Translations under genes and position numbers: made by a program
Source of the DNA: Niabella agricola
GTDB lineage: Bacteria; Bacteroidota; Bacteroidia; Chitinophagales; Chitinophagaceae
DNA: 64,000 nucleotides
Reading direction: 5' to 3'
Assembly (NCBI RefSeq): GCF_021538615.1
Contig: NZ_JAJHIZ010000003.1
Coordinates: 4,887,811-4,951,810 of the forward strand
Notes under the pieces: model-generated
What the model saw: only the letters and a program-made list of their open reading frames with translations
Databases searched by the model: none
What the model was told of the DNA's origin: nothing
Shown: one piece after another, positions 1 to 64,000 of the stretch
How the letters are laid out: each line of letters begins with the position of its first letter
How positions within the stretch are numbered: the stretch's first letter is position 1

Positions 1-138
1 GCCACACAACGGTACCGGCTATCTCTTCTGAAGAAAACGATTCCCTATCCCTATTATCTTACCTGCAAATCCTCAAAGCCCGGTGCCATTACCAAGTACC
101 TGCTGGAAGCGTTTGAGGAATTGCCGGCAAGCCGGTAA
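1..138 (+). CDS. C-terminal fragment of a probable LysR-type regulator
   Basis: The window opens inside an open frame that ends with TAA at 136-138, so only about 45 C-terminal residues are visible. The fragment has the run IPYPYYLTCKSSKPG followed by a short helix (YLLEAFEEL), which resembles the last strand and helix of a LysR substrate-binding domain. No DNA-binding part is visible. The next gene lies on the opposite strand and converges on it. The family call rests on this short stretch only; another periplasmic-binding-like fold is possible. Confidence 0.4.
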   Translation, partial: ATQRYRLSLLKKTIPYPYYLTCKSSKPGAITKYLLEAFEELPASR

Positions 139-369
139 CAGGAATGAATGATCTGTATGCAACATCCATTGATTTTTGTGAACCGATTCTCTGTGAACAA
201 AAAAAAAGTTCACAAAACCTTTGTTCACAAATTAACGCATCCTGAAAAAGGTTAACACACAGGGGCAATCCTGTAACGGGGTGAGAAAATGACAGGTGAT
301 CGATCTTTTGGATTATTCCATTTAAGACGCGCAAAGCGTAAACCATTCTTGGCAGCCCTGTGAACCCGT

Positions 370-1335
370 TTAATGCGCTTTCAGATCCAGCGCCATTTGA
401 ATATTGGCCCGCTTATAGGGACTGGGACGGTTATGGATCTTTTTAAATCCCAGTTTGTAGTAAAGATTGATGGCGGGTTTTAAACGGGTATTGCTCTCCA
501 GGTATAATCTGGATGCTCCCAGCTCCTTTGCTTTGTTGATGATTGCATCTGCCAATAGCTTCCCGATATTTTTTCCCTGTGCTTCCGGTGCAACGGCCAT
601 TTTCGCCATTTCGTAATCATAATCAGGATCATCCATCTTAATGAGTGCACAAACGCCAACCGGTTGTTTTTCGTAAAGCGCTACGAGGATAAAGCCACCC
701 TTGCCTAGAATGTATTTATCGGGGTGATTCAGCGCCTGTATATCGGCCTCTTCCAGTTCAAAGTACTGTGAGATCCAGGCCTCGTTTAAACTGCGGAATA
801 CCGTTTTGTATTTCGGCTCATAATTAACAATGCGTACCTGGCTGCTTTCCCTGATCTTTTTTTGTTTCAGTACGCGGCTGGAAAGAGGCTGCCGCTCCAG
901 CAGGAACTCCCATTCTTCAATGGCCTCCCAAAGATCGTGCGTGGCGTCGCGGATCAGCTCCTCTACAGCATTGTGTACGTCTGTGCACTGATCAAGCACC
1001 CGGGGTACAAGTGTTTTTCCTTTGGCAGATAAGGCTACGCGGTTTTGACGCTTGTCGCCCGATTTTTTATTTTCAGTGATGAGGCCCTTCGCGGTCATCT
1101 CGCGGATGATGCGGCTTACGGAAGGCTGCGAATGACCGATTTCCTGGGCGATCTCTGTAATCGTTTTTTCTTCGTTTTGCGAAAGCATATAAAAAACCGG
1201 GAACCATTTGGCTCGGACTGGAATCCGGTTTTGCTCGTAGATCTTTTCAGCTTCCTCGGTAAACAGGGTAGATAACATCCGGAGCCGGCTTCCCAGGGCC
1301 ATTTTACCGGTACGGGTATAAAATATTTTTTCCAT
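370..1335 (-). CDS. MarR-family regulator fused to GNAT acetyltransferase
   Basis: The 321-residue protein has two parts. Residues about 1-150 are a MarR winged helix-turn-helix domain; the recognition region reads ITEIAQEIGHSQPSVSRII and the wing KSGDKRQNRVALS. Residues about 165-320 are a GNAT N-acetyltransferase fold with the acetyl-CoA loop around VAPEAQGKNIGKLLADAII and the C-terminal LYYKLGFKKI strand. This fusion is a known bacterial architecture; its substrate is not predictable here. A palindrome over its own promoter (1345-1358) points to autorepression. It converges on the LysR-like fragment. Confidence 0.9.
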   Translation of the reverse strand: MEKIFYTRTGKMALGSRLRMLSTLFTEEAEKIYEQNRIPVRAKWFPVFYMLSQNEEKTITEIAQEIGHSQPSVSRIIREMTAKGLITENKKSGDKRQNRVALSAKGKTLVPRVLDQCTDVHNAVEELIRDATHDLWEAIEEWEFLLERQPLSSRVLKQKKIRESSQVRIVNYEPKYKTVFRSLNEAWISQYFELEEADIQALNHPDKYILGKGGFILVALYEKQPVGVCALIKMDDPDYDYEMAKMAVAPEAQGKNIGKLLADAIINKAKELGASRLYLESNTRLKPAINLYYKLGFKKIHNRPSPYKRANIQMALDLKAH

Positions 1336-1344
1336 ACTTAATTA

Positions 1345-1388
1345 CATAACTGGTTATGCAAATATATGAAGAATTCAGAAATGAACAA
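1345..1388 (-). promoter_or_regulatory. Promoter and MarR-type operator of the MarR-GNAT gene
   Basis: On the minus strand TTG (1386-1388), a 19-bp spacer and TATATTTG (1359-1366) match the Bacteroidota promoter (TTG / TAnnTTTG). Directly downstream lies the perfect palindrome CATAAC-TG-GTTATG (1345-1358), where transcription should start, ten bases before the ATG. Sequence and spacing are seen; binding by the MarR domain is inferred from location. Confidence 0.65.
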
Positions 1389-1474
1389 CCGACCCAACCA
1401 TTTGAATGCGTATGAGATTGCCTGTCATGTATGCTGCCCGTTCGATGGTCCGAAGTGAAGATATTATCGCATGA

Positions 1475-1750
1475 TCATTGCAAGAATAACGGACAGGAGG
1501 TAAAAGCCAGCAATTTCCATCCGTTATTTAAGGGAATAGCGGCCCGGACCTGGATCGCTTGCTGATGAGCTTCATTGGCATCTTTTAATGCAATATAAGC
1601 ACTTTCAGAAAGGTTGCGGTTGCTGAATTCGGCCCTGGCTGCCTGCAGTGCTTCCGGCTGGTACTGGTCTTCCGGCGCCGACAGGATGCGTATCAGTTCT
1701 GCATCGGTCTGTTGGGCCATTACTGCTTTAAAATCATCTTTTTTCATCAT
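1475..1750 (-). CDS. Small hypothetical protein, possibly C-terminally truncated
   Basis: A short acidic helical protein (DDFKAVMAQQTDAELIRIL, then QPEALQAARAEFSNRNLSES) ending in GWKLLAFTSCPLFLQ, which looks like the first turn of a membrane segment cut off by a stop. I start it at the ATG at 1748-1750 because its composition changes there. Longer starts exist at 1768 and at 1831, where an ATG overlaps the stop of the upstream hydrolase as ATGA. The family is not named with certainty. The abrupt end suggests a truncated membrane protein. Confidence 0.45.
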   Translation of the reverse strand: MMKKDDFKAVMAQQTDAELIRILSAPEDQYQPEALQAARAEFSNRNLSESAYIALKDANEAHQQAIQVRAAIPLNNGWKLLAFTSCPLFLQ

Positions 1751-1827
1751 TGTTATTTTGGATGCCATGCTTGAATTTATAGATAAACGTATATGGAAAA
1801 ATAGACGGGAGCGGGACCTGCGTGAAA

Positions 1828-3366
1828 TCATTTAACCATCAGGCCCTGCGGATCCCGTGCAAACAGGTAGGCATCGTATTCAATAAAGTCTGTCGCTTTA
1901 ATCTGTACCGTTTCCGCCTTGCCTTCCTTAAGAGTAAAAACGGCCGGGAAAACACCAAAGCCGATATTGGAATAGGTGAGGCGGAAAGCATTATTGTCCA
2001 TATATTCGAGGGTTGCAGAAAGATCCGGGTGATGCTGAAACGTACAACGGAGCTGGTTGTTGCCCGCCTTTGAAATATGGATCTTTCCGTAAACGGTATT
2101 GTAATAATCGCCGGTATAAGCTTCCAGCGGTACAGGGGTGCTGTTACGGGCATTCACCCGGTCTTGCATGTGTTTCAGATCAGCTTCCATCTGCCGGTTG
2201 TTTTTTGCGGCGATGCCCTGCAGAAACCGGCTCCGGTCTTTATAGGGCACTCCCAGGTAGGCATCCAGTATCTGGTAGCGCAAGGCTTCAAAAAAGCTTT
2301 GATTGTCGTTGTTGGTCAAAATGACGATACCCAGTTTTTCTTCGGGGACAAAGCAGAGGTTGGTTACAAAGCCAAAAGCGCCGCCGGTATGCCAGTACAC
2401 CTGCCGGCCATTGTAGTCAGCCGCGTAAACGCCCAGTCCGTAGGTTACAAAATGAATGGGGTATTGATTGTTTTTGCGGTTGCTTACTGTAATATTCGCA
2501 TCCCGCGTTTTTTGCAGTACTTCCCAGGGCAGGATCCGGTTGCCTTCAAAGCGACCACTGTCCAGCTGCAGCCGTAACCAGCGTGTGAGATCTTTTACAT
2601 TACTGACCATGCTGGCAGCCGGGCCCAGGTTATCGATCTGGTCAAACGGCAACACGGTAAGGGTGCTGAACATATTTGTATGCGGCGATGCTACGTTGGC
2701 CCGTTGCGCCATACCTGCGGTGTTCATATATGTGTTACGCATGCCCAGGGGCGTGAGGACCTGCGCCTGAACATATTGTTCCCAGGTTTGTCCGGTTACC
2801 CGCTGCAAAATCTGACCCGCGGTTAAGAACCCCGCGTTGCAGTAGCCATAATCCTGCCGGAACTGGCCGGATGGTTTCAGGTAGCGCAATTTCCACAGGA
2901 TAGAGTCTTTTGAAAGGTTCGAATCCCAAAAGGTAAAGTCGCCCTGGAAGGTGCGGGTGCCCAGCCGGTGACACAGCACATCCCGGATCGTGATCAGCCG
3001 GGTAGTAGTACTGTCCCACATCCGGAACCAGGGTAGGTAACGGGTTACGTTATCATTGAGTGAAAGTTTTTTTTCATAATCCAACTTTGCAATGGCCGTT
3101 CCGGTAAACAGTTTGGAATTCGACGCAATCATAAAAAGCGTGTTTTCATCTACTTTTTCCGGCTGATCCACCCGTCGTACGCCATACCCTTTTTGCAGCA
3201 GCACCTGGCCGTCCTTTACAATGGCAACCGCCAGTCCCGGAACCTGCCATTCCTTTATCCCTCGTTGAATATAGCTGTCCAGGCTATCGCTGATAAAAGA
3301 AGGTGTCTGAGCAGACAGGATATTGATGCCGCCGGCTAAAAAAGCAGTGAGTCCTATTTTTTTCAT
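1828..3366 (-). CDS. Serine hydrolase, class C beta-lactamase/DD-peptidase family
   Basis: A 512-residue exported serine hydrolase with an N-terminal signal peptide (cleavage near NILSAQ). The catalytic set of the AmpC/DD-peptidase fold is visible: S-x-x-K in ASNSKLFTG, the tyrosine motif as YCN in YGYCNAGF, and HTGG in place of KTG. After the catalytic domain (about residues 20-390), residues about 415-505 look like DUF3471, commonly found at the end of such proteins. Members act on beta-lactams, D-amino-acid peptides or esters; the substrate cannot be chosen here. It is probably periplasmic. Confidence 0.88.
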   Translation of the reverse strand: MKKIGLTAFLAGGINILSAQTPSFISDSLDSYIQRGIKEWQVPGLAVAIVKDGQVLLQKGYGVRRVDQPEKVDENTLFMIASNSKLFTGTAIAKLDYEKKLSLNDNVTRYLPWFRMWDSTTTRLITIRDVLCHRLGTRTFQGDFTFWDSNLSKDSILWKLRYLKPSGQFRQDYGYCNAGFLTAGQILQRVTGQTWEQYVQAQVLTPLGMRNTYMNTAGMAQRANVASPHTNMFSTLTVLPFDQIDNLGPAASMVSNVKDLTRWLRLQLDSGRFEGNRILPWEVLQKTRDANITVSNRKNNQYPIHFVTYGLGVYAADYNGRQVYWHTGGAFGFVTNLCFVPEEKLGIVILTNNDNQSFFEALRYQILDAYLGVPYKDRSRFLQGIAAKNNRQMEADLKHMQDRVNARNSTPVPLEAYTGDYYNTVYGKIHISKAGNNQLRCTFQHHPDLSATLEYMDNNAFRLTYSNIGFGVFPAVFTLKEGKAETVQIKATDFIEYDAYLFARDPQGLMVK

Positions 3367-3542
3367 ACCGCTGAATTGAGTGATCGATTGTTTGGTAAAT
3401 ATAGCTAAAGGTGTTAAACAATCCGGGGAAACGGCTTATTTGCCGATAGTTATTGCCGTTTGAGCCATTGTTAAAGCAAAGGGCTCCCCGGGAAATTATC
3501 TTTATATGGTTATTTGAATACCTGATTTTAATCCGTACGAAC

Positions 3543-3959
3543 ATGAAACGTCTTTTACTGGTTCTTTTGTTAAGTGGCGGTCTTTGCGCAGCATCATTTG
3601 CACAGGTTGCTCCTGCAACTCCCGCCGCCGTCAAAGAACATAAAAAATCAACCGGTGTTACCAAATCGGGAAAACCGGATATGCGATTGAAAGCAAACCG
3701 GGATGCCGCCAAAGCGCAGGTACAGCCTGCTGCGCCGGCTCCTGCTCCTTCACCCCGGCCGGTTGTAGCCAGGAATGCTCCCCGCGTAGCACCGGCTCCG
3801 GCGCCACGTCCGGCAATGGTTCAAAAAGTACAGCCCGCTGTGGTTTCGGCAGATCCGGTGGCAGGCACAGACGCAAAGGGCAGAACGATCTACCGGGGAA
3901 AGAGAGGCGGCACCTACTATATCAATAAAAACGGGCATAAAGAATATGTAAAGCAATAG
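3543..3959 (+). CDS. Exported Pro/Ala-rich protein with C-terminal RGGxYYIN motif
   Basis: I start at the ATG at 3543 because it opens a clean signal peptide (MKRLLLVLLLSGGLCAASFA-Q); the frame is open further upstream but lacks signal character. After the signal comes a basic stretch, then a low-complexity Pro/Ala region of about 50 residues. The C-terminal motif is GRTIYRGKRGGTYYINKNG. Short modules with GxRGGxYYxNxxGxKxYV occur at the ends of many Bacteroidota secreted proteins; function unknown. The Pro/Ala part looks like a flexible periplasmic linker. Confidence 0.75.
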   Translation: MKRLLLVLLLSGGLCAASFAQVAPATPAAVKEHKKSTGVTKSGKPDMRLKANRDAAKAQVQPAAPAPAPSPRPVVARNAPRVAPAPAPRPAMVQKVQPAVVSADPVAGTDAKGRTIYRGKRGGTYYINKNGHKEYVKQ

Positions 3960-3982
3960 GCAAAACTTGGAGGCAAAGACAG

Positions 3983-4012
3983 GCGTTCTGGTATTTACCA
4001 GGGCGCTTTTTT
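3983..4012 (+). terminator. Rho-independent terminator
   Basis: GCGTTCTGGT and ACCAGGGCGC form a 10-bp stem (two G-U pairs) with an ATTT loop, followed by six T. It lies 24 bp after the Pro/Ala-rich gene. Confidence 0.7.
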
Positions 4013-4138
4013 GTCGCCGGGGCGCGAACAGGAGAGATCCGGCGTTCTTACAATCGGTCAGCGGTGCATCGGTTTTGCTTGACGCTGTTTCTCCAAAAGA
4101 TAGGGCTTTGCAATCGGATATTTAGTACATTTATCCGG

Positions 4139-5182
4139 ATGAATGACCCGGTTATAAAGCGCCTCAGGATTGCAGCCATTATAGAGGAAACGGCTGATGC
4201 AAAAACTTTTGTTGTTGAACCGCTGGATGGCTGGCAGCCGGTGTACCGTTCGGGGCAGTTTCTTACCCTCATTTTTCAAAACCACCTGGGAGCGCAGCGC
4301 CGTTCGTTTTCCATTTCGTCGAGTCCGGTTACCGACCCGCGCCTGGCTTTTACGGTCAAAAAGCTGGATAACGGTGAATTCAGCCGCTACCTGGTTTACA
4401 AGGCCAAAGCCGGGGATGTGTTAAAAACTTCCGGTATCAGCGGTTTTTTTGTACTGCCGGACGACACCCGGGGAAAGCAGTTTTGTTTCCTGGCAGCGGG
4501 AAGCGGCATCACCCCTTGCTTTTCATTGATTAAAACGCTTTTAAAAACAACCGAAGCGCCCATCATCCTGTTGTACAGCAACCGTTCAGAAGCCGACACG
4601 ATTTTTTACGGGGAGCTGAAGTTGCTCCAGGATGCCTATGCCGGCCGCCTGCTGATTCACTTTATGTTCAGCAATCACCCGGAGATATTGCAAAAACGGC
4701 TTAGTCATTGGGTGCTGACCCACCTGGTGGAACAGCATTTGCCGGTACAGATCCGGAAGGATACGCTTTTTTATATATGCGGCCCTTATGAATATATGTT
4801 GATGGCTGATATCTCCTTAAAGAGCAACGGGGTAAAAGGAAAGCAGATCTTTAAGGAAGATTTTTATCCCCTACCGCGACTGGTAAAACCCAGGCCGCCG
4901 GATCTGGAAGCGCATAAAGTGACCATTCATATCGGGTCCGTGGTGCGGGAACTATCGGTGCAATATCCCCATTCAATAACGGCTGCCGGCAAACGGGCAG
5001 GGTTAACACTGCCCTACAGCTGTGAGTCGGGGCAGTGCGGCAGCTGCGTGGCTACCTGTACCTCGGGAAAAATCTGGATGGCTTATAATGAAGTACTGAC
5101 AGATGAGGAAATTGCCAGGGGGCGCGTGCTTACCTGCCAGGGTTACCCCATCGGAGGAGATGCAACCATTGTATTTGAGTAG
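4139..5182 (+). CDS. Flavoprotein reductase with C-terminal 2Fe-2S ferredoxin domain
   Basis: A ferredoxin-NADP-reductase-like oxidoreductase of the PaaE/HCR type, about 347 residues. In order: FAD-binding barrel (RRSFSISSSP about residue 56), NAD(P)-binding domain (LAAGSGITP about residue 118; CGPYEYM about 217), and a plant-type 2Fe-2S domain whose ligands lie in CESGQCGSC with a fourth in LTCQGYP. It should pass electrons from NAD(P)H through FAD to the cluster and an oxygenase, desaturase or similar partner. No partner is adjacent. I use the ATG at 4139; an upstream in-frame extension lacks family character. Confidence 0.9.
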   Translation: MNDPVIKRLRIAAIIEETADAKTFVVEPLDGWQPVYRSGQFLTLIFQNHLGAQRRSFSISSSPVTDPRLAFTVKKLDNGEFSRYLVYKAKAGDVLKTSGISGFFVLPDDTRGKQFCFLAAGSGITPCFSLIKTLLKTTEAPIILLYSNRSEADTIFYGELKLLQDAYAGRLLIHFMFSNHPEILQKRLSHWVLTHLVEQHLPVQIRKDTLFYICGPYEYMLMADISLKSNGVKGKQIFKEDFYPLPRLVKPRPPDLEAHKVTIHIGSVVRELSVQYPHSITAAGKRAGLTLPYSCESGQCGSCVATCTSGKIWMAYNEVLTDEEIARGRVLTCQGYPIGGDATIVFE

Positions 5183-5405
5183 CAGATTTGTTGGTTTGGC
5201 GAAAAAAATCCGGCGTTTATCGTAAAAAAACGGCAACTCGTCGAATTTTTTTAATTAACATTTTTTTAGCGAATAACTTTATCATAGCTAAGAGAGAAAC
5301 ATTGACTATTTCTAAAAAATTACATGCAACCACAGCTAACTGCTTTTGATTCTGAAAAACAATCACCACTTCTTTAAAAAGCAATCACGTATCTGAACAG
5401 GGGTT

Positions 5406-6305
5406 TTACCGTGCAGCTACCGATGCCGTCTGTAATACCGAATCCCGCCGTTGCTGCTTTTTCATGATCTCGGGAAGCCAGGCAGATAAATGGTGCTGTA
5501 AACTATCCGGGGCGATGGTAAGTGCCGCAGGATCTTGGGCAAGTTTCAACCAGGGGCGTGGCTGTCCAAAGGGATATTGCCCAAATACAACAACCGGGGT
5601 GCCGGTTGCAATCTGCTGGTTGTTTTTGAGGATCCACTGCTCGGCCCAGCTGTAAAGAAACCGGGCATCACGTTCCTGGAGGCGCATACAGCTGTGCGAA
5701 GCCGGGTAGCCGGGAAGGGCATATTCGTGAAACCCGATACCCCAGGTATTGTGCACATTAAAATTCCATTTCAATACCCATTCATCGTTAACGGTACTGT
5801 TGGTTTTGCGTGCTTTCCAGTTTGCAAAGTAGAGATGGGCCGGTGTGGGCTTGCTTTTGCGACCGGTATTGGTTTGTCCGGTGCGTACCAGTTTGCCGTT
5901 TGCGTAAGCCGCAAAGGCCTGTGCGTTGAGCGAAAAAACGAGGATCTTGGGAATGTCTTTTAAAAAGGAAGCCTCCTCGGGGAAGGGCATGTAGGCGGCC
6001 AGCGGCAGTGAAAAATCGCTGGGCACCAGGATGCTGTCGAGCCTCCGGATATGGCTGGAATCAGTGCGGTTGATAGCGGTTAAAAGGTCGAGGTGCCGGG
6101 CGCCTTCAAAACTGTCTTTTAATGACTGCCATTCCTTTTTTTTCATAAAACGGTAGGTGATCCGTGGCAATTCCGGAGCCGGCGGCGCTTTTACAACGGA
6201 GTCCTTTACAGTTGGCTGGGGAATGGTAGCGGTTTGTTTTTCAGCCTGCCTGCAGGCGAAAAGCAGGATACAGATAGCTGCAGCAGTTAAAAAGTTGGCG
6301 TTCAT
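5406..6305 (-). CDS. L,D-transpeptidase (YkuD family) lipoprotein
   Basis: A 299-residue protein starting with a lipoprotein signal (ILLFAC, lipid-modified Cys about residue 18). The YkuD core spans about residues 120-245. The catalytic segment reads GFHEYALPGYPASHSCMRL, where SHSCMRL corresponds to the family's SHGCIRL with the nucleophilic Cys. Such enzymes make 3-3 peptidoglycan cross-links or attach proteins to the wall. It is probably anchored in the periplasm. The replacement of Gly by Ser before the Cys is a small deviation. It converges with the flavoprotein reductase across a 220-bp AT-rich gap. Confidence 0.9.
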   Translation of the reverse strand: MNANFLTAAAICILLFACRQAEKQTATIPQPTVKDSVVKAPPAPELPRITYRFMKKKEWQSLKDSFEGARHLDLLTAINRTDSSHIRRLDSILVPSDFSLPLAAYMPFPEEASFLKDIPKILVFSLNAQAFAAYANGKLVRTGQTNTGRKSKPTPAHLYFANWKARKTNSTVNDEWVLKWNFNVHNTWGIGFHEYALPGYPASHSCMRLQERDARFLYSWAEQWILKNNQQIATGTPVVVFGQYPFGQPRPWLKLAQDPAALTIAPDSLQHHLSAWLPEIMKKQQRRDSVLQTASVAAR

Positions 6306-6504
6306 TTTTTAGTAATTGCTCCGCAATATCGGTAAAAAAAATTACAGATGTACAAAGCCGGGCTTAAATCTTGCCCCCTAATTCCGGCTAGAAAAAGAGC
6401 CGGAGAAAGGAGGCCGCGGATCATTGCTGCGCCGCATATCCAACCCCTTTTTCAAACAGAAAGATGTATATTCGTAACCATTCACGTTAAATAAATATTA
6501 CTAT

Positions 6505-7665
6505 ATGAAAAGAGAAAAATTGCGCGTTGGTATGATCGGTGGGGGAAAGGATGCTTTTATCGGAGCGGTCCACCGCCTGGCGTTAAATATGGACGGACTG
6601 ATCCAGTTAAGCTGCGGTGCGCTGAGCGTACATCCGGACGTGGCCCGGGAATCGGGCGAGTTGCTTTTTTTACCCGAAGACCGTATTTATCTGAGTTATG
6701 AAGAAATGATCCGCAGGGAAAGCGAACTTCCGGAAGACAAGCGCATTCATTTTGTATCGATCGTAACACCCAATTTTGTGCATTTTGCTCCTGCCATGAT
6801 GGCGCTGGAACATGGATTTCATGTGGTGATCGAAAAGCCGATGGTATTCAGCCTTGAGGAAGCCAAACAGTTGCAACAAAAAGTAAAGGAGACCGGGCTG
6901 ATGCTTTGCCTCACCCATACCTATACCGGCTATCCGATGGTAAAGCAGGCCCGTCAGATGGTGGCGGAAGGTGCGTTTGGAAAAATAAGAAAAGTATATG
7001 TAGAATACCCGCAGGGTTGGCTGAGCCGTTTATCCGAGCGTGAAGGTAATGCCCAGGCCGCCTGGCGTACGGACCCTAAAAAGAGCGGAAAAAGCGGTTG
7101 TATGGGGGATATCGGTACCCATGCGGCCAACCTGGCTGAATATATTACCGGCCAAAAAATTTCCAAACTTTGTGCAGATCTGAACACGATTGTGGAAGGC
7201 CGCAATCTGGATGATGACGGCGCGGTATTGTTGAAATTTGACCAGGGCGCGTCCGGTGTGCTGATCGCCAGCCAGGTAGCTGCCGGGGAAGAAAATGCCT
7301 TAAAGATTAAGATTTATGGGGAAAAGGGCGGACTGGAATGGCACCAACAGGAACCCAATACCTTATTGGTGAAATGGCTGGATGCTCCGGCGCAGGTATA
7401 CCGCGCGGGCAACGGGTACCTGGGCGACTATGCAAAGCATAACTGCCGCACTCCGGGAGGGCATCCCGAAGGATACCTGGAAGCATTTGCCAACCATTAC
7501 CGGAATTTTGCTACCGCATTACAGGCAAAGATTCACAACGAAACCCCTTCAAAAGAAAGCCTTGATTTTCCTTCTGTGGATGATGGTGTGCGGGGCATGG
7601 CGTTTATTGATAATGTGGTTGCATCCGCACAATCCGATAAGAAATGGTGGGATTTTGAGGTGTAA
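6505..7665 (+). CDS. Gfo/Idh/MocA family oxidoreductase
   Basis: A 386-residue NAD(P)-dependent oxidoreductase. The N-terminal Rossmann motif is VGMIGGGKDAFIGAVHR, and EKPM (about residue 112) is the family's EKP signature. The second half is the alpha/beta substrate domain. Family members oxidise sugars, inositols or related polyols; the exact substrate is open. TATATTCG at 6467-6474 is a 7-of-8 match to the -7 box, and the start is preceded by an A/T-rich stretch without Shine-Dalgarno site. It is a single-gene unit between two minus-strand genes. Confidence 0.9.
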   Translation: MKREKLRVGMIGGGKDAFIGAVHRLALNMDGLIQLSCGALSVHPDVARESGELLFLPEDRIYLSYEEMIRRESELPEDKRIHFVSIVTPNFVHFAPAMMALEHGFHVVIEKPMVFSLEEAKQLQQKVKETGLMLCLTHTYTGYPMVKQARQMVAEGAFGKIRKVYVEYPQGWLSRLSEREGNAQAAWRTDPKKSGKSGCMGDIGTHAANLAEYITGQKISKLCADLNTIVEGRNLDDDGAVLLKFDQGASGVLIASQVAAGEENALKIKIYGEKGGLEWHQQEPNTLLVKWLDAPAQVYRAGNGYLGDYAKHNCRTPGGHPEGYLEAFANHYRNFATALQAKIHNETPSKESLDFPSVDDGVRGMAFIDNVVASAQSDKKWWDFEV

Positions 7666-7693
7666 CTTCGAGTATCCGGATTGAGATATTGAC

Positions 7694-7763
7694 CGTCAGT
7701 TGTCAGTTTTAGTTATCAGCCATTAGTAATCAGTTTCCTGCTGACTGCTAATGGCTGACTGCT
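7694..7763. repeat. Degenerate 7-bp tandem repeat that reverses orientation
   Basis: Ten consecutive heptamers in register: CGTCAGT, TGTCAGT, TTTAGTT, ATCAGCC, ATTAGTA, ATCAGTT, then TCCTGCT, GACTGCT, AATGGCT, GACTGCT. The last units are the reverse complement type of the first, so CAGCCATTAG (7717-7726) and CTAATGGCTG (7748-7757) form a 10-bp inverted repeat. It lies between convergent genes. Confidence 0.7.
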
Positions 7764-7825
7764 GTTATCGCAATCTTTGGATCCGGCGCCTGACTGATGG
7801 ATTCTCAAGTCTGGTATCTCAAATC

Positions 7826-9163
7826 TCATTTCACCAAAGCCCCCTTCAGCCGCATCAGCTCCGTTTCGGAAAGCTTGGTGTTGTACCGGGCTTCAATCAG
7901 CCGGTCGTAGGCCTGGGCCAGGCTGAGCTGTGCTTCGCGCAATTGTACCAGCGTAGCCATTCCCAGTTTGTAGGTCTGGAAAACAATGTCTACATTTTCC
8001 CGGGCCAATTCAATGTTTTCTTCTTCCAGCTTGAGCGCACGTTTTTGCTGGTCATAATTTTTATAGGAATTGAGCACGTTCAGGTTGATCAGTGAGCGCT
8101 GGCTCTCGTAATTCAATTCCTCCATTTTTAAACCCCATTGACTTTGGCGGATTGCTCTCCGTGCCGATAACTGGTTAAAGATGGGAATGGCCGCCGTTAA
8201 CCCATAGTTGTATCCATGGCTTTGATTGAACAATGTGGAGAAGGGGTTGATGACCTTTTTGTTTTCTGTGCGTGTAAAGTTGTACATGGAGTTAAAAGAA
8301 AGCGTGGGGTACAGCCCGGCCCTGCTCTCTTTTAATGCATATTGTGCAATCTGGATCCGGGTTCTTGCCAGTTGCAGTGAAGGGTTGTGCTGTTCAATTC
8401 CTTCAAGAACGTTTCCAAGGGCGAGGTCGTAATTAAGCGGAATAGTATCCGGGATGTCAAAGGCTGCGCCGCTGATCTGGCTGTTCATCGCCTGGGCCAG
8501 CTGCTCTTTCAATTGCGCCACCTGTACCTCCTGCTGCATCCGCAGCGATTTCTGGCTGTTTAGGTCCACCTTGCTTTGCAGTACATCCGGTTTGGCCCCG
8601 GTACCAATGTCCAGTTTATTCTGAGCCAGCTTTGCCCGCTCTTCATTCAGCTTTATCTGCACATCGGTGGCTTCAATTTGCTGTTTACTTCTTGCAATAG
8701 CATAATAATTGGCAATCACCGATGCGATGGTGTTAACAATCTGTTCCTTGATCGTGTAGGTTCCGGCCTCCAGCAGGGCCGCGGCTTTATCGCGCGTGGC
8801 AAACATCTTCAACCCGTCGAACAGGACCCAGTTAAGCGAAACATTTGCCTGCACATTGTTGCTCCGGATATTATTGGATTTCCGTTCCGTACCATCGGCC
8901 AGGGTTTGTTTCTGATTGTTGTTGGTATTAGTGAGACCCGCATTGCCGTTTACACTGGGCAGGAATACCATGTTGCGGTAACTGTAATCGATGGCCGCAA
9001 TGGTTGAATCATTTTTCGATAATTGTATCTGGTAGTTATTGAGCAGGGCAGTTGCGATGGCTTCTTCCAGCGTTAAAAGACGCTGCGCCTGAACCGGTGC
9101 CGCACACGCCAGTACCAGCAGAAGGATCAATAGTTGCCGTAGTTTATAAAAATAGTTGACCAT
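7826..9163 (-). CDS. TolC-family outer-membrane efflux protein
   Basis: A 445-residue outer-membrane channel subunit with a signal peptide (cleavage near APVQAQ) and the first helix LTLEEAIATALLNNYQIQL. Two internally similar halves of long helices plus short strands are the TolC/OEP fold. It is the last gene of the adaptor - RND pump - TolC operon, 49 bp after the pump. The complex should form the exit duct for drug-like compounds across both membranes. The gene ends at a heptamer repeat without a clear terminator. Confidence 0.93.
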   Translation of the reverse strand: MVNYFYKLRQLLILLLVLACAAPVQAQRLLTLEEAIATALLNNYQIQLSKNDSTIAAIDYSYRNMVFLPSVNGNAGLTNTNNNQKQTLADGTERKSNNIRSNNVQANVSLNWVLFDGLKMFATRDKAAALLEAGTYTIKEQIVNTIASVIANYYAIARSKQQIEATDVQIKLNEERAKLAQNKLDIGTGAKPDVLQSKVDLNSQKSLRMQQEVQVAQLKEQLAQAMNSQISGAAFDIPDTIPLNYDLALGNVLEGIEQHNPSLQLARTRIQIAQYALKESRAGLYPTLSFNSMYNFTRTENKKVINPFSTLFNQSHGYNYGLTAAIPIFNQLSARRAIRQSQWGLKMEELNYESQRSLINLNVLNSYKNYDQQKRALKLEEENIELARENVDIVFQTYKLGMATLVQLREAQLSLAQAYDRLIEARYNTKLSETELMRLKGALVK

Positions 9164-9212
9164 TTATTTAAGCATTTTATCATTATGCGAAGCGCGAGGC
9201 TTTGCATAACTG

Positions 9213-12200
9213 TCATGAAGCATGAGCATCTTCCAGCCGGAGCATTTCATCAAATTCTTTATTTTTTTTATTGGAAGAAAGATAGCTGTAAATAGCCGGA
9301 ATGACGTATAAGGTAAGAATCAGTGAAAAAATGATACCGCCCACAATCACAATTCCCAGCGGTATGCGGCTGGTGGCAGCAGCTCCCAGCGACAGGGCAA
9401 TGGGCAGTGCGCCCAGGGCCATGGTCATACTCGTCATCAGGATGGGACGCAAACGCTGGCCCGCTGCAAAAATCACGGCTTCGGTTTTGCCCATATTTTT
9501 CTTCCGGCTCTGGTTGGCGAACTCCACGATCAGGATCCCGTTCTTGGTTACCAGCCCGATGAGCATGATCATCCCGATCTCTGAGAAGATATTGAGGGTA
9601 TGACCAAACATCCAAAGCGACAGCAGTGCGCCGGCCAGGGCCAGGGGTACGGTGATCATGATGATAAACGGATCGATAAAACTTTCGAACTGGGCGGCCA
9701 GGATCAGGAAAATGAGCCCCAGTGCCAGTAAAAAGGCAAAACTGGTATTGCTGCTGCTTTCTGCAAAGTCGCGGGCAGAGCCGCTCAGTGAACTGGTAAA
9801 GGATTCGTCCAGCACTTTTTGAGCGATGCGATTCATCTCCTTTACCCCGTCACCCACGGTATGGCCTTCGGTTAAACCGGCGGATATGGTTGCCGATTTA
9901 TAGCGATTGAAGTGATAAATGGTAGGCGGGGTGGTGGATTCTATTGCATTGGTGATATTATCCAGGCTGATCAGCTGTCCCTGGTTGTTGCGCACAAATA
10001 TTTTTTTCAGGTCATTCGGGTCGTCCCTGTTAATGCGGTCTACCTGCGCCATTACCTGGTATTGCTTTCCGCTCCGGGTAAAATAGCCCAGCCGCTGGTT
10101 GCTGTATGCGGTTTGCAATGCCTGCGACACGTCGCTGACCGTAACGCCTAACTGTGCTGCTTTTAAGCGGTCTACGTGTATCCGCAATTCCGGCTTATTA
10201 AATTTGAGATCGGCATCTACCTGTTGCAGGATATCGCTTTTATTACATTCCTCCAGGAATTTCGGCAATATTTCAGAAAGCTTTTCAAAGTCGTTATTCT
10301 GGATCACAAACTGCACATCCTGTCCGCCGCGACGGTTTACCTGGATGGTTTGATCCTGTATGGCAAAGGCGCGGGCCTCGGTGTATTTGGAAACATGGCG
10401 GTTTACATAATCCACGATCTCTTTTTGAGAGCGGCTCCGTTCATTGGGTGGTACCAGTCGCACCCGTACCATTCCTGAATTGGCATTGCCGCTCATCCGC
10501 GATCCGGTGATGGACAATACGATCTCTTTTTCCTGAATTGAATCGATCAGGAACTGCGATACCTTATCCACATATTTGTCCATGGCATCAAAGGAGGTGC
10601 CCTCCGGTGCGGTAAGGCTCAGGCGAAACTGGCTCTTGTCTTCCATGGGCGCCAGTTCTGATTGGATATTGCTGCCAATAAAGCCAATGATCGCAAAACA
10701 GCAGCCAACGATGAGCCAGGATATCCATCGCACTTTCATAAATGCTTTTAGCGACCGCTCATAGTATTGTTCCATTCCCCGGAAAAAAGGTTCGGTTTTA
10801 TTATAGAACCAGGAATGCTTGTGCACATTCTTTTTGGAAAGGAATACGTTTAAAACCGGGGTAAGGGTAAGCGATACGAAGGCAGAGATCAATACGGCGC
10901 CGGCCACCACAATTCCAAACTCACGGAACAGGCTACCTACAAATCCCTGGAGAAATATGATGGGAAGAAAAACCACGGCCAGTGTAATGGAGGTGGCAAT
11001 TACGGCAAAATAGATCTCTTTGGAGCCCTCCAGCGCGGCTTTCCGTTTGCTCATGCCTTGTTCCAGCTTCTTAAAAATGTTTTCAGTAACCACAATTCCG
11101 TCATCCACCACCAGCCCTGTTGCCAGTACAATGGCCAGCAGCGACAATACATTGATGGTATAACCCATTACATACATAATAAAGAAAGCTCCGATCAGAG
11201 ATACCGGGATATCGATCAGCGGCCGTATCGACAGGATCCAGTCGCGGAAAAAAAGATAGATGATGATCACCACCAGCCCGATGGCAATGAATAAGGTTTC
11301 TTCAACCTCGGTGATCGACTTTTTGATGTATTGGGTCTGATCCAGTGCTATGTTAAGTTTAATGTCTTCCGGCACTTCTTTTTTAATGGTCTCCAGACGT
11401 TTGTAAAATTCGTTGGAGATGGATACATAGTTGGCTCCTGGTTGGGGGATAATGGCCAGCGCAATCATAGGAATGGCACTTTCCTTTAACGCCGATTCCT
11501 CGTTTTCGGGGCCCAGCACCACGTTGGCTACATCTTTAACCCGGATGTCGGCTCCCCCCACATTTTTAACAATGATATTTGCAAATTCTTCTTCCGTATC
11601 AAGCCGCCCAAAAGTGCGGATCGTGAGTTCGGTATTTTCACCCGTCAGTTTGCCGGAGGGTAGCTCGATATTTTCCCGTTGCAGGGCCGATTGAATATCT
11701 GCAGCTGTAATGTTGAACGCCGCCATTTTATTGGGATCGAGCCAGAGCCGCATGGCAAATCGCTTTTCTCCCCAGGTATCGATGCTGCTGACGCCGGGAA
11801 TGGTTTGCAGCCGGTCTACAAGATTGTTAGTGGCGTATTCTGTAAGCTCCAGCGGGTTCCTGGTATTGCTTTGTACGGTCATGGAAAGGATGGGCTCTGC
11901 ACTGGCATCGGCCTTTGTTACTGCAGAAGGTTCTTCCAGGTCGGGCGGAAGTTGGCGTTGGGCCGCAGAAACCTTATCCCGTACATCGTTGGCCGCGGCC
12001 TCCAGATTGGCACCTACTTCAAACTCTACGTTGATATTGCTGCTCCCATTGCTGCTGCTGGAGGTAATATTGCGGATGCCGGCAATACCGTTGATGGCAT
12101 CTTCGAGCGGCTCGGTGATCTGGCTTTCGATGATGTCTGCGTTGGCGCCGGGGTAGGTGGTACGCACACTGATATTGGGTGGGTCGATGGCCGGATAATC

Positions 12201-12305
12201 CCGTACGCCCAGGAATTTGAAACCGATAAAACCAAAAACGATGATCACCACGTTCATCACAATGGCCAATACCGGCCGTCTCAAACTTAACTCAGAAATA
12301 TTCAT
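9213..12305 (-). CDS. RND efflux transporter permease (AcrB/MexB type)
   Basis: A 1030-residue inner-membrane pump of the HAE1 group. It begins MNISELSLRRPVLAIVMN, has twelve predicted membrane segments in two repeats, and keeps the proton-relay acidic pair in VVDDGIVVTENI (about residues 405-415). Large periplasmic loops follow TM1 and TM7. Using the proton gradient it should expel hydrophobic toxins into the TolC duct. Gaps of 34 bp to the adaptor and 49 bp to TolC indicate one operon. No regulator gene adjoins the operon, so control is unclear. Confidence 0.96.
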   Translation of the reverse strand: MNISELSLRRPVLAIVMNVVIIVFGFIGFKFLGVRDYPAIDPPNISVRTTYPGANADIIESQITEPLEDAINGIAGIRNITSSSSNGSSNINVEFEVGANLEAAANDVRDKVSAAQRQLPPDLEEPSAVTKADASAEPILSMTVQSNTRNPLELTEYATNNLVDRLQTIPGVSSIDTWGEKRFAMRLWLDPNKMAAFNITAADIQSALQRENIELPSGKLTGENTELTIRTFGRLDTEEEFANIIVKNVGGADIRVKDVANVVLGPENEESALKESAIPMIALAIIPQPGANYVSISNEFYKRLETIKKEVPEDIKLNIALDQTQYIKKSITEVEETLFIAIGLVVIIIYLFFRDWILSIRPLIDIPVSLIGAFFIMYVMGYTINVLSLLAIVLATGLVVDDGIVVTENIFKKLEQGMSKRKAALEGSKEIYFAVIATSITLAVVFLPIIFLQGFVGSLFREFGIVVAGAVLISAFVSLTLTPVLNVFLSKKNVHKHSWFYNKTEPFFRGMEQYYERSLKAFMKVRWISWLIVGCCFAIIGFIGSNIQSELAPMEDKSQFRLSLTAPEGTSFDAMDKYVDKVSQFLIDSIQEKEIVLSITGSRMSGNANSGMVRVRLVPPNERSRSQKEIVDYVNRHVSKYTEARAFAIQDQTIQVNRRGGQDVQFVIQNNDFEKLSEILPKFLEECNKSDILQQVDADLKFNKPELRIHVDRLKAAQLGVTVSDVSQALQTAYSNQRLGYFTRSGKQYQVMAQVDRINRDDPNDLKKIFVRNNQGQLISLDNITNAIESTTPPTIYHFNRYKSATISAGLTEGHTVGDGVKEMNRIAQKVLDESFTSSLSGSARDFAESSSNTSFAFLLALGLIFLILAAQFESFIDPFIIMITVPLALAGALLSLWMFGHTLNIFSEIGMIMLIGLVTKNGILIVEFANQSRKKNMGKTEAVIFAAGQRLRPILMTSMTMALGALPIALSLGAAATSRIPLGIVIVGGIIFSLILTLYVIPAIYSYLSSNKKNKEFDEMLRLEDAHAS

Positions 12306-12339
12306 CGATAAAATATTGCAAGATGTGCCATCATCTTTT

Positions 12340-13383
12340 TCAGTTAACGATTTTATTTATGCTCACCTTTGCATTGGGCTTGGTTGCCATTACCCCGGTT
12401 ACAAGGATCGTATCACCCGGTTTAAGCCCTTTGATGATTTCCACGCGTGCAGAATCCCTGCTGCCGGTTTCCACATCCGAAAAAATGGCTTTGCTGTTGC
12501 TTACCAGGATCACCTGTTTGCCGCGGGCTGTAGGCAGTATGGACTGGGTGGGTATAAACAGGGCATCGCTTTTAGGAGCAAAGCCGATCTTAACCTTGGC
12601 AAAAGCTCCGGGTATCAGGCCCTGTGTGCTACCGGTTACGACGCCTCTTACGGTCAGGCTCCGGTTGGCAATTGCTACATTGGACTCGGTAGCCGTCACT
12701 CTTGCGGTGTAGTTTGTCTGATTGCCTTCCACCGTGAAATTAACCATCTGTCCCGGCGCTATTTTCGACGTGTATTTTTCAGGCACCGGAAAGTCAATCT
12801 TCAGGGTACTGGTCTGGTTAATAGTAGCAATAACGGTGGCCGGTGTTACATAGGCACCGATGCTGATGGCCTTTAATCCTATTTTACCATTAAAGGGTGC
12901 CCGGATCACCGTTCGGGAAATTTCAGTGCGAATCAATGCAATATCCGCCTGGATATTCTGCACGGTAAGCAGGCTATTATCATAATCCTGCTTGCTGATC
13001 CCCTGTATGTTCACCAGTTGCCGGGCGCGGTCTTCGTTTACTTTGGCAATATTAAGCTGTGCCTCCAGTTTTTTTAATTGTGCCTGCAGGTCGCCATCAT
13101 AAATCTTGGCCAATACGATGCCCTGCGATACCAATTGTCCCTCGCGGATATTGAGTTGGGTGATCCGGCCGGATACCTCGGGATGAATTTCCGTTACTTC
13201 GTTGGCAACGATGGTTCCCGGGGTTTCGATGTTTTCGGCGAAGGATTCTGTTTTAACTATAAATGCATCCACTTTAGCCGGGCCTTTTTTCTGACCCGCG
13301 GGAGCGGCCTTTTTCTTTTCATTGCAGGCCAGGGTGCCTAATAGCATCAGCAGCAGGAGTAAGGGCGATGGAATCCGGTTCAA
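12340..13383 (-). CDS. RND efflux periplasmic adaptor (MFP/HlyD-type) lipoprotein
   Basis: A 347-residue adaptor with a lipoprotein signal (LLGTLAC, Cys about residue 20). The order is beta-barrel/lipoyl strand (ITQLNIREGQLVSQGIVLA), a helical hairpin (QAQLKKLEAQLNIAKVNEDR), the second lipoyl half (VIRAPFNGKIGLKAISIG) and the membrane-proximal domain. It bridges the RND pump and the TolC channel. It is the first gene of the operon. A 100-bp A/T-rich upstream region holds no promoter I would call with confidence. Confidence 0.93.
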   Translation of the reverse strand: MNRIPSPLLLLLMLLGTLACNEKKKAAPAGQKKGPAKVDAFIVKTESFAENIETPGTIVANEVTEIHPEVSGRITQLNIREGQLVSQGIVLAKIYDGDLQAQLKKLEAQLNIAKVNEDRARQLVNIQGISKQDYDNSLLTVQNIQADIALIRTEISRTVIRAPFNGKIGLKAISIGAYVTPATVIATINQTSTLKIDFPVPEKYTSKIAPGQMVNFTVEGNQTNYTARVTATESNVAIANRSLTVRGVVTGSTQGLIPGAFAKVKIGFAPKSDALFIPTQSILPTARGKQVILVSNSKAIFSDVETGSRDSARVEIIKGLKPGDTILVTGVMATKPNAKVSINKIVN

Positions 13384-13488
13384 ATGAATGTTTTTAATTG
13401 TATGACGAATAATCGATATAAATAATTATAAGACTCTTTTACGGTGAAAATCTTGCGTAAAATTGCAGCTTTTTCAGGTCTGACGGCA

Positions 13489-15171
13489 CTAATCAGCTAC
13501 CAGGATACCCGAAACATTCCAGGCACTGAAACTGGATCCCTCCGGCTTTCCCTGCGGAATTTTTACCTGCAGGGTATAATCACCGGCTTCCAGATGGCCG
13601 AGTTCGATACGGAAGGGGTTGGTTACCGTGCCGGGGCACCAGTTGGAGCGGCTCAGGTCTGAAGAGGAAAGACCGTTGTTGAAATTACCCGATGCCGGAT
13701 TGTACAGGCGGTAAGAGCCGCAGTCCTGCCGCCAGGGCACCAGGTCGAAAACAACCTTTTGATTGAGCAGAATGGTATTCTTCTTTGGAACAAACTCATC
13801 GCCGTTTCCCCAGCCACCATGCCCGGTTGTGGTATAAAGAAGATGCGCATTTTCCAGGGGATGATCGATCCGGAAATGTACAGTAAGCCCGTTTTCGTTG
13901 TCAAACATTGTTGCATAGTCCTGTCCCGCCATTTCCATGATATTGAGGGTATTGAAAAGGGGCCGGATGGTTTGCTGCGGTTTGTCAGGACCGCCCTTGT
14001 GGACGGTAAGATTAGCGGTTATCTTGTGCCCGCCCTTATCATAATTACCAATGAATACGCCGATATACACTTCTTTATTATTAAGTGCAGCTGCAAAATC
14101 GGTAATGTCCTGCCGGTAAGGAACTGCTTCCTGCCATTGTTTTCCTTTGAGCTGGATATGGTTGAACTGTTTTACTCCAAAAGGCGTAAAAAAACGCATG
14201 AGTTCCAGCGGCGGCGTGTAATCCGGGGTGGCTACCACACCCTGGTAGGTTTTGCCGTTACCATTGGTGTAGCGGGGAAGGGTTTTTGCTCCGTTTTTCA
14301 ATCCGTCGAGAAAGGATTGCCTGGTGTCGGTTGGGATAAGAAATACAGTGCCGGTACGGTCGTAGGCATCGCCATTCGATTGCTCGCGGAGGTCCAGAAA
14401 AATAGTACTGCCGCTGTCCAGTGCCGGTATTTTTACTTTTTTTACCACAATGGTACCGTTGGCAAAACGCAGGACATCGCCGCTGGATTTGCTGCTGTCG
14501 GAGAAATTGATCACCTGGTTTGTAAACAGCGGGATCGTTGTAAACCGGCTGTTCCAGATCGCATCGCGATAGCTCAGCAGATCGGTTTGCAAGGTTGGCC
14601 GCGCCATAAAAGAGGGACGGGGCATTTTTTGCTTTTCGATTTTTTCGGCCCGGATGATGTTGTTGCCATTACGGATCTGCTCCAGTACCAGGCCCAGATT
14701 TTGGCCGAGTATGGAAGGCGCGCCTTTTACCGGAAGCTGATCGGTATACCATAGTTCAATGGTATTGGAGTTGACACTGGTTTTGGCCTTTTTACAGCGG
14801 TAACCCAATATTTCTTTGGTTTCATCCAAAAAATCGAAATGCTGGGAGCGCCATGCAGTGTCGGAGGAAGCAATCGTTTCATGGTCATTAAGGAATGCAA
14901 AAAGCTCCTGCCGGTTGTTCAGCCTGTTGACTACCGAAAGCTCAAAAGGATAAGAGGCCTTCCCGCTGAAATCTTTTTCCGTAGTAAGCAGGGTTTGGTG
15001 GGGACCCGCAAATACCCAGATCTTATTTTGCCGCTCCGGGGTTTTCCCATTAAAGCTGGATCCGTAGGTGATCTTGTATACCGGGTTGTTTGTAAAGGCT
15101 ACCTGTGTATTTGCACGCATATGCGCACCTGCCAATACGGCAACCAGCAGAAAGAGATTCATTTTCATCAT
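13489..15171 (-). CDS. Secreted GLPGLI-like / PNGase F-like two-domain protein
   Basis: I start at the Met (15171) that opens the signal peptide MMKMNLFLLVAVLAGAHM. Residues about 25-200 resemble the GLPGLI family (ILGYRCKKAK, WYTDQLPV, LGLVLEQIRNG). Residues about 250-560 match peptide-N-glycosidase F: the aspartate region GDAYDRTGTVFLI corresponds to the catalytic Asp of Elizabethkingia PNGase F, TTGHGGWGNGDEF holds the matching Glu region, and NWCPG plus SSFSAW are conserved near the end. PNGase F removes whole N-glycans from asparagine. Activity of this protein is inferred. Confidence 0.75.
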   Translation of the reverse strand: MMKMNLFLLVAVLAGAHMRANTQVAFTNNPVYKITYGSSFNGKTPERQNKIWVFAGPHQTLLTTEKDFSGKASYPFELSVVNRLNNRQELFAFLNDHETIASSDTAWRSQHFDFLDETKEILGYRCKKAKTSVNSNTIELWYTDQLPVKGAPSILGQNLGLVLEQIRNGNNIIRAEKIEKQKMPRPSFMARPTLQTDLLSYRDAIWNSRFTTIPLFTNQVINFSDSSKSSGDVLRFANGTIVVKKVKIPALDSGSTIFLDLREQSNGDAYDRTGTVFLIPTDTRQSFLDGLKNGAKTLPRYTNGNGKTYQGVVATPDYTPPLELMRFFTPFGVKQFNHIQLKGKQWQEAVPYRQDITDFAAALNNKEVYIGVFIGNYDKGGHKITANLTVHKGGPDKPQQTIRPLFNTLNIMEMAGQDYATMFDNENGLTVHFRIDHPLENAHLLYTTTGHGGWGNGDEFVPKKNTILLNQKVVFDLVPWRQDCGSYRLYNPASGNFNNGLSSSDLSRSNWCPGTVTNPFRIELGHLEAGDYTLQVKIPQGKPEGSSFSAWNVSGILVAD

Positions 15172-15204
15172 AATGTTATTCAGTGGTGCAAAGATAACCA
15201 CCCG

Positions 15205-15475
15205 GGAGGTTTAAACCTTAACCGTAAAGTGCGCAACGTGTCCGCAAAGGTCAGGAGCATTTGTTGTTTGATCATTTGCAAGCCTTGTGAAACCCTTGCA
15301 TTCTTTGCGTTAAATTTTAACCGCGAAGGTCGCAAAGCATCCGCAAGGTTCTCGCGAGGATCGCCATGAGCCTTTGCGAACATTGCGAAAAAAAACGGGC
15401 GTACTTTGCGGTTGAGTGTTAACCTCGATGTATGCGAAGCCCCTTGCGTTTAAACATAACCGCAAAAGCCGCCTT
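15205..15475. repeat. Low-complexity repeats built on CCGCAAAG/CTTTGCG units
   Basis: The 320-bp gap between two minus-strand genes consists of degenerate short units such as ACCGTAA, AGTGCGC, CCGCAAA and ACCGCGA, AGGTCGC, AAAGCAT, CCGCAAG, in places with a 7-bp step, and the complementary TTTGCGG farther right. I see no gene in it; weak frames across it are by-products of the repeats. Confidence 0.55.
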
Positions 15476-15490
15476 TTAAAATACGGGATA

Positions 15491-16441
15491 CTACTTGTTA
15501 TAGGTTTTTGTTTTAACCGATTGCCCGTTCCGGATGGTGTACTCCGTATAAAAAACCTTTGGGCTGTCTTCATAGGTGCGCACTTCCCGAACCAAATAGA
15601 ATTTGTTGCCCGTCCATTTATAGTAGGCATCGCCTTCATTGCCCCTTCCATCGGCATCGGATTTCCGGAATTCTTTTGTTTGAGCATTAAAGTCGAGGTA
15701 ACCTAATTCATTCAGGGCCTTATTAAGTACAAACTGCCGGTTTTTTGGATAATAGATAAAATAAAGATACGCCCCGTCATTTTTTATAGCCTGCGGAAAA
15801 TAGATCGGAATCTTTAGATCGGGGTACCCATCAAAGTTGAGGTCTTCCAGTTCTGCTTCCCCGTAATTATTGTACATTACTTCATCAAAACCGTTCAGCG
15901 TCCGGGTGGTTTTTTTTACCGGGTCGTAAATGACGAGTTTATTCGCCTTTGTATAGGTTTGCAGGGAGCCGCCGGCATTTTCTACTTTCCCCTCATAAAG
16001 CTGCAACCGAAAGTCCCATTGCTGCAGCTCCTGCACAAAATCGTTTTCGATCCGGGTGAGGCGTACGGTGAGTGATGGCCCTTTAATGCCGGTCCAGGTT
16101 CCGGTAAGCTCCCTGCCGCCGATGGGATTCAGTGTAAACGTTCCGGTTTGTTCGTGCCTTTGTAACTGCCGGTTATAGGCCTCTTCAATAACCTGTGTAC
16201 CATTGGCACCCGTTGTTCCGTTGAGATAGATGGAAGCTGCACTTCCCTTACGGGTATAATAATATTCGCCCCAGATGGAATCGGTATGGTTGGTGCACCT
16301 TATTTTTACCGCTACCGGATAGCTGCCAATAGTGCCACTGTAGTGCATCCAGGTATAAACCGTTGTTTTTTGGGCATGGAGTAAATGCCCCGTAATAAAT
16401 AGCAGGGGCAACAGTGCGTATCTTTTCATTTTTCCAATCAT
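15491..16441 (-). CDS. Secreted protein with XAC2610-like C-terminal region
   Basis: A 316-residue exported protein (signal peptide ending near LLHAQ). The first half is a beta-rich domain (WMHYSGTIGSYPVAVKI; TGTWTGIKGPSLTVRL). The second contains LEDLNFDGYPDLKIP, a calcium-loop-like DxNxDGxxD stretch typical of FG-GAP/XAC2610-type domains, followed by aromatic strands. Function is unknown; cell-surface or periplasmic localisation is likely. Its ATG overlaps the stop of the upstream dipeptidase as TAATG, so the two are translationally coupled. MKRY four codons later is an alternative start. Confidence 0.7.
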   Translation of the reverse strand: MIGKMKRYALLPLLFITGHLLHAQKTTVYTWMHYSGTIGSYPVAVKIRCTNHTDSIWGEYYYTRKGSAASIYLNGTTGANGTQVIEEAYNRQLQRHEQTGTFTLNPIGGRELTGTWTGIKGPSLTVRLTRIENDFVQELQQWDFRLQLYEGKVENAGGSLQTYTKANKLVIYDPVKKTTRTLNGFDEVMYNNYGEAELEDLNFDGYPDLKIPIYFPQAIKNDGAYLYFIYYPKNRQFVLNKALNELGYLDFNAQTKEFRKSDADGRGNEGDAYYKWTGNKFYLVREVRTYEDSPKVFYTEYTIRNGQSVKTKTYNK

Positions 16442-17631
16442 TAAAAGCTGGCTTTGATCACCCTGAGTATATTCCCACCTAATATTTTCCGGATCGATTT
16501 CTTTGAATAGCCCCGCTTCAGCAATTCCGCCGTAATACGGGGATAGCAGCTCACATCTTCAAGTCCAACCGGCACAGAGCCGATCCCATCAAAGTCGGAG
16601 CCGATCCCTACATAATCATCTCCCACCAGTTTTACAATATAATCGATGTGATCCACAACATCCGAAACGGTGGGCCGTGCCTGCTCCAGCTCCTGTTTTT
16701 GATATGCATGCCACTGTTTACGGGCCTGTTGTATATCTCCGGATGTTTTCAGAACAGAGTCGGTGAACCGTTGTTCCATGGCTGTATTCAGCGAAGCCAG
16801 TTTTTCATCAAATTTTCTACTGATAAAACCGGAATAAAAGTTAATGCAGATGACTCCTCCATTTTTTGCAACGGCTCTTATCTGGTCGTCTTTTACATTA
16901 CGGAACACAGGACAGAGATTGTAAACGGAGCTATGTGATAAAATGACCGGCCGGGCGCTGGTGGCAATGGCATCATAAAAGGTTTGCTCGCCGGTATGGG
17001 ACAGATCTACCAATACGCCCAATTCATTTAACCGTTTTACTACGGACCTGCCGAATTCCGTAAGGCCCTTGTGTGTTAAGCTGTCGGGATGCAGCGTTTC
17101 ATCCATGGCGCTGGAGGCCCAGGAATGGCTGTTGTTCCAGGTGAGCGTCAGGTAGCGCATGCCCCGTTGCTGCAGGGCCTCCAGTTTACGGAGATCATCT
17201 TCAATCATATGTCCGCCTTCAACACCAATGAGACTTACCAGCTTTTTTTGCTTTATTCCTTTTTTTATCTCCCGGTAGCTGCGGGCCAGCAGGAACTGTT
17301 GCGAATGGCGGCTTATCAGTGCCTCCAGAGAGTCGATTTGATCAATGGCATCGGCATATACGCCTTTGGGATTGCGGGCAACCGGTCCTGTAAACACGGA
17401 AAAAAATTGTACATCCAATCCACCTTTTTTCCACCGGATAAGATCCGTATGCCGGTCGGGTTGCGGTTGGGCTATGTCCCGCCCCTGAACAATGGATGCG
17501 GAGGTGACGTCGTTATGTCCGTCTATAAGTACGGCTTTGTTATGGATCCTTGCTGCCTTTTGCGCGGTCGCGGAAAAAGCGCCAAGCAGCAGGCATAAAA
17601 GCCCTATTGTTTTTAAACCGGATCGATTCAT
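16441..17631 (-). CDS. Membrane dipeptidase (peptidase M19)
   Basis: A 396-residue zinc dipeptidase of the renal-dipeptidase family with a signal peptide (cleavage near SATAQ). Metal and active-site motifs appear in order: LIDGHNDV (HxD), IGVEGGH (bridging Glu), DLSHTGEQTF and VILSHSSVY (His ligands), and GIGSDFDGIG (Asp). These enzymes split dipeptides, some with D-amino acids. The mature protein is probably periplasmic. It is the first gene of a two-gene unit with a one-base overlap to the next. Confidence 0.93.
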   Translation of the reverse strand: MNRSGLKTIGLLCLLLGAFSATAQKAARIHNKAVLIDGHNDVTSASIVQGRDIAQPQPDRHTDLIRWKKGGLDVQFFSVFTGPVARNPKGVYADAIDQIDSLEALISRHSQQFLLARSYREIKKGIKQKKLVSLIGVEGGHMIEDDLRKLEALQQRGMRYLTLTWNNSHSWASSAMDETLHPDSLTHKGLTEFGRSVVKRLNELGVLVDLSHTGEQTFYDAIATSARPVILSHSSVYNLCPVFRNVKDDQIRAVAKNGGVICINFYSGFISRKFDEKLASLNTAMEQRFTDSVLKTSGDIQQARKQWHAYQKQELEQARPTVSDVVDHIDYIVKLVGDDYVGIGSDFDGIGSVPVGLEDVSCYPRITAELLKRGYSKKSIRKILGGNILRVIKASF

Positions 17632-17784
17632 GTCTGTAATGATTGATATAATGCCACTGTAGCACAGATTCCTTTAATGTAGAAAAGCTCAACGTCTTCA
17701 GGGCCTCAGCGCTTCTGTGGTAAACAGAGTAGGCGCTAAGGTACGGAAGGTGGGCGAAGTTTTTTGGGTTGGGGCGTAATGTTT

Positions 17785-17870
17785 CTATTGCCACTGAAAC
17801 ACCCAGCTTTTTGGGTATTCCTGCTTTTAATGGCCATTGAAATCAAATCAAAAAATCAGCGTTTCAGTGC
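17785..17870. repeat. Inverted repeat CACTGAAAC/GTTTCAGTG
   Basis: CACTGAAAC (17791-17799) and GTTTCAGTG (17860-17868) flank a 60-bp spacer between two minus-strand genes; related text occurs at 61151-61159. Upstream, 17632-17784 holds similar degenerate words (CCACTGTAGCACAG) and no gene that I can see. Confidence 0.45.
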
Positions 17871-17884
17871 CACTGTGGTCACCC

Positions 17885-20269
17885 TTATATCCGTTCCCGC
17901 TCCTCCTGGTTACTGTTGGTATGCTCTGTAGCCGGCAGCTCTTTTTTACCAAATTTAAATATCAGGGTTACCGAAAAATTGCGGTTCAGCTGCAGGTTGG
18001 CATATTTCTGCCGGATGCCATTGATTACCGTGGTATAGGAAGCACCGCTGGTTCCGAATACATCCTGGATATTGGCATTGAGCGATAACTTGTCTTTTAA
18101 CAACTGTGCGTTTACACCAAGGTCTATGTTATAATAGGCATCGGATTGGTTTACGAGCGTTACTTCCCGGAACTGATACCAGAAGTTTACAGCAGCCGAC
18201 AGGGTTTTGCTACTGTTTAAATAAACATTGTTGCTGCTGGAAACGTAGGCACCCCAACCTTTCCGGCCCTCCACGTAATCCAGTTTAGAACGCCCGTTGG
18301 TGTAATAAATATTTAGCAGGTTATTGCTTTCCCACCAGCGGACGGCCGAGAACGTATACGTTTCAGAAATGCCCAGGCGGGTACTATTGACAAAGTTCTT
18401 GGGGGTACGCATTACAAAATTCGTATCCACATGAGCAATGGTGATGTCATCAAAGCCGTTGTTGGTAAGCGCTACAAAAAAGGCACTGGTCAGTTTGTTT
18501 TTATAATTGTGCTGCAGTTGGAAATTGCTGTTGTATTCCGGTTGCAGGAAGGGGTTGCCCTCATAATAACTATATGCTGTAAGTATTGAAATATAAGGGT
18601 TCAGGTTCCAGAAAGTGGGCCGGCGTACCCGCTTGTTATAACTGAGAGCAAAACTGTTCTGATCGTCCCTTTTGTAATTGATTAAGGCGTTCGGGAATAA
18701 TTTTACATAGTTGTTTTTATTACCCTGTTTACGGATGTAAGAGTAACCGCTGGTTTGGGTGAGCTCTCCCCGTAATCCCGCCTGGAAGGACCAGTTTCCG
18801 GCTTCCCGGCTACCGTTCAAATAGAGGGCCTGGGTGTTTTCCGTGTATTTGTATTCGTTGCTCAATTGCCCGTCGTAATCGTTGCCGGATCCTGTAATGC
18901 GGTAATAACGCATATTGTTATAGGTTTCGATAAAATTTACTTTTCCACCCCATTGCAGCTTTGCGATGCTGGTAGGAAACTCCATATCTGTTTTTAGTGC
19001 ATAGATATTGATATTCTGCAGGGTATTGTTGTAAAAGCGGGCCGTTGAAGGTGCAATCAGCACGCCTTCCGGTGTAAAGGTTTTTGCTGTTACATCCGAT
19101 GCATCGGTGCGGTAAAAGGTAAGGTAGCTGCCATCTATCGAAAGCGCCTTCCCGGAAGTATCCAGCTTTGTTTTGTAATACAGGTTATAAGATTGTGTTC
19201 TGGCTACCGGTATGTACGTGGCATAGGTTGTCAATACCGAATCTGTTTGCCCCAGCCCGTTGTAAAAATGATTGCGCACATAATCCGCTCCACCTTCAAA
19301 ATACCGGGAGAAACCGGCATTAAAACCAAGTACGGAGCGTTTGGATAACTGGTAATCTGCACCGGCGTTGAGCACCAGGTTGTGCTGTTTGTAGTCGCCG
19401 GTATCACTCATGATCCAGGATCGGTCCGGGTAATATTCTTCCCATCGGAAGCCATATTTATGACGGATCCGGAACAGGTTGGCGTTAGCATATACATTCC
19501 ATTTGCCGGAATTGTAATTGATGTTGCCGGTAACATCCATACCCGGGTAGTGCTGCCACTGTTTGTAGCCGGCCTGGATGCTGCCGTTATAGCCCTGTTG
19601 TTTGCTGCGTTTGGTAATGATATTGATCAAGCCCGCATTGCCTGCCGCCTCGTAGGCTGCGGAGGGATTGGTAATGATCTCTATTTTGGAAACATTTCCG
19701 GCAGGAATGGATTTTAAATAACTGACCAGGTCTTTTTGAGAAAGCTGGATCAGGCGTCCGTCCTGCATCAGCTGTACTTCGCCTTTGCCCGGGATAGCGA
19801 CCCGGTCGCCGTTCACCAGCAAACCCGGTATCTTTCCGAGTGCTTCCGCAATGCTGTTGCCAACAATGGCAGGATTGTCTGCCAGGTTCACGATTGTCCG
19901 GTCAGGTTTTACCTCAATCAGCCGTGCTTTTCCTGTTACGACCACATCCTTTAACACGGTATTTTTTTGTATTAAAACAACCTGCAACAGGGTGTCGTTT
20001 TGTAACTGAAGCGATACCGCCTGTTCCTGGTGGCCTACTGCGGAAATCTGTAACAGGTATTTGTCCCCCGGTTTCAGCGCTTCTATGCGAAAGGCACCTG
20101 ATGCATCCGTTGTAAATGTTTTCGCAGCCTGGCCGCTGCTGTAAAATTCGATGGTTGCGCCTGTAAGCGGGGCAGTGGTTTCATCATGAACAGTTCCGTT
20201 GATCGCAAGCTGGGCAAAAACAGCAGAACTAAAAAAAACAAAAAACAAGAACGCGGTGATCTTCCTCAT
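17885..20269 (-). CDS. TonB-dependent outer-membrane receptor (not SusC type)
   Basis: A 794-residue outer-membrane protein. After the signal peptide (ending SAVFAQ) comes a carboxypeptidase-regulatory-like beta domain (INGTVHDETTAPLTGATIEF, about residues 22-105), a plug domain (KIPGLLVNGDRVAIPGKGEV; EIITNPSAAYEAAGNAGLI) and a large barrel ending in aromatic strands. The plug type and the absence of a SusD partner place it with the outer-membrane beta-barrel family rather than SusC. It probably imports a ligand with TonB energy. The ligand cannot be inferred from its neighbours. Confidence 0.88.
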   Translation of the reverse strand: MRKITAFLFFVFFSSAVFAQLAINGTVHDETTAPLTGATIEFYSSGQAAKTFTTDASGAFRIEALKPGDKYLLQISAVGHQEQAVSLQLQNDTLLQVVLIQKNTVLKDVVVTGKARLIEVKPDRTIVNLADNPAIVGNSIAEALGKIPGLLVNGDRVAIPGKGEVQLMQDGRLIQLSQKDLVSYLKSIPAGNVSKIEIITNPSAAYEAAGNAGLINIITKRSKQQGYNGSIQAGYKQWQHYPGMDVTGNINYNSGKWNVYANANLFRIRHKYGFRWEEYYPDRSWIMSDTGDYKQHNLVLNAGADYQLSKRSVLGFNAGFSRYFEGGADYVRNHFYNGLGQTDSVLTTYATYIPVARTQSYNLYYKTKLDTSGKALSIDGSYLTFYRTDASDVTAKTFTPEGVLIAPSTARFYNNTLQNINIYALKTDMEFPTSIAKLQWGGKVNFIETYNNMRYYRITGSGNDYDGQLSNEYKYTENTQALYLNGSREAGNWSFQAGLRGELTQTSGYSYIRKQGNKNNYVKLFPNALINYKRDDQNSFALSYNKRVRRPTFWNLNPYISILTAYSYYEGNPFLQPEYNSNFQLQHNYKNKLTSAFFVALTNNGFDDITIAHVDTNFVMRTPKNFVNSTRLGISETYTFSAVRWWESNNLLNIYYTNGRSKLDYVEGRKGWGAYVSSSNNVYLNSSKTLSAAVNFWYQFREVTLVNQSDAYYNIDLGVNAQLLKDKLSLNANIQDVFGTSGASYTTVINGIRQKYANLQLNRNFSVTLIFKFGKKELPATEHTNSNQEERERI

Positions 20270-20394
20270 CCTTCAAAAATAATGAAATAGGCGGTTTAAA
20301 TATCAATTAGTTACGTTCAGCCGGACGCAGGAGTCGCGGATTTATAAAGGCTGAACAACCGGTTGCGCTATTGTAATCATAATTTTTTATTTAC

Positions 20395-20444
20395 TTTAGC
20401 ACCAATGTTGATGAAAGGGTGATAAGCGCTTGCCAGGTGCTAAA
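20395..20444 (+). promoter_or_regulatory. Inverted repeat in the leader of the ECF sigma gene
   Basis: TTTAGCACC (20395-20403) and GGTGCTAAA (20436-20444) are perfect 9-bp arms with a 32-bp spacer, ending 60 bp before the sigma factor ATG. It could be a leader hairpin or an operator; the sequence alone does not decide. Confidence 0.4.
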
Positions 20445-20504
20445 ATAACGGACGGGAATGGTCTTGTTCGGTGCAGGTCCCGGTTTTTTAAGGGTACTTT
20501 TAGC

Positions 20505-21122
20505 ATGTCGGCTCCCCTCATTTGCAGACCGTACCGGCAAAGCCGTAATTATACATTGAGAAGTAATAACGAAATACTATTTCTACAAAATAGGGTTGCC
20601 TATTTGCAGGATGAAGCAGCGTATAAAAAACTGTTTTTTCACTTTCATCCTGTGCTTTTAAAATTTGCTCGTGCGATTTTAAATAACCGTGCTGACGCTG
20701 AAGAGGTCGTGTCGGAAGTATTGCTAAAAGTGTGGACAATGGGACGGGAGCTCAATTACGTAGAGCATCTTCCCCTTTTTTTGTATAAATCTACCCGTAA
20801 CAAAGCTTTTGATTACCTGAGAAAGCGCAATAGCGGCCTGCCGGTGACTGCTATTTCCGGTGCAGAAGAGCAATTGGCAGATCCTTCGCATACCGAATAT
20901 AAACTGATAACAAACGAGCTTGACCGGCGTTTTCAACATGCGGTCAGCAATCTTCCCAAGCAATGCCAGCTGGTCTTTCGCCTGGTGAAAGAGCAGGGGT
21001 TTACTTATAAACAGGTGACCGAAATACTTGAGATTTCCCTGAATACTGCTGAGACTCATATGCGGCTGGCACTTAAGAAGATACGGGTAGCCCTGGACGA
21101 TTATCTGATGCCTCAAAAATAA
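20505..21122 (+). CDS. ECF RNA polymerase sigma factor (SusCD-linked)
   Basis: A roughly 205-residue extracytoplasmic-function sigma factor. Region 2 is YKKLFFHFHPVLLKFARAIL to VVSEVLLKVW, and region 4 is QCQLVFRLVKEQGFTYKQV with the helix-turn-helix ILEISLNTAETHMRLALK. The following FecR anti-sigma, STN-bearing SusC and SusD genes form the classic trans-envelope relay: substrate at SusC signals through FecR to release this sigma factor, which induces the operon. I use the ATG at 20505; a longer frame upstream crosses the inverted-repeat leader. Confidence 0.93.
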   Translation: MSAPLICRPYRQSRNYTLRSNNEILFLQNRVAYLQDEAAYKKLFFHFHPVLLKFARAILNNRADAEEVVSEVLLKVWTMGRELNYVEHLPLFLYKSTRNKAFDYLRKRNSGLPVTAISGAEEQLADPSHTEYKLITNELDRRFQHAVSNLPKQCQLVFRLVKEQGFTYKQVTEILEISLNTAETHMRLALKKIRVALDDYLMPQK

Positions 21123-21179
21123 TTTTATTTTTTTTCACGGTAACGCCTTTTCCTTTCGTCTTTTTTATAAGACGATGAT

Positions 21180-22223
21180 ATGCATTTTTCAGAGAACCGA
21201 TTTTATGAATTGTTATACGGCAAACTGACCGGAGAAGCCGGTATTGATGATCTGAAAGAACTGGAACAGTTACTTCAGGAAGATCCCCGGTTGGGATTGC
21301 TATATGATCAGTTGCTGAAGCCAGACCCGGTTATGCCGGTGGCTGAAACCGAAGCGGCTTATATGGCCCATTATGTAAAAATGATGCAGGCGGTGCCAGT
21401 TGGAAGAAAAGCGACACCGGTTGATTCAAAGGGCGCAGCGCGGCAGCTCCGGATCAGGAGCGCGCTTCGCTTTGCGGCTGCAGCATTGGTGGTACTAACC
21501 GTTGGAACCATGTTATGGATGTTGAACCAGAAAACAAACGGATTGGCTGCTTTAAAGACGGTTGCTGCTACTGAACACGGCTCAAAGTCCAAACTGACGT
21601 TGCCGGATGGGTCTGTTGTGCATATGAACACCAATAGTAACTTAAGTTACGGTGCGGGTTTTGGTCAGCGCACACGTGAAGTATACCTGACCGGTGAAGC
21701 TTTTTTCGAAGTGGCGCACAACCCCGATATCCCGTTTATTGTACATACTTCAGAAGCCGATATCAAAGTGCTTGGAACTGTTTTTAATGTACGGGATTAT
21801 GTTGATGAATCAAGTATGGAAACTTCCTTATTAAAGGGAAGTATAGAGCTGGCGCTGACAACCAACAAGGACCGAAAAATCCGGCTAAGTCCCTCGGATA
21901 AGGTGGTTATTGAGAAGCTTCCGGGCACAGGTGCAGGTCCAAGGACCGTTCGCTTAACAAATATCAATGTGACCGATAGCGTTGTGCTGGAGACTTCCTG
22001 GTTGCAGAATAAGCTGGCTTTTTCCGATAAGTCGTTTCCTGAAATAGCGCTGAATCTGAAACGCCGGTTTGGATTAACAGTGGTGTTTAGAAACCCGGAG
22101 GTAGAGCAGTACCGGTATACGGGTGTTTTTGATGATTCCAACGTGGTGGATGTTTTGAATGTATTACAGATGATCAAACCGTTTCAATATAAAATAAAAG
22201 ATACCCAGGTTATTATTTTTTAA
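21180..22223 (+). CDS. FecR-family anti-sigma factor with DUF4974
   Basis: A 347-residue single-pass inner-membrane regulator. The cytoplasmic N-terminus (about 1-95) should bind the sigma factor; one membrane helix follows (ALRFAAAALVVLTVGTMLWM). The periplasmic FecR domain holds LPDGSVVHMNTNSNLSY and VYLTGEAFFEVAHNPDIPF. DUF4974 is at the end (FSDKSFPEIALNLKRRFGL to YRYTGVF). It should contact the STN domain of SusC. Gap to sigma is 57 bp. Confidence 0.94.
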   Translation: MHFSENRFYELLYGKLTGEAGIDDLKELEQLLQEDPRLGLLYDQLLKPDPVMPVAETEAAYMAHYVKMMQAVPVGRKATPVDSKGAARQLRIRSALRFAAAALVVLTVGTMLWMLNQKTNGLAALKTVAATEHGSKSKLTLPDGSVVHMNTNSNLSYGAGFGQRTREVYLTGEAFFEVAHNPDIPFIVHTSEADIKVLGTVFNVRDYVDESSMETSLLKGSIELALTTNKDRKIRLSPSDKVVIEKLPGTGAGPRTVRLTNINVTDSVVLETSWLQNKLAFSDKSFPEIALNLKRRFGLTVVFRNPEVEQYRYTGVFDDSNVVDVLNVLQMIKPFQYKIKDTQVIIF

Positions 22224-22349
22224 CGATTAAATATTTTTTAATGAACAGATCTACCGGATAAATCAATAAAAAAATGGAGAATGTTGCAGCATCCTCCACT
22301 TGCAAGTTTTAAACTCGAATCTTAATTGGCTAAAACTCAACACAAATTT

Positions 22350-25300
22350 ATGGAAAAAAGCGCTTGTCTTTTTTCTGCGAGGGCACGTATGCACTTGCGG
22401 AGAACTATTCTGATTATGAAATTATCTATTTTCCTCTTTCTGATAGCGTTGCAGGTGTCTGCCGTAAACCATGCACAGGAAACAATCAACCTGAAGGCAG
22501 ACAATCTGAGTATCGGAGAGATTTTTAAACAAATTGAAAATCAAACAAAATACAGGTTTTATTACAGCAGTAACGATCTGCCGGTAGATCAAAAGTTCTC
22601 GATCAATATCATTAATGCCGGCATCAACCAGACATTAACAAATTTACTGAACGGAACATCCATTAAATGGGAGGTGATCCGGAACAACCGGGTAATTTTA
22701 TCCCTGTCGGATAAACTCGTGGTCAACCCTCAACAATATAAACAGGTCTCCGGAGTCGTGCAAAATGAAATGGGGCAGCCGGTGGGAGGAGCTTCTGTAA
22801 GGATCAAAGGAACGGCACGCGGAGTGGCTACTAACCAGGAGGGCGCATTTACAATTGAAGCCTCAGAGGGAGATGTACTGGAAGTTTCTGCAATCGGGTA
22901 TGCATCTGTTGAGGTAACCATTGGTGCTGCCGCCAGTGTCGCAATTACACTGAAAACCGAAGCCCGGCAGATAGAAGAGGTTGTAGTAGTGGGTTATGGA
23001 ACACAGAAAAAAGTAAACCTGACGGGCGCTGTGGCGCAGGTAGGTGCAAAGCAAATAGAAAACAGACCCATTACCAACACGGTAAATGCTCTTCAGGGCG
23101 TTTTGCCAGGCGTGGTGGTCATTCAAAATAATGGTCAGCCCGGCAAGGATGCCGGCTCGATCCGGATCAGGGGTATTGGTACCTTAAACAACAGCAATCC
23201 GCTGGTAGTGGTAGATGGGGCCATCTCTTCCATGAACGCTGTTAATCCCAGCGATATAGAAAGTATCTCGGTGTTGAAAGATGCAGCATCCTCTGCCATT
23301 TACGGATCTACGGCGGCAAATGGTGTGGTGCTGATCACCACCAAAAAAGGCAGGAAAGGCCAGTCGGCCATTACCTATGATGCGTATGTGGGTAAACAAA
23401 AGGCAACTGCCTTGCCCGATTTCCTGCCTTCCTGGCAGGCGGCAACGTTGTATAACCAGGCAAGGGTAAATCAGGGACTTACGAAAACCTATACCGATGA
23501 GCAGATTCAGAAATTTAAGGATGGTTCCGATCCGTATAATTATCCCAATACCGACTGGCTGGATCTTTTTTACAGGGGAAATGGGTTGCAACACAACCAT
23601 TACCTTTCGGTTTCCGGAGGGAGTGAAGGCACCCAGTATATGTTTTCTATGGGATATTTTGATCAGAACGGGATCGTGGAAAAAACAAATGCCAAACGCT
23701 ATACTTCGCGCTTAAACCTTAATTCAAAAATTAATAAATGGTTTACGCTGAATGCGAATCTTTCCTATACCTACGCACCGCTAACGGAGCCAAGCAATCC
23801 TTACACCGGAGATTTTTCACAATTCTTCAGACAAATCAACCGAATATCGCCGATCATTCCGTACAAGTATGAAAACGGAAATTACGGCTATATTTCTGAT
23901 GGCAGCCCGATGGCCTGGCTGGATCGGGGAGGATTTAACAAACAGCTGAATACCGCATTTTTGGGGATTACCAGCATTACGTATGAGCCGGTAGAAAACC
24001 TGCACATTAAACCACAGCTGGTATACCGTGCCATACAGAATCAAAATAAAAAGCGGATTTATGAGGTCCAGTATTATAATGCGGCAGGAGACGCAACGTT
24101 TAAACAGGGCCCCAGCAGTCTTACAGACCATTTTGACAACACAACCTTCCTGAGTCCCCAGTTAACGGTTGATTACAGCAGAAAAATGAACCTGCATAAT
24201 GTTGGGGTGCTGGCGGGAGCAGTTAGCGAGTATACCAAATACTCAGATCTCGAAGCCTACCGGAAAGATTTTCTGAACAATGTACTGAGTGAAATCAATG
24301 TAGGAGCAGATGAGGGGCAAACTGGTAAAGGGTTTGCAAATGAAATTGCCAAGCAGTCCTTTTTTGGAAGGGTTAACTACGATTTCGACAGCAGGTATCT
24401 GCTGGAAGCCAATATCCGGTACGACGGTTCTTCGAGGTTCAGGAAAGCGCATCGGTGGGGCACATTTCCTTCTTTTTCTGCGGGATGGAACGTATCCAAA
24501 GAGCAGTTCTTTAGCGGGCTGCTAAATGTGGTTTCCAATCTTAAATTGCGCGGATCCTGGGGTAGGCTGGGGAACGATCTGGTGGGAAATTATCCGGCTA
24601 TTCAAACCGTCAGTTCCGGTCAGGATTACAATTTCGGAGGAACATCGGTGAGCGGTGTTGCTCCCGTAGATGGTGCCAATACTGATATTACCTGGGAGAA
24701 GGTAACCGAAACCAATATCGGTCTTGATGCGGGGTTTTTTAAAAACCGGCTTAACCTTACCGTTGATTATTTTGTAAAGAAAACCAGTGATATTTTGCTG
24801 GCGCTTCCTGTAAGTCCGATCTACGGGCTAAAGCCGCCTACGGTGAACGCGGGTAAAGTACAGAATAAAGGACTGGAGCTTGGTGTCGATTATAAAGCGC
24901 ATATCAGGGACTTTTTACTGGGAGTGAATGCGAATGCTACGTTCCTCAAGAATGAAGTGCTGGATCTGTATGGAGCAGGGCCTGTTTACCCCAATGGATA
25001 TACCATTAACCGGGAAGGCTCGCCGCTGAATTCTTTCTTCGGATATCAGGCGCTGGGAATTTTTCAAACACAGGAAGCAGTGGAAGCCAGTGCCAAACTG
25101 GCTAATACCAAACCCGGGGATCTGAAATATGCTGACCTGAGCGGGCCGGCCGGCAAACCGGACGGCGTTATTAATGCATACGACCGGGTATGGCTGGGTA
25201 GTTATTTTCCCAAAATATCATACGGGTTTACATTAACCGGGGAATGGAAGGGTATCGATGTTTCGGCCTTCTTCCAGGGCACAGGCGGTGTAAAAGGTTT

Positions 25301-25694
25301 TGTACAGGGGGAAGTGCTGGGCCAAATTTCTAACAGTACCGGGAAGCCTACTTCGGTTTGGCTGGATAGCTGGACCACTGAAAATACCGGTGCAGCGTAT
25401 CCCCGGGTGCTGATCAACCAGCGGCAGAATTCGGCTATTGATAACCCTTCTTCTTTCTGGGTTCGTAAGTCTGATTATCTGCGCCTGAAAAATTTACAAA
25501 TTGGTTATGCTTTTAATAACCGGCTATTAAGCAAAGCCAATATTAAACGGTTGAGGGTTTATTACAGCGGACAGAATATCGCCACATTTACCAGCTTCTA
25601 CAAATGGATTGATCCGGAAGCTCCTGCCGGCGAACGCGGGTATACCTATCCGCAGGTGAAGGTGCACACGATAGGATTAAACCTTACTTTCTAA
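22350..25694 (+). CDS. SusC/RagA TonB-linked outer-membrane protein with STN domain
   Basis: An outer-membrane importer of about 1114 residues. I start at ATG 22350; an in-frame TTG at 22326 is less likely. The signal region (KLSIFLFLIALQVSAVNHAQ) is followed by an STN domain (LKADNLSIGEIFKQIENQTK), a carboxypeptidase-like domain (VSGVVQNEMGQPVGGASV), the TonB plug (VVVGYGTQKKVNLTG) and the barrel. The STN domain is the part that signals to FecR. Together with SusD it should capture and import an oligosaccharide or glycopeptide across the outer membrane. Confidence 0.96.
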   Translation: MEKSACLFSARARMHLRRTILIMKLSIFLFLIALQVSAVNHAQETINLKADNLSIGEIFKQIENQTKYRFYYSSNDLPVDQKFSINIINAGINQTLTNLLNGTSIKWEVIRNNRVILSLSDKLVVNPQQYKQVSGVVQNEMGQPVGGASVRIKGTARGVATNQEGAFTIEASEGDVLEVSAIGYASVEVTIGAAASVAITLKTEARQIEEVVVVGYGTQKKVNLTGAVAQVGAKQIENRPITNTVNALQGVLPGVVVIQNNGQPGKDAGSIRIRGIGTLNNSNPLVVVDGAISSMNAVNPSDIESISVLKDAASSAIYGSTAANGVVLITTKKGRKGQSAITYDAYVGKQKATALPDFLPSWQAATLYNQARVNQGLTKTYTDEQIQKFKDGSDPYNYPNTDWLDLFYRGNGLQHNHYLSVSGGSEGTQYMFSMGYFDQNGIVEKTNAKRYTSRLNLNSKINKWFTLNANLSYTYAPLTEPSNPYTGDFSQFFRQINRISPIIPYKYENGNYGYISDGSPMAWLDRGGFNKQLNTAFLGITSITYEPVENLHIKPQLVYRAIQNQNKKRIYEVQYYNAAGDATFKQGPSSLTDHFDNTTFLSPQLTVDYSRKMNLHNVGVLAGAVSEYTKYSDLEAYRKDFLNNVLSEINVGADEGQTGKGFANEIAKQSFFGRVNYDFDSRYLLEANIRYDGSSRFRKAHRWGTFPSFSAGWNVSKEQFFSGLLNVVSNLKLRGSWGRLGNDLVGNYPAIQTVSSGQDYNFGGTSVSGVAPVDGANTDITWEKVTETNIGLDAGFFKNRLNLTVDYFVKKTSDILLALPVSPIYGLKPPTVNAGKVQNKGLELGVDYKAHIRDFLLGVNANATFLKNEVLDLYGAGPVYPNGYTINREGSPLNSFFGYQALGIFQTQEAVEASAKLANTKPGDLKYADLSGPAGKPDGVINAYDRVWLGSYFPKISYGFTLTGEWKGIDVSAFFQGTGGVKGFVQGEVLGQISNSTGKPTSVWLDSWTTENTGAAYPRVLINQRQNSAIDNPSSFWVRKSDYLRLKNLQIGYAFNNRLLSKANIKRLRVYYSGQNIATFTSFYKWIDPEAPAGERGYTYPQVKVHTIGLNLTF

Positions 25695-25713
25695 AACCCA
25701 AAATGAAATCAAC

Positions 25714-27309
25714 ATGAAAAAGTTTCTTATATACCTTTCTTTATTGTTATTGGTCAGTGCCTGTAAAAAAGGCTTTTTAGACAGGCAGCCGCTGGACGCT
25801 TACAGCAACACATCGCTTTGGACCTCCGAAAAAGACATCGTAACGGCTTTAAATGGCTGTTATAAAGATTGGGAAGATGCATACAATATCTATTATATGG
25901 ATTGCGCATCCGATAACGCGTATAATCAATATCCCTGGGAAGGCTATACTGAGCTGGGAAACGGCACGGTTTCTCCATCCAGCAGTAACGCGGCGAACCG
26001 GTGGAGTTTTACCGTGGTTCAAAAATGCAACTGGTTCCTGGAGAATATCGATAAGTTTACAGGAAAGCTTGACCTGAAAGACCGGTATAAGGCAGAAGCC
26101 CGGTTTTTACGAGCATATCAGTTCTTTATCATGAGCCAGCTGTACGGCGATGTTCCTCTTGTGTTGAAAAATGTATCAACGGAAGAAGCCAATAAAATGA
26201 AGCGCAATAAAAAGGAAGAGGTTGTTGCATTTATATTGAAAGAGCTGGGTGAAATGGCAGAAAACCTGCCGAACGCATATGCAAGTTCCGATGTGGGAAG
26301 AATTACAAAAGGCGCTGCATTGGCACTGAAGGGACGGATTGAACTATATAAAGGCGATTACCAGCAGGCGATTGGCGATTATCAGAAAGTAATGGCGCTT
26401 GGGTATACGCTTTATCCGGATTATGCAGATCTTTTCCGGATCGGCAATGAGGATAACAGTGAAGTGATACTGGACATACAGTACATTGAAAACAAATACA
26501 GCAATGGGAATGTGGGCGTAATGCCCTCCAATGGAGCTGGTGGATGGAGTTCTATTGATCCGTTGCAGGAGTTGGTGGATGCCTACGAGATGCAAAATGG
26601 AAAAACCATTTCGGAGGCCGGCTCCGGGTATAACGCCGATGATCCTTATCATAACAGGGACCCCCGGCTTACGGCTACCATTCAATGCTCCGGCCAGCCT
26701 TCATACGGAGGGGGAATTTTTAACAGCCTGGATGCAAAGATCGGAAAGGATGCCAATGCCGATTATTTTATGGCCAATAACAATACCTCACCCACCGGTT
26801 ATATCGTTAAGAAATACATATCGCATCTCGAAGATTTCCCGGATATGTGGAATACCGGCCTCAATGCCATCGTGATCCGGTATGCTGAAGTACTGTTGAG
26901 CTATGCCGAGGCTAAAATTGAATTGAACCAGGTCGATAATTCTGTTTATGACGCGATTGATCTGGTACGCCAGAGAGCCGGTATGCCCAAAGTAAACCGC
27001 GCCGTTTATAACAGCCAATCGGCTATGCGTACCCTGGTAAGAAGAGAGCGCCGGGTGGAGCTGGCCATGGAAGGCCTTCGTTTCTTTGACGTTCAGCGAT
27101 GGAAGATCGGGGCGCAGGTGATGAATCAGGATGTGTTTGGTACCCGCCCGGGTTCGGTAAACATGACAACCGGTGCGCTTACATTTTCATCACCCAACCA
27201 TGCGAAGATCGAATCACGCATTTTTGCAGATAAAAACTATTTATGGCCGATACCACAAAAAGATGTAGATGTGCATCATGATCCCGGTTATCAGAACCCC
27301 GGGTATTAA
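25714..27309 (+). CDS. SusD/RagB nutrient-binding outer-membrane lipoprotein
   Basis: A 531-residue surface lipoprotein (lipobox LLVSAC, Cys about residue 17) with the SusD start CKKGFLDRQPLDAYS and tetratricopeptide-like helices. The C-terminal part has IDLVRQRAGMP and RRVELAMEGLRFFDVQRW, typical of the family. It forms the lid over the SusC barrel and binds the ligand. It lies 19 bp after susC and ends just before a strong bidirectional terminator. The glycan cannot be read from sequence. Confidence 0.95.
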   Translation: MKKFLIYLSLLLLVSACKKGFLDRQPLDAYSNTSLWTSEKDIVTALNGCYKDWEDAYNIYYMDCASDNAYNQYPWEGYTELGNGTVSPSSSNAANRWSFTVVQKCNWFLENIDKFTGKLDLKDRYKAEARFLRAYQFFIMSQLYGDVPLVLKNVSTEEANKMKRNKKEEVVAFILKELGEMAENLPNAYASSDVGRITKGAALALKGRIELYKGDYQQAIGDYQKVMALGYTLYPDYADLFRIGNEDNSEVILDIQYIENKYSNGNVGVMPSNGAGGWSSIDPLQELVDAYEMQNGKTISEAGSGYNADDPYHNRDPRLTATIQCSGQPSYGGGIFNSLDAKIGKDANADYFMANNNTSPTGYIVKKYISHLEDFPDMWNTGLNAIVIRYAEVLLSYAEAKIELNQVDNSVYDAIDLVRQRAGMPKVNRAVYNSQSAMRTLVRRERRVELAMEGLRFFDVQRWKIGAQVMNQDVFGTRPGSVNMTTGALTFSSPNHAKIESRIFADKNYLWPIPQKDVDVHHDPGYQNPGY

Positions 27310-27317
27310 GAAAGATA

Positions 27318-27350
27318 GAAAAGAGACGGCTAACACAGCCGTCTCTTTTC
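27318..27350. terminator. Bidirectional rho-independent terminator
   Basis: A perfect 14-bp stem (GAAAAGAGACGGCT / AGCCGTCTCTTTTC) with the loop AACAC. T-rich 3' arms on both strands serve the SusD gene and the convergent acyl-CoA mutase gene. Confidence 0.9.
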
Positions 27351-27377
27351 TGATTGCAGTTGGCCGTTTTTCTATCG

Positions 27378-28937
27378 CTATTGATATTCTCCAAATACTT
27401 CCACCAGGGTTCCCGCAATTTCACCGAGGGTGCATTTGGCCTCCACCGCTTCAATGACTGAAGGCATGATGTTCTCCGTTCCGGATGCTTTTGAGCGGAG
27501 TCCGGAAAGGATGCGGTCGCAGGCTGCCTGATCGCGGTTATCACGCAGCTGTTCCAGCTTTTGCTTTTGCAGGATACCGATGCTGTCGTCTATCTTTAAG
27601 ATGGGAGTGGTATTGACTTCCTCCGTTTGAAAACGGTTTACGCCCACAATGATCTTTTGGTGGGTTTCAATTTTTTGCTGGTATTCGTAAGCACTGCGTG
27701 CGATGGCCTCCTGCATAAAACCCTCTTCGATGGAAGCAATGCTGCCGCCCATACTATCGATCTGATCAATCAACTCCTGGGCTTTCTGCTCCATTTCGCT
27801 GGTCAGGGTTTCTACAAAATAAGATCCGGCCAGTGGGTCTACGGTGTCTGTAACACCGCTTTCAAAGGCCACGATCTGCTGGGTCCGCAGGGCAATGCGG
27901 GCCGCTTCTTCAGTAGGCAAGCTTAGTGCTTCGTCAAAGCCATTGGTATGCAGCGATTGAGTGCCCCCCAGCACAGCCGCTAATGTTTGTATCGTAACCC
28001 GGGAAATATTGTTTTGCGGCTGCTGCGCCGTTAAGGTGCTGCCGCCGGTTTGCGTATGAAAACGCAGCATCTGAGCCTTGGGATCTGTAGCGCCCAGGTC
28101 CTTCATGATCTGCGCCCACATCCGGCGCGCCGCACGAAACTTGGCCACTTCTTCAAACAGGTTATTATGCGCATTGAAAAAGAAGGAAAGCCGTTTCCCA
28201 AACACGTTGATGTCGAGGCCTTTTTCCAGTGCGGCCTTAACATAGGCTTTGCCGTTGCTTAGGGTAAAGGCAATTTCCTGTGCAGCCGTGCTGCCCGCTT
28301 CGCGGATATGATAACCGCTGATAGAGATTGTATTCCATTTGGGCAGTTCTTTTGCGCACCAGTCAAAAATATCGGTGATGATGCGCATGGAGGGTTTGGG
28401 CGGGTAGCGATAAGTACCTCTGGCCGCATATTCCTTTAGAATATCATTCTGGATGGTGCCGGAAATCTTAGAGAGATCCGCGCCCTGGCTCTTTGCCTGT
28501 GCTACGTACAATGCCAATAAAATAAAAGCCGTAGCATTAATGGTCATGCTGGTAGAAACTTCCTCCAGCCGGATACCGTTAAACAGCTCCGCCATATCTT
28601 CGATACTATCAATGGCCACACCCACCTTACCCACTTCACCTTCTGCCAGGGGATGATCGCTGTCGTAACCGATCTGAGTGGGCAGGTCAAAGGCAACACT
28701 CAAACCCATTACGCCCTGCGATAATAAATAGTGATAGCGTTTATTGCTTTCTGCGGCAGTGCTGAACCCGGCGTATTGCCGCATGGTCCAAAGCCGGCCA
28801 CGGTACATATCCGGCTGTATACCCCGGGTAAAGGGAAACTTTCCCGGCAGTTCCTGCTCCGCCGGCGGCAGATCCGCATCGGTGTACAGGGTTTTTACCG
28901 GTATGTTACTGTCTGTATAAATTTTTTTTTCTTCCAT
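27378..28937 (-). CDS. Acyl-CoA (methylmalonyl-CoA-type) mutase large subunit, no B12 domain
   Basis: A 519-residue catalytic subunit of the adenosylcobalamin-dependent acyl-CoA mutase family. Signatures include [20 protein letters not shown] (substrate channel), [18 protein letters not shown], and [20 protein letters not shown]. The protein stops after the barrel and linker; the C-terminal B12-binding domain of single-chain enzymes is absent, so a separate small subunit is needed. None is encoded in this window. Methylmalonyl-CoA is the default substrate, isobutyryl-CoA-type substrates are possible. It is divergent from an acyl-CoA dehydrogenase, consistent with branched-chain acyl-CoA metabolism. 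Confidence 0.88.
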
Positions 28938-28975
28938 GTTTTGTTTTTAGCAATTCACAGCGTACGGCTAAATCC

Positions 28976-29003
28976 TATCAGCCATTAGCTATCAGCTCTC
29001 AGA
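28976..29003. repeat. Degenerate 7-bp tandem repeat
   Basis: Four heptamers in register: TATCAGC, CATTAGC, TATCAGC, TCTCAGA. Same family as 7694-7763. It sits in the 250-bp divergent intergenic region, which otherwise carries the acyl-CoA dehydrogenase promoter. Confidence 0.6.
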
Positions 29004-29133
29004 TGTACAGTTGCCCAAGTGTGCGACGCAAGACCGATGCCATCTGTTCTGCCGCCAGGGCCATAAATAATCTGATTCAACCCCGGCGAAGTATTGTTTC
29101 GCATCAATTTCGGGGTGGTAAATATATGAACAC

Positions 29134-29166
29134 TTGTTCGTTTAAGAAAACAGTCTTTTATATTTG
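29134..29166 (+). promoter_or_regulatory. Promoter of the acyl-CoA dehydrogenase gene
   Basis: TATATTTG (29159-29166) is a perfect -7 box with a TTG at 29134-29136 (22-bp spacer, slightly long), 21 bp before the ATG at 29188. Confidence 0.55.
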
Positions 29167-29187
29167 TGGAAACAAAACGATGCACGC

Positions 29188-30342
29188 ATGGATTTTCAAT
29201 TGTCGGAAGAACAGCAAATGATTCAGCAGGCGGCCCGGGATTTTGCCATCCAGGAGTGCCTGCCCGGAGTGATTGAACGCGATGAGCAGCAAAAATTTCC
29301 CAGGGAGCAGATCGAAAAACTGGCAGACCTCGGCTTTATGGGCATGATGGTAAAGCCGGAATATGGTGGTGCCGGACTGGATACGGTCAGCTATGTACTG
29401 GCAATGGAAGAGATCTCGAAAGTGGATGCCAGCGTTAGCGTGTGCATGAGCGTGAACAATAGCCTGGTTTGTTATGGACTACAGGAATACGGATCTGAAG
29501 CGCAGAAGCAACAATACCTGGTGCCACTGGCGCAGGGCAAAAAGGAAGGGCAGCTATACATCGGTGCATTTTTACTGAGTGAGCCGGAAGCTGGTAGTGA
29601 TGCTACCTCGCAGCAAACAACAGCGGAAGATAAAGGGGATCATTACCTGTTGAACGGAACCAAGAACTGGATTACCAATGGCAGCAGTGCTTCGGTGTAC
29701 CTGGTGATTGCGCAAACCGACCGGTCGAAGGGCTCGAAGGGGATCAATGCATTTATCGTGGAGAAAAGCTGGCCCGGTGTAACGGTAGCGGCTAAAGAAA
29801 ATAAAATGGGTATCCGGGGCAGTGATACGCATACGATCCTTTTTTCGGATGTGAAAGTGCCCAGGGAGAATCGGATCGGGGAAGATGGGTTCGGGTTTAA
29901 ATTTGCCATGAAAACACTGGCGGGGGGGCGTATCGGTATTGCTTCCCAGGCCCTGGGTATTGCCGGCGGGGCCTTTGAACGGGCAAGGGAATACGCCAAA
30001 ACAAGAAAGGCTTTTGGTACGGAGATTATGCACCACCAGGCAATTGCTTTTAAACTGGCGGATATGGCCTTGAAGATCGAAGCCGCGCGCTTGCTCTGTT
30101 TAAAGGCGGCCTGGGAAAAGGACCAGCATCTGAATTATGATATAAGCTCTTCAATGGCGAAGCTGTATGCTTCAGAAACCGCCATGTGGGCAGCTGTGGA
30201 AGCGGTGCAGGTGCATGGCGGGTACGGCTTTGTAAAAGAATATCACGTAGAGCGGCTGATGCGGGACGCCAAGATCACCCAGATCTATGAAGGTACCAGC
30301 GAAGTACAGCGGATCGTGATCAGCCGGGGAATATTGAAATAG
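29188..30342 (+). CDS. Acyl-CoA dehydrogenase (short/branched-chain type)
   Basis: A roughly 384-residue FAD enzyme that introduces the alpha-beta double bond in acyl-CoA. It begins MDFQLSEEQQMIQQAARDFA; FAD-binding motifs are LLSEPEAGSDA and GTKNWITNG; the late motif is VHGGYGFVKEY and the catalytic Glu lies in QIYEGTSEVQR. I choose ATG 29188 over an upstream TTG because the family start is MDF. Electrons go to ETF. Opposite the mutase gene, it fits branched-chain amino-acid or fatty-acid degradation. Confidence 0.93.
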   Translation: MDFQLSEEQQMIQQAARDFAIQECLPGVIERDEQQKFPREQIEKLADLGFMGMMVKPEYGGAGLDTVSYVLAMEEISKVDASVSVCMSVNNSLVCYGLQEYGSEAQKQQYLVPLAQGKKEGQLYIGAFLLSEPEAGSDATSQQTTAEDKGDHYLLNGTKNWITNGSSASVYLVIAQTDRSKGSKGINAFIVEKSWPGVTVAAKENKMGIRGSDTHTILFSDVKVPRENRIGEDGFGFKFAMKTLAGGRIGIASQALGIAGGAFERAREYAKTRKAFGTEIMHHQAIAFKLADMALKIEAARLLCLKAAWEKDQHLNYDISSSMAKLYASETAMWAAVEAVQVHGGYGFVKEYHVERLMRDAKITQIYEGTSEVQRIVISRGILK

Positions 30343-30654
30343 TTTAAGGTTTGATGTTTAAAGTTTCAGGTTAGATCCTGTTTGTTACTTGATGAACGAT
30401 GCTCAATTGCTTGTTCTTTTTCGGCATATGATGTCAGGTCTTCGATCCCGTATGTAATCTGCTGAAAACTGATGGCTGAAAGCTAAGCGCATGTTTCACG
30501 TTTAAAGTTCCAGGTTGGATTCGTTCTTATGCCTGATGTACTTAACTGCTCGCTACTTGCTATTCACTATTTCCTGTACAATATCGCTCAGAGGAAGTTC
30601 ACGAAACAGGAACGACATCTTCATTTCTACATTTTCATATTTCCAGATTTTCAA
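30342..30654. repeat. Mosaic of degenerate 7-bp tandem repeats filling the intergenic region
   Basis: Four in-register runs: GTTTAAG, GTTTGAT, GTTTAAA, GTTTCAG, GTTAGAT (30342-30376); CTGCTGA, AAACTGA, TGGCTGA, AAGCTAA through TTGGATT (30459-30521, nine units); AACTGCT, CGCTACT, TGCTATT, CACTATT (30544-30571); TTCATTT, CTACATT, TTCATAT, TTCCAGA, TTTTCAA (30620-30654). The first run begins at the last base of the preceding stop codon. I see no gene in the 390-bp gap. Confidence 0.7.
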
Positions 30655-30732
30655 ATCTTATTTAAACCTGCACAACCGTTTGCGCATTTTTGAGCGGCAC
30701 ATATTCTGTATTTTACCGCATCATCAAATTAC

Positions 30733-32313
30733 ATGAATATGAGAATCGGGCTGCTTACGGCTTGCTTATTGGGCTGGCTGATTGCGGGGGCACAAACTCC
30801 GGACATCGCACAGATCGAAAAAGATCTGGCCGTTTTTAAAACTCCTATGGCGTTGGAGTTAAAAAAGCGGGTAAAGAAAAAAGACATTGAAAAAATAAGC
30901 GATCCCCAGTTAAAGGCGGTGGCTTTATCAATGGCCGATAAAAAATACCAAACCGATTACCGGGTAGCCGATTACCGGGCCTGGCTGAAGCCCACCACAT
31001 TGGGCCGGCAACTGATGATCGGGGATGGCTACAGCAAGTATGAAGGTATTACGGGGATCTATCTTCCTGTAGGCCGTCAGACTGTATTGGTTGAGGGCAT
31101 CGGCGCAGGGAAAGAAGTGCGCTTACTGGTGCCCAACTGGAACCGCCGGGCGCCTGAGGGTATTGAACCCACAAAAGACCCCGCGGGCTGGGGGATTAAA
31201 CGGCAGGAATTTCTGTTAAAGAACGGGGTTAATATTATTGAACTTCAGAAATACGATGGACTGGCCTATATCGATTATTATTCCGATGAACCGGAGAAGG
31301 AACAGCCCATCCGTGTGCATTTTGTAAACGGAAAAGTGAACGGTTATTTTGATATTACCCGGAACAACGATGCTGACTGGAACCGGCTCATTGATCATGC
31401 GGTATATCCCATCATCGATGCCAGGGGCCGCCATATTCAGATCGCCTATCCGGCTGAGGACTGCAAAAAATACGCCTACGGCAGGGGCGTGGAGCTCATC
31501 AGCAACTATGACTCCCTGGTATACCGGCAGCACCGCATCCTTGGCCTGATCAAATACAATAAAGTACCCAAGAATCATATACTGGCGCGGGTGAACTACA
31601 ATTACTATATGTTCCGCGATGGCGATGGGGTGGCCTATATGGGCACCAAGCCGGGCAATGCCATGCCATTGGTTATTGACCCCGCCCGGGTGATCAAGGG
31701 GGATCCCTGCTGGGGTTTTAGTCATGAAGTAGGGCATGTACACCAGTTGCGGCCTTATCTGAACTGGGGTGGGCTCGGGGAAGTAAGCAACAATATTTTC
31801 TCGCTGTATGGCACTACATCTTTTGGAAATAAGAGCCGCATCTCTGAACAAAAGAACTATCAGAAAGCACGCGACAGTATCATTGCCCGCAACATCTGCT
31901 ACCTTCAGGATAAAGATGTGTTTAACCGGCTGATCCCTTTCTGGCAGCTGCAGTTATATTTTACAGGTCCGGGCGGATATGCCGATTTTTACCCCGATCT
32001 GTTTGAAGCGTTCCGTTTACAGGGTGCCGAAGAAAACAATAAGGAACATCGTTCAGGGGGATGGGGCAATCGTGGCCGCAACCCGGCCGTGTACCAGCTG
32101 AACTTTGTAAAAACCGTTTGTCAAGTGGGGAAAACAGATCTCACCGACTTCTTTGAAAAATACGGGTTCTTTCATGTAGGTAAATTCGAATTTGGGGATT
32201 ATGGCAGCTATAATTACGAAATGACGCAGGAGATGGCGAATGCCTGCAAGAGGGAGATCGCGGCCTTGAACTTGCCCAAGCCTAAAGTAGATCCGGCGAC
32301 ACTGGAAGATTAA
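30733..32313 (+). CDS. M60-family (enhancin/mucinase-type) metallopeptidase
   Basis: A 526-residue exported protein (signal peptide to LIAGAQ). The zinc motif FSHEVGHVHQLRP (about residue 335) is followed by WGGLGEVSNNIFSLY, which supplies the downstream Glu of M60 gluzincins. The upstream beta-rich domain (about 60-200) is the usual M60 N-terminal part. M60 enzymes cleave O-glycoproteins such as mucins, often next to a glycosylated Ser/Thr. The GH27 gene lies 149 bp downstream on the same strand. Confidence 0.85.
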   Translation: MNMRIGLLTACLLGWLIAGAQTPDIAQIEKDLAVFKTPMALELKKRVKKKDIEKISDPQLKAVALSMADKKYQTDYRVADYRAWLKPTTLGRQLMIGDGYSKYEGITGIYLPVGRQTVLVEGIGAGKEVRLLVPNWNRRAPEGIEPTKDPAGWGIKRQEFLLKNGVNIIELQKYDGLAYIDYYSDEPEKEQPIRVHFVNGKVNGYFDITRNNDADWNRLIDHAVYPIIDARGRHIQIAYPAEDCKKYAYGRGVELISNYDSLVYRQHRILGLIKYNKVPKNHILARVNYNYYMFRDGDGVAYMGTKPGNAMPLVIDPARVIKGDPCWGFSHEVGHVHQLRPYLNWGGLGEVSNNIFSLYGTTSFGNKSRISEQKNYQKARDSIIARNICYLQDKDVFNRLIPFWQLQLYFTGPGGYADFYPDLFEAFRLQGAEENNKEHRSGGWGNRGRNPAVYQLNFVKTVCQVGKTDLTDFFEKYGFFHVGKFEFGDYGSYNYEMTQEMANACKREIAALNLPKPKVDPATLED

Positions 32314-32387
32314 CCGGCGGCGGCGGCCTTTGGCTATTCACTTTCAGCGGTCAGAGTTGGAGCCCCGGAGCTTCGGAAGGGATTTAA

Positions 32388-32436
32388 GGTTCGAGGTTTG
32401 AGATTTGAGTTTTGTAATTTGAGTTTTGAGATTCGA
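32388..32436. repeat. Degenerate 7-bp tandem repeat, GATTTGA type
   Basis: Seven heptamers in exact register: GGTTCGA, GGTTTGA, GATTTGA, GTTTTGT, AATTTGA, GTTTTGA, GATTCGA. Located between the M60 peptidase and GH27 genes, ending 26 bp before the GH27 start. Confidence 0.8.
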
Positions 32437-32462
32437 ATCAGGAATCTTTTAAAATATTGCTG

Positions 32463-33683
32463 ATGAAAAAGCAGATCATGCTCTGGTTCGTATGGCTGAT
32501 GGTGCCGGGTGTGTACGCGCAATCCGGGAAACCGGTGCAGGGACATCAAACGCCGATGATGGGTTGGGCCAGCTGGAATCATTTTCGCGTGCATATCAGT
32601 GAACAGATCATCCGGGCACAAACAGATGCACTGGTAGCCAGCGGCATGAAGGCAGCGGGTTATACATTTATTAATATCGATGATGGTTTTTACGGGGGCA
32701 GGGATGGAAATGGTGCCATAAAAAGTCACCCGGTACGTTTTCCTGCGGGAATGGGCGCGCTGGCGGCTTACATTCACTCAAAAGGGTTAAAGGCGGGTAC
32801 GTATAGCGATGCCGGCATCAATACCTGCGGGTCCTACTGGGACAAGGATTCTATCGGTGTGGGTATGGGACTGTACGGACACGAACGGCAGGACCTGGAG
32901 CTGATGTTGAAGCAATGGGGATTTGATTTTATAAAGGTAGACTGGTGTGGCGGAGAGTGGCTGGGACTGGATGAACAAACAAGATATACGGAGATCGGAC
33001 GACTGGTCCATGCCATCAAACCGGCGGCACTATATAATGTATGCCGCTGGAAATTTCCCGGTAAATGGGTGGTAAATGTGGCCAATTCCTGGAGAGTGTC
33101 CGGGGATATAAGCGAGCGGTTCGATGCTATCGCAACGATCATCGACCTGAATGCCGGTCTGTGGCCTTATTGCGGACCGGGTCATGTCAATGATATGGAT
33201 ATGCTGCAGGTGGGCCGCGGGATGAGTTATGAAGAAGATAAGACCCATTTTTCGATGTGGTGTATGCTGAACTCGCCCCTGCTGGCGGGAAATGACCTTA
33301 CAAAAATGTCGAAAGAAACGCTTGGCATACTTACCAATAAGGACATGATTGCTATTAACCAGGATCCGCTGGTATACCAGGCCCGCAGGTTGCGAGACGA
33401 TGGTGACCAGGAAGTGTGGGCCCGCCCGTTAAGGCATACCATGAGCGGAGAAATTGCGGTAGCGCTGTTTAACCGGGCAAAAGAAAAAGTGGAGATCCGG
33501 TTCCAGCCCGATTCCCTAGGCATTGAAGCGGGAAAAGGGTATACAATGCGGGATGTATGGAGTAAAAAGGCGTATGCCCGTTCTACCCGTAAAGAACAGT
33601 CGTTTGAAGTGCCGGCGCATGGGGTAGTGGTATTGCGGATAAAAGGAACGTCCATTCCGTATAATGTATTTCAGTATAAATAG
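32463..33683 (+). CDS. Glycoside hydrolase family 27 alpha-galactosidase
   Basis: A 406-residue exported enzyme (signal region MKKQIMLWFVWLMVPGVYAQ). GH27 features: MGWASWNHF at the start of the barrel, YTFINIDDGF, AGTYSDAG, the nucleophile in FIKVDWCGGEW (about residue 160), and the acid/base region WRVSGDI. The C-terminal beta sandwich follows. It should remove terminal alpha-galactose (or alpha-GalNAc/beta-arabinopyranose in related members). I use ATG 32463; the TTG two codons earlier is unlikely. Next to an M60 peptidase it fits glycoprotein trimming. Confidence 0.92.
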   Translation: MKKQIMLWFVWLMVPGVYAQSGKPVQGHQTPMMGWASWNHFRVHISEQIIRAQTDALVASGMKAAGYTFINIDDGFYGGRDGNGAIKSHPVRFPAGMGALAAYIHSKGLKAGTYSDAGINTCGSYWDKDSIGVGMGLYGHERQDLELMLKQWGFDFIKVDWCGGEWLGLDEQTRYTEIGRLVHAIKPAALYNVCRWKFPGKWVVNVANSWRVSGDISERFDAIATIIDLNAGLWPYCGPGHVNDMDMLQVGRGMSYEEDKTHFSMWCMLNSPLLAGNDLTKMSKETLGILTNKDMIAINQDPLVYQARRLRDDGDQEVWARPLRHTMSGEIAVALFNRAKEKVEIRFQPDSLGIEAGKGYTMRDVWSKKAYARSTRKEQSFEVPAHGVVVLRIKGTSIPYNVFQYK

Positions 33684-33691
33684 GGAGTAGC

Positions 33692-33740
33692 GACTTGAGA
33701 TTTGGAATTTAGGATTTGATATTTGGGATTTAGAATTTGA
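33692..33740. repeat. Degenerate 7-bp tandem repeat, GATTTGA type
   Basis: Seven heptamers in register: GACTTGA, GATTTGG, AATTTAG, GATTTGA, TATTTGG, GATTTAG, AATTTGA. It ends 13 bp before the yggS start codon. Confidence 0.8.
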
Positions 33741-33753
33741 TTACTTTTACCCC

Positions 33754-34431
33754 ATGTCGGTAAATGAACAGAACTATAAAACGATCCTCGAAAAAACAAA
33801 AGCCACCGGGGCCAGTCTGGTTGCGGTTTCCAAGATAAAGCCGGTAAGCGATATAAAGGCTCTGTATGACCTGGGGCAGCGGGATTTTGGCGAAAACTAT
33901 GTACAGGAGCTGGTAGAAAAACAACCGCAGCTGCCGGGCGATATCCGCTGGCATTTTATAGGTCATCTGCAATCCAATAAGGTAAAATATATTGCACCGT
34001 TTGTATACCTGATTCATGGTGTAGACAGTGAGAAGTTACTACTGGAGATCGACAAACAGGCACGAAAAAATGGCCGGATCATCGACTGCCTCTTGCAGGT
34101 GCATATAGCGCAGGAGGAAACAAAATTCGGTTTTGACGGGGAAGAAGTTGCGGCATTGATCGACCGGATCAGCTCCGGCGCATTGGTACTGTCTAATGTT
34201 CGGGTAAAGGGATTGATGGCCATGGGAAGTTTTACGGAGGATACCGATAAGTTGAAGCAGGAGTTTACGGCGATGAAGACCCTTTTTGCAAGGAACGCAA
34301 AACCTGAAACCTCAAACCTGAAACTTGAAACATTATCCATGGGTATGAGCGGCGATTATGAGCTGGCGCTGGAATACGGAAGCACAATGATACGGGTAGG
34401 AAGCCTGTTGTTTGGAGCGCGAGGGTATTAG
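33754..34431 (+). CDS. yggS: YggS-family pyridoxal-phosphate homeostasis protein
   Basis: A 225-residue PLP-binding barrel protein (PLPBP family). The PLP lysine lies in LVAVSKIKP; FGENYVQELVEK and WHFIGHLQSNK are family signatures, and the end LSMGMSGDYELALEYGS plus GSLLFGARGY binds the phosphate. It buffers cellular PLP. Between LFARN and LSMGMS the chain is about ten residues longer than usual; that stretch (AKPETSNLKLET) is encoded by a 7-bp tandem repeat at 34300-34331. The PLP-binding residues are intact. Confidence 0.92.
   Translation: MSVNEQNYKTILEKTKATGASLVAVSKIKPVSDIKALYDLGQRDFGENYVQELVEKQPQLPGDIRWHFIGHLQSNKVKYIAPFVYLIHGVDSEKLLLEIDKQARKNGRIIDCLLQVHIAQEETKFGFDGEEVAALIDRISSGALVLSNVRVKGLMAMGSFTEDTDKLKQEFTAMKTLFARNAKPETSNLKLETLSMGMSGDYELALEYGSTMIRVGSLLFGARGY
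34300..34331. repeat. 7-bp tandem repeat inside the yggS coding sequence
   Basis: AAACCTG, AAACCTC, AAACCTG, AAACTTG, AAAC: four perfect-period heptamers. In reverse complement they match the GTTTCAG-type runs at 30342-30376. In frame they encode the extra PETSNLKLE segment of YggS. Confidence 0.8.
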
Positions 34432-34432
34432 C

Positions 34433-34474
34433 CACGAAGCCTCAAACGCAAAGACCCGCGATGAGAAGGTGTGA
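34433..34474. repeat. CACGAAG/CGCAAAG-type 7-bp repeat
   Basis: CACGAAG, CCTCAAA, CGCAAAG, ACCCGCG, ATGAGAA, GGTGTGA directly after the yggS stop, in a convergent gap before the DUF2490 gene. The units are more degenerate than the GATTTGA runs. Confidence 0.45.
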
Positions 34475-34515
34475 GGGTCCTGGTGTTTTCTGATGCCTTA
34501 GTGGCCCCATGTCTT

Positions 34516-35220
34516 CTAAAACCGAGTATACGCCGCTACCTGTATCACGCTGTTCATGGTATTGGTGGCAGCGCCCTTCACAGCCTGGTTCAGGTAACCG
34601 GCTTCAATGTCAAATTTTGGTGAGGTACGGTACCCCAGCGCAATATAGGCCCGGTTTTGATCAAAAAAGGAGCCATTTAACCGGTCTTTGTTCTGAAGGT
34701 TAAAGAACAGTTCATTCTGCAGGGCGATAAACGGCCCTTTTTTGAACCCCTGTTCTGTTTTAACCAGGGGCTGCACATCGCGGAAAAAATACCGCAGCCG
34801 CTGCGAGAAAATATCTTCGTCCGTTCTGCCGATAAACCGCTGCTCCAGCCGGAATCGGTGACTGAGGGTACCGGTAAATACGGGATGGCTAACGGTATAT
34901 TGCTCCCAGATCCGGTGTTCGGTCAGGGTTTTCCCGTTGGTAATATCCGGTGCGGGAAAGGTGGGTGTGTACAGATATCCCACCGTAGCGGTTTGGTTGG
35001 GTTTAATATAATAGTTTATACCGGGCCGTAATAATACATTGCGGATGCCGTTCCAGTTGTCATGTGTGCGCACCTGTATGTCGAAATACAATCCCCATTT
35101 ACTATTCAGCTTAGCATTATTGAACCAGGCCGCCCAGCCGGTTTGCTCATATCGCGTTTGACAAAATACCATCGCTGGCACCAAAAAAAAGAGCAGGGAA
35201 ACAATCAATCTGGCAATCAT
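34516..35220 (-). CDS. DUF2490 outer-membrane beta-barrel protein
   Basis: A 234-residue exported protein (signal peptide to MVFCQ). Alternating strands such as WAAWFNNAKLNSKWGLYFDIQ, LLRPGINYYI and SHRFRLEQRFIG are typical of DUF2490, a predicted small outer-membrane barrel of unknown function, ending with aromatic residues (YTRF). It stands alone, convergent with yggS and divergent from the endonuclease/phosphatase-like gene. Confidence 0.82.
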   Translation of the reverse strand: MIARLIVSLLFFLVPAMVFCQTRYEQTGWAAWFNNAKLNSKWGLYFDIQVRTHDNWNGIRNVLLRPGINYYIKPNQTATVGYLYTPTFPAPDITNGKTLTEHRIWEQYTVSHPVFTGTLSHRFRLEQRFIGRTDEDIFSQRLRYFFRDVQPLVKTEQGFKKGPFIALQNELFFNLQNKDRLNGSFFDQNRAYIALGYRTSPKFDIEAGYLNQAVKGAATNTMNSVIQVAAYTRF

Positions 35221-35288
35221 ATTTTATCGGGTTATGCAGGTTAAAACAATGAAATTTTTTTCTAAAACAGAAAAAGGCAAAAATTGTT

Positions 35289-35296
35289 TAAATTTG
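35289..35296 (+). promoter_or_regulatory. -7 promoter element
   Basis: TAAATTTG, a perfect -7 box 19 bp before the ATG at 35316; the upstream -33 region is only a run of T (about 35255-35262). Confidence 0.5.
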
Positions 35297-35315
35297 GTAT
35301 CAGAAATAATAACTT

Positions 35316-36248
35316 ATGAAACACCTGTTATCGGCATTACTGCTGCTGGCCACTTGCTGGTCCTGCTCAAAAGATCATTCCCCAAACCGGAAAGGTTCTG
35401 AAGACACAACACAATTTAAAAACTATTACAAGGATCTGATCATTGTAAACTGGAACATTGAATGGTTTGGCTCCGCCCGGTTCCCGGGGAGTCTTGCTGC
35501 CCAGGAGTCGAACGCAGGTAAGATCCTGCGCTATCTGGATGCGGATCTTTATGGGATCTGTGAGGTGGTGGATACCGCCCGGTTTGGACGGATGATCCGG
35601 AATTACATGGGTTCCGAATTTAACTATATCATCAGCCCTTACCCGAAGATCGATCAGAAACTGGCCTTTGTGTATAACCGCCATATTTTCCGGAATGTAC
35701 GGGCGAGACCTTTTATGAGTCAGAGCGCAACGGCCGCTGTCAGCTTTGCCTCGGGGCGGTTTCCTTTTTTGTTATCTGCGGATATGGTCGTGAATGGGAA
35801 ATGGCATCCGGTGCATTTCATATTGCTGCACGCCAAGGCCGACGCAGCTGCCGACGCATATGCCCGAAGGAAAGAGGGGAGTGTGGAATTAAAGGATAGC
35901 CTGGATGTTTATTTCAACGGACAACACTGTATGGTATTTGGTGATTTTAATGATCAGCTGAATGGCAGCATTTTGAATGGGTATCTTTCACCATATAAAA
36001 ATTTCCTGGAGGATGGCGGGCGCTATCAGGCGCTGACGCTGCCCTTGAATACTACCGGTTATCAGTCCACGCTTTCTTTTAGCAATTCTGTTATTGATCA
36101 GCAGTTGGTTTCAGGCAATTTGCGCTACTGGTATAAAGATCAGTCGGTCAGCATCCGGACCGATGTAAAAAACGTTGTGCCGGATTATGAGCAACGGACC
36201 ACTTCAGATCATTATCCGGTAACCTCCGCGTATGCGGTAACCGATTGA
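35316..36248 (+). CDS. Endonuclease/exonuclease/phosphatase-family lipoprotein
   Basis: A 310-residue lipoprotein (lipobox ATCWSC). Motifs of the EEP fold appear in order: IVNWNIEWFGS (Asn, Glu metal ligand), LLHAKADA, VFGDFNDQLNGS and TSDHYPV (catalytic Asp-His). Members hydrolyse phosphodiesters or phosphomonoesters in nucleic acids or lipids. The lipid anchor puts it outside the cytoplasm, so an extracellular nuclease or phosphatase role is most likely. It has its own promoter and no operon partner. Confidence 0.87.
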   Translation: MKHLLSALLLLATCWSCSKDHSPNRKGSEDTTQFKNYYKDLIIVNWNIEWFGSARFPGSLAAQESNAGKILRYLDADLYGICEVVDTARFGRMIRNYMGSEFNYIISPYPKIDQKLAFVYNRHIFRNVRARPFMSQSATAAVSFASGRFPFLLSADMVVNGKWHPVHFILLHAKADAAADAYARRKEGSVELKDSLDVYFNGQHCMVFGDFNDQLNGSILNGYLSPYKNFLEDGGRYQALTLPLNTTGYQSTLSFSNSVIDQQLVSGNLRYWYKDQSVSIRTDVKNVVPDYEQRTTSDHYPVTSAYAVTD

Positions 36249-36380
36249 GCAAAACGGGTAGCAGAACGATGCTGTTGCCGGTAACGTTTTTGGGCTGTAC
36301 AGGAGTCCGATACCAGGCTTTGTACCTGAAGTGATTGATTGACTGTAACTTAAATTTTTAGGGTTGGTCTTTAGAAGTTG

Positions 36381-36388
36381 TAACTTTG
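36381..36388 (+). promoter_or_regulatory. -7 promoter element of the DoxX gene
   Basis: TAACTTTG, a perfect -7 match, 45 bp before the ATG at 36434. No convincing TTG at -33. Confidence 0.45.
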
Positions 36389-36433
36389 CAGTGGTTCTTT
36401 GCTTATAAATGATTCACCTTAAAATACAGCGCT

Positions 36434-36883
36434 ATGACACTGATTCAACGTATTGAGTTCTGGGGTGAAAGACATCACCCTGCATGGATGGATATCGTTC
36501 GCATGGCATTGGGACTTTTTTTGATCGCAAAAGGAATCCAGTTCATCAATAACTACAACGTGCTGATGGACCTTATGCCCAAGTGGATGTCGTTCAGTTC
36601 CTTCATGATGATCCTTGTGGGGCATTATATTGTGGGTGCACACATCCTGGGCGGTGTGCTCATTACATTGGGATTGCTGACCAGGGCAGCCTGTCTGATG
36701 CAGATCCCCATCCTGTTGGGCGCGGTATTCTTTGCCAGCCAATCCGGCAATGTGCTGCATCCTTTTTCCAACCTCTTGCTGGCTATCGTAGTATTGTTGT
36801 TACTGGTCTATTTCCTGATCGCCAGCAATGGCCCCTGGTCATTGGATGCGATCCATGCTGGGGAGGAGGAGAAGAAGAAGTAA
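36434..36883 (+). CDS. DoxX-family membrane protein
   Basis: A 149-residue inner-membrane protein with four predicted helices: IVRMALGLFLIAKGIQFI, FMMILVGHYIVGAHILGGVL, AACLMQIPILLGAVFFA and LLLAIVVLLLLVYFLIA, then a short charged tail (EEEKKK). DoxX-like proteins take part in redox or quinone-linked processes, but no specific role is assignable here. It is a single gene, convergent with the first nucleotidyltransferase gene 21 bp away. Confidence 0.85.
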   Translation: MTLIQRIEFWGERHHPAWMDIVRMALGLFLIAKGIQFINNYNVLMDLMPKWMSFSSFMMILVGHYIVGAHILGGVLITLGLLTRAACLMQIPILLGAVFFASQSGNVLHPFSNLLLAIVVLLLLVYFLIASNGPWSLDAIHAGEEEKKK

Positions 36884-36904
36884 CGGATAGGCAAAGGTAC
36901 ATTA

Positions 36905-37969
36905 TTACCGAGCGTAATACGCCGTCCGCAGGCGTACAAGGAGTGTATTCACCACCTGCGGATCCGGAGCATCGGGCAAACGACTCTCCTGATACAATGA
37001 TTTGAGCCGGTGTATGATCGTTTCAGCCTTAGCCACCAGTTCTTCATATGCATATATGCCTTCTTTAATTTGTAATAATAATAAACGATCGGTTCTTCTG
37101 ACATTGACCCGGTTGTCCGTAACGATTTCTTCGGCCATTTTCAGTAAGCGGAAAACATGCATCATGTTTTTGCTGTCGTAATTTTTTCCATGACGCATGG
37201 TGCCTTCAAAACGCGTTTCATTCCGTTGTGTTACCCAATCCCAATATTCCCTGTATTTTTTGCAATACACGGTATAGCCGTCTCTGTTAAAATAAAGAAG
37301 TCCCACCGGGACGGCATCCTTGCGGATATGGCTGGTACAAACGTCATTGGATCCTTCCTTCCGCAAAATCCCTGTGTATTCGTTCCGGGGCGAATGATAT
37401 AATTGATAACAATCCCTGAAATGCGGTAGCGCCGCCAGTCCCATGGATTCCTGTGAAAAAGACCGTTGCCGCAGGTACTCATCCAGGGGCATGCTGTTGC
37501 GGCCATCATAAACATGACAAAAATCTATCGGAGATTTCCGGTCCCTGCTCATTGGGTTCACAATTTTTTTCTCCAGGCCACAGGCTTTTTTGATCTGGCT
37601 CCAGGCATAGTTTGCAAACGTTTGCTCACAAAGCCGGGATAGAAAGTCGGCAGGTTTTATAAAGTCCATTAGGGGATCTCGCAATAAGATACAGTCATCG
37701 GGTGTGGCCAGCAGCTCCAGTATGTTGGGATTGTTACGGGACAGAAGTTCCATAAACCGTTTTAACTCATAATATACGATATCATTGTTTTCATTGGAAA
37801 CCTGCGGTACATATTCCATGGAATAATACCAGTCCCGCGGAAGTACAAACACGCCTTTGATGTCTGTATCCGAAGTCGGAGTGTCCAGTCCATAAGCCCT
37901 GCTGCCGGAAATACATTCAAATATCAGCCAGCCGCTGCTCTTTATCGTATCAATTGTCAGGTGAGTCAT
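36905..37969 (-). CDS. MNT-type nucleotidyltransferase (COG3541-like), distal gene
   Basis: A 354-residue cytosolic protein. The polymerase-beta-type motif is SGSRAYGLDTPTSDTDIKG (GS-x10-DxD, about residues 21-39), with a third acidic position likely in IVYYELKRF. The long C-terminal helical region (QIKKACGLEKKI onward) matches the COG3541 group. Such enzymes transfer a nucleotide to RNA, protein or small molecules; the acceptor is unknown. It overlaps the other nucleotidyltransferase gene by 20 bp, so the two are co-translated. The operon starts behind a motif shared with the WYL gene. Confidence 0.85.
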   Translation of the reverse strand: MTHLTIDTIKSSGWLIFECISGSRAYGLDTPTSDTDIKGVFVLPRDWYYSMEYVPQVSNENNDIVYYELKRFMELLSRNNPNILELLATPDDCILLRDPLMDFIKPADFLSRLCEQTFANYAWSQIKKACGLEKKIVNPMSRDRKSPIDFCHVYDGRNSMPLDEYLRQRSFSQESMGLAALPHFRDCYQLYHSPRNEYTGILRKEGSNDVCTSHIRKDAVPVGLLYFNRDGYTVYCKKYREYWDWVTQRNETRFEGTMRHGKNYDSKNMMHVFRLLKMAEEIVTDNRVNVRRTDRLLLLQIKEGIYAYEELVAKAETIIHRLKSLYQESRLPDAPDPQVVNTLLVRLRTAYYAR

Positions 37970-38711
37970 TGAGCTTTTTTATAAAATAGTGATTCAATGT
38001 GTCGATATTGTTAGGGTTGATCTTCAATGCGCCTTTGGAAGCCTCCAGCTGTTCAAACAGACCATCCAGCCAGTTAAAAAGGAGCGTTTCACCTTTATGA
38101 TCATAGCTTTCAGGCTTCGTAGCCTTTAACGCAATAAGTCGGAGGATGCACCTGCTCAGCCGGGGATTGGTGTACTTAAGTAGTTTTACCAGTTCCATGG
38201 GAGGTACTGCATCATCATGCAGGATCCAGTTACAGGAAAGCACGGAACGCAGCATATAGAAAAAACCTTTTAGCTTAAAGGGAACACCAGGTGGGCATTC
38301 TGCCCTGAATTTTTGCGCCAGCGAATAGTGATGAAAGAAAACAGCGACGGGAGAATAGTATTCCCGGATCAGTTGCCGGAACTCCCGTTTGAATTCCGGA
38401 GCCGTGTAGTAAACGATGGGCGACTGGAACCGTTCTATTAATGGTACATTCGATTTTTTGAGTAACAGTAACGATTTTCTCAGGTCCCAGCCGGTGATGT
38501 CCAGCTCTTCTTTCATCCAACTGATTGCATCCTTTTGGGCAGCCAGGGAAAGGTACCAGTTACGGTTGTGCCGGTATATAAAACGTATGTCATAATCACT
38601 GTCCGGAGACGGGAAGCCCCAGGCCCTGCTACCGGTTTCACAGGCATAAAGCAAGTTGATGCCCTTTTCAGCTTCCAGCTCTTTTAATGTTTTCAGTATG
38701 TTTTTGTGCAT
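37950..38711 (-). CDS. MNT-type nucleotidyltransferase (COG3541-like), first gene
   Basis: A 253-residue nucleotidyltransferase with TGSRAWGFPSPDSDYDIR (GS-x10-DxD, about residues 26-43) and the following FIYRHNRNWYLSL, a stretch also seen in its downstream partner (VLPRDWYYSM). The rest is helical (ELDITGWDLRKSLLLLKKSN). Two paralogous nucleotidyltransferases in tandem suggest a heteromer or division of labour on one substrate. It follows the slipin gene on the same strand but a strong terminator separates them, and it has its own promoter and operator. Confidence 0.87.
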   Translation of the reverse strand: MHKNILKTLKELEAEKGINLLYACETGSRAWGFPSPDSDYDIRFIYRHNRNWYLSLAAQKDAISWMKEELDITGWDLRKSLLLLKKSNVPLIERFQSPIVYYTAPEFKREFRQLIREYYSPVAVFFHHYSLAQKFRAECPPGVPFKLKGFFYMLRSVLSCNWILHDDAVPPMELVKLLKYTNPRLSRCILRLIALKATKPESYDHKGETLLFNWLDGLFEQLEASKGALKINPNNIDTLNHYFIKKLNDSPDN

Positions 38712-38728
38712 TGGTTGATGATTTAATT

Positions 38729-38765
38729 CAAAGATATGCGGGCACTGTGCAGTCTTTTTGCATGG
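38729..38765 (-). promoter_or_regulatory. Promoter and putative WYL operator of the nucleotidyltransferase operon
   Basis: On the minus strand TATCTTTG (38729-38736) is a perfect -7 box. It is preceded, after 7 bp, by a 22-bp near-palindrome (38744-38765; plus-strand halves ACTGTGCAG and TCTTTTTGCATGG). The motif covers the -33 region, where no TTG is present. It matches the motif at 40606-40627 in 20 of 22 positions. Regulation by the WYL protein is inferred. Confidence 0.65.
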
Positions 38766-38831
38766 CTCGAAAAGGGTTCAAAAAATATGCTGTAACCATT
38801 ACGGGGATAAATGTAACGTGAGACCTTGTAT

Positions 38832-38866
38832 AAAAAAGACCTGCAAGATTAGGGCCTTGCAGGTCT
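38832..38866 (-). terminator. Rho-independent terminator of the slipin gene
   Basis: An 11-bp perfect stem (AGACCTGCAAG / CTTGCAGGTCT) with an 8-nt loop, followed on the minus strand by six T. It lies 7 bp after the slipin stop codon and separates it from the nucleotidyltransferase operon. Confidence 0.88.
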
Positions 38867-38872
38867 GTGCAG

Positions 38873-39970
38873 TCATTTATCAGGAACAAAAAGTTGCTTT
38901 AACTGATCGATCAATACGCCGTTCCCGCTGACGCTGATATTGCTGATCTTTTCTGCGATCTTTTCCACGTATTCCATCTCTTTCAGCTTCCAAAGCATGG
39001 CATTTTCTTCCATCAGTTTGGCCGTGTTCAGCAGGCTCCGGGTGCTGGCCGTTTCTTCCCGCCGCGTAATGGTATTGGCCTGGGCTTTTTTTTCGGCAAC
39101 CAGCACCTGGTTCATGATCTCCCGGATATCGCCCGGCAGAATGATATCCCGGATCCCCAGTCCGGTAACCTCAACCCCAAGTGTTGCGGCAGCCGCTGCT
39201 ACCTGTTGCAATATACTGGTGGAAATGCTTTCCTTTTTTTCCAGGAGTTCATCAAAAGCAAAGCCGGCTACATATTCCCGCAGGCTCTGCTGAATGGCCA
39301 CGTACAACTGCCGGTCATAACCCGCATTGTCCAGTAATGCAATTGCTGCATTGGCAACCCGGTATTGCGCCCAGGCATTAACCCGGAGGTTCGCCTTATC
39401 CTTTGTGAGGATTTCCTGCCCGTTGATCTCGAGTTGCTGCTGCCGTACATCCGCTTTTGCCACATGTATTGTAATCGCATTCTTCCACCAGTAGTGCGTA
39501 CCCGAATCCAGTTCACCCTGTGCTTTGCCGTCTACAAAGAGCAAGGCCTTCTCATAACTTTCAACTTTATAGGTGCGCACATAGGGGGCCACCAGCTTAT
39601 GTTCGAGTAGGTCCCGGTGGATGTTTTCAGTGATGGCTATTTTGGTCATATCTCCCTTTATAAAATCATGCCGGATCGCGGATTTCCAGAAAGCGTACCG
39701 TCCGGCGGTAAGCACTTTTTGAAACAGGCCGTTCTGGAATTGCAGGGCTATTTCATGATCTGCTACTTCAATTACCTCTAGCGCATTTGCCAGTTCCGTG
39801 TCCTGCAATAGCAGGTTCAGTTCAACCGGGGGCTGAAATGGCTGGGTGATATCGTAGATAGTGACGTTTTGTTGCCACAACCAATAGGACCCCTCCCGAA
39901 GCATTTTCTGATAAGCGCCTCTTTTAAATACCAATGCCACCTGTTGTGCATTTACATTTACTTTTTTCAT
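38873..39970 (-). CDS. Slipin/SPFH-domain protein with triplicated N-terminal module, no membrane anchor
   Basis: A 365-residue SPFH (band 7) protein. Residues about 190-300 are the slipin core (ANLRVNAWAQYRVANAAIA; GVEVTGLGIRDIILPGDI) followed by a coiled-coil tail (QVLVAEKKAQANTITRREE). Before it a module of about 35 residues occurs three times: VALVFKRGAYQKMLREGSYW, IALQFQNGLFQKVLTAGRYA and ALLFVDGKAQGELDSGTHYW. There is no N-terminal membrane helix, so it is probably cytosolic and oligomeric. Slipins occur beside RNA-repair genes (rtcB loci) in many bacteria; here RtcB is missing. Confidence 0.88.
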   Translation of the reverse strand: MKKVNVNAQQVALVFKRGAYQKMLREGSYWLWQQNVTIYDITQPFQPPVELNLLLQDTELANALEVIEVADHEIALQFQNGLFQKVLTAGRYAFWKSAIRHDFIKGDMTKIAITENIHRDLLEHKLVAPYVRTYKVESYEKALLFVDGKAQGELDSGTHYWWKNAITIHVAKADVRQQQLEINGQEILTKDKANLRVNAWAQYRVANAAIALLDNAGYDRQLYVAIQQSLREYVAGFAFDELLEKKESISTSILQQVAAAAATLGVEVTGLGIRDIILPGDIREIMNQVLVAEKKAQANTITRREETASTRSLLNTAKLMEENAMLWKLKEMEYVEKIAEKISNISVSGNGVLIDQLKQLFVPDK

Positions 39971-39983
39971 GATCTTATGGTTT

Positions 39984-40259
39984 TTAATAGTTGTGTTTTA
40001 AAGTATCCTCCTTTATAAAAGGAATAAATGAAAAATGCCGGCCGGCTGCCACCTGTCTGCTACGGAGGCAGGTTTCAGCCCGGTTATGAAAACCGGTTTG
40101 GTTTTGAAGTGCTGCAGCTGGTGCAGTATTCCCTTGCAAAGCGGTATCCGTTGCCGGCCATTTACATCTGCCCGCAAGTGCTTCGGGGTTGCTGTCCGGT
40201 AACAAGGCCAGGGCATTGAACTGGAACAGCCGGTACCGGCCGTCATTTTTCGGGTGCAT
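39984..40259 (-). CDS. Unassigned short ORF between tRNA-like cluster and slipin gene
   Basis: A 91-codon frame that starts at the end of the last tRNA-like element and stops 13 bp before the slipin ATG, as an operon gene would. It begins MHPKNDGRYRLFQFNALALL and has no recognised domain. A second minus-strand frame covers 40013-40246 and looks protein-like too in its last part (KTKPVFITGLKPAS), so the gene may be frameshifted, or the region may be RNA. Not recognised; coding status unsure. Confidence 0.3.
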   Translation of the reverse strand: MHPKNDGRYRLFQFNALALLPDSNPEALAGRCKWPATDTALQGNTAPAAALQNQTGFHNRAETCLRSRQVAAGRHFSFIPFIKEDTLKHNY

Positions 40260-40260
40260 C

Positions 40261-40331
40261 TTTTTATAGAAGGAATGCGCTTCTTTAGGCTACATTAACG
40301 GTGTAGTGTTCTGCCATTGAACGGTCACGTA
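40261..40331 (-). ncRNA. tRNA-like element with Asn(GTT)-type anticodon arm, no acceptor stem
   Basis: On the minus strand: D-arm GTTC-AATGGCA-GAAC (40308-40322), one base, anticodon arm CTACA-CCGTTAA-TGTAG (40290-40306), five variable bases, and a T-like arm AGAAG-CGCATTC-CTTCT (40268-40284). Arm sizes and spacing are those of a tRNA. The 7-bp acceptor stem is absent and the T loop is not TTCRANY. Hence tRNA-derived but not a normal tRNA. Confidence 0.55.
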
Positions 40332-40392
40332 CGATGCGTGGCGGGATTCGAACCCGCAATTGTCTGTTGCTCTTCCACTGAGCTATTCCGTT
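40331..40392 (-). ncRNA. tRNA-like element lacking an anticodon arm
   Basis: The minus strand shows AACGGAA, TA, a perfect D-arm GCTC-AGTGGAA-GAGC (40369-40383), only 11 bases where the anticodon arm should be, and a perfect T-arm GCGGG-TTCGAAT-CCCGC (40341-40357). Its 5' strand AACGGAA (minus) pairs with the TTCCGTT that ends the preceding element, not with its own 3' end. Confidence 0.6.
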
Positions 40393-40396
40393 TCAC

Positions 40397-40480
40397 AACG
40401 GAAGAGGGATTCGAACCCCCGACGCACAGGTTGTGGTGCTATGCCGTGTTCCTAATAAGAGCATACAGTACGTTACAACG
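40397..40480 (-). ncRNA. tRNA-like element with intact T-arm and degenerate 5' half
   Basis: The T-arm GGGGG-TTCGAAT-CCCTC (40404-40420, minus strand) is followed by the acceptor-like TTCCGTT (40397-40403). Upstream, ATGC...GCAT and GCAC...GTGC could form D and anticodon arms of unusual loop size. TTCCGTT pairs perfectly (7 bp, 4-nt loop) with the start of the next element. The 5' boundary is approximate. Confidence 0.5.
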
Positions 40481-40604
40481 CCTGCACTGCGGTGCCTGAA
40501 ATACACCCGCCTGGCTTTTAAGAAACGGTCAACAGCGCGTTTTACCTTACGGCAATATGTTTGATCAAAGAACTTGTTTCATTTATAATACAAAGCTGAA
40601 ATAC

Positions 40605-40629
40605 AACTGTGCAATCTTTTTGCATAGTT
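40605..40629. promoter_or_regulatory. Near-perfect inverted repeat, putative WYL operator, divergent
   Basis: AACTGTGCAA (40605-40614), spacer TCTTT, TTGCATAGTT (40620-40629): 10-bp arms with one mismatch, 34 bp before the WYL gene. Read toward the tRNA-like cluster and slipin, 7 bp separate it from CAGCTTTG (40591-40598), a one-mismatch -7 box; the same 7-bp offset occurs at the nucleotidyltransferase promoter. Confidence 0.65.
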
Positions 40630-40663
40630 GAGAAAATAATTTATTTTTCCTCAAATTTTTCCT

Positions 40664-41686
40664 ATGCCTGTTAATCGCAATGCGCTGATCCGCTACCGCA
40701 CCATTGATAGATGCCTGCAAAACCGCCGCCGCAAATGGACCATTGAGGATTTGATCGACGCCTGTAACGATGCGCTTTACGAGTATGAGGACATCGAGAA
40801 AGGTGTAAGCCTGCGTACCATACGGATGGACCTGAATGCCATGCGCAGTGATAAGCTTGGGTACAACGCTCCGATCATCGTAACTGATAGGAAATATTAT
40901 ACCTATGAAGATCCGGCGTACAGTATTTCGAAGATTCCGTTGTCACATCAGGACCTGGACGTGCTACAGGATGTATCTTTTCTCCTGCAACAGTTCAAGG
41001 GATTTAGCCATTTTAACGACCTGGATGAGTTGTTGCAGCGTTTGGAGGATAAGATTTACACAGAACGGGGACAGGAATCGCCGGTAATCGACTTTGAAAA
41101 AAACGATCTACTGGCTGGTATTCACTGGCTGGATCCGCTGCACAAGGCGATTATCAAAAAACGGTCCCTGCAGGTAACCTACCAAAGCTTTTCTGCACGC
41201 CAGCCGGCAGACATGGTGGTATATCCGTACCTGCTAAAGGAGTTCCGTAACCGATGGTTTCTTTTGTGCATGCACCGGAAAGGCAAAGTGTTGCTAACAC
41301 TTGCACTGGACCGCATAGCTGCGATAAAAGAATTGCCCGGTGAAGCCTACCTGGTGCATAAGGGTTTTAATGCGGCTACCTATTTCAGTGATATTATCGG
41401 TGTAACAAAAAATGTGGCCGACCAGCCCACGCGCATTACTTTTATGGCCAATGCAAAACATGCACCCTATATCCGAACCAAGCCCATTCATGCATCACAA
41501 CAAATTGTTTCCACCGCAAACGGCTGGACTACGTTTACCATTGAAGTGATCCCGAATTTTGAATTGGAACGGGAGTTGCTCGGTTTCGGCGAAGGATTGC
41601 GTGTGACGGCACCAGCTTCGGTGGTACGTATCTTCAAACAACGTATCCGGAAAATGCAGGAGTTCTATACAATTGGTCAGGACTGA
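40664..41686 (+). CDS. WYL-domain transcriptional regulator
   Basis: A 340-residue regulator. The N-terminal helical DNA-binding part (about 1-75) contains IRYRTIDRCLQNRRRKWTIE and VSLRTIRMDLNAM, a winged helix-turn-helix. The WYL domain (about 155-235) has QVTYQSFSARQPADMVVYPY, LKEFRNRWFLLCM and TLALDRI; the C-terminal WCX part ends with LGFGEGLRVTAP. WYL domains are thought to bind nucleic acids or nucleotides as ligands. It is the only plus-strand gene in the locus, and its operator-like repeat is shared with the nucleotidyltransferase operon. Confidence 0.9.
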   Translation: MPVNRNALIRYRTIDRCLQNRRRKWTIEDLIDACNDALYEYEDIEKGVSLRTIRMDLNAMRSDKLGYNAPIIVTDRKYYTYEDPAYSISKIPLSHQDLDVLQDVSFLLQQFKGFSHFNDLDELLQRLEDKIYTERGQESPVIDFEKNDLLAGIHWLDPLHKAIIKKRSLQVTYQSFSARQPADMVVYPYLLKEFRNRWFLLCMHRKGKVLLTLALDRIAAIKELPGEAYLVHKGFNAATYFSDIIGVTKNVADQPTRITFMANAKHAPYIRTKPIHASQQIVSTANGWTTFTIEVIPNFELERELLGFGEGLRVTAPASVVRIFKQRIRKMQEFYTIGQD

Positions 41687-41787
41687 AGCAAACATGATAT
41701 CGAAGGTGATGATGATGCCGGCTTTTAATTTGCAGTGTAATATCCTGCGGAGGTATTGTTGCTTTGCCACAGCAGCTCAGATAAGGC

Positions 41788-42866
41788 TCAGACCGTATTT
41801 TCCATCGCTGCCAGCTGAAAACCGATTGAAGCCGGTTTTGTCCGTTTGCCGGCTACCGGTTCAGCATTGCAGATCTCTGCCAGGGTGCAAGGCTCGGTAA
41901 TGTTTTGTGCATATCCCAGATGGTTTGCCAGGATCCTTGCTTTCTCCACGCCTAATTTTCCAAATTCATATTTGGCGATCAGCCGGCCTTCCCGTAACAA
42001 TGCCTCATCAATAGGTGTCAGTGCACTGTTAAACGTACAAATCAGTTGAATATTTAGAAAATCGGCCAGTGGTCCATCGGATATATTTAGCAGGTTCGAT
42101 ACGGATGAGTCGGCACTATAACGGCGGTCCATAATGATGTTTTCCGCATCCTCAATAATCAGCACCGTGTCCGGGTTGTTGATCAGCAGCTGGATAAAAT
42201 CAGGACTGGTTAAATTGCCGGCAATGGAAGGAGAGAGGAAGAGTACCCGCTTCCGTATCTTTCCCACCAGGTAGCGGAGGTAAGAAGTTTTGCCGGTACC
42301 GGGTAATCCGTGCAACAATACGATACCCTTATCCTTTTTCCGGTTCAGGCGTTGCCGGATACGGGCATCCACCGCCTTGAAATCTGCTTCATAAAAAAGA
42401 TCCAGGTTGAGTTTGTTCCTTTTTATCTCCATGGATCGCAGCAGCAGCCGGCTCCCGTCACGTACGATCAGGTTGATCTCCAACGGCTCCTTTTTCTTCT
42501 TCTCCTGGAATGGCTGCAGCAGGGCTACAATGCCTTCCGTTAACGAAGCCTGATCACCATCGTGCAGGATCTCGCACCAGCATTCATCCAGTTCTACAAT
42601 ACATCCGTTTTCTAAAAGAAAGATTGCCGTTTCGTACTGGAATTTTTTTTGTTTCCGCTTGAACCACTGATGCTGGAAAATATGCCGGGTATGCGCCGCC
42701 AGCAATTGCTTTAAAGGTCCGAATGCTTTACTGCCATCCAGCTGGCCAATAAAGAGCGTGCTGGGTAGTTTTCCAAACTCATGAGGTATAATACTTTTGC
42801 ATTGATGAAGGAATTACTGAATAGTTCATTCGTATTGATGACTCTTTGTATAGATTCTTGTTCCAT
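41788..42866 (-). CDS. AAA ATPase with apparent N-terminal frameshift
   Basis: From 42705 leftward the frame encodes an AAA ATPase: Walker A GLPGTGKTSYL, Walker B VLIIEDAENI, sensor-like QLICTFNSAL and the arginine-containing LLREGRLIAKYEFGKL. Protein-like sequence (EFGKLPSTLFIGQLDGSKAF) continues upstream to about 42798 without a start codon. The ATG at 42866 opens the other frame (MEQESIQRVINTNELFSNSF). Adding one base at the A4 tract 42795-42798 joins them into about 359 residues. The N-terminal domain (to about residue 160) has no name I can give. Either a sequencing slip or a real frameshift. Confidence 0.8.
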
Positions 42867-42880
42867 TTTTTTTAAGTTAA

Positions 42881-42914
42881 ACTTTATGACCTCACAGAAC
42901 GGAGGTCATAAAGT
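42881..42914. promoter_or_regulatory. Perfect 13-bp inverted repeat between YkuK and AAA genes
   Basis: ACTTTATGACCTC (42881-42893), spacer of 8 bp, GAGGTCATAAAGT (42902-42914). It lies 14 bp upstream of the AAA start codon and 29 bp after the YkuK stop. No T-run follows on the minus strand, so it is not a standard terminator; an operator or RNA processing hairpin is possible. Confidence 0.65.
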
Positions 42915-42943
42915 ATTTGGTTTGGGTGTTTTTGGCAACGGCC

Positions 42944-43426
42944 TTATTGTACGATTTTATTGGCACAGCTGGAGCTTGCAAATGCAAAAGGTTTTGCCCT
43001 GCAGATCCAGCCCATGCCGGAAACATAGCCCATGGCTTCGCTGAGCGCGGCATTACTTTTATACGCGGCATCCGTGTTAATATCCACATGCAACTCAGGC
43101 GCAATGCTGTGTTTGTTAAAAACAGCACTCAGTTGCAATGTTAGCTGCACGGTTTTGTCCACTTCCATTAACATCCGTTCCCGGATGCTCATTTTCCTGT
43201 GCAGCAATTCTTTTCGCAGAAACAGAAAGGCTCCCTTTCCTTTTCGTACAAAAACGATCACGGTCGCAAACTCGATAACGGCGCCTTTTACCTGGCTGTC
43301 CGTACCCAGGCATACCTGTATAGTATGTCCGGCTTTCCGTTCCGCTATCAATGTCTTGTTTACTTCTTCGGCCACCGGTTCGCTCAGGGATGTTCCTCCA
43401 AACCGCCGCCATTGCTGTTGTTCCAT
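42944..43426 (-). CDS. YkuK-family RNase H-like protein
   Basis: A 160-residue protein of the RNase H-like YkuK (DUF458) family. The first strand carries the acidic residue in CLGTDSQVKGAVIEFATVIV; VDINTDAAYKSNAALSEA supplies further acidic positions and GWICRAKPFAFASSSCANKI the conserved end. The fold is that of RNase H-type nucleases, but activity in this family is not established to my knowledge. It precedes the AAA ATPase on the same strand and follows the tRNA-like array, so all three may be one transcript. Confidence 0.85.
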   Translation of the reverse strand: MEQQQWRRFGGTSLSEPVAEEVNKTLIAERKAGHTIQVCLGTDSQVKGAVIEFATVIVFVRKGKGAFLFLRKELLHRKMSIRERMLMEVDKTVQLTLQLSAVFNKHSIAPELHVDINTDAAYKSNAALSEAMGYVSGMGWICRAKPFAFASSSCANKIVQ

Positions 43427-43532
43427 TGGTTTTAATTTTGATCTTCAATCAGTTCGTTTTTTATTTCATCTAACCATTGTGCTACGCTTTTCTTTCCAGA
43501 GAAAATGAGTTCTTTTGACTTTTTATTTTTAG

Positions 43533-43603
43533 CATGGGCTACAGGAATTGAACCTGTACCGGTGATTTTGGAGATCATCATAATACCATTATACCAAACC
43601 CAT
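43533..43603 (-). ncRNA. tRNA-like element, Trp(CCA)-type
   Basis: Minus strand: acceptor ATGGGTT / AGCCCAT (7 bp, one G-U), anticodon loop CTCCAAA exactly as in tRNA-Trp on a weak 4-bp stem (TGAT/ATCA), variable bases CCGGT, perfect T-arm ACAGG-TTCAATT-CCTGT, discriminator G, no CCA. The D-arm keeps AATGGTA but pairs poorly. It is the last unit of a six-element array, before the YkuK gene. Confidence 0.65.
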
Positions 43604-43610
43604 ATGTTTG

Positions 43611-43675
43611 CGGTGCTCAAACCTTTTTCGTACCGTCTTCAGCGGGAATGCATAGATCTGCGCTGCCGAAGCACC
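43611..43675 (-). ncRNA. Degenerate tRNA-like element, Phe(GAA)-type anticodon
   Basis: Acceptor-like arms GGTGCTT / GAGCACC (7 bp with one G-U) enclose 50 bases with a short hairpin CCG-CTGAAGA-CGG whose loop resembles that of tRNA-Phe. D and T arms are not canonical. It fills the gap between the Trp-like and Ala-like elements with spacers of 6-7 bases, which supports it as an array member. Confidence 0.4.
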
Positions 43676-43681
43676 TTTTGA

Positions 43682-43752
43682 CGGCATGACCGGATTGGAA
43701 CCGGCAACCTGTTGCATACAGGGCAATGGCAAAAGCCGTTGCGCCACATACT
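43682..43752 (-). ncRNA. tRNA-like element, Ala(TGC)-type
   Basis: The T-arm GCCGG-TTCCAAT-CCGGT pairs fully (one G-U). The anticodon arm CCTG-TATGCAA-CAGG resembles tRNA-Ala(TGC) but has A instead of the invariant T33. The D-arm is GGC/GCC around a GG-containing loop. The acceptor is weak (GTATG / CATGC, five pairs). Confidence 0.55.
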
Positions 43753-43761
43753 ATTGACTTG

Positions 43762-43834
43762 CTGGTTTAACAGGATTCGAACCCGCATCTCCTCATTCGT
43801 AGTGAGGTGTTCTGTTCCATTGAACTATAAACCA
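43762..43834 (-). tRNA. Near-canonical tRNA with Arg(ACG) anticodon
   Basis: Minus strand, 73 nt: acceptor TGGTTTA / TAAACCA (7 perfect pairs), TA, D-arm GTTC-AATGGAACA-GAAC, anticodon arm CCTCA-CTACGAA-TGAGG (anticodon ACG), four variable bases, T-arm GCGGG-TTCGAAT-CCTGT, discriminator G. All standard lengths are kept. U1-A72 and no encoded CCA beyond the acceptor. It could be charged, unlike its neighbours, but lies within the degenerate array. Confidence 0.75.
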
Positions 43835-43845
43835 GTATCTGAAAT

Positions 43846-43935
43846 CATACGGCTTTCAGATTTGAACTGAAAACGATCATCCGCTATTTGCCTTCGAAAG
43901 AGGAATGATCATGTTACCCTTACACCAGGCCGTAT
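43846..43935 (-). ncRNA. tRNA-like element with extended anticodon arm, Glu(TTC)-like
   Basis: Acceptor ATACGGC / GCCGTAT pairs perfectly, the T-arm TTCAG-TTCAAAT-CTGAA is canonical, and the D-arm GTGT-AAGGGTA-ACAT is close to Glu/Gln types. The anticodon hairpin CCT-CTTTCGA-AGG is embedded in an additional stem GATCA/TGATC, making the element 90 nt. It abuts the His-like unit with no spacer. Confidence 0.6.
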
Positions 43936-44020
43936 TGGTTGACCCCGGGTCCGATTGTTATCGGGAGAACCCTGTTCTCCACAGTCACTATGTGGTGTTT
44001 TACCTGTTAAACCAGGGCCA
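43936..44020 (-). ncRNA. tRNA-like element, His(GTG)-type, with encoded CCA and T-loop insertion
   Basis: Acceptor TGGCCCT / GGGGTCA (two G-U) followed by A and CCA, D-arm GTTT-AACAGGTA-AAAC, anticodon arm CCACA-TAGTGAC-TGTGG (GTG). The T-arm is abnormal: GGGT/ACCC encloses a second hairpin CCGAT-AACA-ATCGG. First unit of the array on the minus strand. Confidence 0.6.
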
Positions 44021-44025
44021 ACATA

Positions 44026-44056
44026 AACACCCCGCTGCATCTTGCGGGTGTGTTTT
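44026..44056. other. GC-rich hairpin before the tRNA-like array
   Basis: AACACCCCGC and GCGGGTGTGTT pair with a bulge around a TGCATCTT loop. On the plus strand it is followed by TTTT, but no plus-strand gene precedes it; on the minus strand it separates the small membrane peptide gene from the array, possibly as a processing site. Confidence 0.45.
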
Positions 44057-44078
44057 CTCCTTTGCTGCAACTAATACG

Positions 44079-44213
44079 TTATCGCAATCTTACAGAGGCC
44101 GGATCGTCGATCTTTGGGGATGCGGCTTCCGTTGTGTTGTTGGTTGTTGTTCTGCTGCCGGCAATTTTTTCTACAATGAATACCAGCAGTATGATGATAA
44201 AAATGATGTTCAT
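44079..44213 (-). CDS. 44-residue single-pass membrane peptide with perfect Shine-Dalgarno site
   Basis: ATG at 44213 is preceded by AAGGAGGTGA (44217-44226, minus strand) at ideal distance, far stronger than other starts in this window. The peptide begins MNIIFIIILLVFIVEKIAGS (one membrane helix) and ends with a polar tail rich in Thr, Asn and charges (TTTNNTTEAASPKIDDPAS), stop at 44079-44081. No family is recognised. It lies between a terminator-like hairpin and the tRNA-like array. Small toxin, phage-type or membrane-signalling peptide are all possible. Confidence 0.6.
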   Translation of the reverse strand: MNIIFIIILLVFIVEKIAGSRTTTNNTTEAASPKIDDPASVRLR

Positions 44214-44237
44214 GGTTCACCTCCTTCGTGTAATAAA

Positions 44238-44263
44238 AAACCCGGCCTTCCAGGACCGGGTTT
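44238..44263 (-). terminator. Rho-independent terminator
   Basis: AAACCCGG / CCGGGTTT stem with a CCTTCCAGGA apex that can pair further; six T follow on the minus strand. It lies 12 bp before the Shine-Dalgarno site of the membrane peptide. Confidence 0.75.
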
Positions 44264-44283
44264 GCTACGTCATCATGTTTTCT

Positions 44284-44421
44284 TTATACATGAAGCCCTG
44301 TAAAAAACTCCGGTTTCCTTTTTCCCGATTTGCGAATACGCAGATGCATAGCTCCGCCATTAGACCGGTTGGAGGCTGGTATCATCATTGTAAATCGAGG
44401 AAATGGGGTTGTTCGATTCAT
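44284..44421 (-). CDS. Possible 45-residue basic peptide
   Basis: A frame from ATG 44421 to a TAA at 44284-44286, bounded by terminators on both sides. The sequence starts MNRTTPFPRFTMMIPASN and ends with a basic segment (HLRIRKSGKRKPEFF). No Shine-Dalgarno site or known family. The transcription-unit-like packaging is the main support; it may equally be a non-coding segment. Confidence 0.3.
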   Translation of the reverse strand: MNRTTPFPRFTMMIPASNRSNGGAMHLRIRKSGKRKPEFFTGLHV

Positions 44422-44435
44422 TATTTCATATAAAT

Positions 44436-44460
44436 AAAAACCCCGCAATTTCTTGCGGGG
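44436..44460 (-). terminator. Rho-independent terminator
   Basis: Perfect 8-bp stem CCCCGCAA / TTGCGGGG with a GAAA tetraloop (minus strand), then TTTTTATTT. Confidence 0.85.
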
Positions 44461-44486
44461 CCTGGATTTTATTAAAAAATTATTTT

Positions 44487-44579
44487 TTAACTTTCTACAG
44501 CAAATGCCCCGCAACGCGTATTCAGTCCTATCGGGCTGAACCACGCTTTTGTTTCAATATGTAGATTCTTACGTTGCAT
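44487..44579 (-). CDS. Possible 30-residue peptide or structured small RNA
   Basis: ATG 44579 to TAA 44487-44489, starting MQRKNLHIETKAWFSPIG. A good promoter lies 25 bp upstream and a strong terminator 27 bp downstream, so a transcript is likely. The same stretch can fold: GCAACG (44511-44516) pairs with CGTTGC (44572-44577), and 44521-44540 forms an 8-bp hairpin with a four-base loop. Peptide and RNA readings cannot be separated here. Confidence 0.4.
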   Translation of the reverse strand: MQRKNLHIETKAWFSPIGLNTRCGAFAVES

Positions 44580-44603
44580 TTTATATTTTTTTATTTGCGT
44601 ATG

Positions 44604-44633
44604 CAAAGGTGTATATCCTTTTTAATATAGCAA
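44604..44633 (-). promoter_or_regulatory. Promoter of the short-ORF / tRNA-like transcription unit
   Basis: TTG (44631-44633, within TTTTG), 19-bp spacer and CACCTTTG (44604-44611, one mismatch to TAnnTTTG) on the minus strand. The start site should lie about 18 nt before the ATG at 44579. The flanking 44545-44672 is AT-rich and holds nothing else. Confidence 0.55.
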
Positions 44634-44672
44634 AATTTTTGAACTATTTTTTTTAAAAAATACACGAGCGGA

Positions 44673-45218
44673 TTATTTCCATCTCCAATTCAATGCTTCA
44701 ATGAATTCAATCTGCAATCTGCTGCTGAGTTGCTTCAGTTCCTGTTTTAATGCAAGTGGATCATTGATTCCTGTTTTGGGAAGGATTAAATATTCGCCGA
44801 TTTTAAACTTTAAATAAAAGTAATCACCGGTTTCTGTTATATGATTCATCTCTGATAATTTGATGGTTGAGATGCTGCCGGGATCACTGGCCTCGATTGT
44901 TGTATCCGTCAGTTTTATTGTTACGGGTTTTCTCATCCGGTCTTTATAGCTGTCTTCAATAAATTTCTTATAGTGCTGTTTGTATTGCGCCCTTTGATAA
45001 AGCGGAAAGAAAACGAAACTGACAATACTAAAGATAAAAAAGTAGTAAGCAAGAAACATGTTGCTACTTTGATAGAACAGAAGGCCCAGCAGCGTCATCA
45101 CAGCGGTAACTGTTAGCCAGGACCTTATGCGCTTTTTTTTTATTCTGGGTGTTTGGGAGGCAACAAAAAGATGATATTGAAGGAAGTCGTTCCGGTTGAG
45201 TTGATAGGTCAATGTCAT
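44673..45218 (-). CDS. YcxB-like two-helix membrane protein
   Basis: A 181-residue protein with two adjacent membrane helices (LTVTAVMTLLGLLFYQSSNM; LAYYFFIFSIVSFVFFPLYQ) and a C-terminal soluble domain (VTIKLTDTTIEASDPGSIST to YLILPKTG) of the YcxB-like type. Function unknown. It starts MTLTYQLNRNDFLQYHLF. It lies upstream of the short-ORF unit on the same strand; the AT-rich gap and a separate promoter suggest independence. Confidence 0.75.
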   Translation of the reverse strand: MTLTYQLNRNDFLQYHLFVASQTPRIKKKRIRSWLTVTAVMTLLGLLFYQSSNMFLAYYFFIFSIVSFVFFPLYQRAQYKQHYKKFIEDSYKDRMRKPVTIKLTDTTIEASDPGSISTIKLSEMNHITETGDYFYLKFKIGEYLILPKTGINDPLALKQELKQLSSRLQIEFIEALNWRWK

Positions 45219-45330
45219 TTAATGATCATTCTTTGATTTGTAAAAAACGGCTGTAAATGTATCAAAAAAATGAAAGTGCAGGCTGCCGGCGGCTCGTTTT
45301 TTTTATTTTTGATATTAAAAAAAACAGCGC

Positions 45331-45759
45331 ATGATCGGAATTGAGCAAATAGAAATGAGCCACCCGCTTTATAAACAGGAGCAGGACCTGAGGAACCGTA
45401 TCCTGTTGCGGCCGATCGGTTTGCCGGATCATGGTTGGGAAATGGACGATCATAGGGCCTGGCATTTTGTGGCCGTTGAAGCAGATAACGTAATCGGATG
45501 TGTGATCCTCGTACCGCTTAACAAAGGGCAGGCCCAGCTAAAGCAAATGGCTGTCGAAACGGCCTGCCAGTCAAAAGGAACGGGGCGGTTGCTGATAGGA
45601 GCATTACTTGCCTTTGCAAGGACGCAACAATTCTTGGAGGTTGTGTGTCATGCACAGGACAGGGCGATTCCCTTTTATATAAAAAACGGGTTTGAAATTT
45701 ATGATGAGCCCTTTGTGGAAGTAGGCGTGCCGCATCATCATATGCGGATCAGGCTGTAA
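45331..45759 (+). CDS. GNAT-family N-acetyltransferase
   Basis: A 142-residue acetyltransferase. The core strand and acetyl-CoA loop are QLKQMAVETACQSKGTGRLL, followed by LEVVCHAQDRAIPFYIKNGF and a C-terminal strand with HHHMRI. It resembles the ElaA/PhnO-like short GNAT group. The acceptor substrate cannot be predicted. It stands alone, convergent with the miaE-like gene. Confidence 0.88.
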   Translation: MIGIEQIEMSHPLYKQEQDLRNRILLRPIGLPDHGWEMDDHRAWHFVAVEADNVIGCVILVPLNKGQAQLKQMAVETACQSKGTGRLLIGALLAFARTQQFLEVVCHAQDRAIPFYIKNGFEIYDEPFVEVGVPHHHMRIRL

Positions 45760-45781
45760 AGAGGTGGCTTCCGGAAATTCA

Positions 45782-46390
45782 TTAGTGAATCCGGTCTCCA
45801 CGCAGTTCCATTTCCTGCATGATCACTGCTTCATGGGCCAGCCATTGGGCCCAGCGCTTCCGCACCTTTTCTTTCGGAAGATAGGTTTCGGCCAACTCGA
45901 TAAAGAGGGTGTAATGACCGGCTTCGCTTTCCATAAAGCGCCGGTAAAACTTGCTCATATAGGCATCGTTCAATCCTTCGCTGAGCCGCTTGAACCGTTC
46001 ACAACTCCGGGCTTCGATCATGGCCATGGTCAGCAATTTGTCGAGAAAAAACTCATCCGGACTTGCGCCCTTTGCCTGGAATTGTAATAATGCATTTACA
46101 TATGCATCCTTTCGCTGGCGCCCTAATTTCAATCCTCTTTTTTCAAGTTCCTGCAATACCAGGCGGAAATGGCCCCATTCTTCGGTAACGATAGGGGCGA
46201 GCGCCTTTACCAGTTGCTCTTTATCGCTGTAGCGCTGAATGAGTGAGATACAGCTGGTAGCTGCTTTCTGCTCACAATAGGCATGATCGGTCAGAATCGC
46301 TTCCAATGAGATTTCCGCAAGGTTCACCCAGCGCGGATCCGTGGGCAGTTGTAAGCCTAAAATGTTTTTTGTGTCCTGTGAAAGTTCCAT
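45782..46390 (-). CDS. miaE: tRNA-(ms2io6A37) hydroxylase MiaE
   Basis: A 202-residue ferritin-like di-iron protein. Metal ligands lie in LAEISLEAILTDHAYCEQKA, VTEEWGHFRLVL, IEARSCERFKRL and MESEAGHYTLF (E and ExxH patterns). MiaE hydroxylates the isopentenyl group of the hypermodified adenosine 37 of tRNAs reading UNN codons. It is a tRNA-modifying enzyme close to, but not obviously part of, the tRNA-like locus; the GNAT and YcxB genes lie between. Confidence 0.9.
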   Translation of the reverse strand: MELSQDTKNILGLQLPTDPRWVNLAEISLEAILTDHAYCEQKAATSCISLIQRYSDKEQLVKALAPIVTEEWGHFRLVLQELEKRGLKLGRQRKDAYVNALLQFQAKGASPDEFFLDKLLTMAMIEARSCERFKRLSEGLNDAYMSKFYRRFMESEAGHYTLFIELAETYLPKEKVRKRWAQWLAHEAVIMQEMELRGDRIH

Positions 46391-46540
46391 ATGCAGCGAA
46401 ATTAAAGAAATTATATCCAGAACGACCGGACGAAGACAGGGCGGCCATTGGTTTTTTTGTAAAGTTTAAAATATAAAAGCGTGGCTTTCGGCGGTTGCTT
46501 TGTCCATGTCGATAGTTGGGTACAGCGGTTCAGTTGCGGG

Positions 46541-46572
46541 CATAAAAAAAAGTCCCCGGTTGGAGACTTTGA
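46541..46572 (-). terminator. Rho-independent terminator of the second SusCD operon
   Basis: AAAGTC-CCC / GG-GACTTT stem (one mismatch inside) followed by eight T on the minus strand, 24 bp after the SusD stop. Confidence 0.75.
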
Positions 46573-46595
46573 AAATTGTATATCCGGAGTTGTTA

Positions 46596-48170
46596 TCAGT
46601 AGCCCGGATTTTGCTTTAAGTTGGGGTTTACAGCAATCTGCTGACTGGGAATAGCGAAAACAAGATATTTGGGATCTGAGGTCCCGGGTTTTTCCTGGAA
46701 AGGTTGCAGGAATTTCCCGAAGCGGATGAGGTCTTGCCGGCGCCATCCTTCCCAGTACAGTTCGCGTGCGCGTTCATCCAGTACATTATCGAGCGTCAGC
46801 GAACCCAATGCACCAATACCCCGGTTGCCGCGGATCTTATTGATCAGGGCCAGCACTTCCCCGGCAGTGCTGCCGGTGCCGCCTCTTAGAACAGCTTCTG
46901 CCTGCATTAGCAATACATCCGAATAACGAAACACCACCCAGTCGTTATTTTTTTGCCCGGAGCTTGAATAATCATAGGCATATTTCATAGGACGGATGCC
47001 GGCTGTTTCCAGGGTGGCGCCTGAAGTACGGATCGTTACAGCCCTGGTAAACACCAATGGTGTGTTGGCAGGGTTTCTTGCCATCAGGGGCTTGTCGGTT
47101 GTGAGATTGTACATTTGTCCGATATAAAATCCTACATTCTGACGCTTGCCCGGGTTGCTCATCGTATCTGCCGGATATTTGTAATAGATGCCTCTTCTTT
47201 CGTCGGAGGCGGCGAATTTGTCGTAATAATCAGAAAGGGTACACCAGCCATTCCAGCCACCAGGCGTCATGTTGTAATGCGCAATCGTATTCCAGGTGCG
47301 GTCTACTGATCCGCCTCTTTTCCCGTTTTGATTGTATAGTGTGAAAATATTTTCGGTGGACTTTACGTCGTTATCCGGGGCAAAGTTGTCGAAGTATTTT
47401 CCTGCTTCGGAAACCTTGTACGTACCTGTGTTTGTGATGGCTTTGGCCAGGGTTATTACCTGGTTCATATCTGCTGCATCAAAGGAAGGTGATTGCCGGT
47501 TCAAAAAGGCTCCCTTATTCAGGTATACTTTCATTAACAATGCCCGCGCTGCATCCTTGCTGGCTACATAGGCAGCCGTCAGCTGTCCATTGGGAAGTGC
47601 AGGCAGGATTTCATTCAGTTCCTTAATGATATAATCGAGCCCTTCGCCGGCCTGCAGCACTTTGGGCGCAATTCTGAAATCATCGAGTGCTTCGCCTTCC
47701 CGGATGGTTACAACCCCGTAGAGGTCGATCATATCAAACATGGCCAGTGCGCGTAAAAAACGTGCTTCTGCTTCTTGTTGTTTACTCGGATTAAAGCGCA
47801 AGACATTCGTAGCATTGTAAACTGTAGTGCCCAGGCTTACGAAGGTGCTATTCATAAAACCATTATCGGCGTTCCAGCGGTGCTGGTGTATAGCCCGGTA
47901 AATACCGTTATCATCCCAGTCGCCACCGCGTGTAGGGGCTATGGCGGCATCCGTTGATATTTCCTGCAATACCCAGCGCTGATCCTGCTGATAGGGCACC
48001 AGCAGCGATGAATAGGCGGTAATCAAAAGCCCGTCGGCGCTCACATTTGAGGTGCCTTCTTCCAGCTCGCCTCTGAACTCTTCATTAAGTTTGGTACAGG
48101 AAGCCGCTGAAAAAAGTATCGCACCGGCGCATAATAAGTAAAATGTGTATATCGATTTCATAAGATTCAT
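46596..48170 (-). CDS. SusD/RagB nutrient-binding lipoprotein (second pair)
   Basis: A 524-residue surface lipoprotein (ILFSAASC lipobox, Cys about residue 25). Family features: ARFLRALAMFDMIDLYGVV, a helical repeat fold, ARELYWEGWRRQDLIRFGKF near the end and the final NPNLKQNPGY. It lies 3 bp after the SusC gene and should form the binding lid of that importer. Its ligand is unknown. Unlike the first pair it has no sigma/anti-sigma genes beside it. Confidence 0.95.
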   Translation of the reverse strand: MNLMKSIYTFYLLCAGAILFSAASCTKLNEEFRGELEEGTSNVSADGLLITAYSSLLVPYQQDQRWVLQEISTDAAIAPTRGGDWDDNGIYRAIHQHRWNADNGFMNSTFVSLGTTVYNATNVLRFNPSKQQEAEARFLRALAMFDMIDLYGVVTIREGEALDDFRIAPKVLQAGEGLDYIIKELNEILPALPNGQLTAAYVASKDAARALLMKVYLNKGAFLNRQSPSFDAADMNQVITLAKAITNTGTYKVSEAGKYFDNFAPDNDVKSTENIFTLYNQNGKRGGSVDRTWNTIAHYNMTPGGWNGWCTLSDYYDKFAASDERRGIYYKYPADTMSNPGKRQNVGFYIGQMYNLTTDKPLMARNPANTPLVFTRAVTIRTSGATLETAGIRPMKYAYDYSSSGQKNNDWVVFRYSDVLLMQAEAVLRGGTGSTAGEVLALINKIRGNRGIGALGSLTLDNVLDERARELYWEGWRRQDLIRFGKFLQPFQEKPGTSDPKYLVFAIPSQQIAVNPNLKQNPGY

Positions 48171-48173
48171 TAT

Positions 48174-51164
48174 TTAGAGCGAAAAGTTTATTCCAAGAAG
48201 AATGGTCTTAGCCGGGGGGTAGGGCAGGTATTCGATGCCCAGTGATGGAATTCCGTTGGTAGATCCATCGGTATTGACTTCCGGGTCAAATCCCGTGTAT
48301 TTGGTAAGGATAAACAGGTTCTGGCCGGTAAGCGAAATGTTGAAGTTCTTTAATGTATTGCCGATATCCCCTAGCTTGTAACTCAATGTTAAATTGGCCA
48401 TTTTGAGATAGTTGCCCTTTTCCAGATAGCGGGTGGAGGGGGAAGCGGAATTGGAAGTGGATTCTTTAACACTGGTATTAAAGAAACTGGTTCCGATATT
48501 TCTTGTGGAAAGATTGCTGATCCCTAAGGATGTAGCTGCGGTATTATTAAATAAGTAGTGTCCCATAGCCCCGTTCATATTGGCTCCGAATGTAAACTTC
48601 TTATAAGTAAGATTGGTGGAGATTCCCAGGAGTGTAGTGGGGTTGGGGCTGGCTGCATAAAATTTATTCACGGAAGGGTCGTTATCCGAACTGATGCTGC
48701 CGTCAAGACCGCGATACATGCTCATGCCTGTGTTTGGGTCGATTCCAGCAAACTCTGCAAGGTACCATACATTAAGCGGTTGCCCGTTCACCATTCGTTG
48801 ACCTAAAACACCGGAAAAACCCTGGCCTCTTAAGGCCCCGGTTTCATAGTAGCCTACTAAACCGCTCACGCTATTTTTAAGGAATGTGGCATTCCCAGTC
48901 AGATCCCAGTTCCAGCCATTTTTACGGATAATATTGCCGGTTAGCGAAATCTCGACCCCTTTGTTTACGATTTCCCCATCCAGATTTACCCAGATACGGC
49001 CGGCCGGTGCAGGTTGTGCCAGGGTTTGCTCAAACAATGCATCCGTGGTTTTCTTATTGAAGTAGTCAACCGATCCGAAAATGCGGTTGTTGAAAAGTGC
49101 AAAGTCGATACCAGCATTGATTGTTGCGGAAGTCTCCCACTTTAAATCGGGATTGCCATAGTTTGCCTGGCTGATGCTTTGGCTGGCAAAAACAAGACGG
49201 TCTTTTGATGCTCCCGAAGGAAACTCCTGGTTGCCGGTTTTTCCCCATCCCAGGCGTAACTTTAGCTGGTTAATATTGCTGTTGCCTTTAAGAAAGCCTT
49301 CCTCGTTGATATTCCAGGCAAAGGCAACAGACGGGAATATGGCATATTTATTATTGGTGCCAAATTTTGTGGAACCGTCCCGACGTACCGTGGCTGTTAA
49401 CAGATACCGGTCGAGATAGTTGAACGCGCCTCTCAGGAACAGGGACTGCAATTGATTCGTAGGACTTCTGTACGACGTAACCTCCCTGGTATTGATAGTT
49501 GAATATTGCAGATAATCAAAATAATCCAGCCCGAGGTAGGTAAACCCGTTTCCATACATCATGCTTTGTCTGTAATCATAATCCAGGTATTCATAGCCGG
49601 CCACTGCATTAATATTAAAGTCTGAAGAAACATTCTTGTTATAGGACAGGGTGTGCGTCATCTGCTGATCAGTCTCGGAATATTTTCCCAGGAATGCCTG
49701 TTCCTGGTCATTTGCTGCCGTGGGGTTAATGATCTTTCCCCGTACCATTGCATTGCGATCTCCTGTAAGCCGGGTTACGCTGTAAACAAATTTATACTCG
49801 AGGTTATCAGTTATTTTATAGGAGGGAGCGATCATGGCCAGGATGGTGTTGTTCGTTCCCAGGTCCTTATAAGCTGCGAGGCTGGCCAGCGGGTTTCTTT
49901 GGTTACCACTTACGAAGGTATAGTCGCCGTTCTGGTCTCTGAACGGCTGGGTAGGATTCCATTGCAATGCCTGTGAAATAATATTGCCCTCTGCACCTAC
50001 ACCTACGTCAATCGGTGCAAATTGCTGATCAGTTTGTGTTACAAACATTCCAAAGTCCAGGCCGAGTCTCCGGTTTTCCAGGAACCTGAAGTTGCCGCTG
50101 AAATTGGCAGTATATTTTTTCATTTGAGATCCTACAATAATGCCCTGCTGATTGAGATAACCGCCGGAGAGCCGGTATTTCCCATGTTCGGTACCGCCGG
50201 TGATATCTGCATAGTAGTTCTGTGTAGACGCAACCCTTGTAATTTCTTTAAACGCATTCACGTTGCTTCCAAAGTCGGAGTTGGCGGCTTCGTTTGGCGT
50301 ATAGTACTTCAGCGCTTCCCTGAATTTTCCGGCGTCCAGCACTTCCGGCTGTTTTCGTAAACTGGAAATACCGGTGGACGCAATGATGGAGATCACCGGC
50401 TGACCAACCTTTCCTTTTTTTGTATTGATCAGTACAACACCGTTGGCACCCCGCGACCCATAGATTGCAGTTGCCGATGCATCCTTTAAAATATCCATAC
50501 TGGCAATATCACTGGGATTGAGATAGTTTAAAGGGTTTCCCCGGTCTGAAGAAAAGCCCCCTCTACCCGGAGGCAGCGCTGTATTGCCGGATAAAGGAAT
50601 TCCATCCAGTACAAATAATGGGTTGTTACTGGCACGTATGGACGAATTACCACGGATCCTTACCGTAGTAGCGCCTCCCGGTTGCCCGGTGTTGTTAATG
50701 ACCATTACACCGGGCGTTTTCCCCTGGATCAGCTGATCGGGGTTGGTCATCACGCCTTTGTTGAAGTTTTTTTCACTGATGGTTACCATAGATCCCGTAA
50801 GGTCTTTTTTACGGGCCGTGCCATAACCGATCACCACAACCTCGTCCAGGGCCTGTTGCGAAGGCTTCAGACTGACGGATACGTCGGTTCCGGTAATGGC
50901 TACCTCCTGTGTGTCATACCCAATAAAAGAAACCTGCAACGTTTTGGCATCTGCCGGTGCATTCAGGATAAAACTGCCATCGTCTTTTGAGAGCGTGGCT
51001 ACCTGACTGCCTTTAATTTCAATAGTGGCCCCAGCCACAGGCTGGTTTTTTTCGTCTGTTACTTTTCCCTGTATGGATTTTGTCTGGGCCACTGCTGCGA
51101 TGGAGGCAAGCAAAAAGACAAAAGCCATCAGGCTTTGTGCAAGCGAGTTGATTTTCATACGCAT
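48174..51164 (-). CDS. SusC/RagA TonB-linked outer-membrane protein, no STN domain
   Basis: A 996-residue importer with signal peptide (FLLASIAAVAQ), carboxypeptidase-like domain (IQGKVTDEKNQPVAGATIEI), plug (VVIGYGTARKKDLTGSM; RGNSSIRASNNPLFVLDGIP) and barrel. In contrast to the SusC at 22.3-25.7 kb it lacks the STN signalling domain, consistent with the absence of a FecR/sigma pair; control must come from elsewhere. The 295-bp upstream region is AT-rich with no promoter I can call clearly. Confidence 0.96.
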   Translation of the reverse strand: MRMKINSLAQSLMAFVFLLASIAAVAQTKSIQGKVTDEKNQPVAGATIEIKGSQVATLSKDDGSFILNAPADAKTLQVSFIGYDTQEVAITGTDVSVSLKPSQQALDEVVVIGYGTARKKDLTGSMVTISEKNFNKGVMTNPDQLIQGKTPGVMVINNTGQPGGATTVRIRGNSSIRASNNPLFVLDGIPLSGNTALPPGRGGFSSDRGNPLNYLNPSDIASMDILKDASATAIYGSRGANGVVLINTKKGKVGQPVISIIASTGISSLRKQPEVLDAGKFREALKYYTPNEAANSDFGSNVNAFKEITRVASTQNYYADITGGTEHGKYRLSGGYLNQQGIIVGSQMKKYTANFSGNFRFLENRRLGLDFGMFVTQTDQQFAPIDVGVGAEGNIISQALQWNPTQPFRDQNGDYTFVSGNQRNPLASLAAYKDLGTNNTILAMIAPSYKITDNLEYKFVYSVTRLTGDRNAMVRGKIINPTAANDQEQAFLGKYSETDQQMTHTLSYNKNVSSDFNINAVAGYEYLDYDYRQSMMYGNGFTYLGLDYFDYLQYSTINTREVTSYRSPTNQLQSLFLRGAFNYLDRYLLTATVRRDGSTKFGTNNKYAIFPSVAFAWNINEEGFLKGNSNINQLKLRLGWGKTGNQEFPSGASKDRLVFASQSISQANYGNPDLKWETSATINAGIDFALFNNRIFGSVDYFNKKTTDALFEQTLAQPAPAGRIWVNLDGEIVNKGVEISLTGNIIRKNGWNWDLTGNATFLKNSVSGLVGYYETGALRGQGFSGVLGQRMVNGQPLNVWYLAEFAGIDPNTGMSMYRGLDGSISSDNDPSVNKFYAASPNPTTLLGISTNLTYKKFTFGANMNGAMGHYLFNNTAATSLGISNLSTRNIGTSFFNTSVKESTSNSASPSTRYLEKGNYLKMANLTLSYKLGDIGNTLKNFNISLTGQNLFILTKYTGFDPEVNTDGSTNGIPSLGIEYLPYPPAKTILLGINFSL

Positions 51165-51332
51165 TCCTTGTTAATTCGTTACCGATTTAGAGTTTAGAAT
51201 TCCTCATATATTTCATCATGTACTTGATACACGATATTTATTAAAACTATGTAAAAGGATTGGAATAAAAAAATATAAAACAGGTTAATTTATTGTATCG
51301 GGTTTAAAAAAACGCATCGATTTCTTTTTTAG

Positions 51333-51412
51333 CAAAAAAAATGCCGGAGGAACGGAAACGTTCCATTTGGTTTGCAGGCAGGAAAGGCTAAATCGTTCGC
51401 CGGGGCATTTTT
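51333..51412 (-). terminator. Large branched terminator-like structure
   Basis: AAAAATGCC and GGCATTTTT close an 80-bp region that contains the perfect hairpin GGAACG-GAAA-CGTTCC (51349-51364). On the minus strand the 3' arm runs into eight T, 48 bp after the DUF6157 stop. The loop is longer than usual for a terminator. Confidence 0.5.
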
Positions 51413-51459
51413 CACCATGCTGTTTAAGCGTTGTAATAAACAGGAACCGTGTGTCTGTG

Positions 51460-51870
51460 TTATCTTGAAGCGCGCATAGCCTTAACGAGCTTGAGAGATT
51501 TGTCTTTTAGGAACTGCGCATACTCTTTTGTTTCAACCCCGTAAATGGCGATCTTACCCTCCGCATTGCTGTGCACCCCCCATCCATACCGTTTTGTAAG
51601 GGGAGAAGCCCTCAAACAGGGTTGCCCTTTTGAAAAGAATGCGGTGCGTGCTGCCTGATACCCGGCTTTTGTCAGATCATTTTTTCTGGCATATACTTCA
51701 AAGATTACATCGTCCGATGTGAACCGGTAAGGGTTTTTCCGGATCATCTCAAACTGGATGTTGGCTGCTGTTGGCTGTCCTTTTACCGGGGGCACTTCAC
51801 CGGAACCGGCGGGGCAATCGTCTGCTACCTGTATAAAGGCATTGGTGTAATTAGTGGTATGCTGGTTCAT
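51460..51870 (-). CDS. DUF6157 family protein
   Basis: A 136-residue cytosolic protein matching DUF6157: TNYTNAFIQVADDCPAGSGE at the start, IQFEMIRKNPYRFTSDDVIF, CLRASPLTKRYGWGVHSN and YGVETKEYAQFL. The conserved Cys-Pro and arginine/tryptophan positions suggest ligand binding; function is unknown. Single gene. The 288 bp between it and the next gene hold only weak overlapping frames that I do not accept as genes. Confidence 0.8.
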   Translation of the reverse strand: MNQHTTNYTNAFIQVADDCPAGSGEVPPVKGQPTAANIQFEMIRKNPYRFTSDDVIFEVYARKNDLTKAGYQAARTAFFSKGQPCLRASPLTKRYGWGVHSNAEGKIAIYGVETKEYAQFLKDKSLKLVKAMRASR

Positions 51871-52158
51871 TGCTGAATGTTTTTTGTAAAAATAAAAGTG
51901 AAAGCTGACAGCTATATGTCAGCAGTATATAAACCGGTGGTGCGTTTTATTGGGATGCCTTCTTCTATATATAATTATGCAATGTTCAGGAGCCGCTGTC
52001 AAAAGTCTTGCTATTCCCGGGGAATGGTATTGCTCCCGTTGATCAATGACTACGTAACAGGCCGTTTGGGCAGTTTCCTGTCCTGGGCCTGGAAACCGCT
52101 CAGTAGTGGAGGTCAGCACGGCACATTGTTTCTTAAACGTAAAAATTGAGGATTGATC

Positions 52159-52494
52159 TTACTGCTGCTGCAATTCCCGGATTTCTATATAGCCTCCAAA
52201 TTCAAAAATGGGGCAGGATTGCATCATTGCCGCTGCTGCATCCAGGTCTGTTGCTGTGATCAATAAAAAGCCGCCAACAATTTCTGTTCCGTTTTTATAA
52301 ACATCATGGATTACTTCAGCCTGCGGGGCTTTTAACATCCGGCCGTCCAGGGTGAGCCCACTGCCTCCGTTGATCTGCTGCTGCCAGCGTTTCATCCACG
52401 CAGCCCAGTTTTCCCGGTGTGCTTTTATGGCGTTTTCTGTGTGTTGATCTGCTCTTCCGTCGGGTTCCCGGAATAAGGCGATGAATTTTTTCAT
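52159..52494 (-). CDS. YCII-related domain protein
   Basis: A 111-residue YCII/DGPF-type protein (MKKFIALFREPDGR start, GGFLLITATDLDAAAAMMQS, then GGYIEIREL). YCII folds are ferredoxin-like; several are linked to ECF sigma factors, and a second such protein is at 57.6 kb beside one. This copy stands alone and lacks the DGPF motif in canonical form (NGTEIVGGF). Function unknown. Confidence 0.82.
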   Translation of the reverse strand: MKKFIALFREPDGRADQHTENAIKAHRENWAAWMKRWQQQINGGSGLTLDGRMLKAPQAEVIHDVYKNGTEIVGGFLLITATDLDAAAAMMQSCPIFEFGGYIEIRELQQQ

Positions 52495-52664
52495 TTTAAA
52501 GAGCGATTATTGAATGGTATAAAAACAGGTGGGGTGATTTTCCTGCAAAATAGGACAAACCGCGCATCCGCAGAAAAACAGGTGCTTTAAAGTTGCAACA
52601 GATTTCTTCACCAGGCATGTTGCGCTGTACAAAACAGGACCGTTATACTAGCAAATGACTGAGT

Positions 52665-53006
52665 ATGATAAAAAGGAGCTGCCTTGCCCTGATCGGTATT
52701 ATTTTGTTTTTGAGTTGTTCAAAAAAACTGGAAGTAAACGAGAACATCGTCTTTAGGCAGATAAACGGCGGTGGATATGGCGAATATTCGGGGCCCATGC
52801 ATATTGAACTAAGACCGGATGGCCGTGCATTCTTTTATCGTGGAAGCGGAGACATCGTATGGAGCGGATACTATAAGATTAGAGGAAAAAAACTAAAGTA
52901 CGAGGATGATGGTTCTGAAACCCGTTATACCTTTGAAATTGTTTCCGGAACGGAATTAAAAGGCGAAAACGGGGAAGTACTTAAAAAGGAGTCCTCCGGA
53001 CAATGA
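52665..53006 (+). CDS. Small lipoprotein, lipocalin-like beta fold
   Basis: A 113-residue lipoprotein (ILFLSC lipobox). The mature part is beta-rich: HIELRPDGRAFFYRGSGDIV, WSGYYKIRGKKLKYEDDGS, RYTFEIVSG. The pattern of a strand, a turn with DG and a WxGxYxIxG strand resembles the lipoprotein at 56.5 kb, so both may be of a shared small lipocalin-like family. No named family can be assigned. Confidence 0.65.
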   Translation: MIKRSCLALIGIILFLSCSKKLEVNENIVFRQINGGGYGEYSGPMHIELRPDGRAFFYRGSGDIVWSGYYKIRGKKLKYEDDGSETRYTFEIVSGTELKGENGEVLKKESSGQ

Positions 53007-53158
53007 GGGCTGCCGGGTAATCCTTGTTTGATGTAAAGATCTTCCGGATTATGCTGCTTTCCGGCGTGCGCGGTACCGGGCTTTTGTATTTGTACAAAGC
53101 GATTAAGATCAATTAATTAGAGGATAGAAGCGTTCCCCAAACGATAGTTAATATTTTA

Positions 53159-53189
53159 TTGGTGATTTCCGCTTTATGCATTACCTTTG
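53159..53189 (+). promoter_or_regulatory. Promoter of rpsO
   Basis: TTG (53159-53161), 20-bp spacer, TACCTTTG (53182-53189): a textbook Bacteroidota promoter 52 bp before the rpsO ATG. The 230 bp upstream hold a short inverted repeat (TTTGTA-TTTG-TACAAA at 53083-53098) and no gene. Confidence 0.75.
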
Positions 53190-53241
53190 CAGCCGAAATA
53201 TTGAATAGAAAAAAATCGGATGATCCTTTAAAAGTTTAAAG

Positions 53242-53511
53242 ATGCCAATTACAAAAGAAAGAAACGCAGCAATTTTTACCGAATTTGGCGGTAAAGCTAC
53301 TAACACCGGTTCTATTGAAGGACAGGTTGCTCAAGTGACTGAGCGTATTGCACAGATCAGTGCCCATTTAAAAGAAAACAAAAAAGATTTCTCCACCCAC
53401 CGCGGATTGATGCAACTGGTTGGTAAACGTAAGCGTTTGCTGACTTACCTGCAGAAACACAACCTGGCAGGCTACCGTGCATTAATCGAAAAACTGGGTC
53501 TGAGAAAATAA
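53242..53511 (+). CDS. rpsO: 30S ribosomal protein S15
   Basis: An 89-residue ribosomal protein with the S15 pattern: NTGSIEGQVAQVTERIAQIS, LKENKKDFSTHRGLMQLVGK, RKRLLTYLQKHN and YRALIEKLGLRK. Length is normal for S15. It binds 16S rRNA early in small-subunit assembly. The rpsO-pnp order is conserved in many bacteria and is seen here, though a terminator separates the two. Confidence 0.98.
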   Translation: MPITKERNAAIFTEFGGKATNTGSIEGQVAQVTERIAQISAHLKENKKDFSTHRGLMQLVGKRKRLLTYLQKHNLAGYRALIEKLGLRK

Positions 53512-53584
53512 TTCGCCACCCAAAGGGTATTGGTGAATGTTTTATCCGGTTTTTGATTGCAACAATCAATGCTATTATAATATC

Positions 53585-53622
53585 TATTCCCAATATCCGG
53601 CGGATGTTGGGAATAACTTTTT
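53585..53622 (+). terminator. Terminator between rpsO and pnp
   Basis: TATTCCCAA-T-ATCC / GGAT-G-TTGGGAATA gives a 14-bp stem (one T-G) with a GGC loop, followed by ACTTTTTTT. It begins 74 bp after rpsO. Confidence 0.85.
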
Positions 53623-53713
53623 TTATCCCAAAGCCGTTTGAAACAAGCGGTCAATTGCCAAATTAGAAAATCACAGTCCTAGTACAGGACAACACAACGG
53701 ACCCATATAAGTG

Positions 53714-53778
53714 CCCGGCTCTGTACCGGAAGCACAAGCGAGCGTGGCAAGAAGGCTGATAGAAGCGCTGCTGCCGGG
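53714..53778 (+). promoter_or_regulatory. Structured 5' leader of pnp
   Basis: CCCGGC (53714-53719) and GCCGGG (53773-53778) close a 65-nt region ending 33 bp before the pnp ATG; a further hairpin GTCCT-AGTAC-AGGAC lies just upstream (about 53676-53690). In enterobacteria pnp is controlled through leader hairpin processing; whether this leader works the same way is inference. Confidence 0.4.
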
Positions 53779-53811
53779 TTCATTAGTTAATTACAATTTC
53801 AAAATTATTTT

Positions 53812-55980
53812 ATGTTACAACAACCTATAAGAAAGGTATTTGATATAGGAGATGGCAGGGAAGTGACCCTCGAAACCGGTCGCCTCGCCCGCCAGGCCGA
53901 TGGTTCGGTAACCGTAACCATGGGTAAATGCATCCTCCTGGCTACCGTAGTGGCCAATAAGGAGCCTAAAGAGGGGCAAAGTTTTTTCCCGTTAACAGTA
54001 GATTACCAGGAAAAATTTGCTTCTGCCGGACGTATCCCTGGTTCATTCTTCAAAAGAGAAGGGCGTTTGAGCGATTACGAAGTATTGGTGTCGCGTCTGA
54101 TTGACCGGGCACTGCGCCCCCTGTTCCCCGATGATTATCTCTGCGATGTGCAGGTACTGGTAACCCTGGTGAGCAGCGACCCTGAAATTATGCCGGATGC
54201 ACTGGCCTGTTTGGCGGCTTCTGCTGCGCTGGCGGTTTCCGACGTGCCTATTAAAGAAATCATCAGCGAAGTACGTGTAGGGCGCGTAAATGGTCAGTTC
54301 AAGATCAACCCGACCCGTTCTGAAATGGAACAATCCGATATGGACTTTATCATCGCTGCTACCGAAAAGAACCTGATGATGGTGGAAGGTGAGTCTGAAG
54401 AATGCAGTGAAGATGACCTGGTGGCGGCCTTAGGTGTAGCACATGACGCCATCCGGATCCAGATCAAGGCCCAGGAAGAACTGCGTGCTTTAAAAGGAGT
54501 GACTGGTAAGCGGGATTATACCAAACCTGCTCAGGATGAGGCGCTTCGTGAGAAAGTGTACAGTTTTGCAAAAGATAAAGTATATGCTGTTGCAAAGGGT
54601 AAGCTGAGCAAGCATGCGCGTACAGACCAGTTTGACGCGATCCAGGAAGAGCTGTTGAAAAGTCTCGGGGAGGCCGGTACTGAAGAAGCACCGTTTACTG
54701 ACGAGCAAAAGAAGATGGCCAAAGGGTATTATCATGACCTGCAGTACGACGTGGTACGGGATATGATTCTCGATGAACGCGTACGACTGGACGGCCGGGC
54801 GCTCACAGAGATCCGCCCGCTGGACATGGAGGTAGATGTACTGCCTTCTCCGCACGGTTCTGCATTGTTTACTCGCGGTGAAACTCAATCGCTTACAACT
54901 GTAACCCTGGGTACTGCTTTAGATGAACTGCTGATTGAATCTGCCGCTAAATCCATGTATTCTAAATTTATCCTGCACTATAATTTCCCTCCGTTCTCAA
55001 CCGGTGAAGTGAAAATGATGCGCGGCCCGGGTCGTCGTGAAGTAGGACACGGAAACCTGGCCATGCGTTCTTTGAAGCAAATGATGCCAAAAGACGGTGA
55101 GGATTTTGGATACACTGTTCGGGTAGTAAGTGATATCCTCGAATCGAACGGCTCCAGTTCCATGGCTACGGTTTGTGCCGGTTCTCTGGCACTGATGGAC
55201 GCCGGCGTACCTCTGCCAAAACATGTGTCTGGTATTGCTATGGGATTGATTACCAAAGAAGACAAGTTTGCTATCTTAAGTGATATCCTGGGTGATGAAG
55301 ATCACCTGGGCGATATGGACTTTAAAGTAACCGGCACCCGTGATGGGATCTGCGGTGTGCAGATGGATATTAAGGTAGACGGCTTACCAATGGAAGTAAT
55401 GAAACAGGCCCTGGAACAAGCCAAGGCTGGCCGTTTGCACATCCTGGAAGCGATGTATGCCGCCATTCCCGAAGCACGTGAAGAAGTGAAATCACATGCA
55501 CCACGGGTGGTGAAAATGTTTATCGATAAAGAATTTATCGGAGCCGTGATCGGGCCTGGTGGTAAAGTGATCCAGGAAATGCAGCGGGAAACCGGTACTA
55601 CCATCAATATCGAAGAAGTGAACAATCGCGGTGAGATCAGCATCTTTGGTGTAGAGAAAGCTGCGGTTGAAAAAGCGGAGAACTGGATTAAGGGCATCGT
55701 TGCCGTGCCGGTGGTAGGCGAAACCTATGATGCCGTAGTAAAAGGTATCAAAGAGTTTGGTGCGTTTGTAGAATTCCTGCCGGGTAAACAAGGGTTGGTG
55801 CATATCAGTGAAATCAGCTGGAAACGCCTGGAAACACTGGAAGGCGTGGTTAAAGAAGGCGATTCCATGAAGGTAAAACTGATCGGAACCGATCCTAAAT
55901 CAGGAAAGTTCAAATTGTCGCGCAAGGCGCTGATCCCTCGTCCTGAAAAGAAAGAGGGTCCTGCTCCTGAGAACAATTAA
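53812..55980 (+). CDS. pnp: Polynucleotide phosphorylase
   Basis: A 722-residue exoribonuclease. Two RNase PH-like domains ([39 protein letters not shown]) with the phosphate-binding and catalytic region [20 protein letters not shown] and [20 protein letters not shown], then a KH domain ([20 protein letters not shown]) and an S1 domain ([19 protein letters not shown]). It degrades RNA phosphorolytically from the 3' end. Length and domain order are complete. It ends at a strong terminator. Confidence 0.99.
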
Positions 55981-56002
55981 ACAATAAAGAAAATGATCTT
56001 AG

Positions 56003-56032
56003 AAGACCTTCGCGAAGCGAAGGTCTTTTTTT
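56003..56032 (+). terminator. Terminator of pnp
   Basis: AAGACCTTCG / CGAAGGTCTT stem with a CGAAG loop and a run of seven T, 22 bp after the stop. Confidence 0.92.
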
Positions 56033-56276
56033 GGGCAGGGACATTTCAACGGCCCCCCGTTAAACGATCGTTTTTCCCTGCCTTTAATTATATATAGTGG
56101 TGACACCGGGCTGTAACTGTAAAGAAACGGATGGGATGAATGTAATTAAGACTGCTATCCCCAGATTAGGCGCCTCTTATAATCAGCGCATCTGCGGCTC
56201 CTGCTTAAACAACAGTACCCCATTTTTTCAATCCATTCAAGGCCGCAAATACCCGCCTTTTCCGTGCAGGCGCTGG

Positions 56277-56302
56277 TTGCGCCTTTGGCGCAATATTTTT
56301 TG
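56277..56302 (+). terminator. Orphan terminator-like hairpin
   Basis: TTGCGCC-TTT-GGCGCAA followed by TATTTTTTG. No convincing gene precedes it on the plus strand within the 490-bp gap 55981-56474, so it may end a small RNA in about 56090-56300; I see no strong promoter for one. Confidence 0.55.
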
Positions 56303-56474
56303 AGTACGATTAAAGCCGGTGCGAATCTGTTGGTGTAAGGAAACGATATAATCTATAGCTGGCAAACTTTGGCCGGGGCGGAGACTTTTTATGCTGAAAT
56401 CTTTGTTAAAAGAATGCGGGCTGCTTTTTATGAATAAAAGGTAGGTTAATTTTAGAAGACCAAAATCACCGGAT

Positions 56475-56945
56475 ATGTCTATTGCAAAACATCGGGTTTC
56501 CTTATTCAATGGAATGCTGCCCTTATTCTTTTTGTGTATAACTGCAGGCTGCAGTAAAGATTTTTTTAAGTCATATGAAAAGCGGATCATCGGGCAGTGG
56601 TACCTGTATGATATCGACAAGGCAGGATTCGGCAGTTCGAAGGCCGTATACTCGGAAGGGACTTTTCAGTTTGAAAGCGATGGTTCTTTTTTCTATGCCC
56701 GGCAATCCGGGGCAAGGTACGCGGGCACCTGGAGGCTTAAAAAGTATACCGTTACCGTAACTAATAGTGACGGGCAACAAAGTTCGGAGCAAAAACACAG
56801 CCTGTTGCTTTCAGCAACAAATGTGGAGGATCTGCAAATACTTGCCGAAAATTTTGATGATCTCAATTTTACCAACACCGACCGGTTCAGGGCGATAGTC
56901 ACTAACAACTTTAATACGGTCACCTATAAATTTAAACGAAACTGA
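56475..56945 (+). CDS. Hypothetical lipoprotein, lipocalin-like
   Basis: A 156-residue lipoprotein (LCITAGC lipobox, Cys about residue 26; a start at the internal Met before LPLFFL is possible). Beta-rich mature part: IIGQWYLYDIDKAGF, GTFQFESDGSFFYARQSGAR, YAGTWRLKKYTVTVTNSDG. The GxW strand and DGSFFY turn are lipocalin-like and similar to the protein at 52.7 kb. Function unknown. Confidence 0.7.
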   Translation: MSIAKHRVSLFNGMLPLFFLCITAGCSKDFFKSYEKRIIGQWYLYDIDKAGFGSSKAVYSEGTFQFESDGSFFYARQSGARYAGTWRLKKYTVTVTNSDGQQSSEQKHSLLLSATNVEDLQILAENFDDLNFTNTDRFRAIVTNNFNTVTYKFKRN

Positions 56946-56963
56946 TCCCGTTCTTTAATCTGA

Positions 56964-57389
56964 CTAAAACCCCCGTTTTTCAATAACCGCAACGGTTAGC
57001 CGGCTCACACAGGTAAGTTGGCCGGCTTCATTATAAATACGGATATCCCACACATGGGTTTTGTTACCCAAGTGGAGCGGACTGCAAACCGCCCGCAGCA
57101 TACCGGAAGCTACCGGTTTCAGGTGATTGGCATTTACTTCCATGCCTACTACCATAAACTGATGGGTGTCTACTACCAGGCTGCTGGCATAAGAACCCAC
57201 TGTTTCCGCCAGCGCAACCGAAGCCCCGCCATGAAGAATGCCATAGGGCTGGTGCACTTTGGGTGTGACCGGCATGGTGGCTGTAAGTGTATGATCCGTT
57301 ACTTCCGTAAACCGGATATCCAGGTAGGTGCCCAGGTATTCGGGGGTATGGTTCAGTTGTTCCAGGTCAACAGGTTTGTTCCAGATCAT
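56964..57389 (-). CDS. Hotdog-fold thioesterase (PaaI/MenI-like)
   Basis: A 141-residue acyl-CoA thioesterase. The catalytic segment YGILHGGASVALAETVGSYA is typical of the YdiI/EntH/PaaI group, with the helix Glu acting in catalysis; GMEVNANHLKPVASG and WDIRIYNEAGQLTCVSRLTV form the remaining strands. A 1,4-dihydroxy-2-naphthoyl-CoA thioesterase role in menaquinone synthesis is possible, but general acyl-CoA hydrolysis cannot be excluded. Single gene. Confidence 0.87.
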   Translation of the reverse strand: MIWNKPVDLEQLNHTPEYLGTYLDIRFTEVTDHTLTATMPVTPKVHQPYGILHGGASVALAETVGSYASSLVVDTHQFMVVGMEVNANHLKPVASGMLRAVCSPLHLGNKTHVWDIRIYNEAGQLTCVSRLTVAVIEKRGF

Positions 57390-57508
57390 TGTCTTTTTTG
57401 TTAAATATAAAGAATTCTTATTTTCTACAAAGGATCGGCGGTTGCACGCAAAGGGTCAACGGTTTCACCGATGACGCAATGGGGCGGCGGGCGCGGCGGT
57501 TGATCGTT

Positions 57509-57543
57509 CTTTGTGTTTCTCGGTGTCTTGGGTCTTCGTGGCA
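57509..57543. repeat. CTTTGTG/CGTGGCA-type 7-bp repeat
   Basis: CTTTGTG, TTTCTCG, GTGTCTT, GGGTCTT, CGTGGCA in register; the reverse complement is of the CACGAAG type found after yggS. The surrounding 57390-57646 holds no gene that I can see. Confidence 0.5.
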
Positions 57544-57646
57544 ATACCGCTCTTGTCAAAAAAAATGCCATCCACATGTCCCCGTTCCGCATGCTTATTT
57601 GTCAATACAATGTCAATAATTTTATTAACTTCAAAAAAACAACATT

Positions 57647-57988
57647 ATGAAGGAGTTTTTATTGCTCATCCGTGAAAATCCGGACTACGGTACTGACATG
57701 AGTTCCCAGGAAATGCAGGATTGCATTAATGAGCATATTGCCTGGGTGCAGGAGCTGACGGAAAAAGGGCATTATAAGGATGCAAATCCCCTCGAGGCCA
57801 GCGGTGCGGTTATTAAAAATAATATCGTTACAGACGGTCCGTACATTGAAAGTAAAGAATGCGTAAGCGGCATTTATTTTTTGAAAGCAGATTCCCTGGA
57901 AGCGGTTATCGAAATTGTGAAAGGATGTCCGGATGTAAAGCGGGGTAATACGATTGAAGTACGCGAAATCATGCAGCTGGAGGTATAG
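57647..57988 (+). CDS. YCII (DGPF-motif) protein paired with ECF sigma factor
   Basis: A 113-residue YCII/DGPF protein: MKEFLLLIRENPDYG start, HYKDANPLEASGAVI, the DGPF motif as VTDGPYIESKE, and GNTIEVREI at the end. It lies 3 bp before an ECF42-type sigma gene; this pairing is characteristic of that sigma group, where DGPF proteins are thought to be functionally linked targets. It probably forms dimers with a ferredoxin-like fold. The ligand is unknown. Confidence 0.9.
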   Translation: MKEFLLLIRENPDYGTDMSSQEMQDCINEHIAWVQELTEKGHYKDANPLEASGAVIKNNIVTDGPYIESKECVSGIYFLKADSLEAVIEIVKGCPDVKRGNTIEVREIMQLEV

Positions 57989-57991
57989 CGT

Positions 57992-59248
57992 ATGCCGGAA
58001 TACATGGTTACACATACATTGGCCGACCGGCTCTTCAGGGAACAATCCGGAATCATAACCGCTGTATTGGTGAACCGGTTTGGTGCCGCACACCTGGATA
58101 CGGTACTGGATGCGGTGCAGGATGCTTTTGAAGCAGCGCTGAGGCGGTGGCGGTTTTCGGGTATCCCTGATAACCCCGCCGCCTGGCTCATGACCGTGGC
58201 CCGGAACAATGCGATTAACCGGATCAACCGTGATAAAAAACAGTGCTCCGATCATCAATTAATCAGCACGCAGGAATATGTGATGGCGGATCCGGCGTTG
58301 CCGGATGTGTTTGTGCAAGACAGCCAGTTGCGATTATTATTGATCTGTTGTCACCCGGAACTTTCGGAGAAAAGCCGGGTCATGATCACCCTTGCAGTAT
58401 TATGTGGCTTTGGTACCGTGGAAATTGCCGGAGCCCTGCTGATGCAAAAGGAAGCGGTTAAAAAATCGTTGACGCGGGCAAAAGCAGTACTGCGGAATGC
58501 CGGCCGGCTTTTTGAAATGCCGCTGGTGGAAAGTTTCGTGGCACACCGCAGTACCATACATACGGTTTTATACCTTCTTTTTAATGAGGGATACAAAACC
58601 ACCAGGGGAACGAGCGGCATCAGTAAGGAATTTTGTTTTGAAGCCATGCGGCTGACAAAGATCGTTTATGACCATGATACGGGAAACAAGGAGGCTGCGG
58701 CATTGCTGGCATTGCAATTCTTTAATGCGGCGCGATTTCCGGCCCGCATTAGTCCGGATGGTGAATGGATGACCCTGGAAGAACAGGACCGGAGCGTGTG
58801 GAACGAGGTGTTGATCAGAGAAGGGTTTCACTACCTGCACAAACAACAACGGTCACTAAACCGGTATTATCTTGAGGCGCTGATCGCATCCATTCATTGC
58901 ACCGCCCGCTTTTTTTCTGAAACCAACTGGCCACAGATCGCGGTGCTGTACCAGGCCCTGGAACAGCTGGTTCCCGGATCGAATGTCATCGCGCTCAACC
59001 AGATCATCGCTGAAAGTTATGCGGGTGCAGCCACGCAGGAACTGCTGGATCGTCTTGAAACACTGCGTCCGCTGATGGCAGATGGAAAAGGCTTTGAATG
59101 GAACATGGCCCGGGCCCATCTTCTTTGCAAGATGGGAGCTGGTGATGCTCGTAATGATGCACTTCAGCAGGCGCTGGAATATGTACGGACAACAGCCGAC
59201 CGGCAGCTCGTACTCCGGAAGCTGGAGGAAAGGTGCCCGCCTTTTTAA
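57992..59248 (+). CDS. ECF42-type RNA polymerase sigma factor with C-terminal extension
   Basis: A 418-residue sigma factor, far longer than usual ECFs. Region 2 is about residues 10-80 (DAVQDAFEAALRRWRFSGIP; AAWLMTVARNNAINRINRDK), region 4 about 110-165 (ILLMQKEAVKKSLTRAKAVL is absent in exact form; the helix reads GALLMQKEAVKKSLTRAK), followed by the DUF6596 and tetratricopeptide-like part (LLFNEGYKTTRGTSGISKE). The extension replaces an anti-sigma factor in this group. Co-transcribed with the DGPF gene. Confidence 0.92.
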   Translation: MPEYMVTHTLADRLFREQSGIITAVLVNRFGAAHLDTVLDAVQDAFEAALRRWRFSGIPDNPAAWLMTVARNNAINRINRDKKQCSDHQLISTQEYVMADPALPDVFVQDSQLRLLLICCHPELSEKSRVMITLAVLCGFGTVEIAGALLMQKEAVKKSLTRAKAVLRNAGRLFEMPLVESFVAHRSTIHTVLYLLFNEGYKTTRGTSGISKEFCFEAMRLTKIVYDHDTGNKEAAALLALQFFNAARFPARISPDGEWMTLEEQDRSVWNEVLIREGFHYLHKQQRSLNRYYLEALIASIHCTARFFSETNWPQIAVLYQALEQLVPGSNVIALNQIIAESYAGAATQELLDRLETLRPLMADGKGFEWNMARAHLLCKMGAGDARNDALQQALEYVRTTADRQLVLRKLEERCPPF

Positions 59249-59395
59249 GCGCTGTTTTCTAAATTCCTTTTATTAAGCCGCGTCACTTTCAAAAAATAAC
59301 AAATGAGTGTTTGTTATTGCAAAGGACCAGGCTTTTTCCTGAAATAAAATAAAAAGTATAACGTTTTCGAAAGTCATATTTTCTCCAGTTCTTTT

Positions 59396-59403
59396 TAATT
59401 TTG
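59396..59403 (+). promoter_or_regulatory. -7 promoter element of mqo
   Basis: TAATTTTG, a full match to TAnnTTTG, 31 bp before the GTG start at 59435. No clear TTG at -33. Confidence 0.5.
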
Positions 59404-59434
59404 CACCACATTTAAGGACTAAAAATCGCTGAAC

Positions 59435-60970
59435 GTGGCTAAAAGAAAAGAAATAGAGACCGACGTCGTATTGATTGGTGCAGGGATCATGAGCGCAACA
59501 TTAGGTGCTTTTATCAATGAGCTGGAACCCGGACATTCCATTCATATTTTTGAACGCCTGGGCCGGGTGGCCGGAGAAAGTTCAGATGCCTGGAACAATG
59601 CAGGTACCGGTCATGCCGCTTTATGCGAGTTGAATTACACACCCGAAAGGGAAGACGGGAGTATTGAAACCAAAAAAGCGCTGGATATTATTGAACAGTT
59701 TGAGCAATCCAAGCAGTTTTGGTCGTACCTGGTTAAGGACGGGCAGATCAATGATCCGAAAGATTTTATCCGTACAGTGCCGCATATGAGTTTTGTACGC
59801 GGCGAAAATGATGTGAATTATCTCCGCAAGCGGTATAAAGCCCTGCAACAATTCAAATTGTTTAAGGGGATGGAATATTCGGAAGACCCGGAAGTGATTA
59901 AGAACTGGATACCACTGGTTGTGGAAGGGCGCGACCGTTCGGAGAAAATTGCAACAACCTACACGGAGTTGGGAACAGATGTGGATTACGGCGCATTAAC
60001 CAAGATCTTTATTGACAATATGGTAGCAAGGGGCAATACGGAACTGCACTTGCTGCATGAAGTATATGACCTCATCCGGCAGGACGACGGACGATGGAAA
60101 GTAAAAGTAAAAAATCTTTCTACCGGTGAGAAAATGATCTACTACTCCCGGTTTGTATTCATTGGCGCCGGCGGCGGATCATTGCACCTGCTGCAGGATA
60201 GCGATATTCCCGAAAGCAAACTCTATGGCGGTTTCCCTGTTGGCGGGCAGTGGCTGGTATGCAGCAATCCCGAAGTAGTAAATAAACACAATGCAAAAGT
60301 ATACGGACAGGCTTCAGTGGGTGCACCACCTATGAGCGTGCCGCACCTGGATACCCGCGTAATGGGCGAAGAAACCTCCATCCTGTTTGGCCCCTTTGCT
60401 ACTTTCTCCACCAAATTCCTCAAAGAAGGCTCTTATTGGGATCTGTTTGAGTCCATCAAATACTGGAACATAGTTTCGCTGATGCGGGTGGGGCTCAAAA
60501 ATTACGAACTTGAAAAATACCTGATCCAGCAGTTGAGTCTTTCTTTCGAAGATCGCATTGAGGCATTGCGGGTCTTTTATCCCGAAGCAAAAGCAGAAGA
60601 CTGGAAACTGGAAGAAGCCGGTCAGCGGGTGCAGATCATTTATAAAGATGCGGAGAAAGGAGCATCGTTACAATTTGGAACGGAGATCGTAACCAGCGAA
60701 GACGGCACCATCGGGGCCCTGTTAGGCGCATCTCCCGGTGCTTCCACATCGGTTTCCATTATGTTAACATTGCTGGAACGGTGTTTTCCCGATCATTTTA
60801 ACGGGAAATGGAGTGAAAAATTAAAAGCAATGATCCCCTCCTTAGGACAGAACCTGGAAGAAAACGAGGCATTGTGCTACCAGGTACGTACCGAAACCTG
60901 CGAGCTGCTGCAACTGGATTGGAAAGAGCCAGTGCCGGCAGGAATAACAGTAGAAGCAAACGTCGGTTAA
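59435..60970 (+). CDS. mqo: Malate:quinone oxidoreductase
   Basis: A 511-residue FAD enzyme that oxidises malate to oxaloacetate and reduces quinone, replacing or assisting NAD-dependent malate dehydrogenase in the citrate cycle. The FAD motif is VVLIGAGIMSATLGAFINEL; RVAGESSDAWNNAGTGHAAL, VFIGAGGGSLHLLQ and GAPPMSVPHLDTR are family segments. The start codon is GTG at 59435; it directly gives MAKRKEIETDVVLIGAG with no ATG alternative. Membrane-associated at the cytoplasmic side. Single gene with its own promoter and terminator. Confidence 0.96.
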   Translation: MAKRKEIETDVVLIGAGIMSATLGAFINELEPGHSIHIFERLGRVAGESSDAWNNAGTGHAALCELNYTPEREDGSIETKKALDIIEQFEQSKQFWSYLVKDGQINDPKDFIRTVPHMSFVRGENDVNYLRKRYKALQQFKLFKGMEYSEDPEVIKNWIPLVVEGRDRSEKIATTYTELGTDVDYGALTKIFIDNMVARGNTELHLLHEVYDLIRQDDGRWKVKVKNLSTGEKMIYYSRFVFIGAGGGSLHLLQDSDIPESKLYGGFPVGGQWLVCSNPEVVNKHNAKVYGQASVGAPPMSVPHLDTRVMGEETSILFGPFATFSTKFLKEGSYWDLFESIKYWNIVSLMRVGLKNYELEKYLIQQLSLSFEDRIEALRVFYPEAKAEDWKLEEAGQRVQIIYKDAEKGASLQFGTEIVTSEDGTIGALLGASPGASTSVSIMLTLLERCFPDHFNGKWSEKLKAMIPSLGQNLEENEALCYQVRTETCELLQLDWKEPVPAGITVEANVG

Positions 60971-60991
60971 AATACGGAATAACAATCTTAT

Positions 60992-61018
60992 AAGCCTTCG
61001 CAGCGCGGAGGCTTTTTT
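60992..61018 (+). terminator. Terminator of mqo
   Basis: AAGCCTTCGC / GCGGAGGCTT (one mismatch), AGC loop, seven T; 21 bp after the stop. Confidence 0.88.
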
Positions 61019-61176
61019 TGTGCTCGCCTGTCTGTATTGCCACCGAAGCTTTTTGAGCTGAAGAGAGGGATGTGTTTGTCTCTTACCTGACGGCGGTTCA
61101 ACGGGAAATAAGCAGCAGTAACCGCATCGGCAAAAAGGAAAAAGATCAGTGTTTCAGTGACGGAGATAAAAGAAAA

Positions 61177-61233
61177 TTGGTTCGTTCTGATTTTTATTCT
61201 ACATTTGTAGAATAAAATCTATATTTGTAGAAT
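61177..61233 (+). promoter_or_regulatory. BlaI-type operators overlapping the promoter
   Basis: TTG (61177-61179), 20-bp spacer and TACATTTG (61200-61207) form a perfect promoter. The -7 box is inside the perfect 18-bp palindrome ATTCTACATTTGTAGAAT (61196-61213). A second, imperfect copy (61216-61233) contains TATATTTG and overlaps the BlaI start codon. The core TACATTTGTA resembles BlaI/MecI boxes. Repressor binding would block polymerase directly. Confidence 0.85.
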
Positions 61234-61621
61234 GATTAAGTTGTCAAAATCAGAAGAGCAATTAATGGAATATATCTGGAAAGCAGAAAAGGCCTTTATG
61301 AAAGACCTGATCGAAGCCTTTCCAGATCCCAAACCCGCCAGCACAACGGTAGCCACGTTGTTAAAGCGCATGACCGATAAAGGAGTGATCGGTTATACCC
61401 AGTATGGAAATTCCCGGGAATATTATCCTTTAATAAAAAAGGCCGACTATTTTTCGAAACATGTGACCAGTATGATCAAAAATTATTTTGATGATTCTGT
61501 GCTGCAATTCGCTTCCTTTTTTACAAAAGAAGCAAAGCTGAGCCGGGAGCAACTCGAGGAGTTAAAGAAGATTGTAGACGGGCAGATTCAATCTCTATCC
61601 GATCAAAAAAAGAAAAAATAA
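61232..61621 (+). CDS. BlaI/MecI/CopY-family repressor
   Basis: A 129-residue winged-helix repressor: LSKSEEQLMEYIWKAEKAFM, TTVATLLKRMTDKGVIGYTQ (recognition helix and wing), YYPLIKKADYFSKH, and a C-terminal dimerisation and cleavage region. It should bind the two operators before it and be inactivated when the neighbouring M56 sensor is triggered. Its stop overlaps the next start as TAATG. The second operator covers its ATG, so the transcript leader is very short. Confidence 0.95.
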   Translation: MIKLSKSEEQLMEYIWKAEKAFMKDLIEAFPDPKPASTTVATLLKRMTDKGVIGYTQYGNSREYYPLIKKADYFSKHVTSMIKNYFDDSVLQFASFFTKEAKLSREQLEELKKIVDGQIQSLSDQKKKK

Positions 61622-63189
61622 TGCTTTACCTTTTAAAAGTCATTGCCTGCAGCGGATTGCTATATGTCTTTTATTATTGCTTTCTGCAAAAGGAAAAAAT
61701 GCTGGTATTTAACCGGTTTTACCTGTTGGGCAGCCTGCTGCTTTCTTTTCTGATTCCGCTTTCGATCATACAGGTCCGGCTAAAACCGGCCGTGCTGCCT
61801 TCAGATACAGGAGCTGTTGTTGCTGTAACGGCCGCTCCCGCAGGGGCAACTTTTGCGGAATTGATGGCCCCATTTGTATATTGGGTAATAGGTATTATCA
61901 GTAGTGTATTGCTGCTACGTTTCACCATCCATTTAATCCAGATCCGCCAGAAGATAAACGCGAATGAGCAACGCGCTTTTGAAGGTGCGCGGCTGGTGCT
62001 TTTACAGGAGGCCGTAACGCCGCATTCCTTCTTTAAATATATTTTTCTGAATAAGGCAGATTTTGAGCGGAACCGGATCGATACGGCGATCCTTGTTCAT
62101 GAACTTACACATGCACGTCAGAAACATACCTGGGACATCGTATTGGCAGAATTTACCGGGGCGCTGATTTGGTTCAACCCGTTCATGGTATTATACCGTC
62201 GTGCCATCCGTCTCAATCATGAGTTCCTTGCGGATCAGTCGGCCGGCGGAAAGCCCGAACAAAGGGCCGCCTACCAGCAACTCTTACTAAAAAGTATTTA
62301 CGTAAATCAATCCATACCGCTTGCAAGCAGTTTCTATTTTTTAACCACAAAAAAAAGGTTACTTATGTTACAGCAAGAACCCCGCCTGTTCAGAACAGGA
62401 ATTAAAGCAGCATTGATATTACCGATGCTGGCCCTGCTTGTTTTTATATTTGCAGAACGGGTATATACCCAGGAACCGCCGCCGCCACCTCCAAAGGCGG
62501 AAGTACAAAAAATACCGGATGAAATTGAAAAGATCAGTGTGCTTACACCCAATGGAAAGCCTGTTGCCGTTCTAACCTATAAAAATGGCAAAAAGGTCAG
62601 AGCAGATATCAGCAGTGCGGAAAAACAGGCCGCATTTGAAAAAAAATATGGGGTAGAAATTCCACCACCACCACCTGCTCCTCCTGCTCCGGAAAAACAA
62701 CCGGCTGGTGAAAAAGGAATGAGTACTGGTGAGATAGATACCTACCGTATATTGTACAAGGCAACGTTGAAACCATCGGGGAATGCAAAACCCGGATCTC
62801 CAAACGACGGAGATAAACTCCAGCGGATGGCAACGCTCTATTTTAAAATGAGCGAATCGCAAAAGGCTTCCGTGCCACCGCCACCGGTAATGGCGCCGGC
62901 ACAGGAAGCGCCGGCTGCATCGGCACATTCGGCCATATTCGCTGCTGCGGGTAGGGAAATCTCAGCCCGGGATCCGGAACCGCCACGAGCGTTTGCCGGG
63001 GAACCGCTTTCCGCTCCCGTAGAAGAAAGAGTGGCGCCGATAAAACGGGTACAAACACTGGAACCACTGGCCCCGGTACGGGCAGAAAATATCCGGATCA
63101 TAGAAGTGCAAAGGGCTGGGAATGCCCGGGCTCCTGTGCAGGCAAAAATACCCCCGGTAGCCATGGTGGAAGGAGCTACTGTAAACTAA
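61621..63189 (+). CDS. M56-family (BlaR1-like) sensor metallopeptidase
   Basis: A 522-residue membrane peptidase. Membrane helices: about residues 1-20, 35-55 (LLSFLIPLSIIQVRL), 85-105 and 260-285 (ALILPMLALLVFIFAERVY). The zinc motif is VHELTHARQKHTWD with the third ligand in LNHEFLADQSA. The periplasmic tail is Pro-rich (EPPPPPPK; PPPPPAPPAPEK) and lacks both a penicillin-binding domain and an obvious TonB end, so the signal is unknown. It should cleave or trigger cleavage of the BlaI repressor. Confidence 0.9.
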   Translation: MLYLLKVIACSGLLYVFYYCFLQKEKMLVFNRFYLLGSLLLSFLIPLSIIQVRLKPAVLPSDTGAVVAVTAAPAGATFAELMAPFVYWVIGIISSVLLLRFTIHLIQIRQKINANEQRAFEGARLVLLQEAVTPHSFFKYIFLNKADFERNRIDTAILVHELTHARQKHTWDIVLAEFTGALIWFNPFMVLYRRAIRLNHEFLADQSAGGKPEQRAAYQQLLLKSIYVNQSIPLASSFYFLTTKKRLLMLQQEPRLFRTGIKAALILPMLALLVFIFAERVYTQEPPPPPPKAEVQKIPDEIEKISVLTPNGKPVAVLTYKNGKKVRADISSAEKQAAFEKKYGVEIPPPPPAPPAPEKQPAGEKGMSTGEIDTYRILYKATLKPSGNAKPGSPNDGDKLQRMATLYFKMSESQKASVPPPPVMAPAQEAPAASAHSAIFAAAGREISARDPEPPRAFAGEPLSAPVEERVAPIKRVQTLEPLAPVRAENIRIIEVQRAGNARAPVQAKIPPVAMVEGATVN

Positions 63190-63474
63190 AGAAAACAGAC
63201 GCGATCCCAATCACAGCCAATAGAATATCAGGCACAAAGAAAAGGTGCGGAGCAACCCAGGAGCCGAAACGGAATTTTTGGAACTACAGATCAACGTAAT
63301 GTTGATCTTTTTTGTTTGGTGCTTTAAAAAATTATGAAAACATTTACTTTGCAGGCCGCGAAATGCAAAGGAATGTTTAAAAAGCTGCAAGCTGCTTATA
63401 TTGGCGCAGCTATTGTTTAATAATTAGTGTCTTAAGATCTGTATCTGGTAATTATTTTGATAAAATTTTTATTT

Positions 63475-64000
63475 ATGAAACGAAGTAAACTTGTTCTTAA
63501 ATCCTTTTTGCTTGCTGCTGCCATCGCGGTGTCCGGTGCTGCTATGGCACAGGTGGAAGTAGGGGTGCGCGCCGGTGTTAACCTTTCCAATCTTACGATA
63601 AAAGATGCAGACGGAAAAACAGTAGACGGAGCTAAACTGACGCCCGGTTTTAATGCAGGGCTCACCTTTGACATCCCGGTGGCGGATGAATTTTATATCC
63701 AGCCGGGTGCATTGTTCAGTATGAAAGGAGCCAGGCTGGAAAAGAATGCACATGAATATTTTAATGCGGACGCTTATTCCGCTGCCGACGCGGGTGATTA
63801 TACCCGGCTGAACACCTATAACCTCGAAGTGCCGGTAAATTTTATCTTTAAGCCTGCTGCGGGGAACGGAAACCTGTTGATTGGGGCCGGTCCTTATTTT
63901 TCATATGCGCTGGGCGGAAAATTTAAAAGAGTGACCAACCGCTTTGGAACCGAATCCGGAAAGCTGGAATTTGCAAATGACTATAACGACTTTAGCTCCG
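63475..64000 (+). CDS. Outer-membrane beta-barrel protein (PorT-like), 3' end outside window
   Basis: The first 175 residues of a barrel protein. Signal peptide ends at SGAAMAQ; then VEVGVRAGVNLSNLTIKDAD, LTPGFNAGLTFDIPVADEFY and IQPGALFSMKGARLEK, the alternating pattern of the outer-membrane beta-barrel (OMP_b-brl_2/PorT) family. Further strands (YNLEVPVNFIFKPA; LLIGAGPYFSYALGG) follow up to the window edge. Probably a small structural or porin-like surface protein. The 285 bp upstream contain a possible 15-codon frame (MFKKLQAAYIGAAIV) of doubtful reality. Confidence 0.88.
   Translation, partial: MKRSKLVLKSFLLAAAIAVSGAAMAQVEVGVRAGVNLSNLTIKDADGKTVDGAKLTPGFNAGLTFDIPVADEFYIQPGALFSMKGARLEKNAHEYFNADAYSAADAGDYTRLNTYNLEVPVNFIFKPAAGNGNLLIGAGPYFSYALGGKFKRVTNRFGTESGKLEFANDYNDFSS

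Follow-up and report, generated by a model that had tools for sequence, protein, structure and literature searches.

A candidate tRNA-damage response island of Bacteroidota with a composite RNA of two permuted tRNA mimics upstream of a slipin gene

Introduction

In Salmonella, the rsr-yrlBA-rtcBA operon links RtcB repair with damaged tRNAs and with a noncoding RNA that resembles tRNA (PMC7790460). In Anabaena, rtcB, a slipin gene, an AAA ATPase gene and an operon of 26 tRNAs are derepressed when trcR is mutated (PMC10272220), and phage tRNAs carry anticodon-loop mutations relative to the tRNAs of their hosts (PMC10264068). Jumbo phages encode sets of RlaP, RtcB and TROVE, in which RlaP is predicted to add back nucleotides ahead of ligation, TROVE has a tRNA-like partner and tRNAs are seen as replacements (PMC7824862).

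The window analyzed here is a stretch of 64,000 nt of Niabella agricola (contig NZ_JAJHIZ010000003.1, 4,887,811-4,951,810, forward strand), within which all locus positions are counted. Comparisons with the described systems draw on excerpts of the four papers. Like the Salmonella operon, the locus described here belongs to a system in which RtcB repair is linked to tRNA-like RNA, but where that operon has Ro60 and RtcR, this one has a slipin, a WYL regulator, a pair of RlaP proteins, tandem permuted tRNA mimics and tRNA arrays (PMC7790460). With the TrcR regulon it shares rtcB, slipin, an AAA ATPase and a tRNA operon, which in Anabaena stand under one stress-relieved repressor; that repressor is of the RHH type, however, the genes are dispersed, the host is a cyanobacterium, and no mimic RNA is described in the excerpts of PMC10272220. 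Anticodon loops unlike those of the host are a likeness to phage tRNA clusters, whereas the arrays treated here are chromosomal and linked to repair genes, and their nuclease resistance is presumed (PMC10264068). The jumbo-phage repair sets have the themes of RlaP, tRNA-like RNA and replacement tRNAs in common with the island but are viral, and the excerpts of PMC7824862 describe no slipin-linked composite RNA.

Protein genes of the locus

The locus holds six protein genes and one gene remnant:

36905..37969, minus strand: RlaP2, second RlaP-family nucleotidyltransferase, 354 aa (PF10127, 81 bits, cut-off 23)
37950..38711, minus strand: RlaP1, RlaP-family nucleotidyltransferase, 253 aa (PF10127, 219 bits, cut-off 23)
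38873..39970, minus strand: system-type slipin, 365 aa (Band_7; set apart from ordinary slipins by E-value)
40664..41686, plus strand: WYL-WCX transcription regulator, 340 aa (PF13280 and PF25583)
41788..42705, minus strand: AAA ATPase, 305 aa from a TTG start (PF00004)
42944..43426, minus strand: YkuK-type RNase H-like protein, 160 aa (PF04308)
43441..43557, minus strand: gene c8, 3′ remnant (tblastn 57.5% over 40 aa, E 1e-9)

All six family assignments of a preliminary description of this DNA are upheld by Pfam domains, both RlaP proteins scoring above the cut-off for PF10127, and its statement that nearly all genes lie on one strand is correct, WYL being the sole plus-strand gene among the six. 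PADLOC returned WYL and weak AAA matches and nothing else, and RlaP1 had no sequence relative in the PDB at E 0.01.

Two permuted tRNA folds in one composite RNA

The first tRNA-like cluster (cluster A) lies directly upstream of the slipin gene and forms a single composite RNA that carries two circularly permuted tRNA mimics; its parts are not independent tRNAs:

40256..40490, minus strand: composite structured RNA element upstream of slipin (covariation in 26 loci; match to covariance model R1 at 40260-40435, 153.9 bits)
40460..40488, minus strand: P1, 5′ hairpin of the composite RNA (91.9% of cells paired in 26 loci)
40364..40429, minus strand: module 1, permuted tRNA fold ending within the anticodon loop (helices 2-5; colinear pairing fails)
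40290..40357, minus strand: module 2, second permuted tRNA fold with a complete anticodon arm, loop CCGUUAA (helices 6-9)
40256..40284, minus strand: H-type pseudoknot, probable (helix 10 paired in 91.5% and helix 11 in 72% of cells)

In the alignment of 26 loci, 44 of 56 pairs are changed on both sides, against 24.9 in shuffles. Cluster A was also read as ordinary colinear tandem tRNAs, for which acceptor pairing reached 49.3% at the best of 12 shifts compared with 92.0% for the permuted hairpin, and that reading was rejected. The pseudoknot is probable and less well supported than the mimics. A free descriptor search for it was too permissive (80 of 93 regions versus 29.4 in shuffles, at mixed positions), so that the pseudoknot rests on the alignment, with its second stem the weakest helix; in the window this stem (GCAU/AUGC) sits one column out of register with the alignment.

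Module 2 presents a housekeeping-like anticodon loop. Across relatives its anticodon arm carries 27 different triplets, and residue 37 is housekeeping-like in 61 of 66 loops (shuffles: mean 33.4, maximum 45).

The seed of R1 includes the window, and the loci on which the model was tested are relatives of the seed; alignment A4 (83 loci) was drawn from sources chosen in advance because they matched strongly, and it is fitted to the model. At E 0.001, R1 matches all 119 related genomes, ordinary tandem tRNAs included, and a tandem tRNA-Met of genome G011 reaches 81.8 bits. Because of these matches to ordinary tandem tRNAs we set a mark of 80 bits and used weaker matches only when they touched a slipin. 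Matches of at least 80 bits occur in 17 of the 119 genomes, in 16 of them with the system slipin directly downstream.

Recurrence with the slipin in Bacteroidota

Judged by sequence comparison, versions of the island recur across many Bacteroidota. The system slipin is present in 22 of the 119 genomes, and a tRNA-like RNA match lies directly upstream in 21 of the 22, the exception (G034) having a slipin with no T-arm upstream. Of 575 confirmed loci, the best 80 make up the named set; its members are related to one another, and L109 and G014/L045 are, judging by length, one contig. Neighbor counts refer to the fetched DNA, up to 9 kb on each side. T-arm hairpins occur within 1 kb upstream of the slipin and on its strand in 79 of these best 80 loci, which together hold 190 free T-arms (sum of bins), compared with none of eight ordinary-slipin loci, the latter being controls from 8 of 97 ordinary-slipin genomes. 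The preliminary description had proposed a check of co-occurrence in related genomes, and both surveys, of genomes and of loci, come out in its favor. The RNA is absent at G034 and L144 and nearly absent at L188. Among viruses, the system slipin has one distant match (34% identity).

A link to RNA repair had been suggested as well, and it stands: in addition to the two RlaP proteins, RtcB is encoded in 50, a PrfH-like protein in six and TROVE in two of the best 80 of 575 loci.

The presence of TROVE, which replaces or accompanies the slipin in some relatives, raises the question of whether the RNA upstream of the slipin could belong to the Ro60 (Rsr) system as a bacterial Y RNA, the slipin being a mere neighbor. 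Module 1 does resemble YrlA (RF02553), both being built of a permuted T-arm, an acceptor hairpin and a D-arm, and YrlA matches in the locus score 34.7 bits (module 1) and 26.5 bits. The composite RNA differs from YrlA in having two modules, the second with a full anticodon arm, plus the probable pseudoknot. The module 1 match spans only positions 23-88 of 114, and both matches are under the gathering score of 69, as are six full-length YrlA matches in TROVE-bearing loci (26-49 bits). Moreover, TROVE (PF05731) has no match in this genome (G000) and is lacking from 116 of the 119 genomes, while the slipin is found in 22. We regard a Y RNA of Ro60 as quite improbable.

tRNA arrays and their anticodon loops

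The second tRNA-like cluster consists of six array units, two of them whole tRNAs by Rfam and four degenerate or odd:

43532..43603, minus strand: tRNA-Trp(CCA) array unit (ARAGORN, Rfam, sister-array comparison)
43612..43675, minus strand: Phe-like remnant, array unit (weak 27-nt match to array tRNA-Phe, E 0.005; far end judged by eye)
43680..43751, minus strand: Ile(UAU)-like remnant, array unit (87% over 47 nt to the tRNA-Ile of L044; weak Rfam tRNA match, 22.4 bits)
43761..43834, minus strand: tRNA-Arg(ACG) array unit (ARAGORN, Rfam, sister-array comparison)
43848..43934, minus strand: Arg(UCU)-type array unit (called Glu, 90 nt, by ARAGORN; 83.9-86% to units of L101 and L041)
43945..44022, minus strand: tRNA-His broken in the T-arm region, array unit (98% over 56 nt to an array tRNA-His of N. 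drilacis; 3′ end judged by eye)

ARAGORN calls three tRNAs in the locus, and Rfam places two above its gathering score. In place of the nine tRNA-like elements counted originally there are thus eight tRNA-derived units, namely these six and the two permuted mimics in one RNA. T-arm descriptor sites in the 64 kb number four, all inside the two tRNA-like clusters, versus a mean of 0.48 and a maximum of 2 in 50 block shuffles of the window. The Trp unit has the same anticodon loop as the housekeeping tRNA, and the Arg(ACG) unit has CUACGAA versus CUACGGA in the housekeeping copy of the same genome.

In relatives, sense tRNA arrays precede the composite RNA in 52 of 78 loci, with 286 tRNAs sense and one antisense; in the other 26, ARAGORN found no array within 5.5 kb. 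The arrays are poor in Ala, Gly, Val, Thr and Met tRNAs and form one-direction clusters of supernumerary tRNAs, as in the trn type of Anabaena. Their anticodon loops are identical to a housekeeping loop in 87 of 270 cases (270 of 282 parsed array tRNAs, with 286 called), compared with 151 of 159 for housekeeping loops in a leave-one-out comparison. The housekeeping set stems from five genomes, all carrying the system, and took 35 of 39 tRNA matches of G301 and 34 of 70 of G386, where the rest includes the array. Relatives' arrays thereby show the anticodon loops unlike housekeeping tRNAs that characterize nuclease-evading tRNAs.

The array tRNAs could instead be decoys that soak up anticodon nucleases, not resistant replacements. 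Among array tRNAs, those for Lys, Tyr, Cys, Met and Ser(UGA) mostly keep the housekeeping loop, as suits a decoy, and the degenerate units of the window point the same way. In a set of eight other anticodons selected post hoc, only 20 of 145 array units share residue 37 with housekeeping tRNAs, a change that a decoy would avoid, and the discriminator base (assigned from the 3′ end by a simple rule) is mostly kept. On balance decoys seem unlikely, and replacement tRNAs are the preferred reading.

The same degenerate units, together with 826 phage records that match array tRNAs, might suggest that the tRNA-like DNA is debris left by tRNA-site insertions or phage tRNA clusters and has nothing to do with the genes. 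Phage records that match a stretch of housekeeping tRNAs are more numerous still (1414), so that similarity gives no sign of a recent phage origin, and the fixed place and strand, the covariation and the recurrence with the slipin all speak against debris, which we consider very improbable.

RtcB, a common palindrome and putative regulation

Two operator-like palindromes lie in the locus, each at one of its promoters:

38744..38763, minus strand: operator-like palindrome preceding RlaP1 (the genome has two 0-mismatch matches to an 18-mer pattern, this being one)
40606..40625, minus strand: operator-like palindrome between WYL and the composite RNA (pattern search)

RtcB is absent from the six-gene locus in the window, and the preliminary description had taken the locus for a variant without the classical ligase. 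For the system this does not hold, because RtcB is encoded in many relatives' loci and because the rtcB gene of this genome, distant from the locus at about C3:1468107, has a copy of the palindrome ~65-75 nt upstream. Similar palindromes precede rtcB in L047, L049 and L316; L041 has no palindrome before RlaP1.

The RNA comes after the palindromic site in the WYL-slipin gap, which, like its fixed site upstream of the slipin on the same strand, would suit a leader that acts only in cis on slipin expression, for example through processing or tRNA-competitive folding, without any function in trans. The module 2 loop, however, varies in its triplet and otherwise has the character of a complete tRNA loop, beyond what a plain leader needs, and related YrlA-type RNAs act as separate RNAs. 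A purely cis-acting leader is less probable than not.

Proposed function

We put at roughly 60% the probability that the locus is a WYL-controlled tRNA-damage response (RNA-repair) island of Bacteroidota. The divergently encoded WYL protein would probably control three transcription units through a TGCAA-N5-TTGCA operator, namely the leader RNA with the slipin, RlaP1-RlaP2, and the RtcB ligase, which is encoded elsewhere in this genome. Induction would follow tRNA damage: when a tRNA is cut in the anticodon loop, RlaP may restore lost end nucleotides and RtcB may reseal the halves, while the sense array would supply charged replacements whose anticodon loops are unlike the nuclease targets. 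The leader RNA, with its two permuted mimics and probable pseudoknot, could serve as sensor or bait, module 2 displaying a housekeeping-like anticodon arm and module 1 resembling a cut tRNA in that its anticodon loop is open.

More tentatively, the island may be a two-part defense against anticodon nucleases. The leader would be bait and sensor whose cleavage triggers repair, charged array tRNAs changed at residues 37 or 38 would survive, the slipin would act as membrane anchor, and WYL would couple the defense to RtcB and RlaP. The leader's housekeeping-like anticodon arm, with a triplet that differs between species, would here be offered on a permuted scaffold itself open in the anticodon loop.

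If the tRNA-damage reading is true, the island offers a handle on how bacteria survive tRNA-cutting toxins and defense systems. It would add a conserved structured RNA in which two permuted tRNA folds are joined, show that tRNA-mimic RNAs are not confined to Ro60, and place a slipin in a defined RNA-repair context. Its chromosomal tRNAs with systematically altered anticodon loops would be a counterpart to the phage tRNAs thought to escape anticodon nucleases.

The array in the window is largely decayed. Gene c8 is whole in sister loci and a remnant here, and the AAA frame is shorter than the sister-locus frames; given these features and the degenerate array units, the local copy of the island may itself be decaying.

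Gene layout of the locus

RlaP2, RlaP1, slipin, an AAA ATPase and a YkuK-type RNase H-like gene all lie on the minus strand of the window, and the WYL regulator lies on the plus strand. The tRNA-like DNA falls into two clusters, both on the minus strand. Cluster A is a single composite RNA, and cluster B is an array (a run of sense tRNA units upstream of slipin) of six units, in which Arg(ACG) and Trp(CCA) score above the Rfam gathering score and the remaining units are degenerate or unusual.

40256-40490 (40.26-40.49 kb), minus strand: cluster A, composite RNA
41788-42867, minus strand: region of the AAA ATPase gene
43.5-44.0 kb, minus strand: cluster B, tRNA array
45782-46390, minus strand: MiaE-like tRNA hydroxylase gene (PF06175, 147 bits), bordering the island

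The AAA gene encodes 305 aa from a TTG start, compared with a 359-aa frame in sister loci, and its upstream part, judged by eye, runs on in a different frame, which may reflect either decay of the gene or a sequence error. The MiaE-like gene is also kept beside the island in same-genus genomes.

A conserved composite RNA

From 5′ to 3′, the composite RNA comprises a conserved hairpin, module 1 (a permuted tRNA fold with its ends in the anticodon loop), module 2 (a second permuted tRNA fold with a complete anticodon arm) and a probable H-type pseudoknot, the second stem of which is paired in 72% of cells. The structure was specified by us and assessed on 26 loci, in which 93.3% of cells are paired. 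Both sides change in 44 of the 56 pairs, versus 24.9 in shuffles, and covariation reaches 0.473, versus 0.178 in shuffles (0/500 as high) and at most 0.120 for the slid structure. RNAalifold, run without this structure as input, returned 53 pairs in the same nested topology, 41 of them changed on both sides. When the covariance model was applied upstream of slipin in 55 loci outside the seed, 53 scored at least 50 bits, the exceptions being L188 (24 bits) and L144 (no match), and 42 scored at least 80 bits. Across 83 loci, preselected for strong matches and aligned by fitting to the model, 928 cells are changed on both sides versus 249.6 in shuffles. A colinear acceptor pairing was also tried and fails. 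The Rfam YrlA model fits the first-module region alone in slipin loci (23-88 of 114), and two TROVE loci hold six full-length YrlA matches, none of which reaches the gathering score.

In 71 of the 83 loci, module 2 has an anticodon arm with a 7-nt loop and 4 or 5 of its 5 pairs formed. Its triplet takes 27 forms, with an entropy of 1.77-1.85 bits per position versus 0.46-1.20 at flanking positions. Among the 66 loops whose triplet is present in the housekeeping set, 36 are identical to a housekeeping loop (mean 21.5, maximum 31 in 2000 flank shuffles) and 61 carry a housekeeping-type residue 37 (mean 33.4, maximum 45).

tRNA arrays with altered anticodon loops

Arrays were counted within 5.5 kb upstream of slipin in 78 loci, those of the best 80 of 575 confirmed loci whose upstream DNA spans 2.5 kb or more. 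Sense tRNAs are present in 52 of the 78, with 286 sense units and 1 antisense. An isotype could be assigned to 282 array tRNAs, of which 10 are for Ala, Gly, Val, Thr or Met. Compared with five housekeeping sets, 87/270 array loops are the same as a housekeeping loop for that anticodon; when each housekeeping genome is left out in turn, its loops match in 151/159 cases. In Arg(ACG), Gln, His, Leu(UAG) and Pro, the 25 housekeeping genome-isotype cases all have G at residue 37, but 75 of the 86 array units have A; a housekeeping A37 becomes U or G in the arrays for Asp (20/22), Glu (9/13) and Phe (20/24). In the window array, the Arg(ACG) loop is altered and the Trp loop is not. The discriminator base is for the most part retained (His C 21/21, Cys U 9/9, Lys A 25/25, Asp G 20/22), being less uniform for Arg (A 20/28), Gln (A 12/18) and Phe (A 18/24). 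These features fit a role as chargeable tRNAs with changed anticodon loops better than one as bait, although array loops of Lys, Tyr, Cys, Met and Ser(UGA) mostly match the housekeeping form. Array tRNA-Leu, 74-78 nt long in all 22 cases versus 81-87 nt for housekeeping Leu, thus lack the long variable arm; examples are found in L143 and L177.

Distribution and neighbors

RlaP is present in 20 and the system slipin in 22 of 119 related genomes. In a sample of 395 genomes across the phylum, 20 carry the system slipin at E <1e-150, and a further 97 carry ordinary slipins only (E 1e-20 to 1e-29). Among the best 80 of 575 loci, one of which comes from a record labelled Rickettsiales that is perhaps mis-binned, T-arm hairpins occur on the same strand within 1 kb upstream of slipin in 79, and of the 190 T-arms lying outside ARAGORN tRNAs, 151 are in that kilobase; no such hairpins were found upstream of ordinary slipins (0/8 loci). 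Within the DNA fetched for these 80 loci, neighbors include RtcB (50), WYL (32), YkuK (22), RlaP1 (15), RlaP2 (15), AAA (14), c8, a gene whole in sister loci and a remnant in the window (6), and TROVE (2). All 32 WYL genes are antisense to slipin and upstream of it. A further gene cluster, found in 6 of the 80 loci, has a representative with an RF-1 domain and is PrfH-like. Flavobacteriia loci, including L162 and L155, carry extra recurring genes near slipin, in few loci each: a MoxR-like ATPase, a 106-aa protein, a TPR protein and an RNase T-type exonuclease.

A palindrome shared with rtcB

Across the 6.26-Mb genome, the palindromic pattern TGCAAAAAGAYTGCACAG is matched exactly at two sites, one upstream of the composite RNA and one upstream of RlaP1. 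Four sites match with 2 mismatches, and one of these lies ~65-75 nt before rtcB, 3.46 Mb away from the locus, where TGCAA-N5-TTGCA is perfect. By a rough estimate, the chance that one of four sites would lie in the 100 nt before rtcB is 6 in 100,000. Allowing up to 3 mismatches gives 21 matches, versus 7 when the pattern is reversed. In L047, L049 and L316, where RtcB adjoins, rtcB is preceded by a similar site with 2-3 mismatches. No such site was found before RlaP1 in L041. Palindromes of the TGCGCA, TACGCA or GTGCAA type with like spacing occur in 11 of the 18 other WYL gaps listed. These palindromes are putative WYL-bound sites, and since the palindrome is found both at the locus promoters and before rtcB, the ligase probably belongs to the same regulon.

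A proposed tRNA-damage response

Taken together, the parts could form a single tRNA-damage response, in which RtcB and RlaP would constitute a repair arm, the tRNA array a replacement arm, the composite RNA a sensor or bait, and slipin a scaffold. For the families involved, RlaP is predicted to restore nucleotides ahead of ligation and TROVE to act with a tRNA-like partner (PMC7824862), damaged tRNAs are described as the signal to which the rtcBA operon responds (PMC7790460), and phage tRNAs with altered anticodon loops have been proposed to evade anticodon nucleases (PMC10264068). In Anabaena, a 26-tRNA operon is reported to share one repressor with rtcB, a slipin and an AAA ATPase, in the context of translation stress (PMC10272220). 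Our search of the available literature found no account of this combination, though parts of the neighborhood may have earlier mention in the primary papers on RlaP and bacterial Y RNAs.

Possible decay and loss, and TROVE carriers, in related genomes

In the same-genus loci L047 and L049 (G012 and G003; 83% and 72% complete), genes of the slipin locus are broken into several frames, through either decay or assembly error. Three further same-genus genomes (G005, G010 and G011; L101, L102 and L103) are without slipin and retain YkuK at the same chromosomal place, with array tRNAs in two and a WYL fragment in one, a pattern suggestive of stepwise loss of the island. TROVE genes occur in 3 of 119 related genomes (G022, G041 and G070); G022 and G070 also carry the slipin. 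In G041 and G070 several YrlA-like repeats are present, and TROVE adjoins WYL, RlaP and RtcB.
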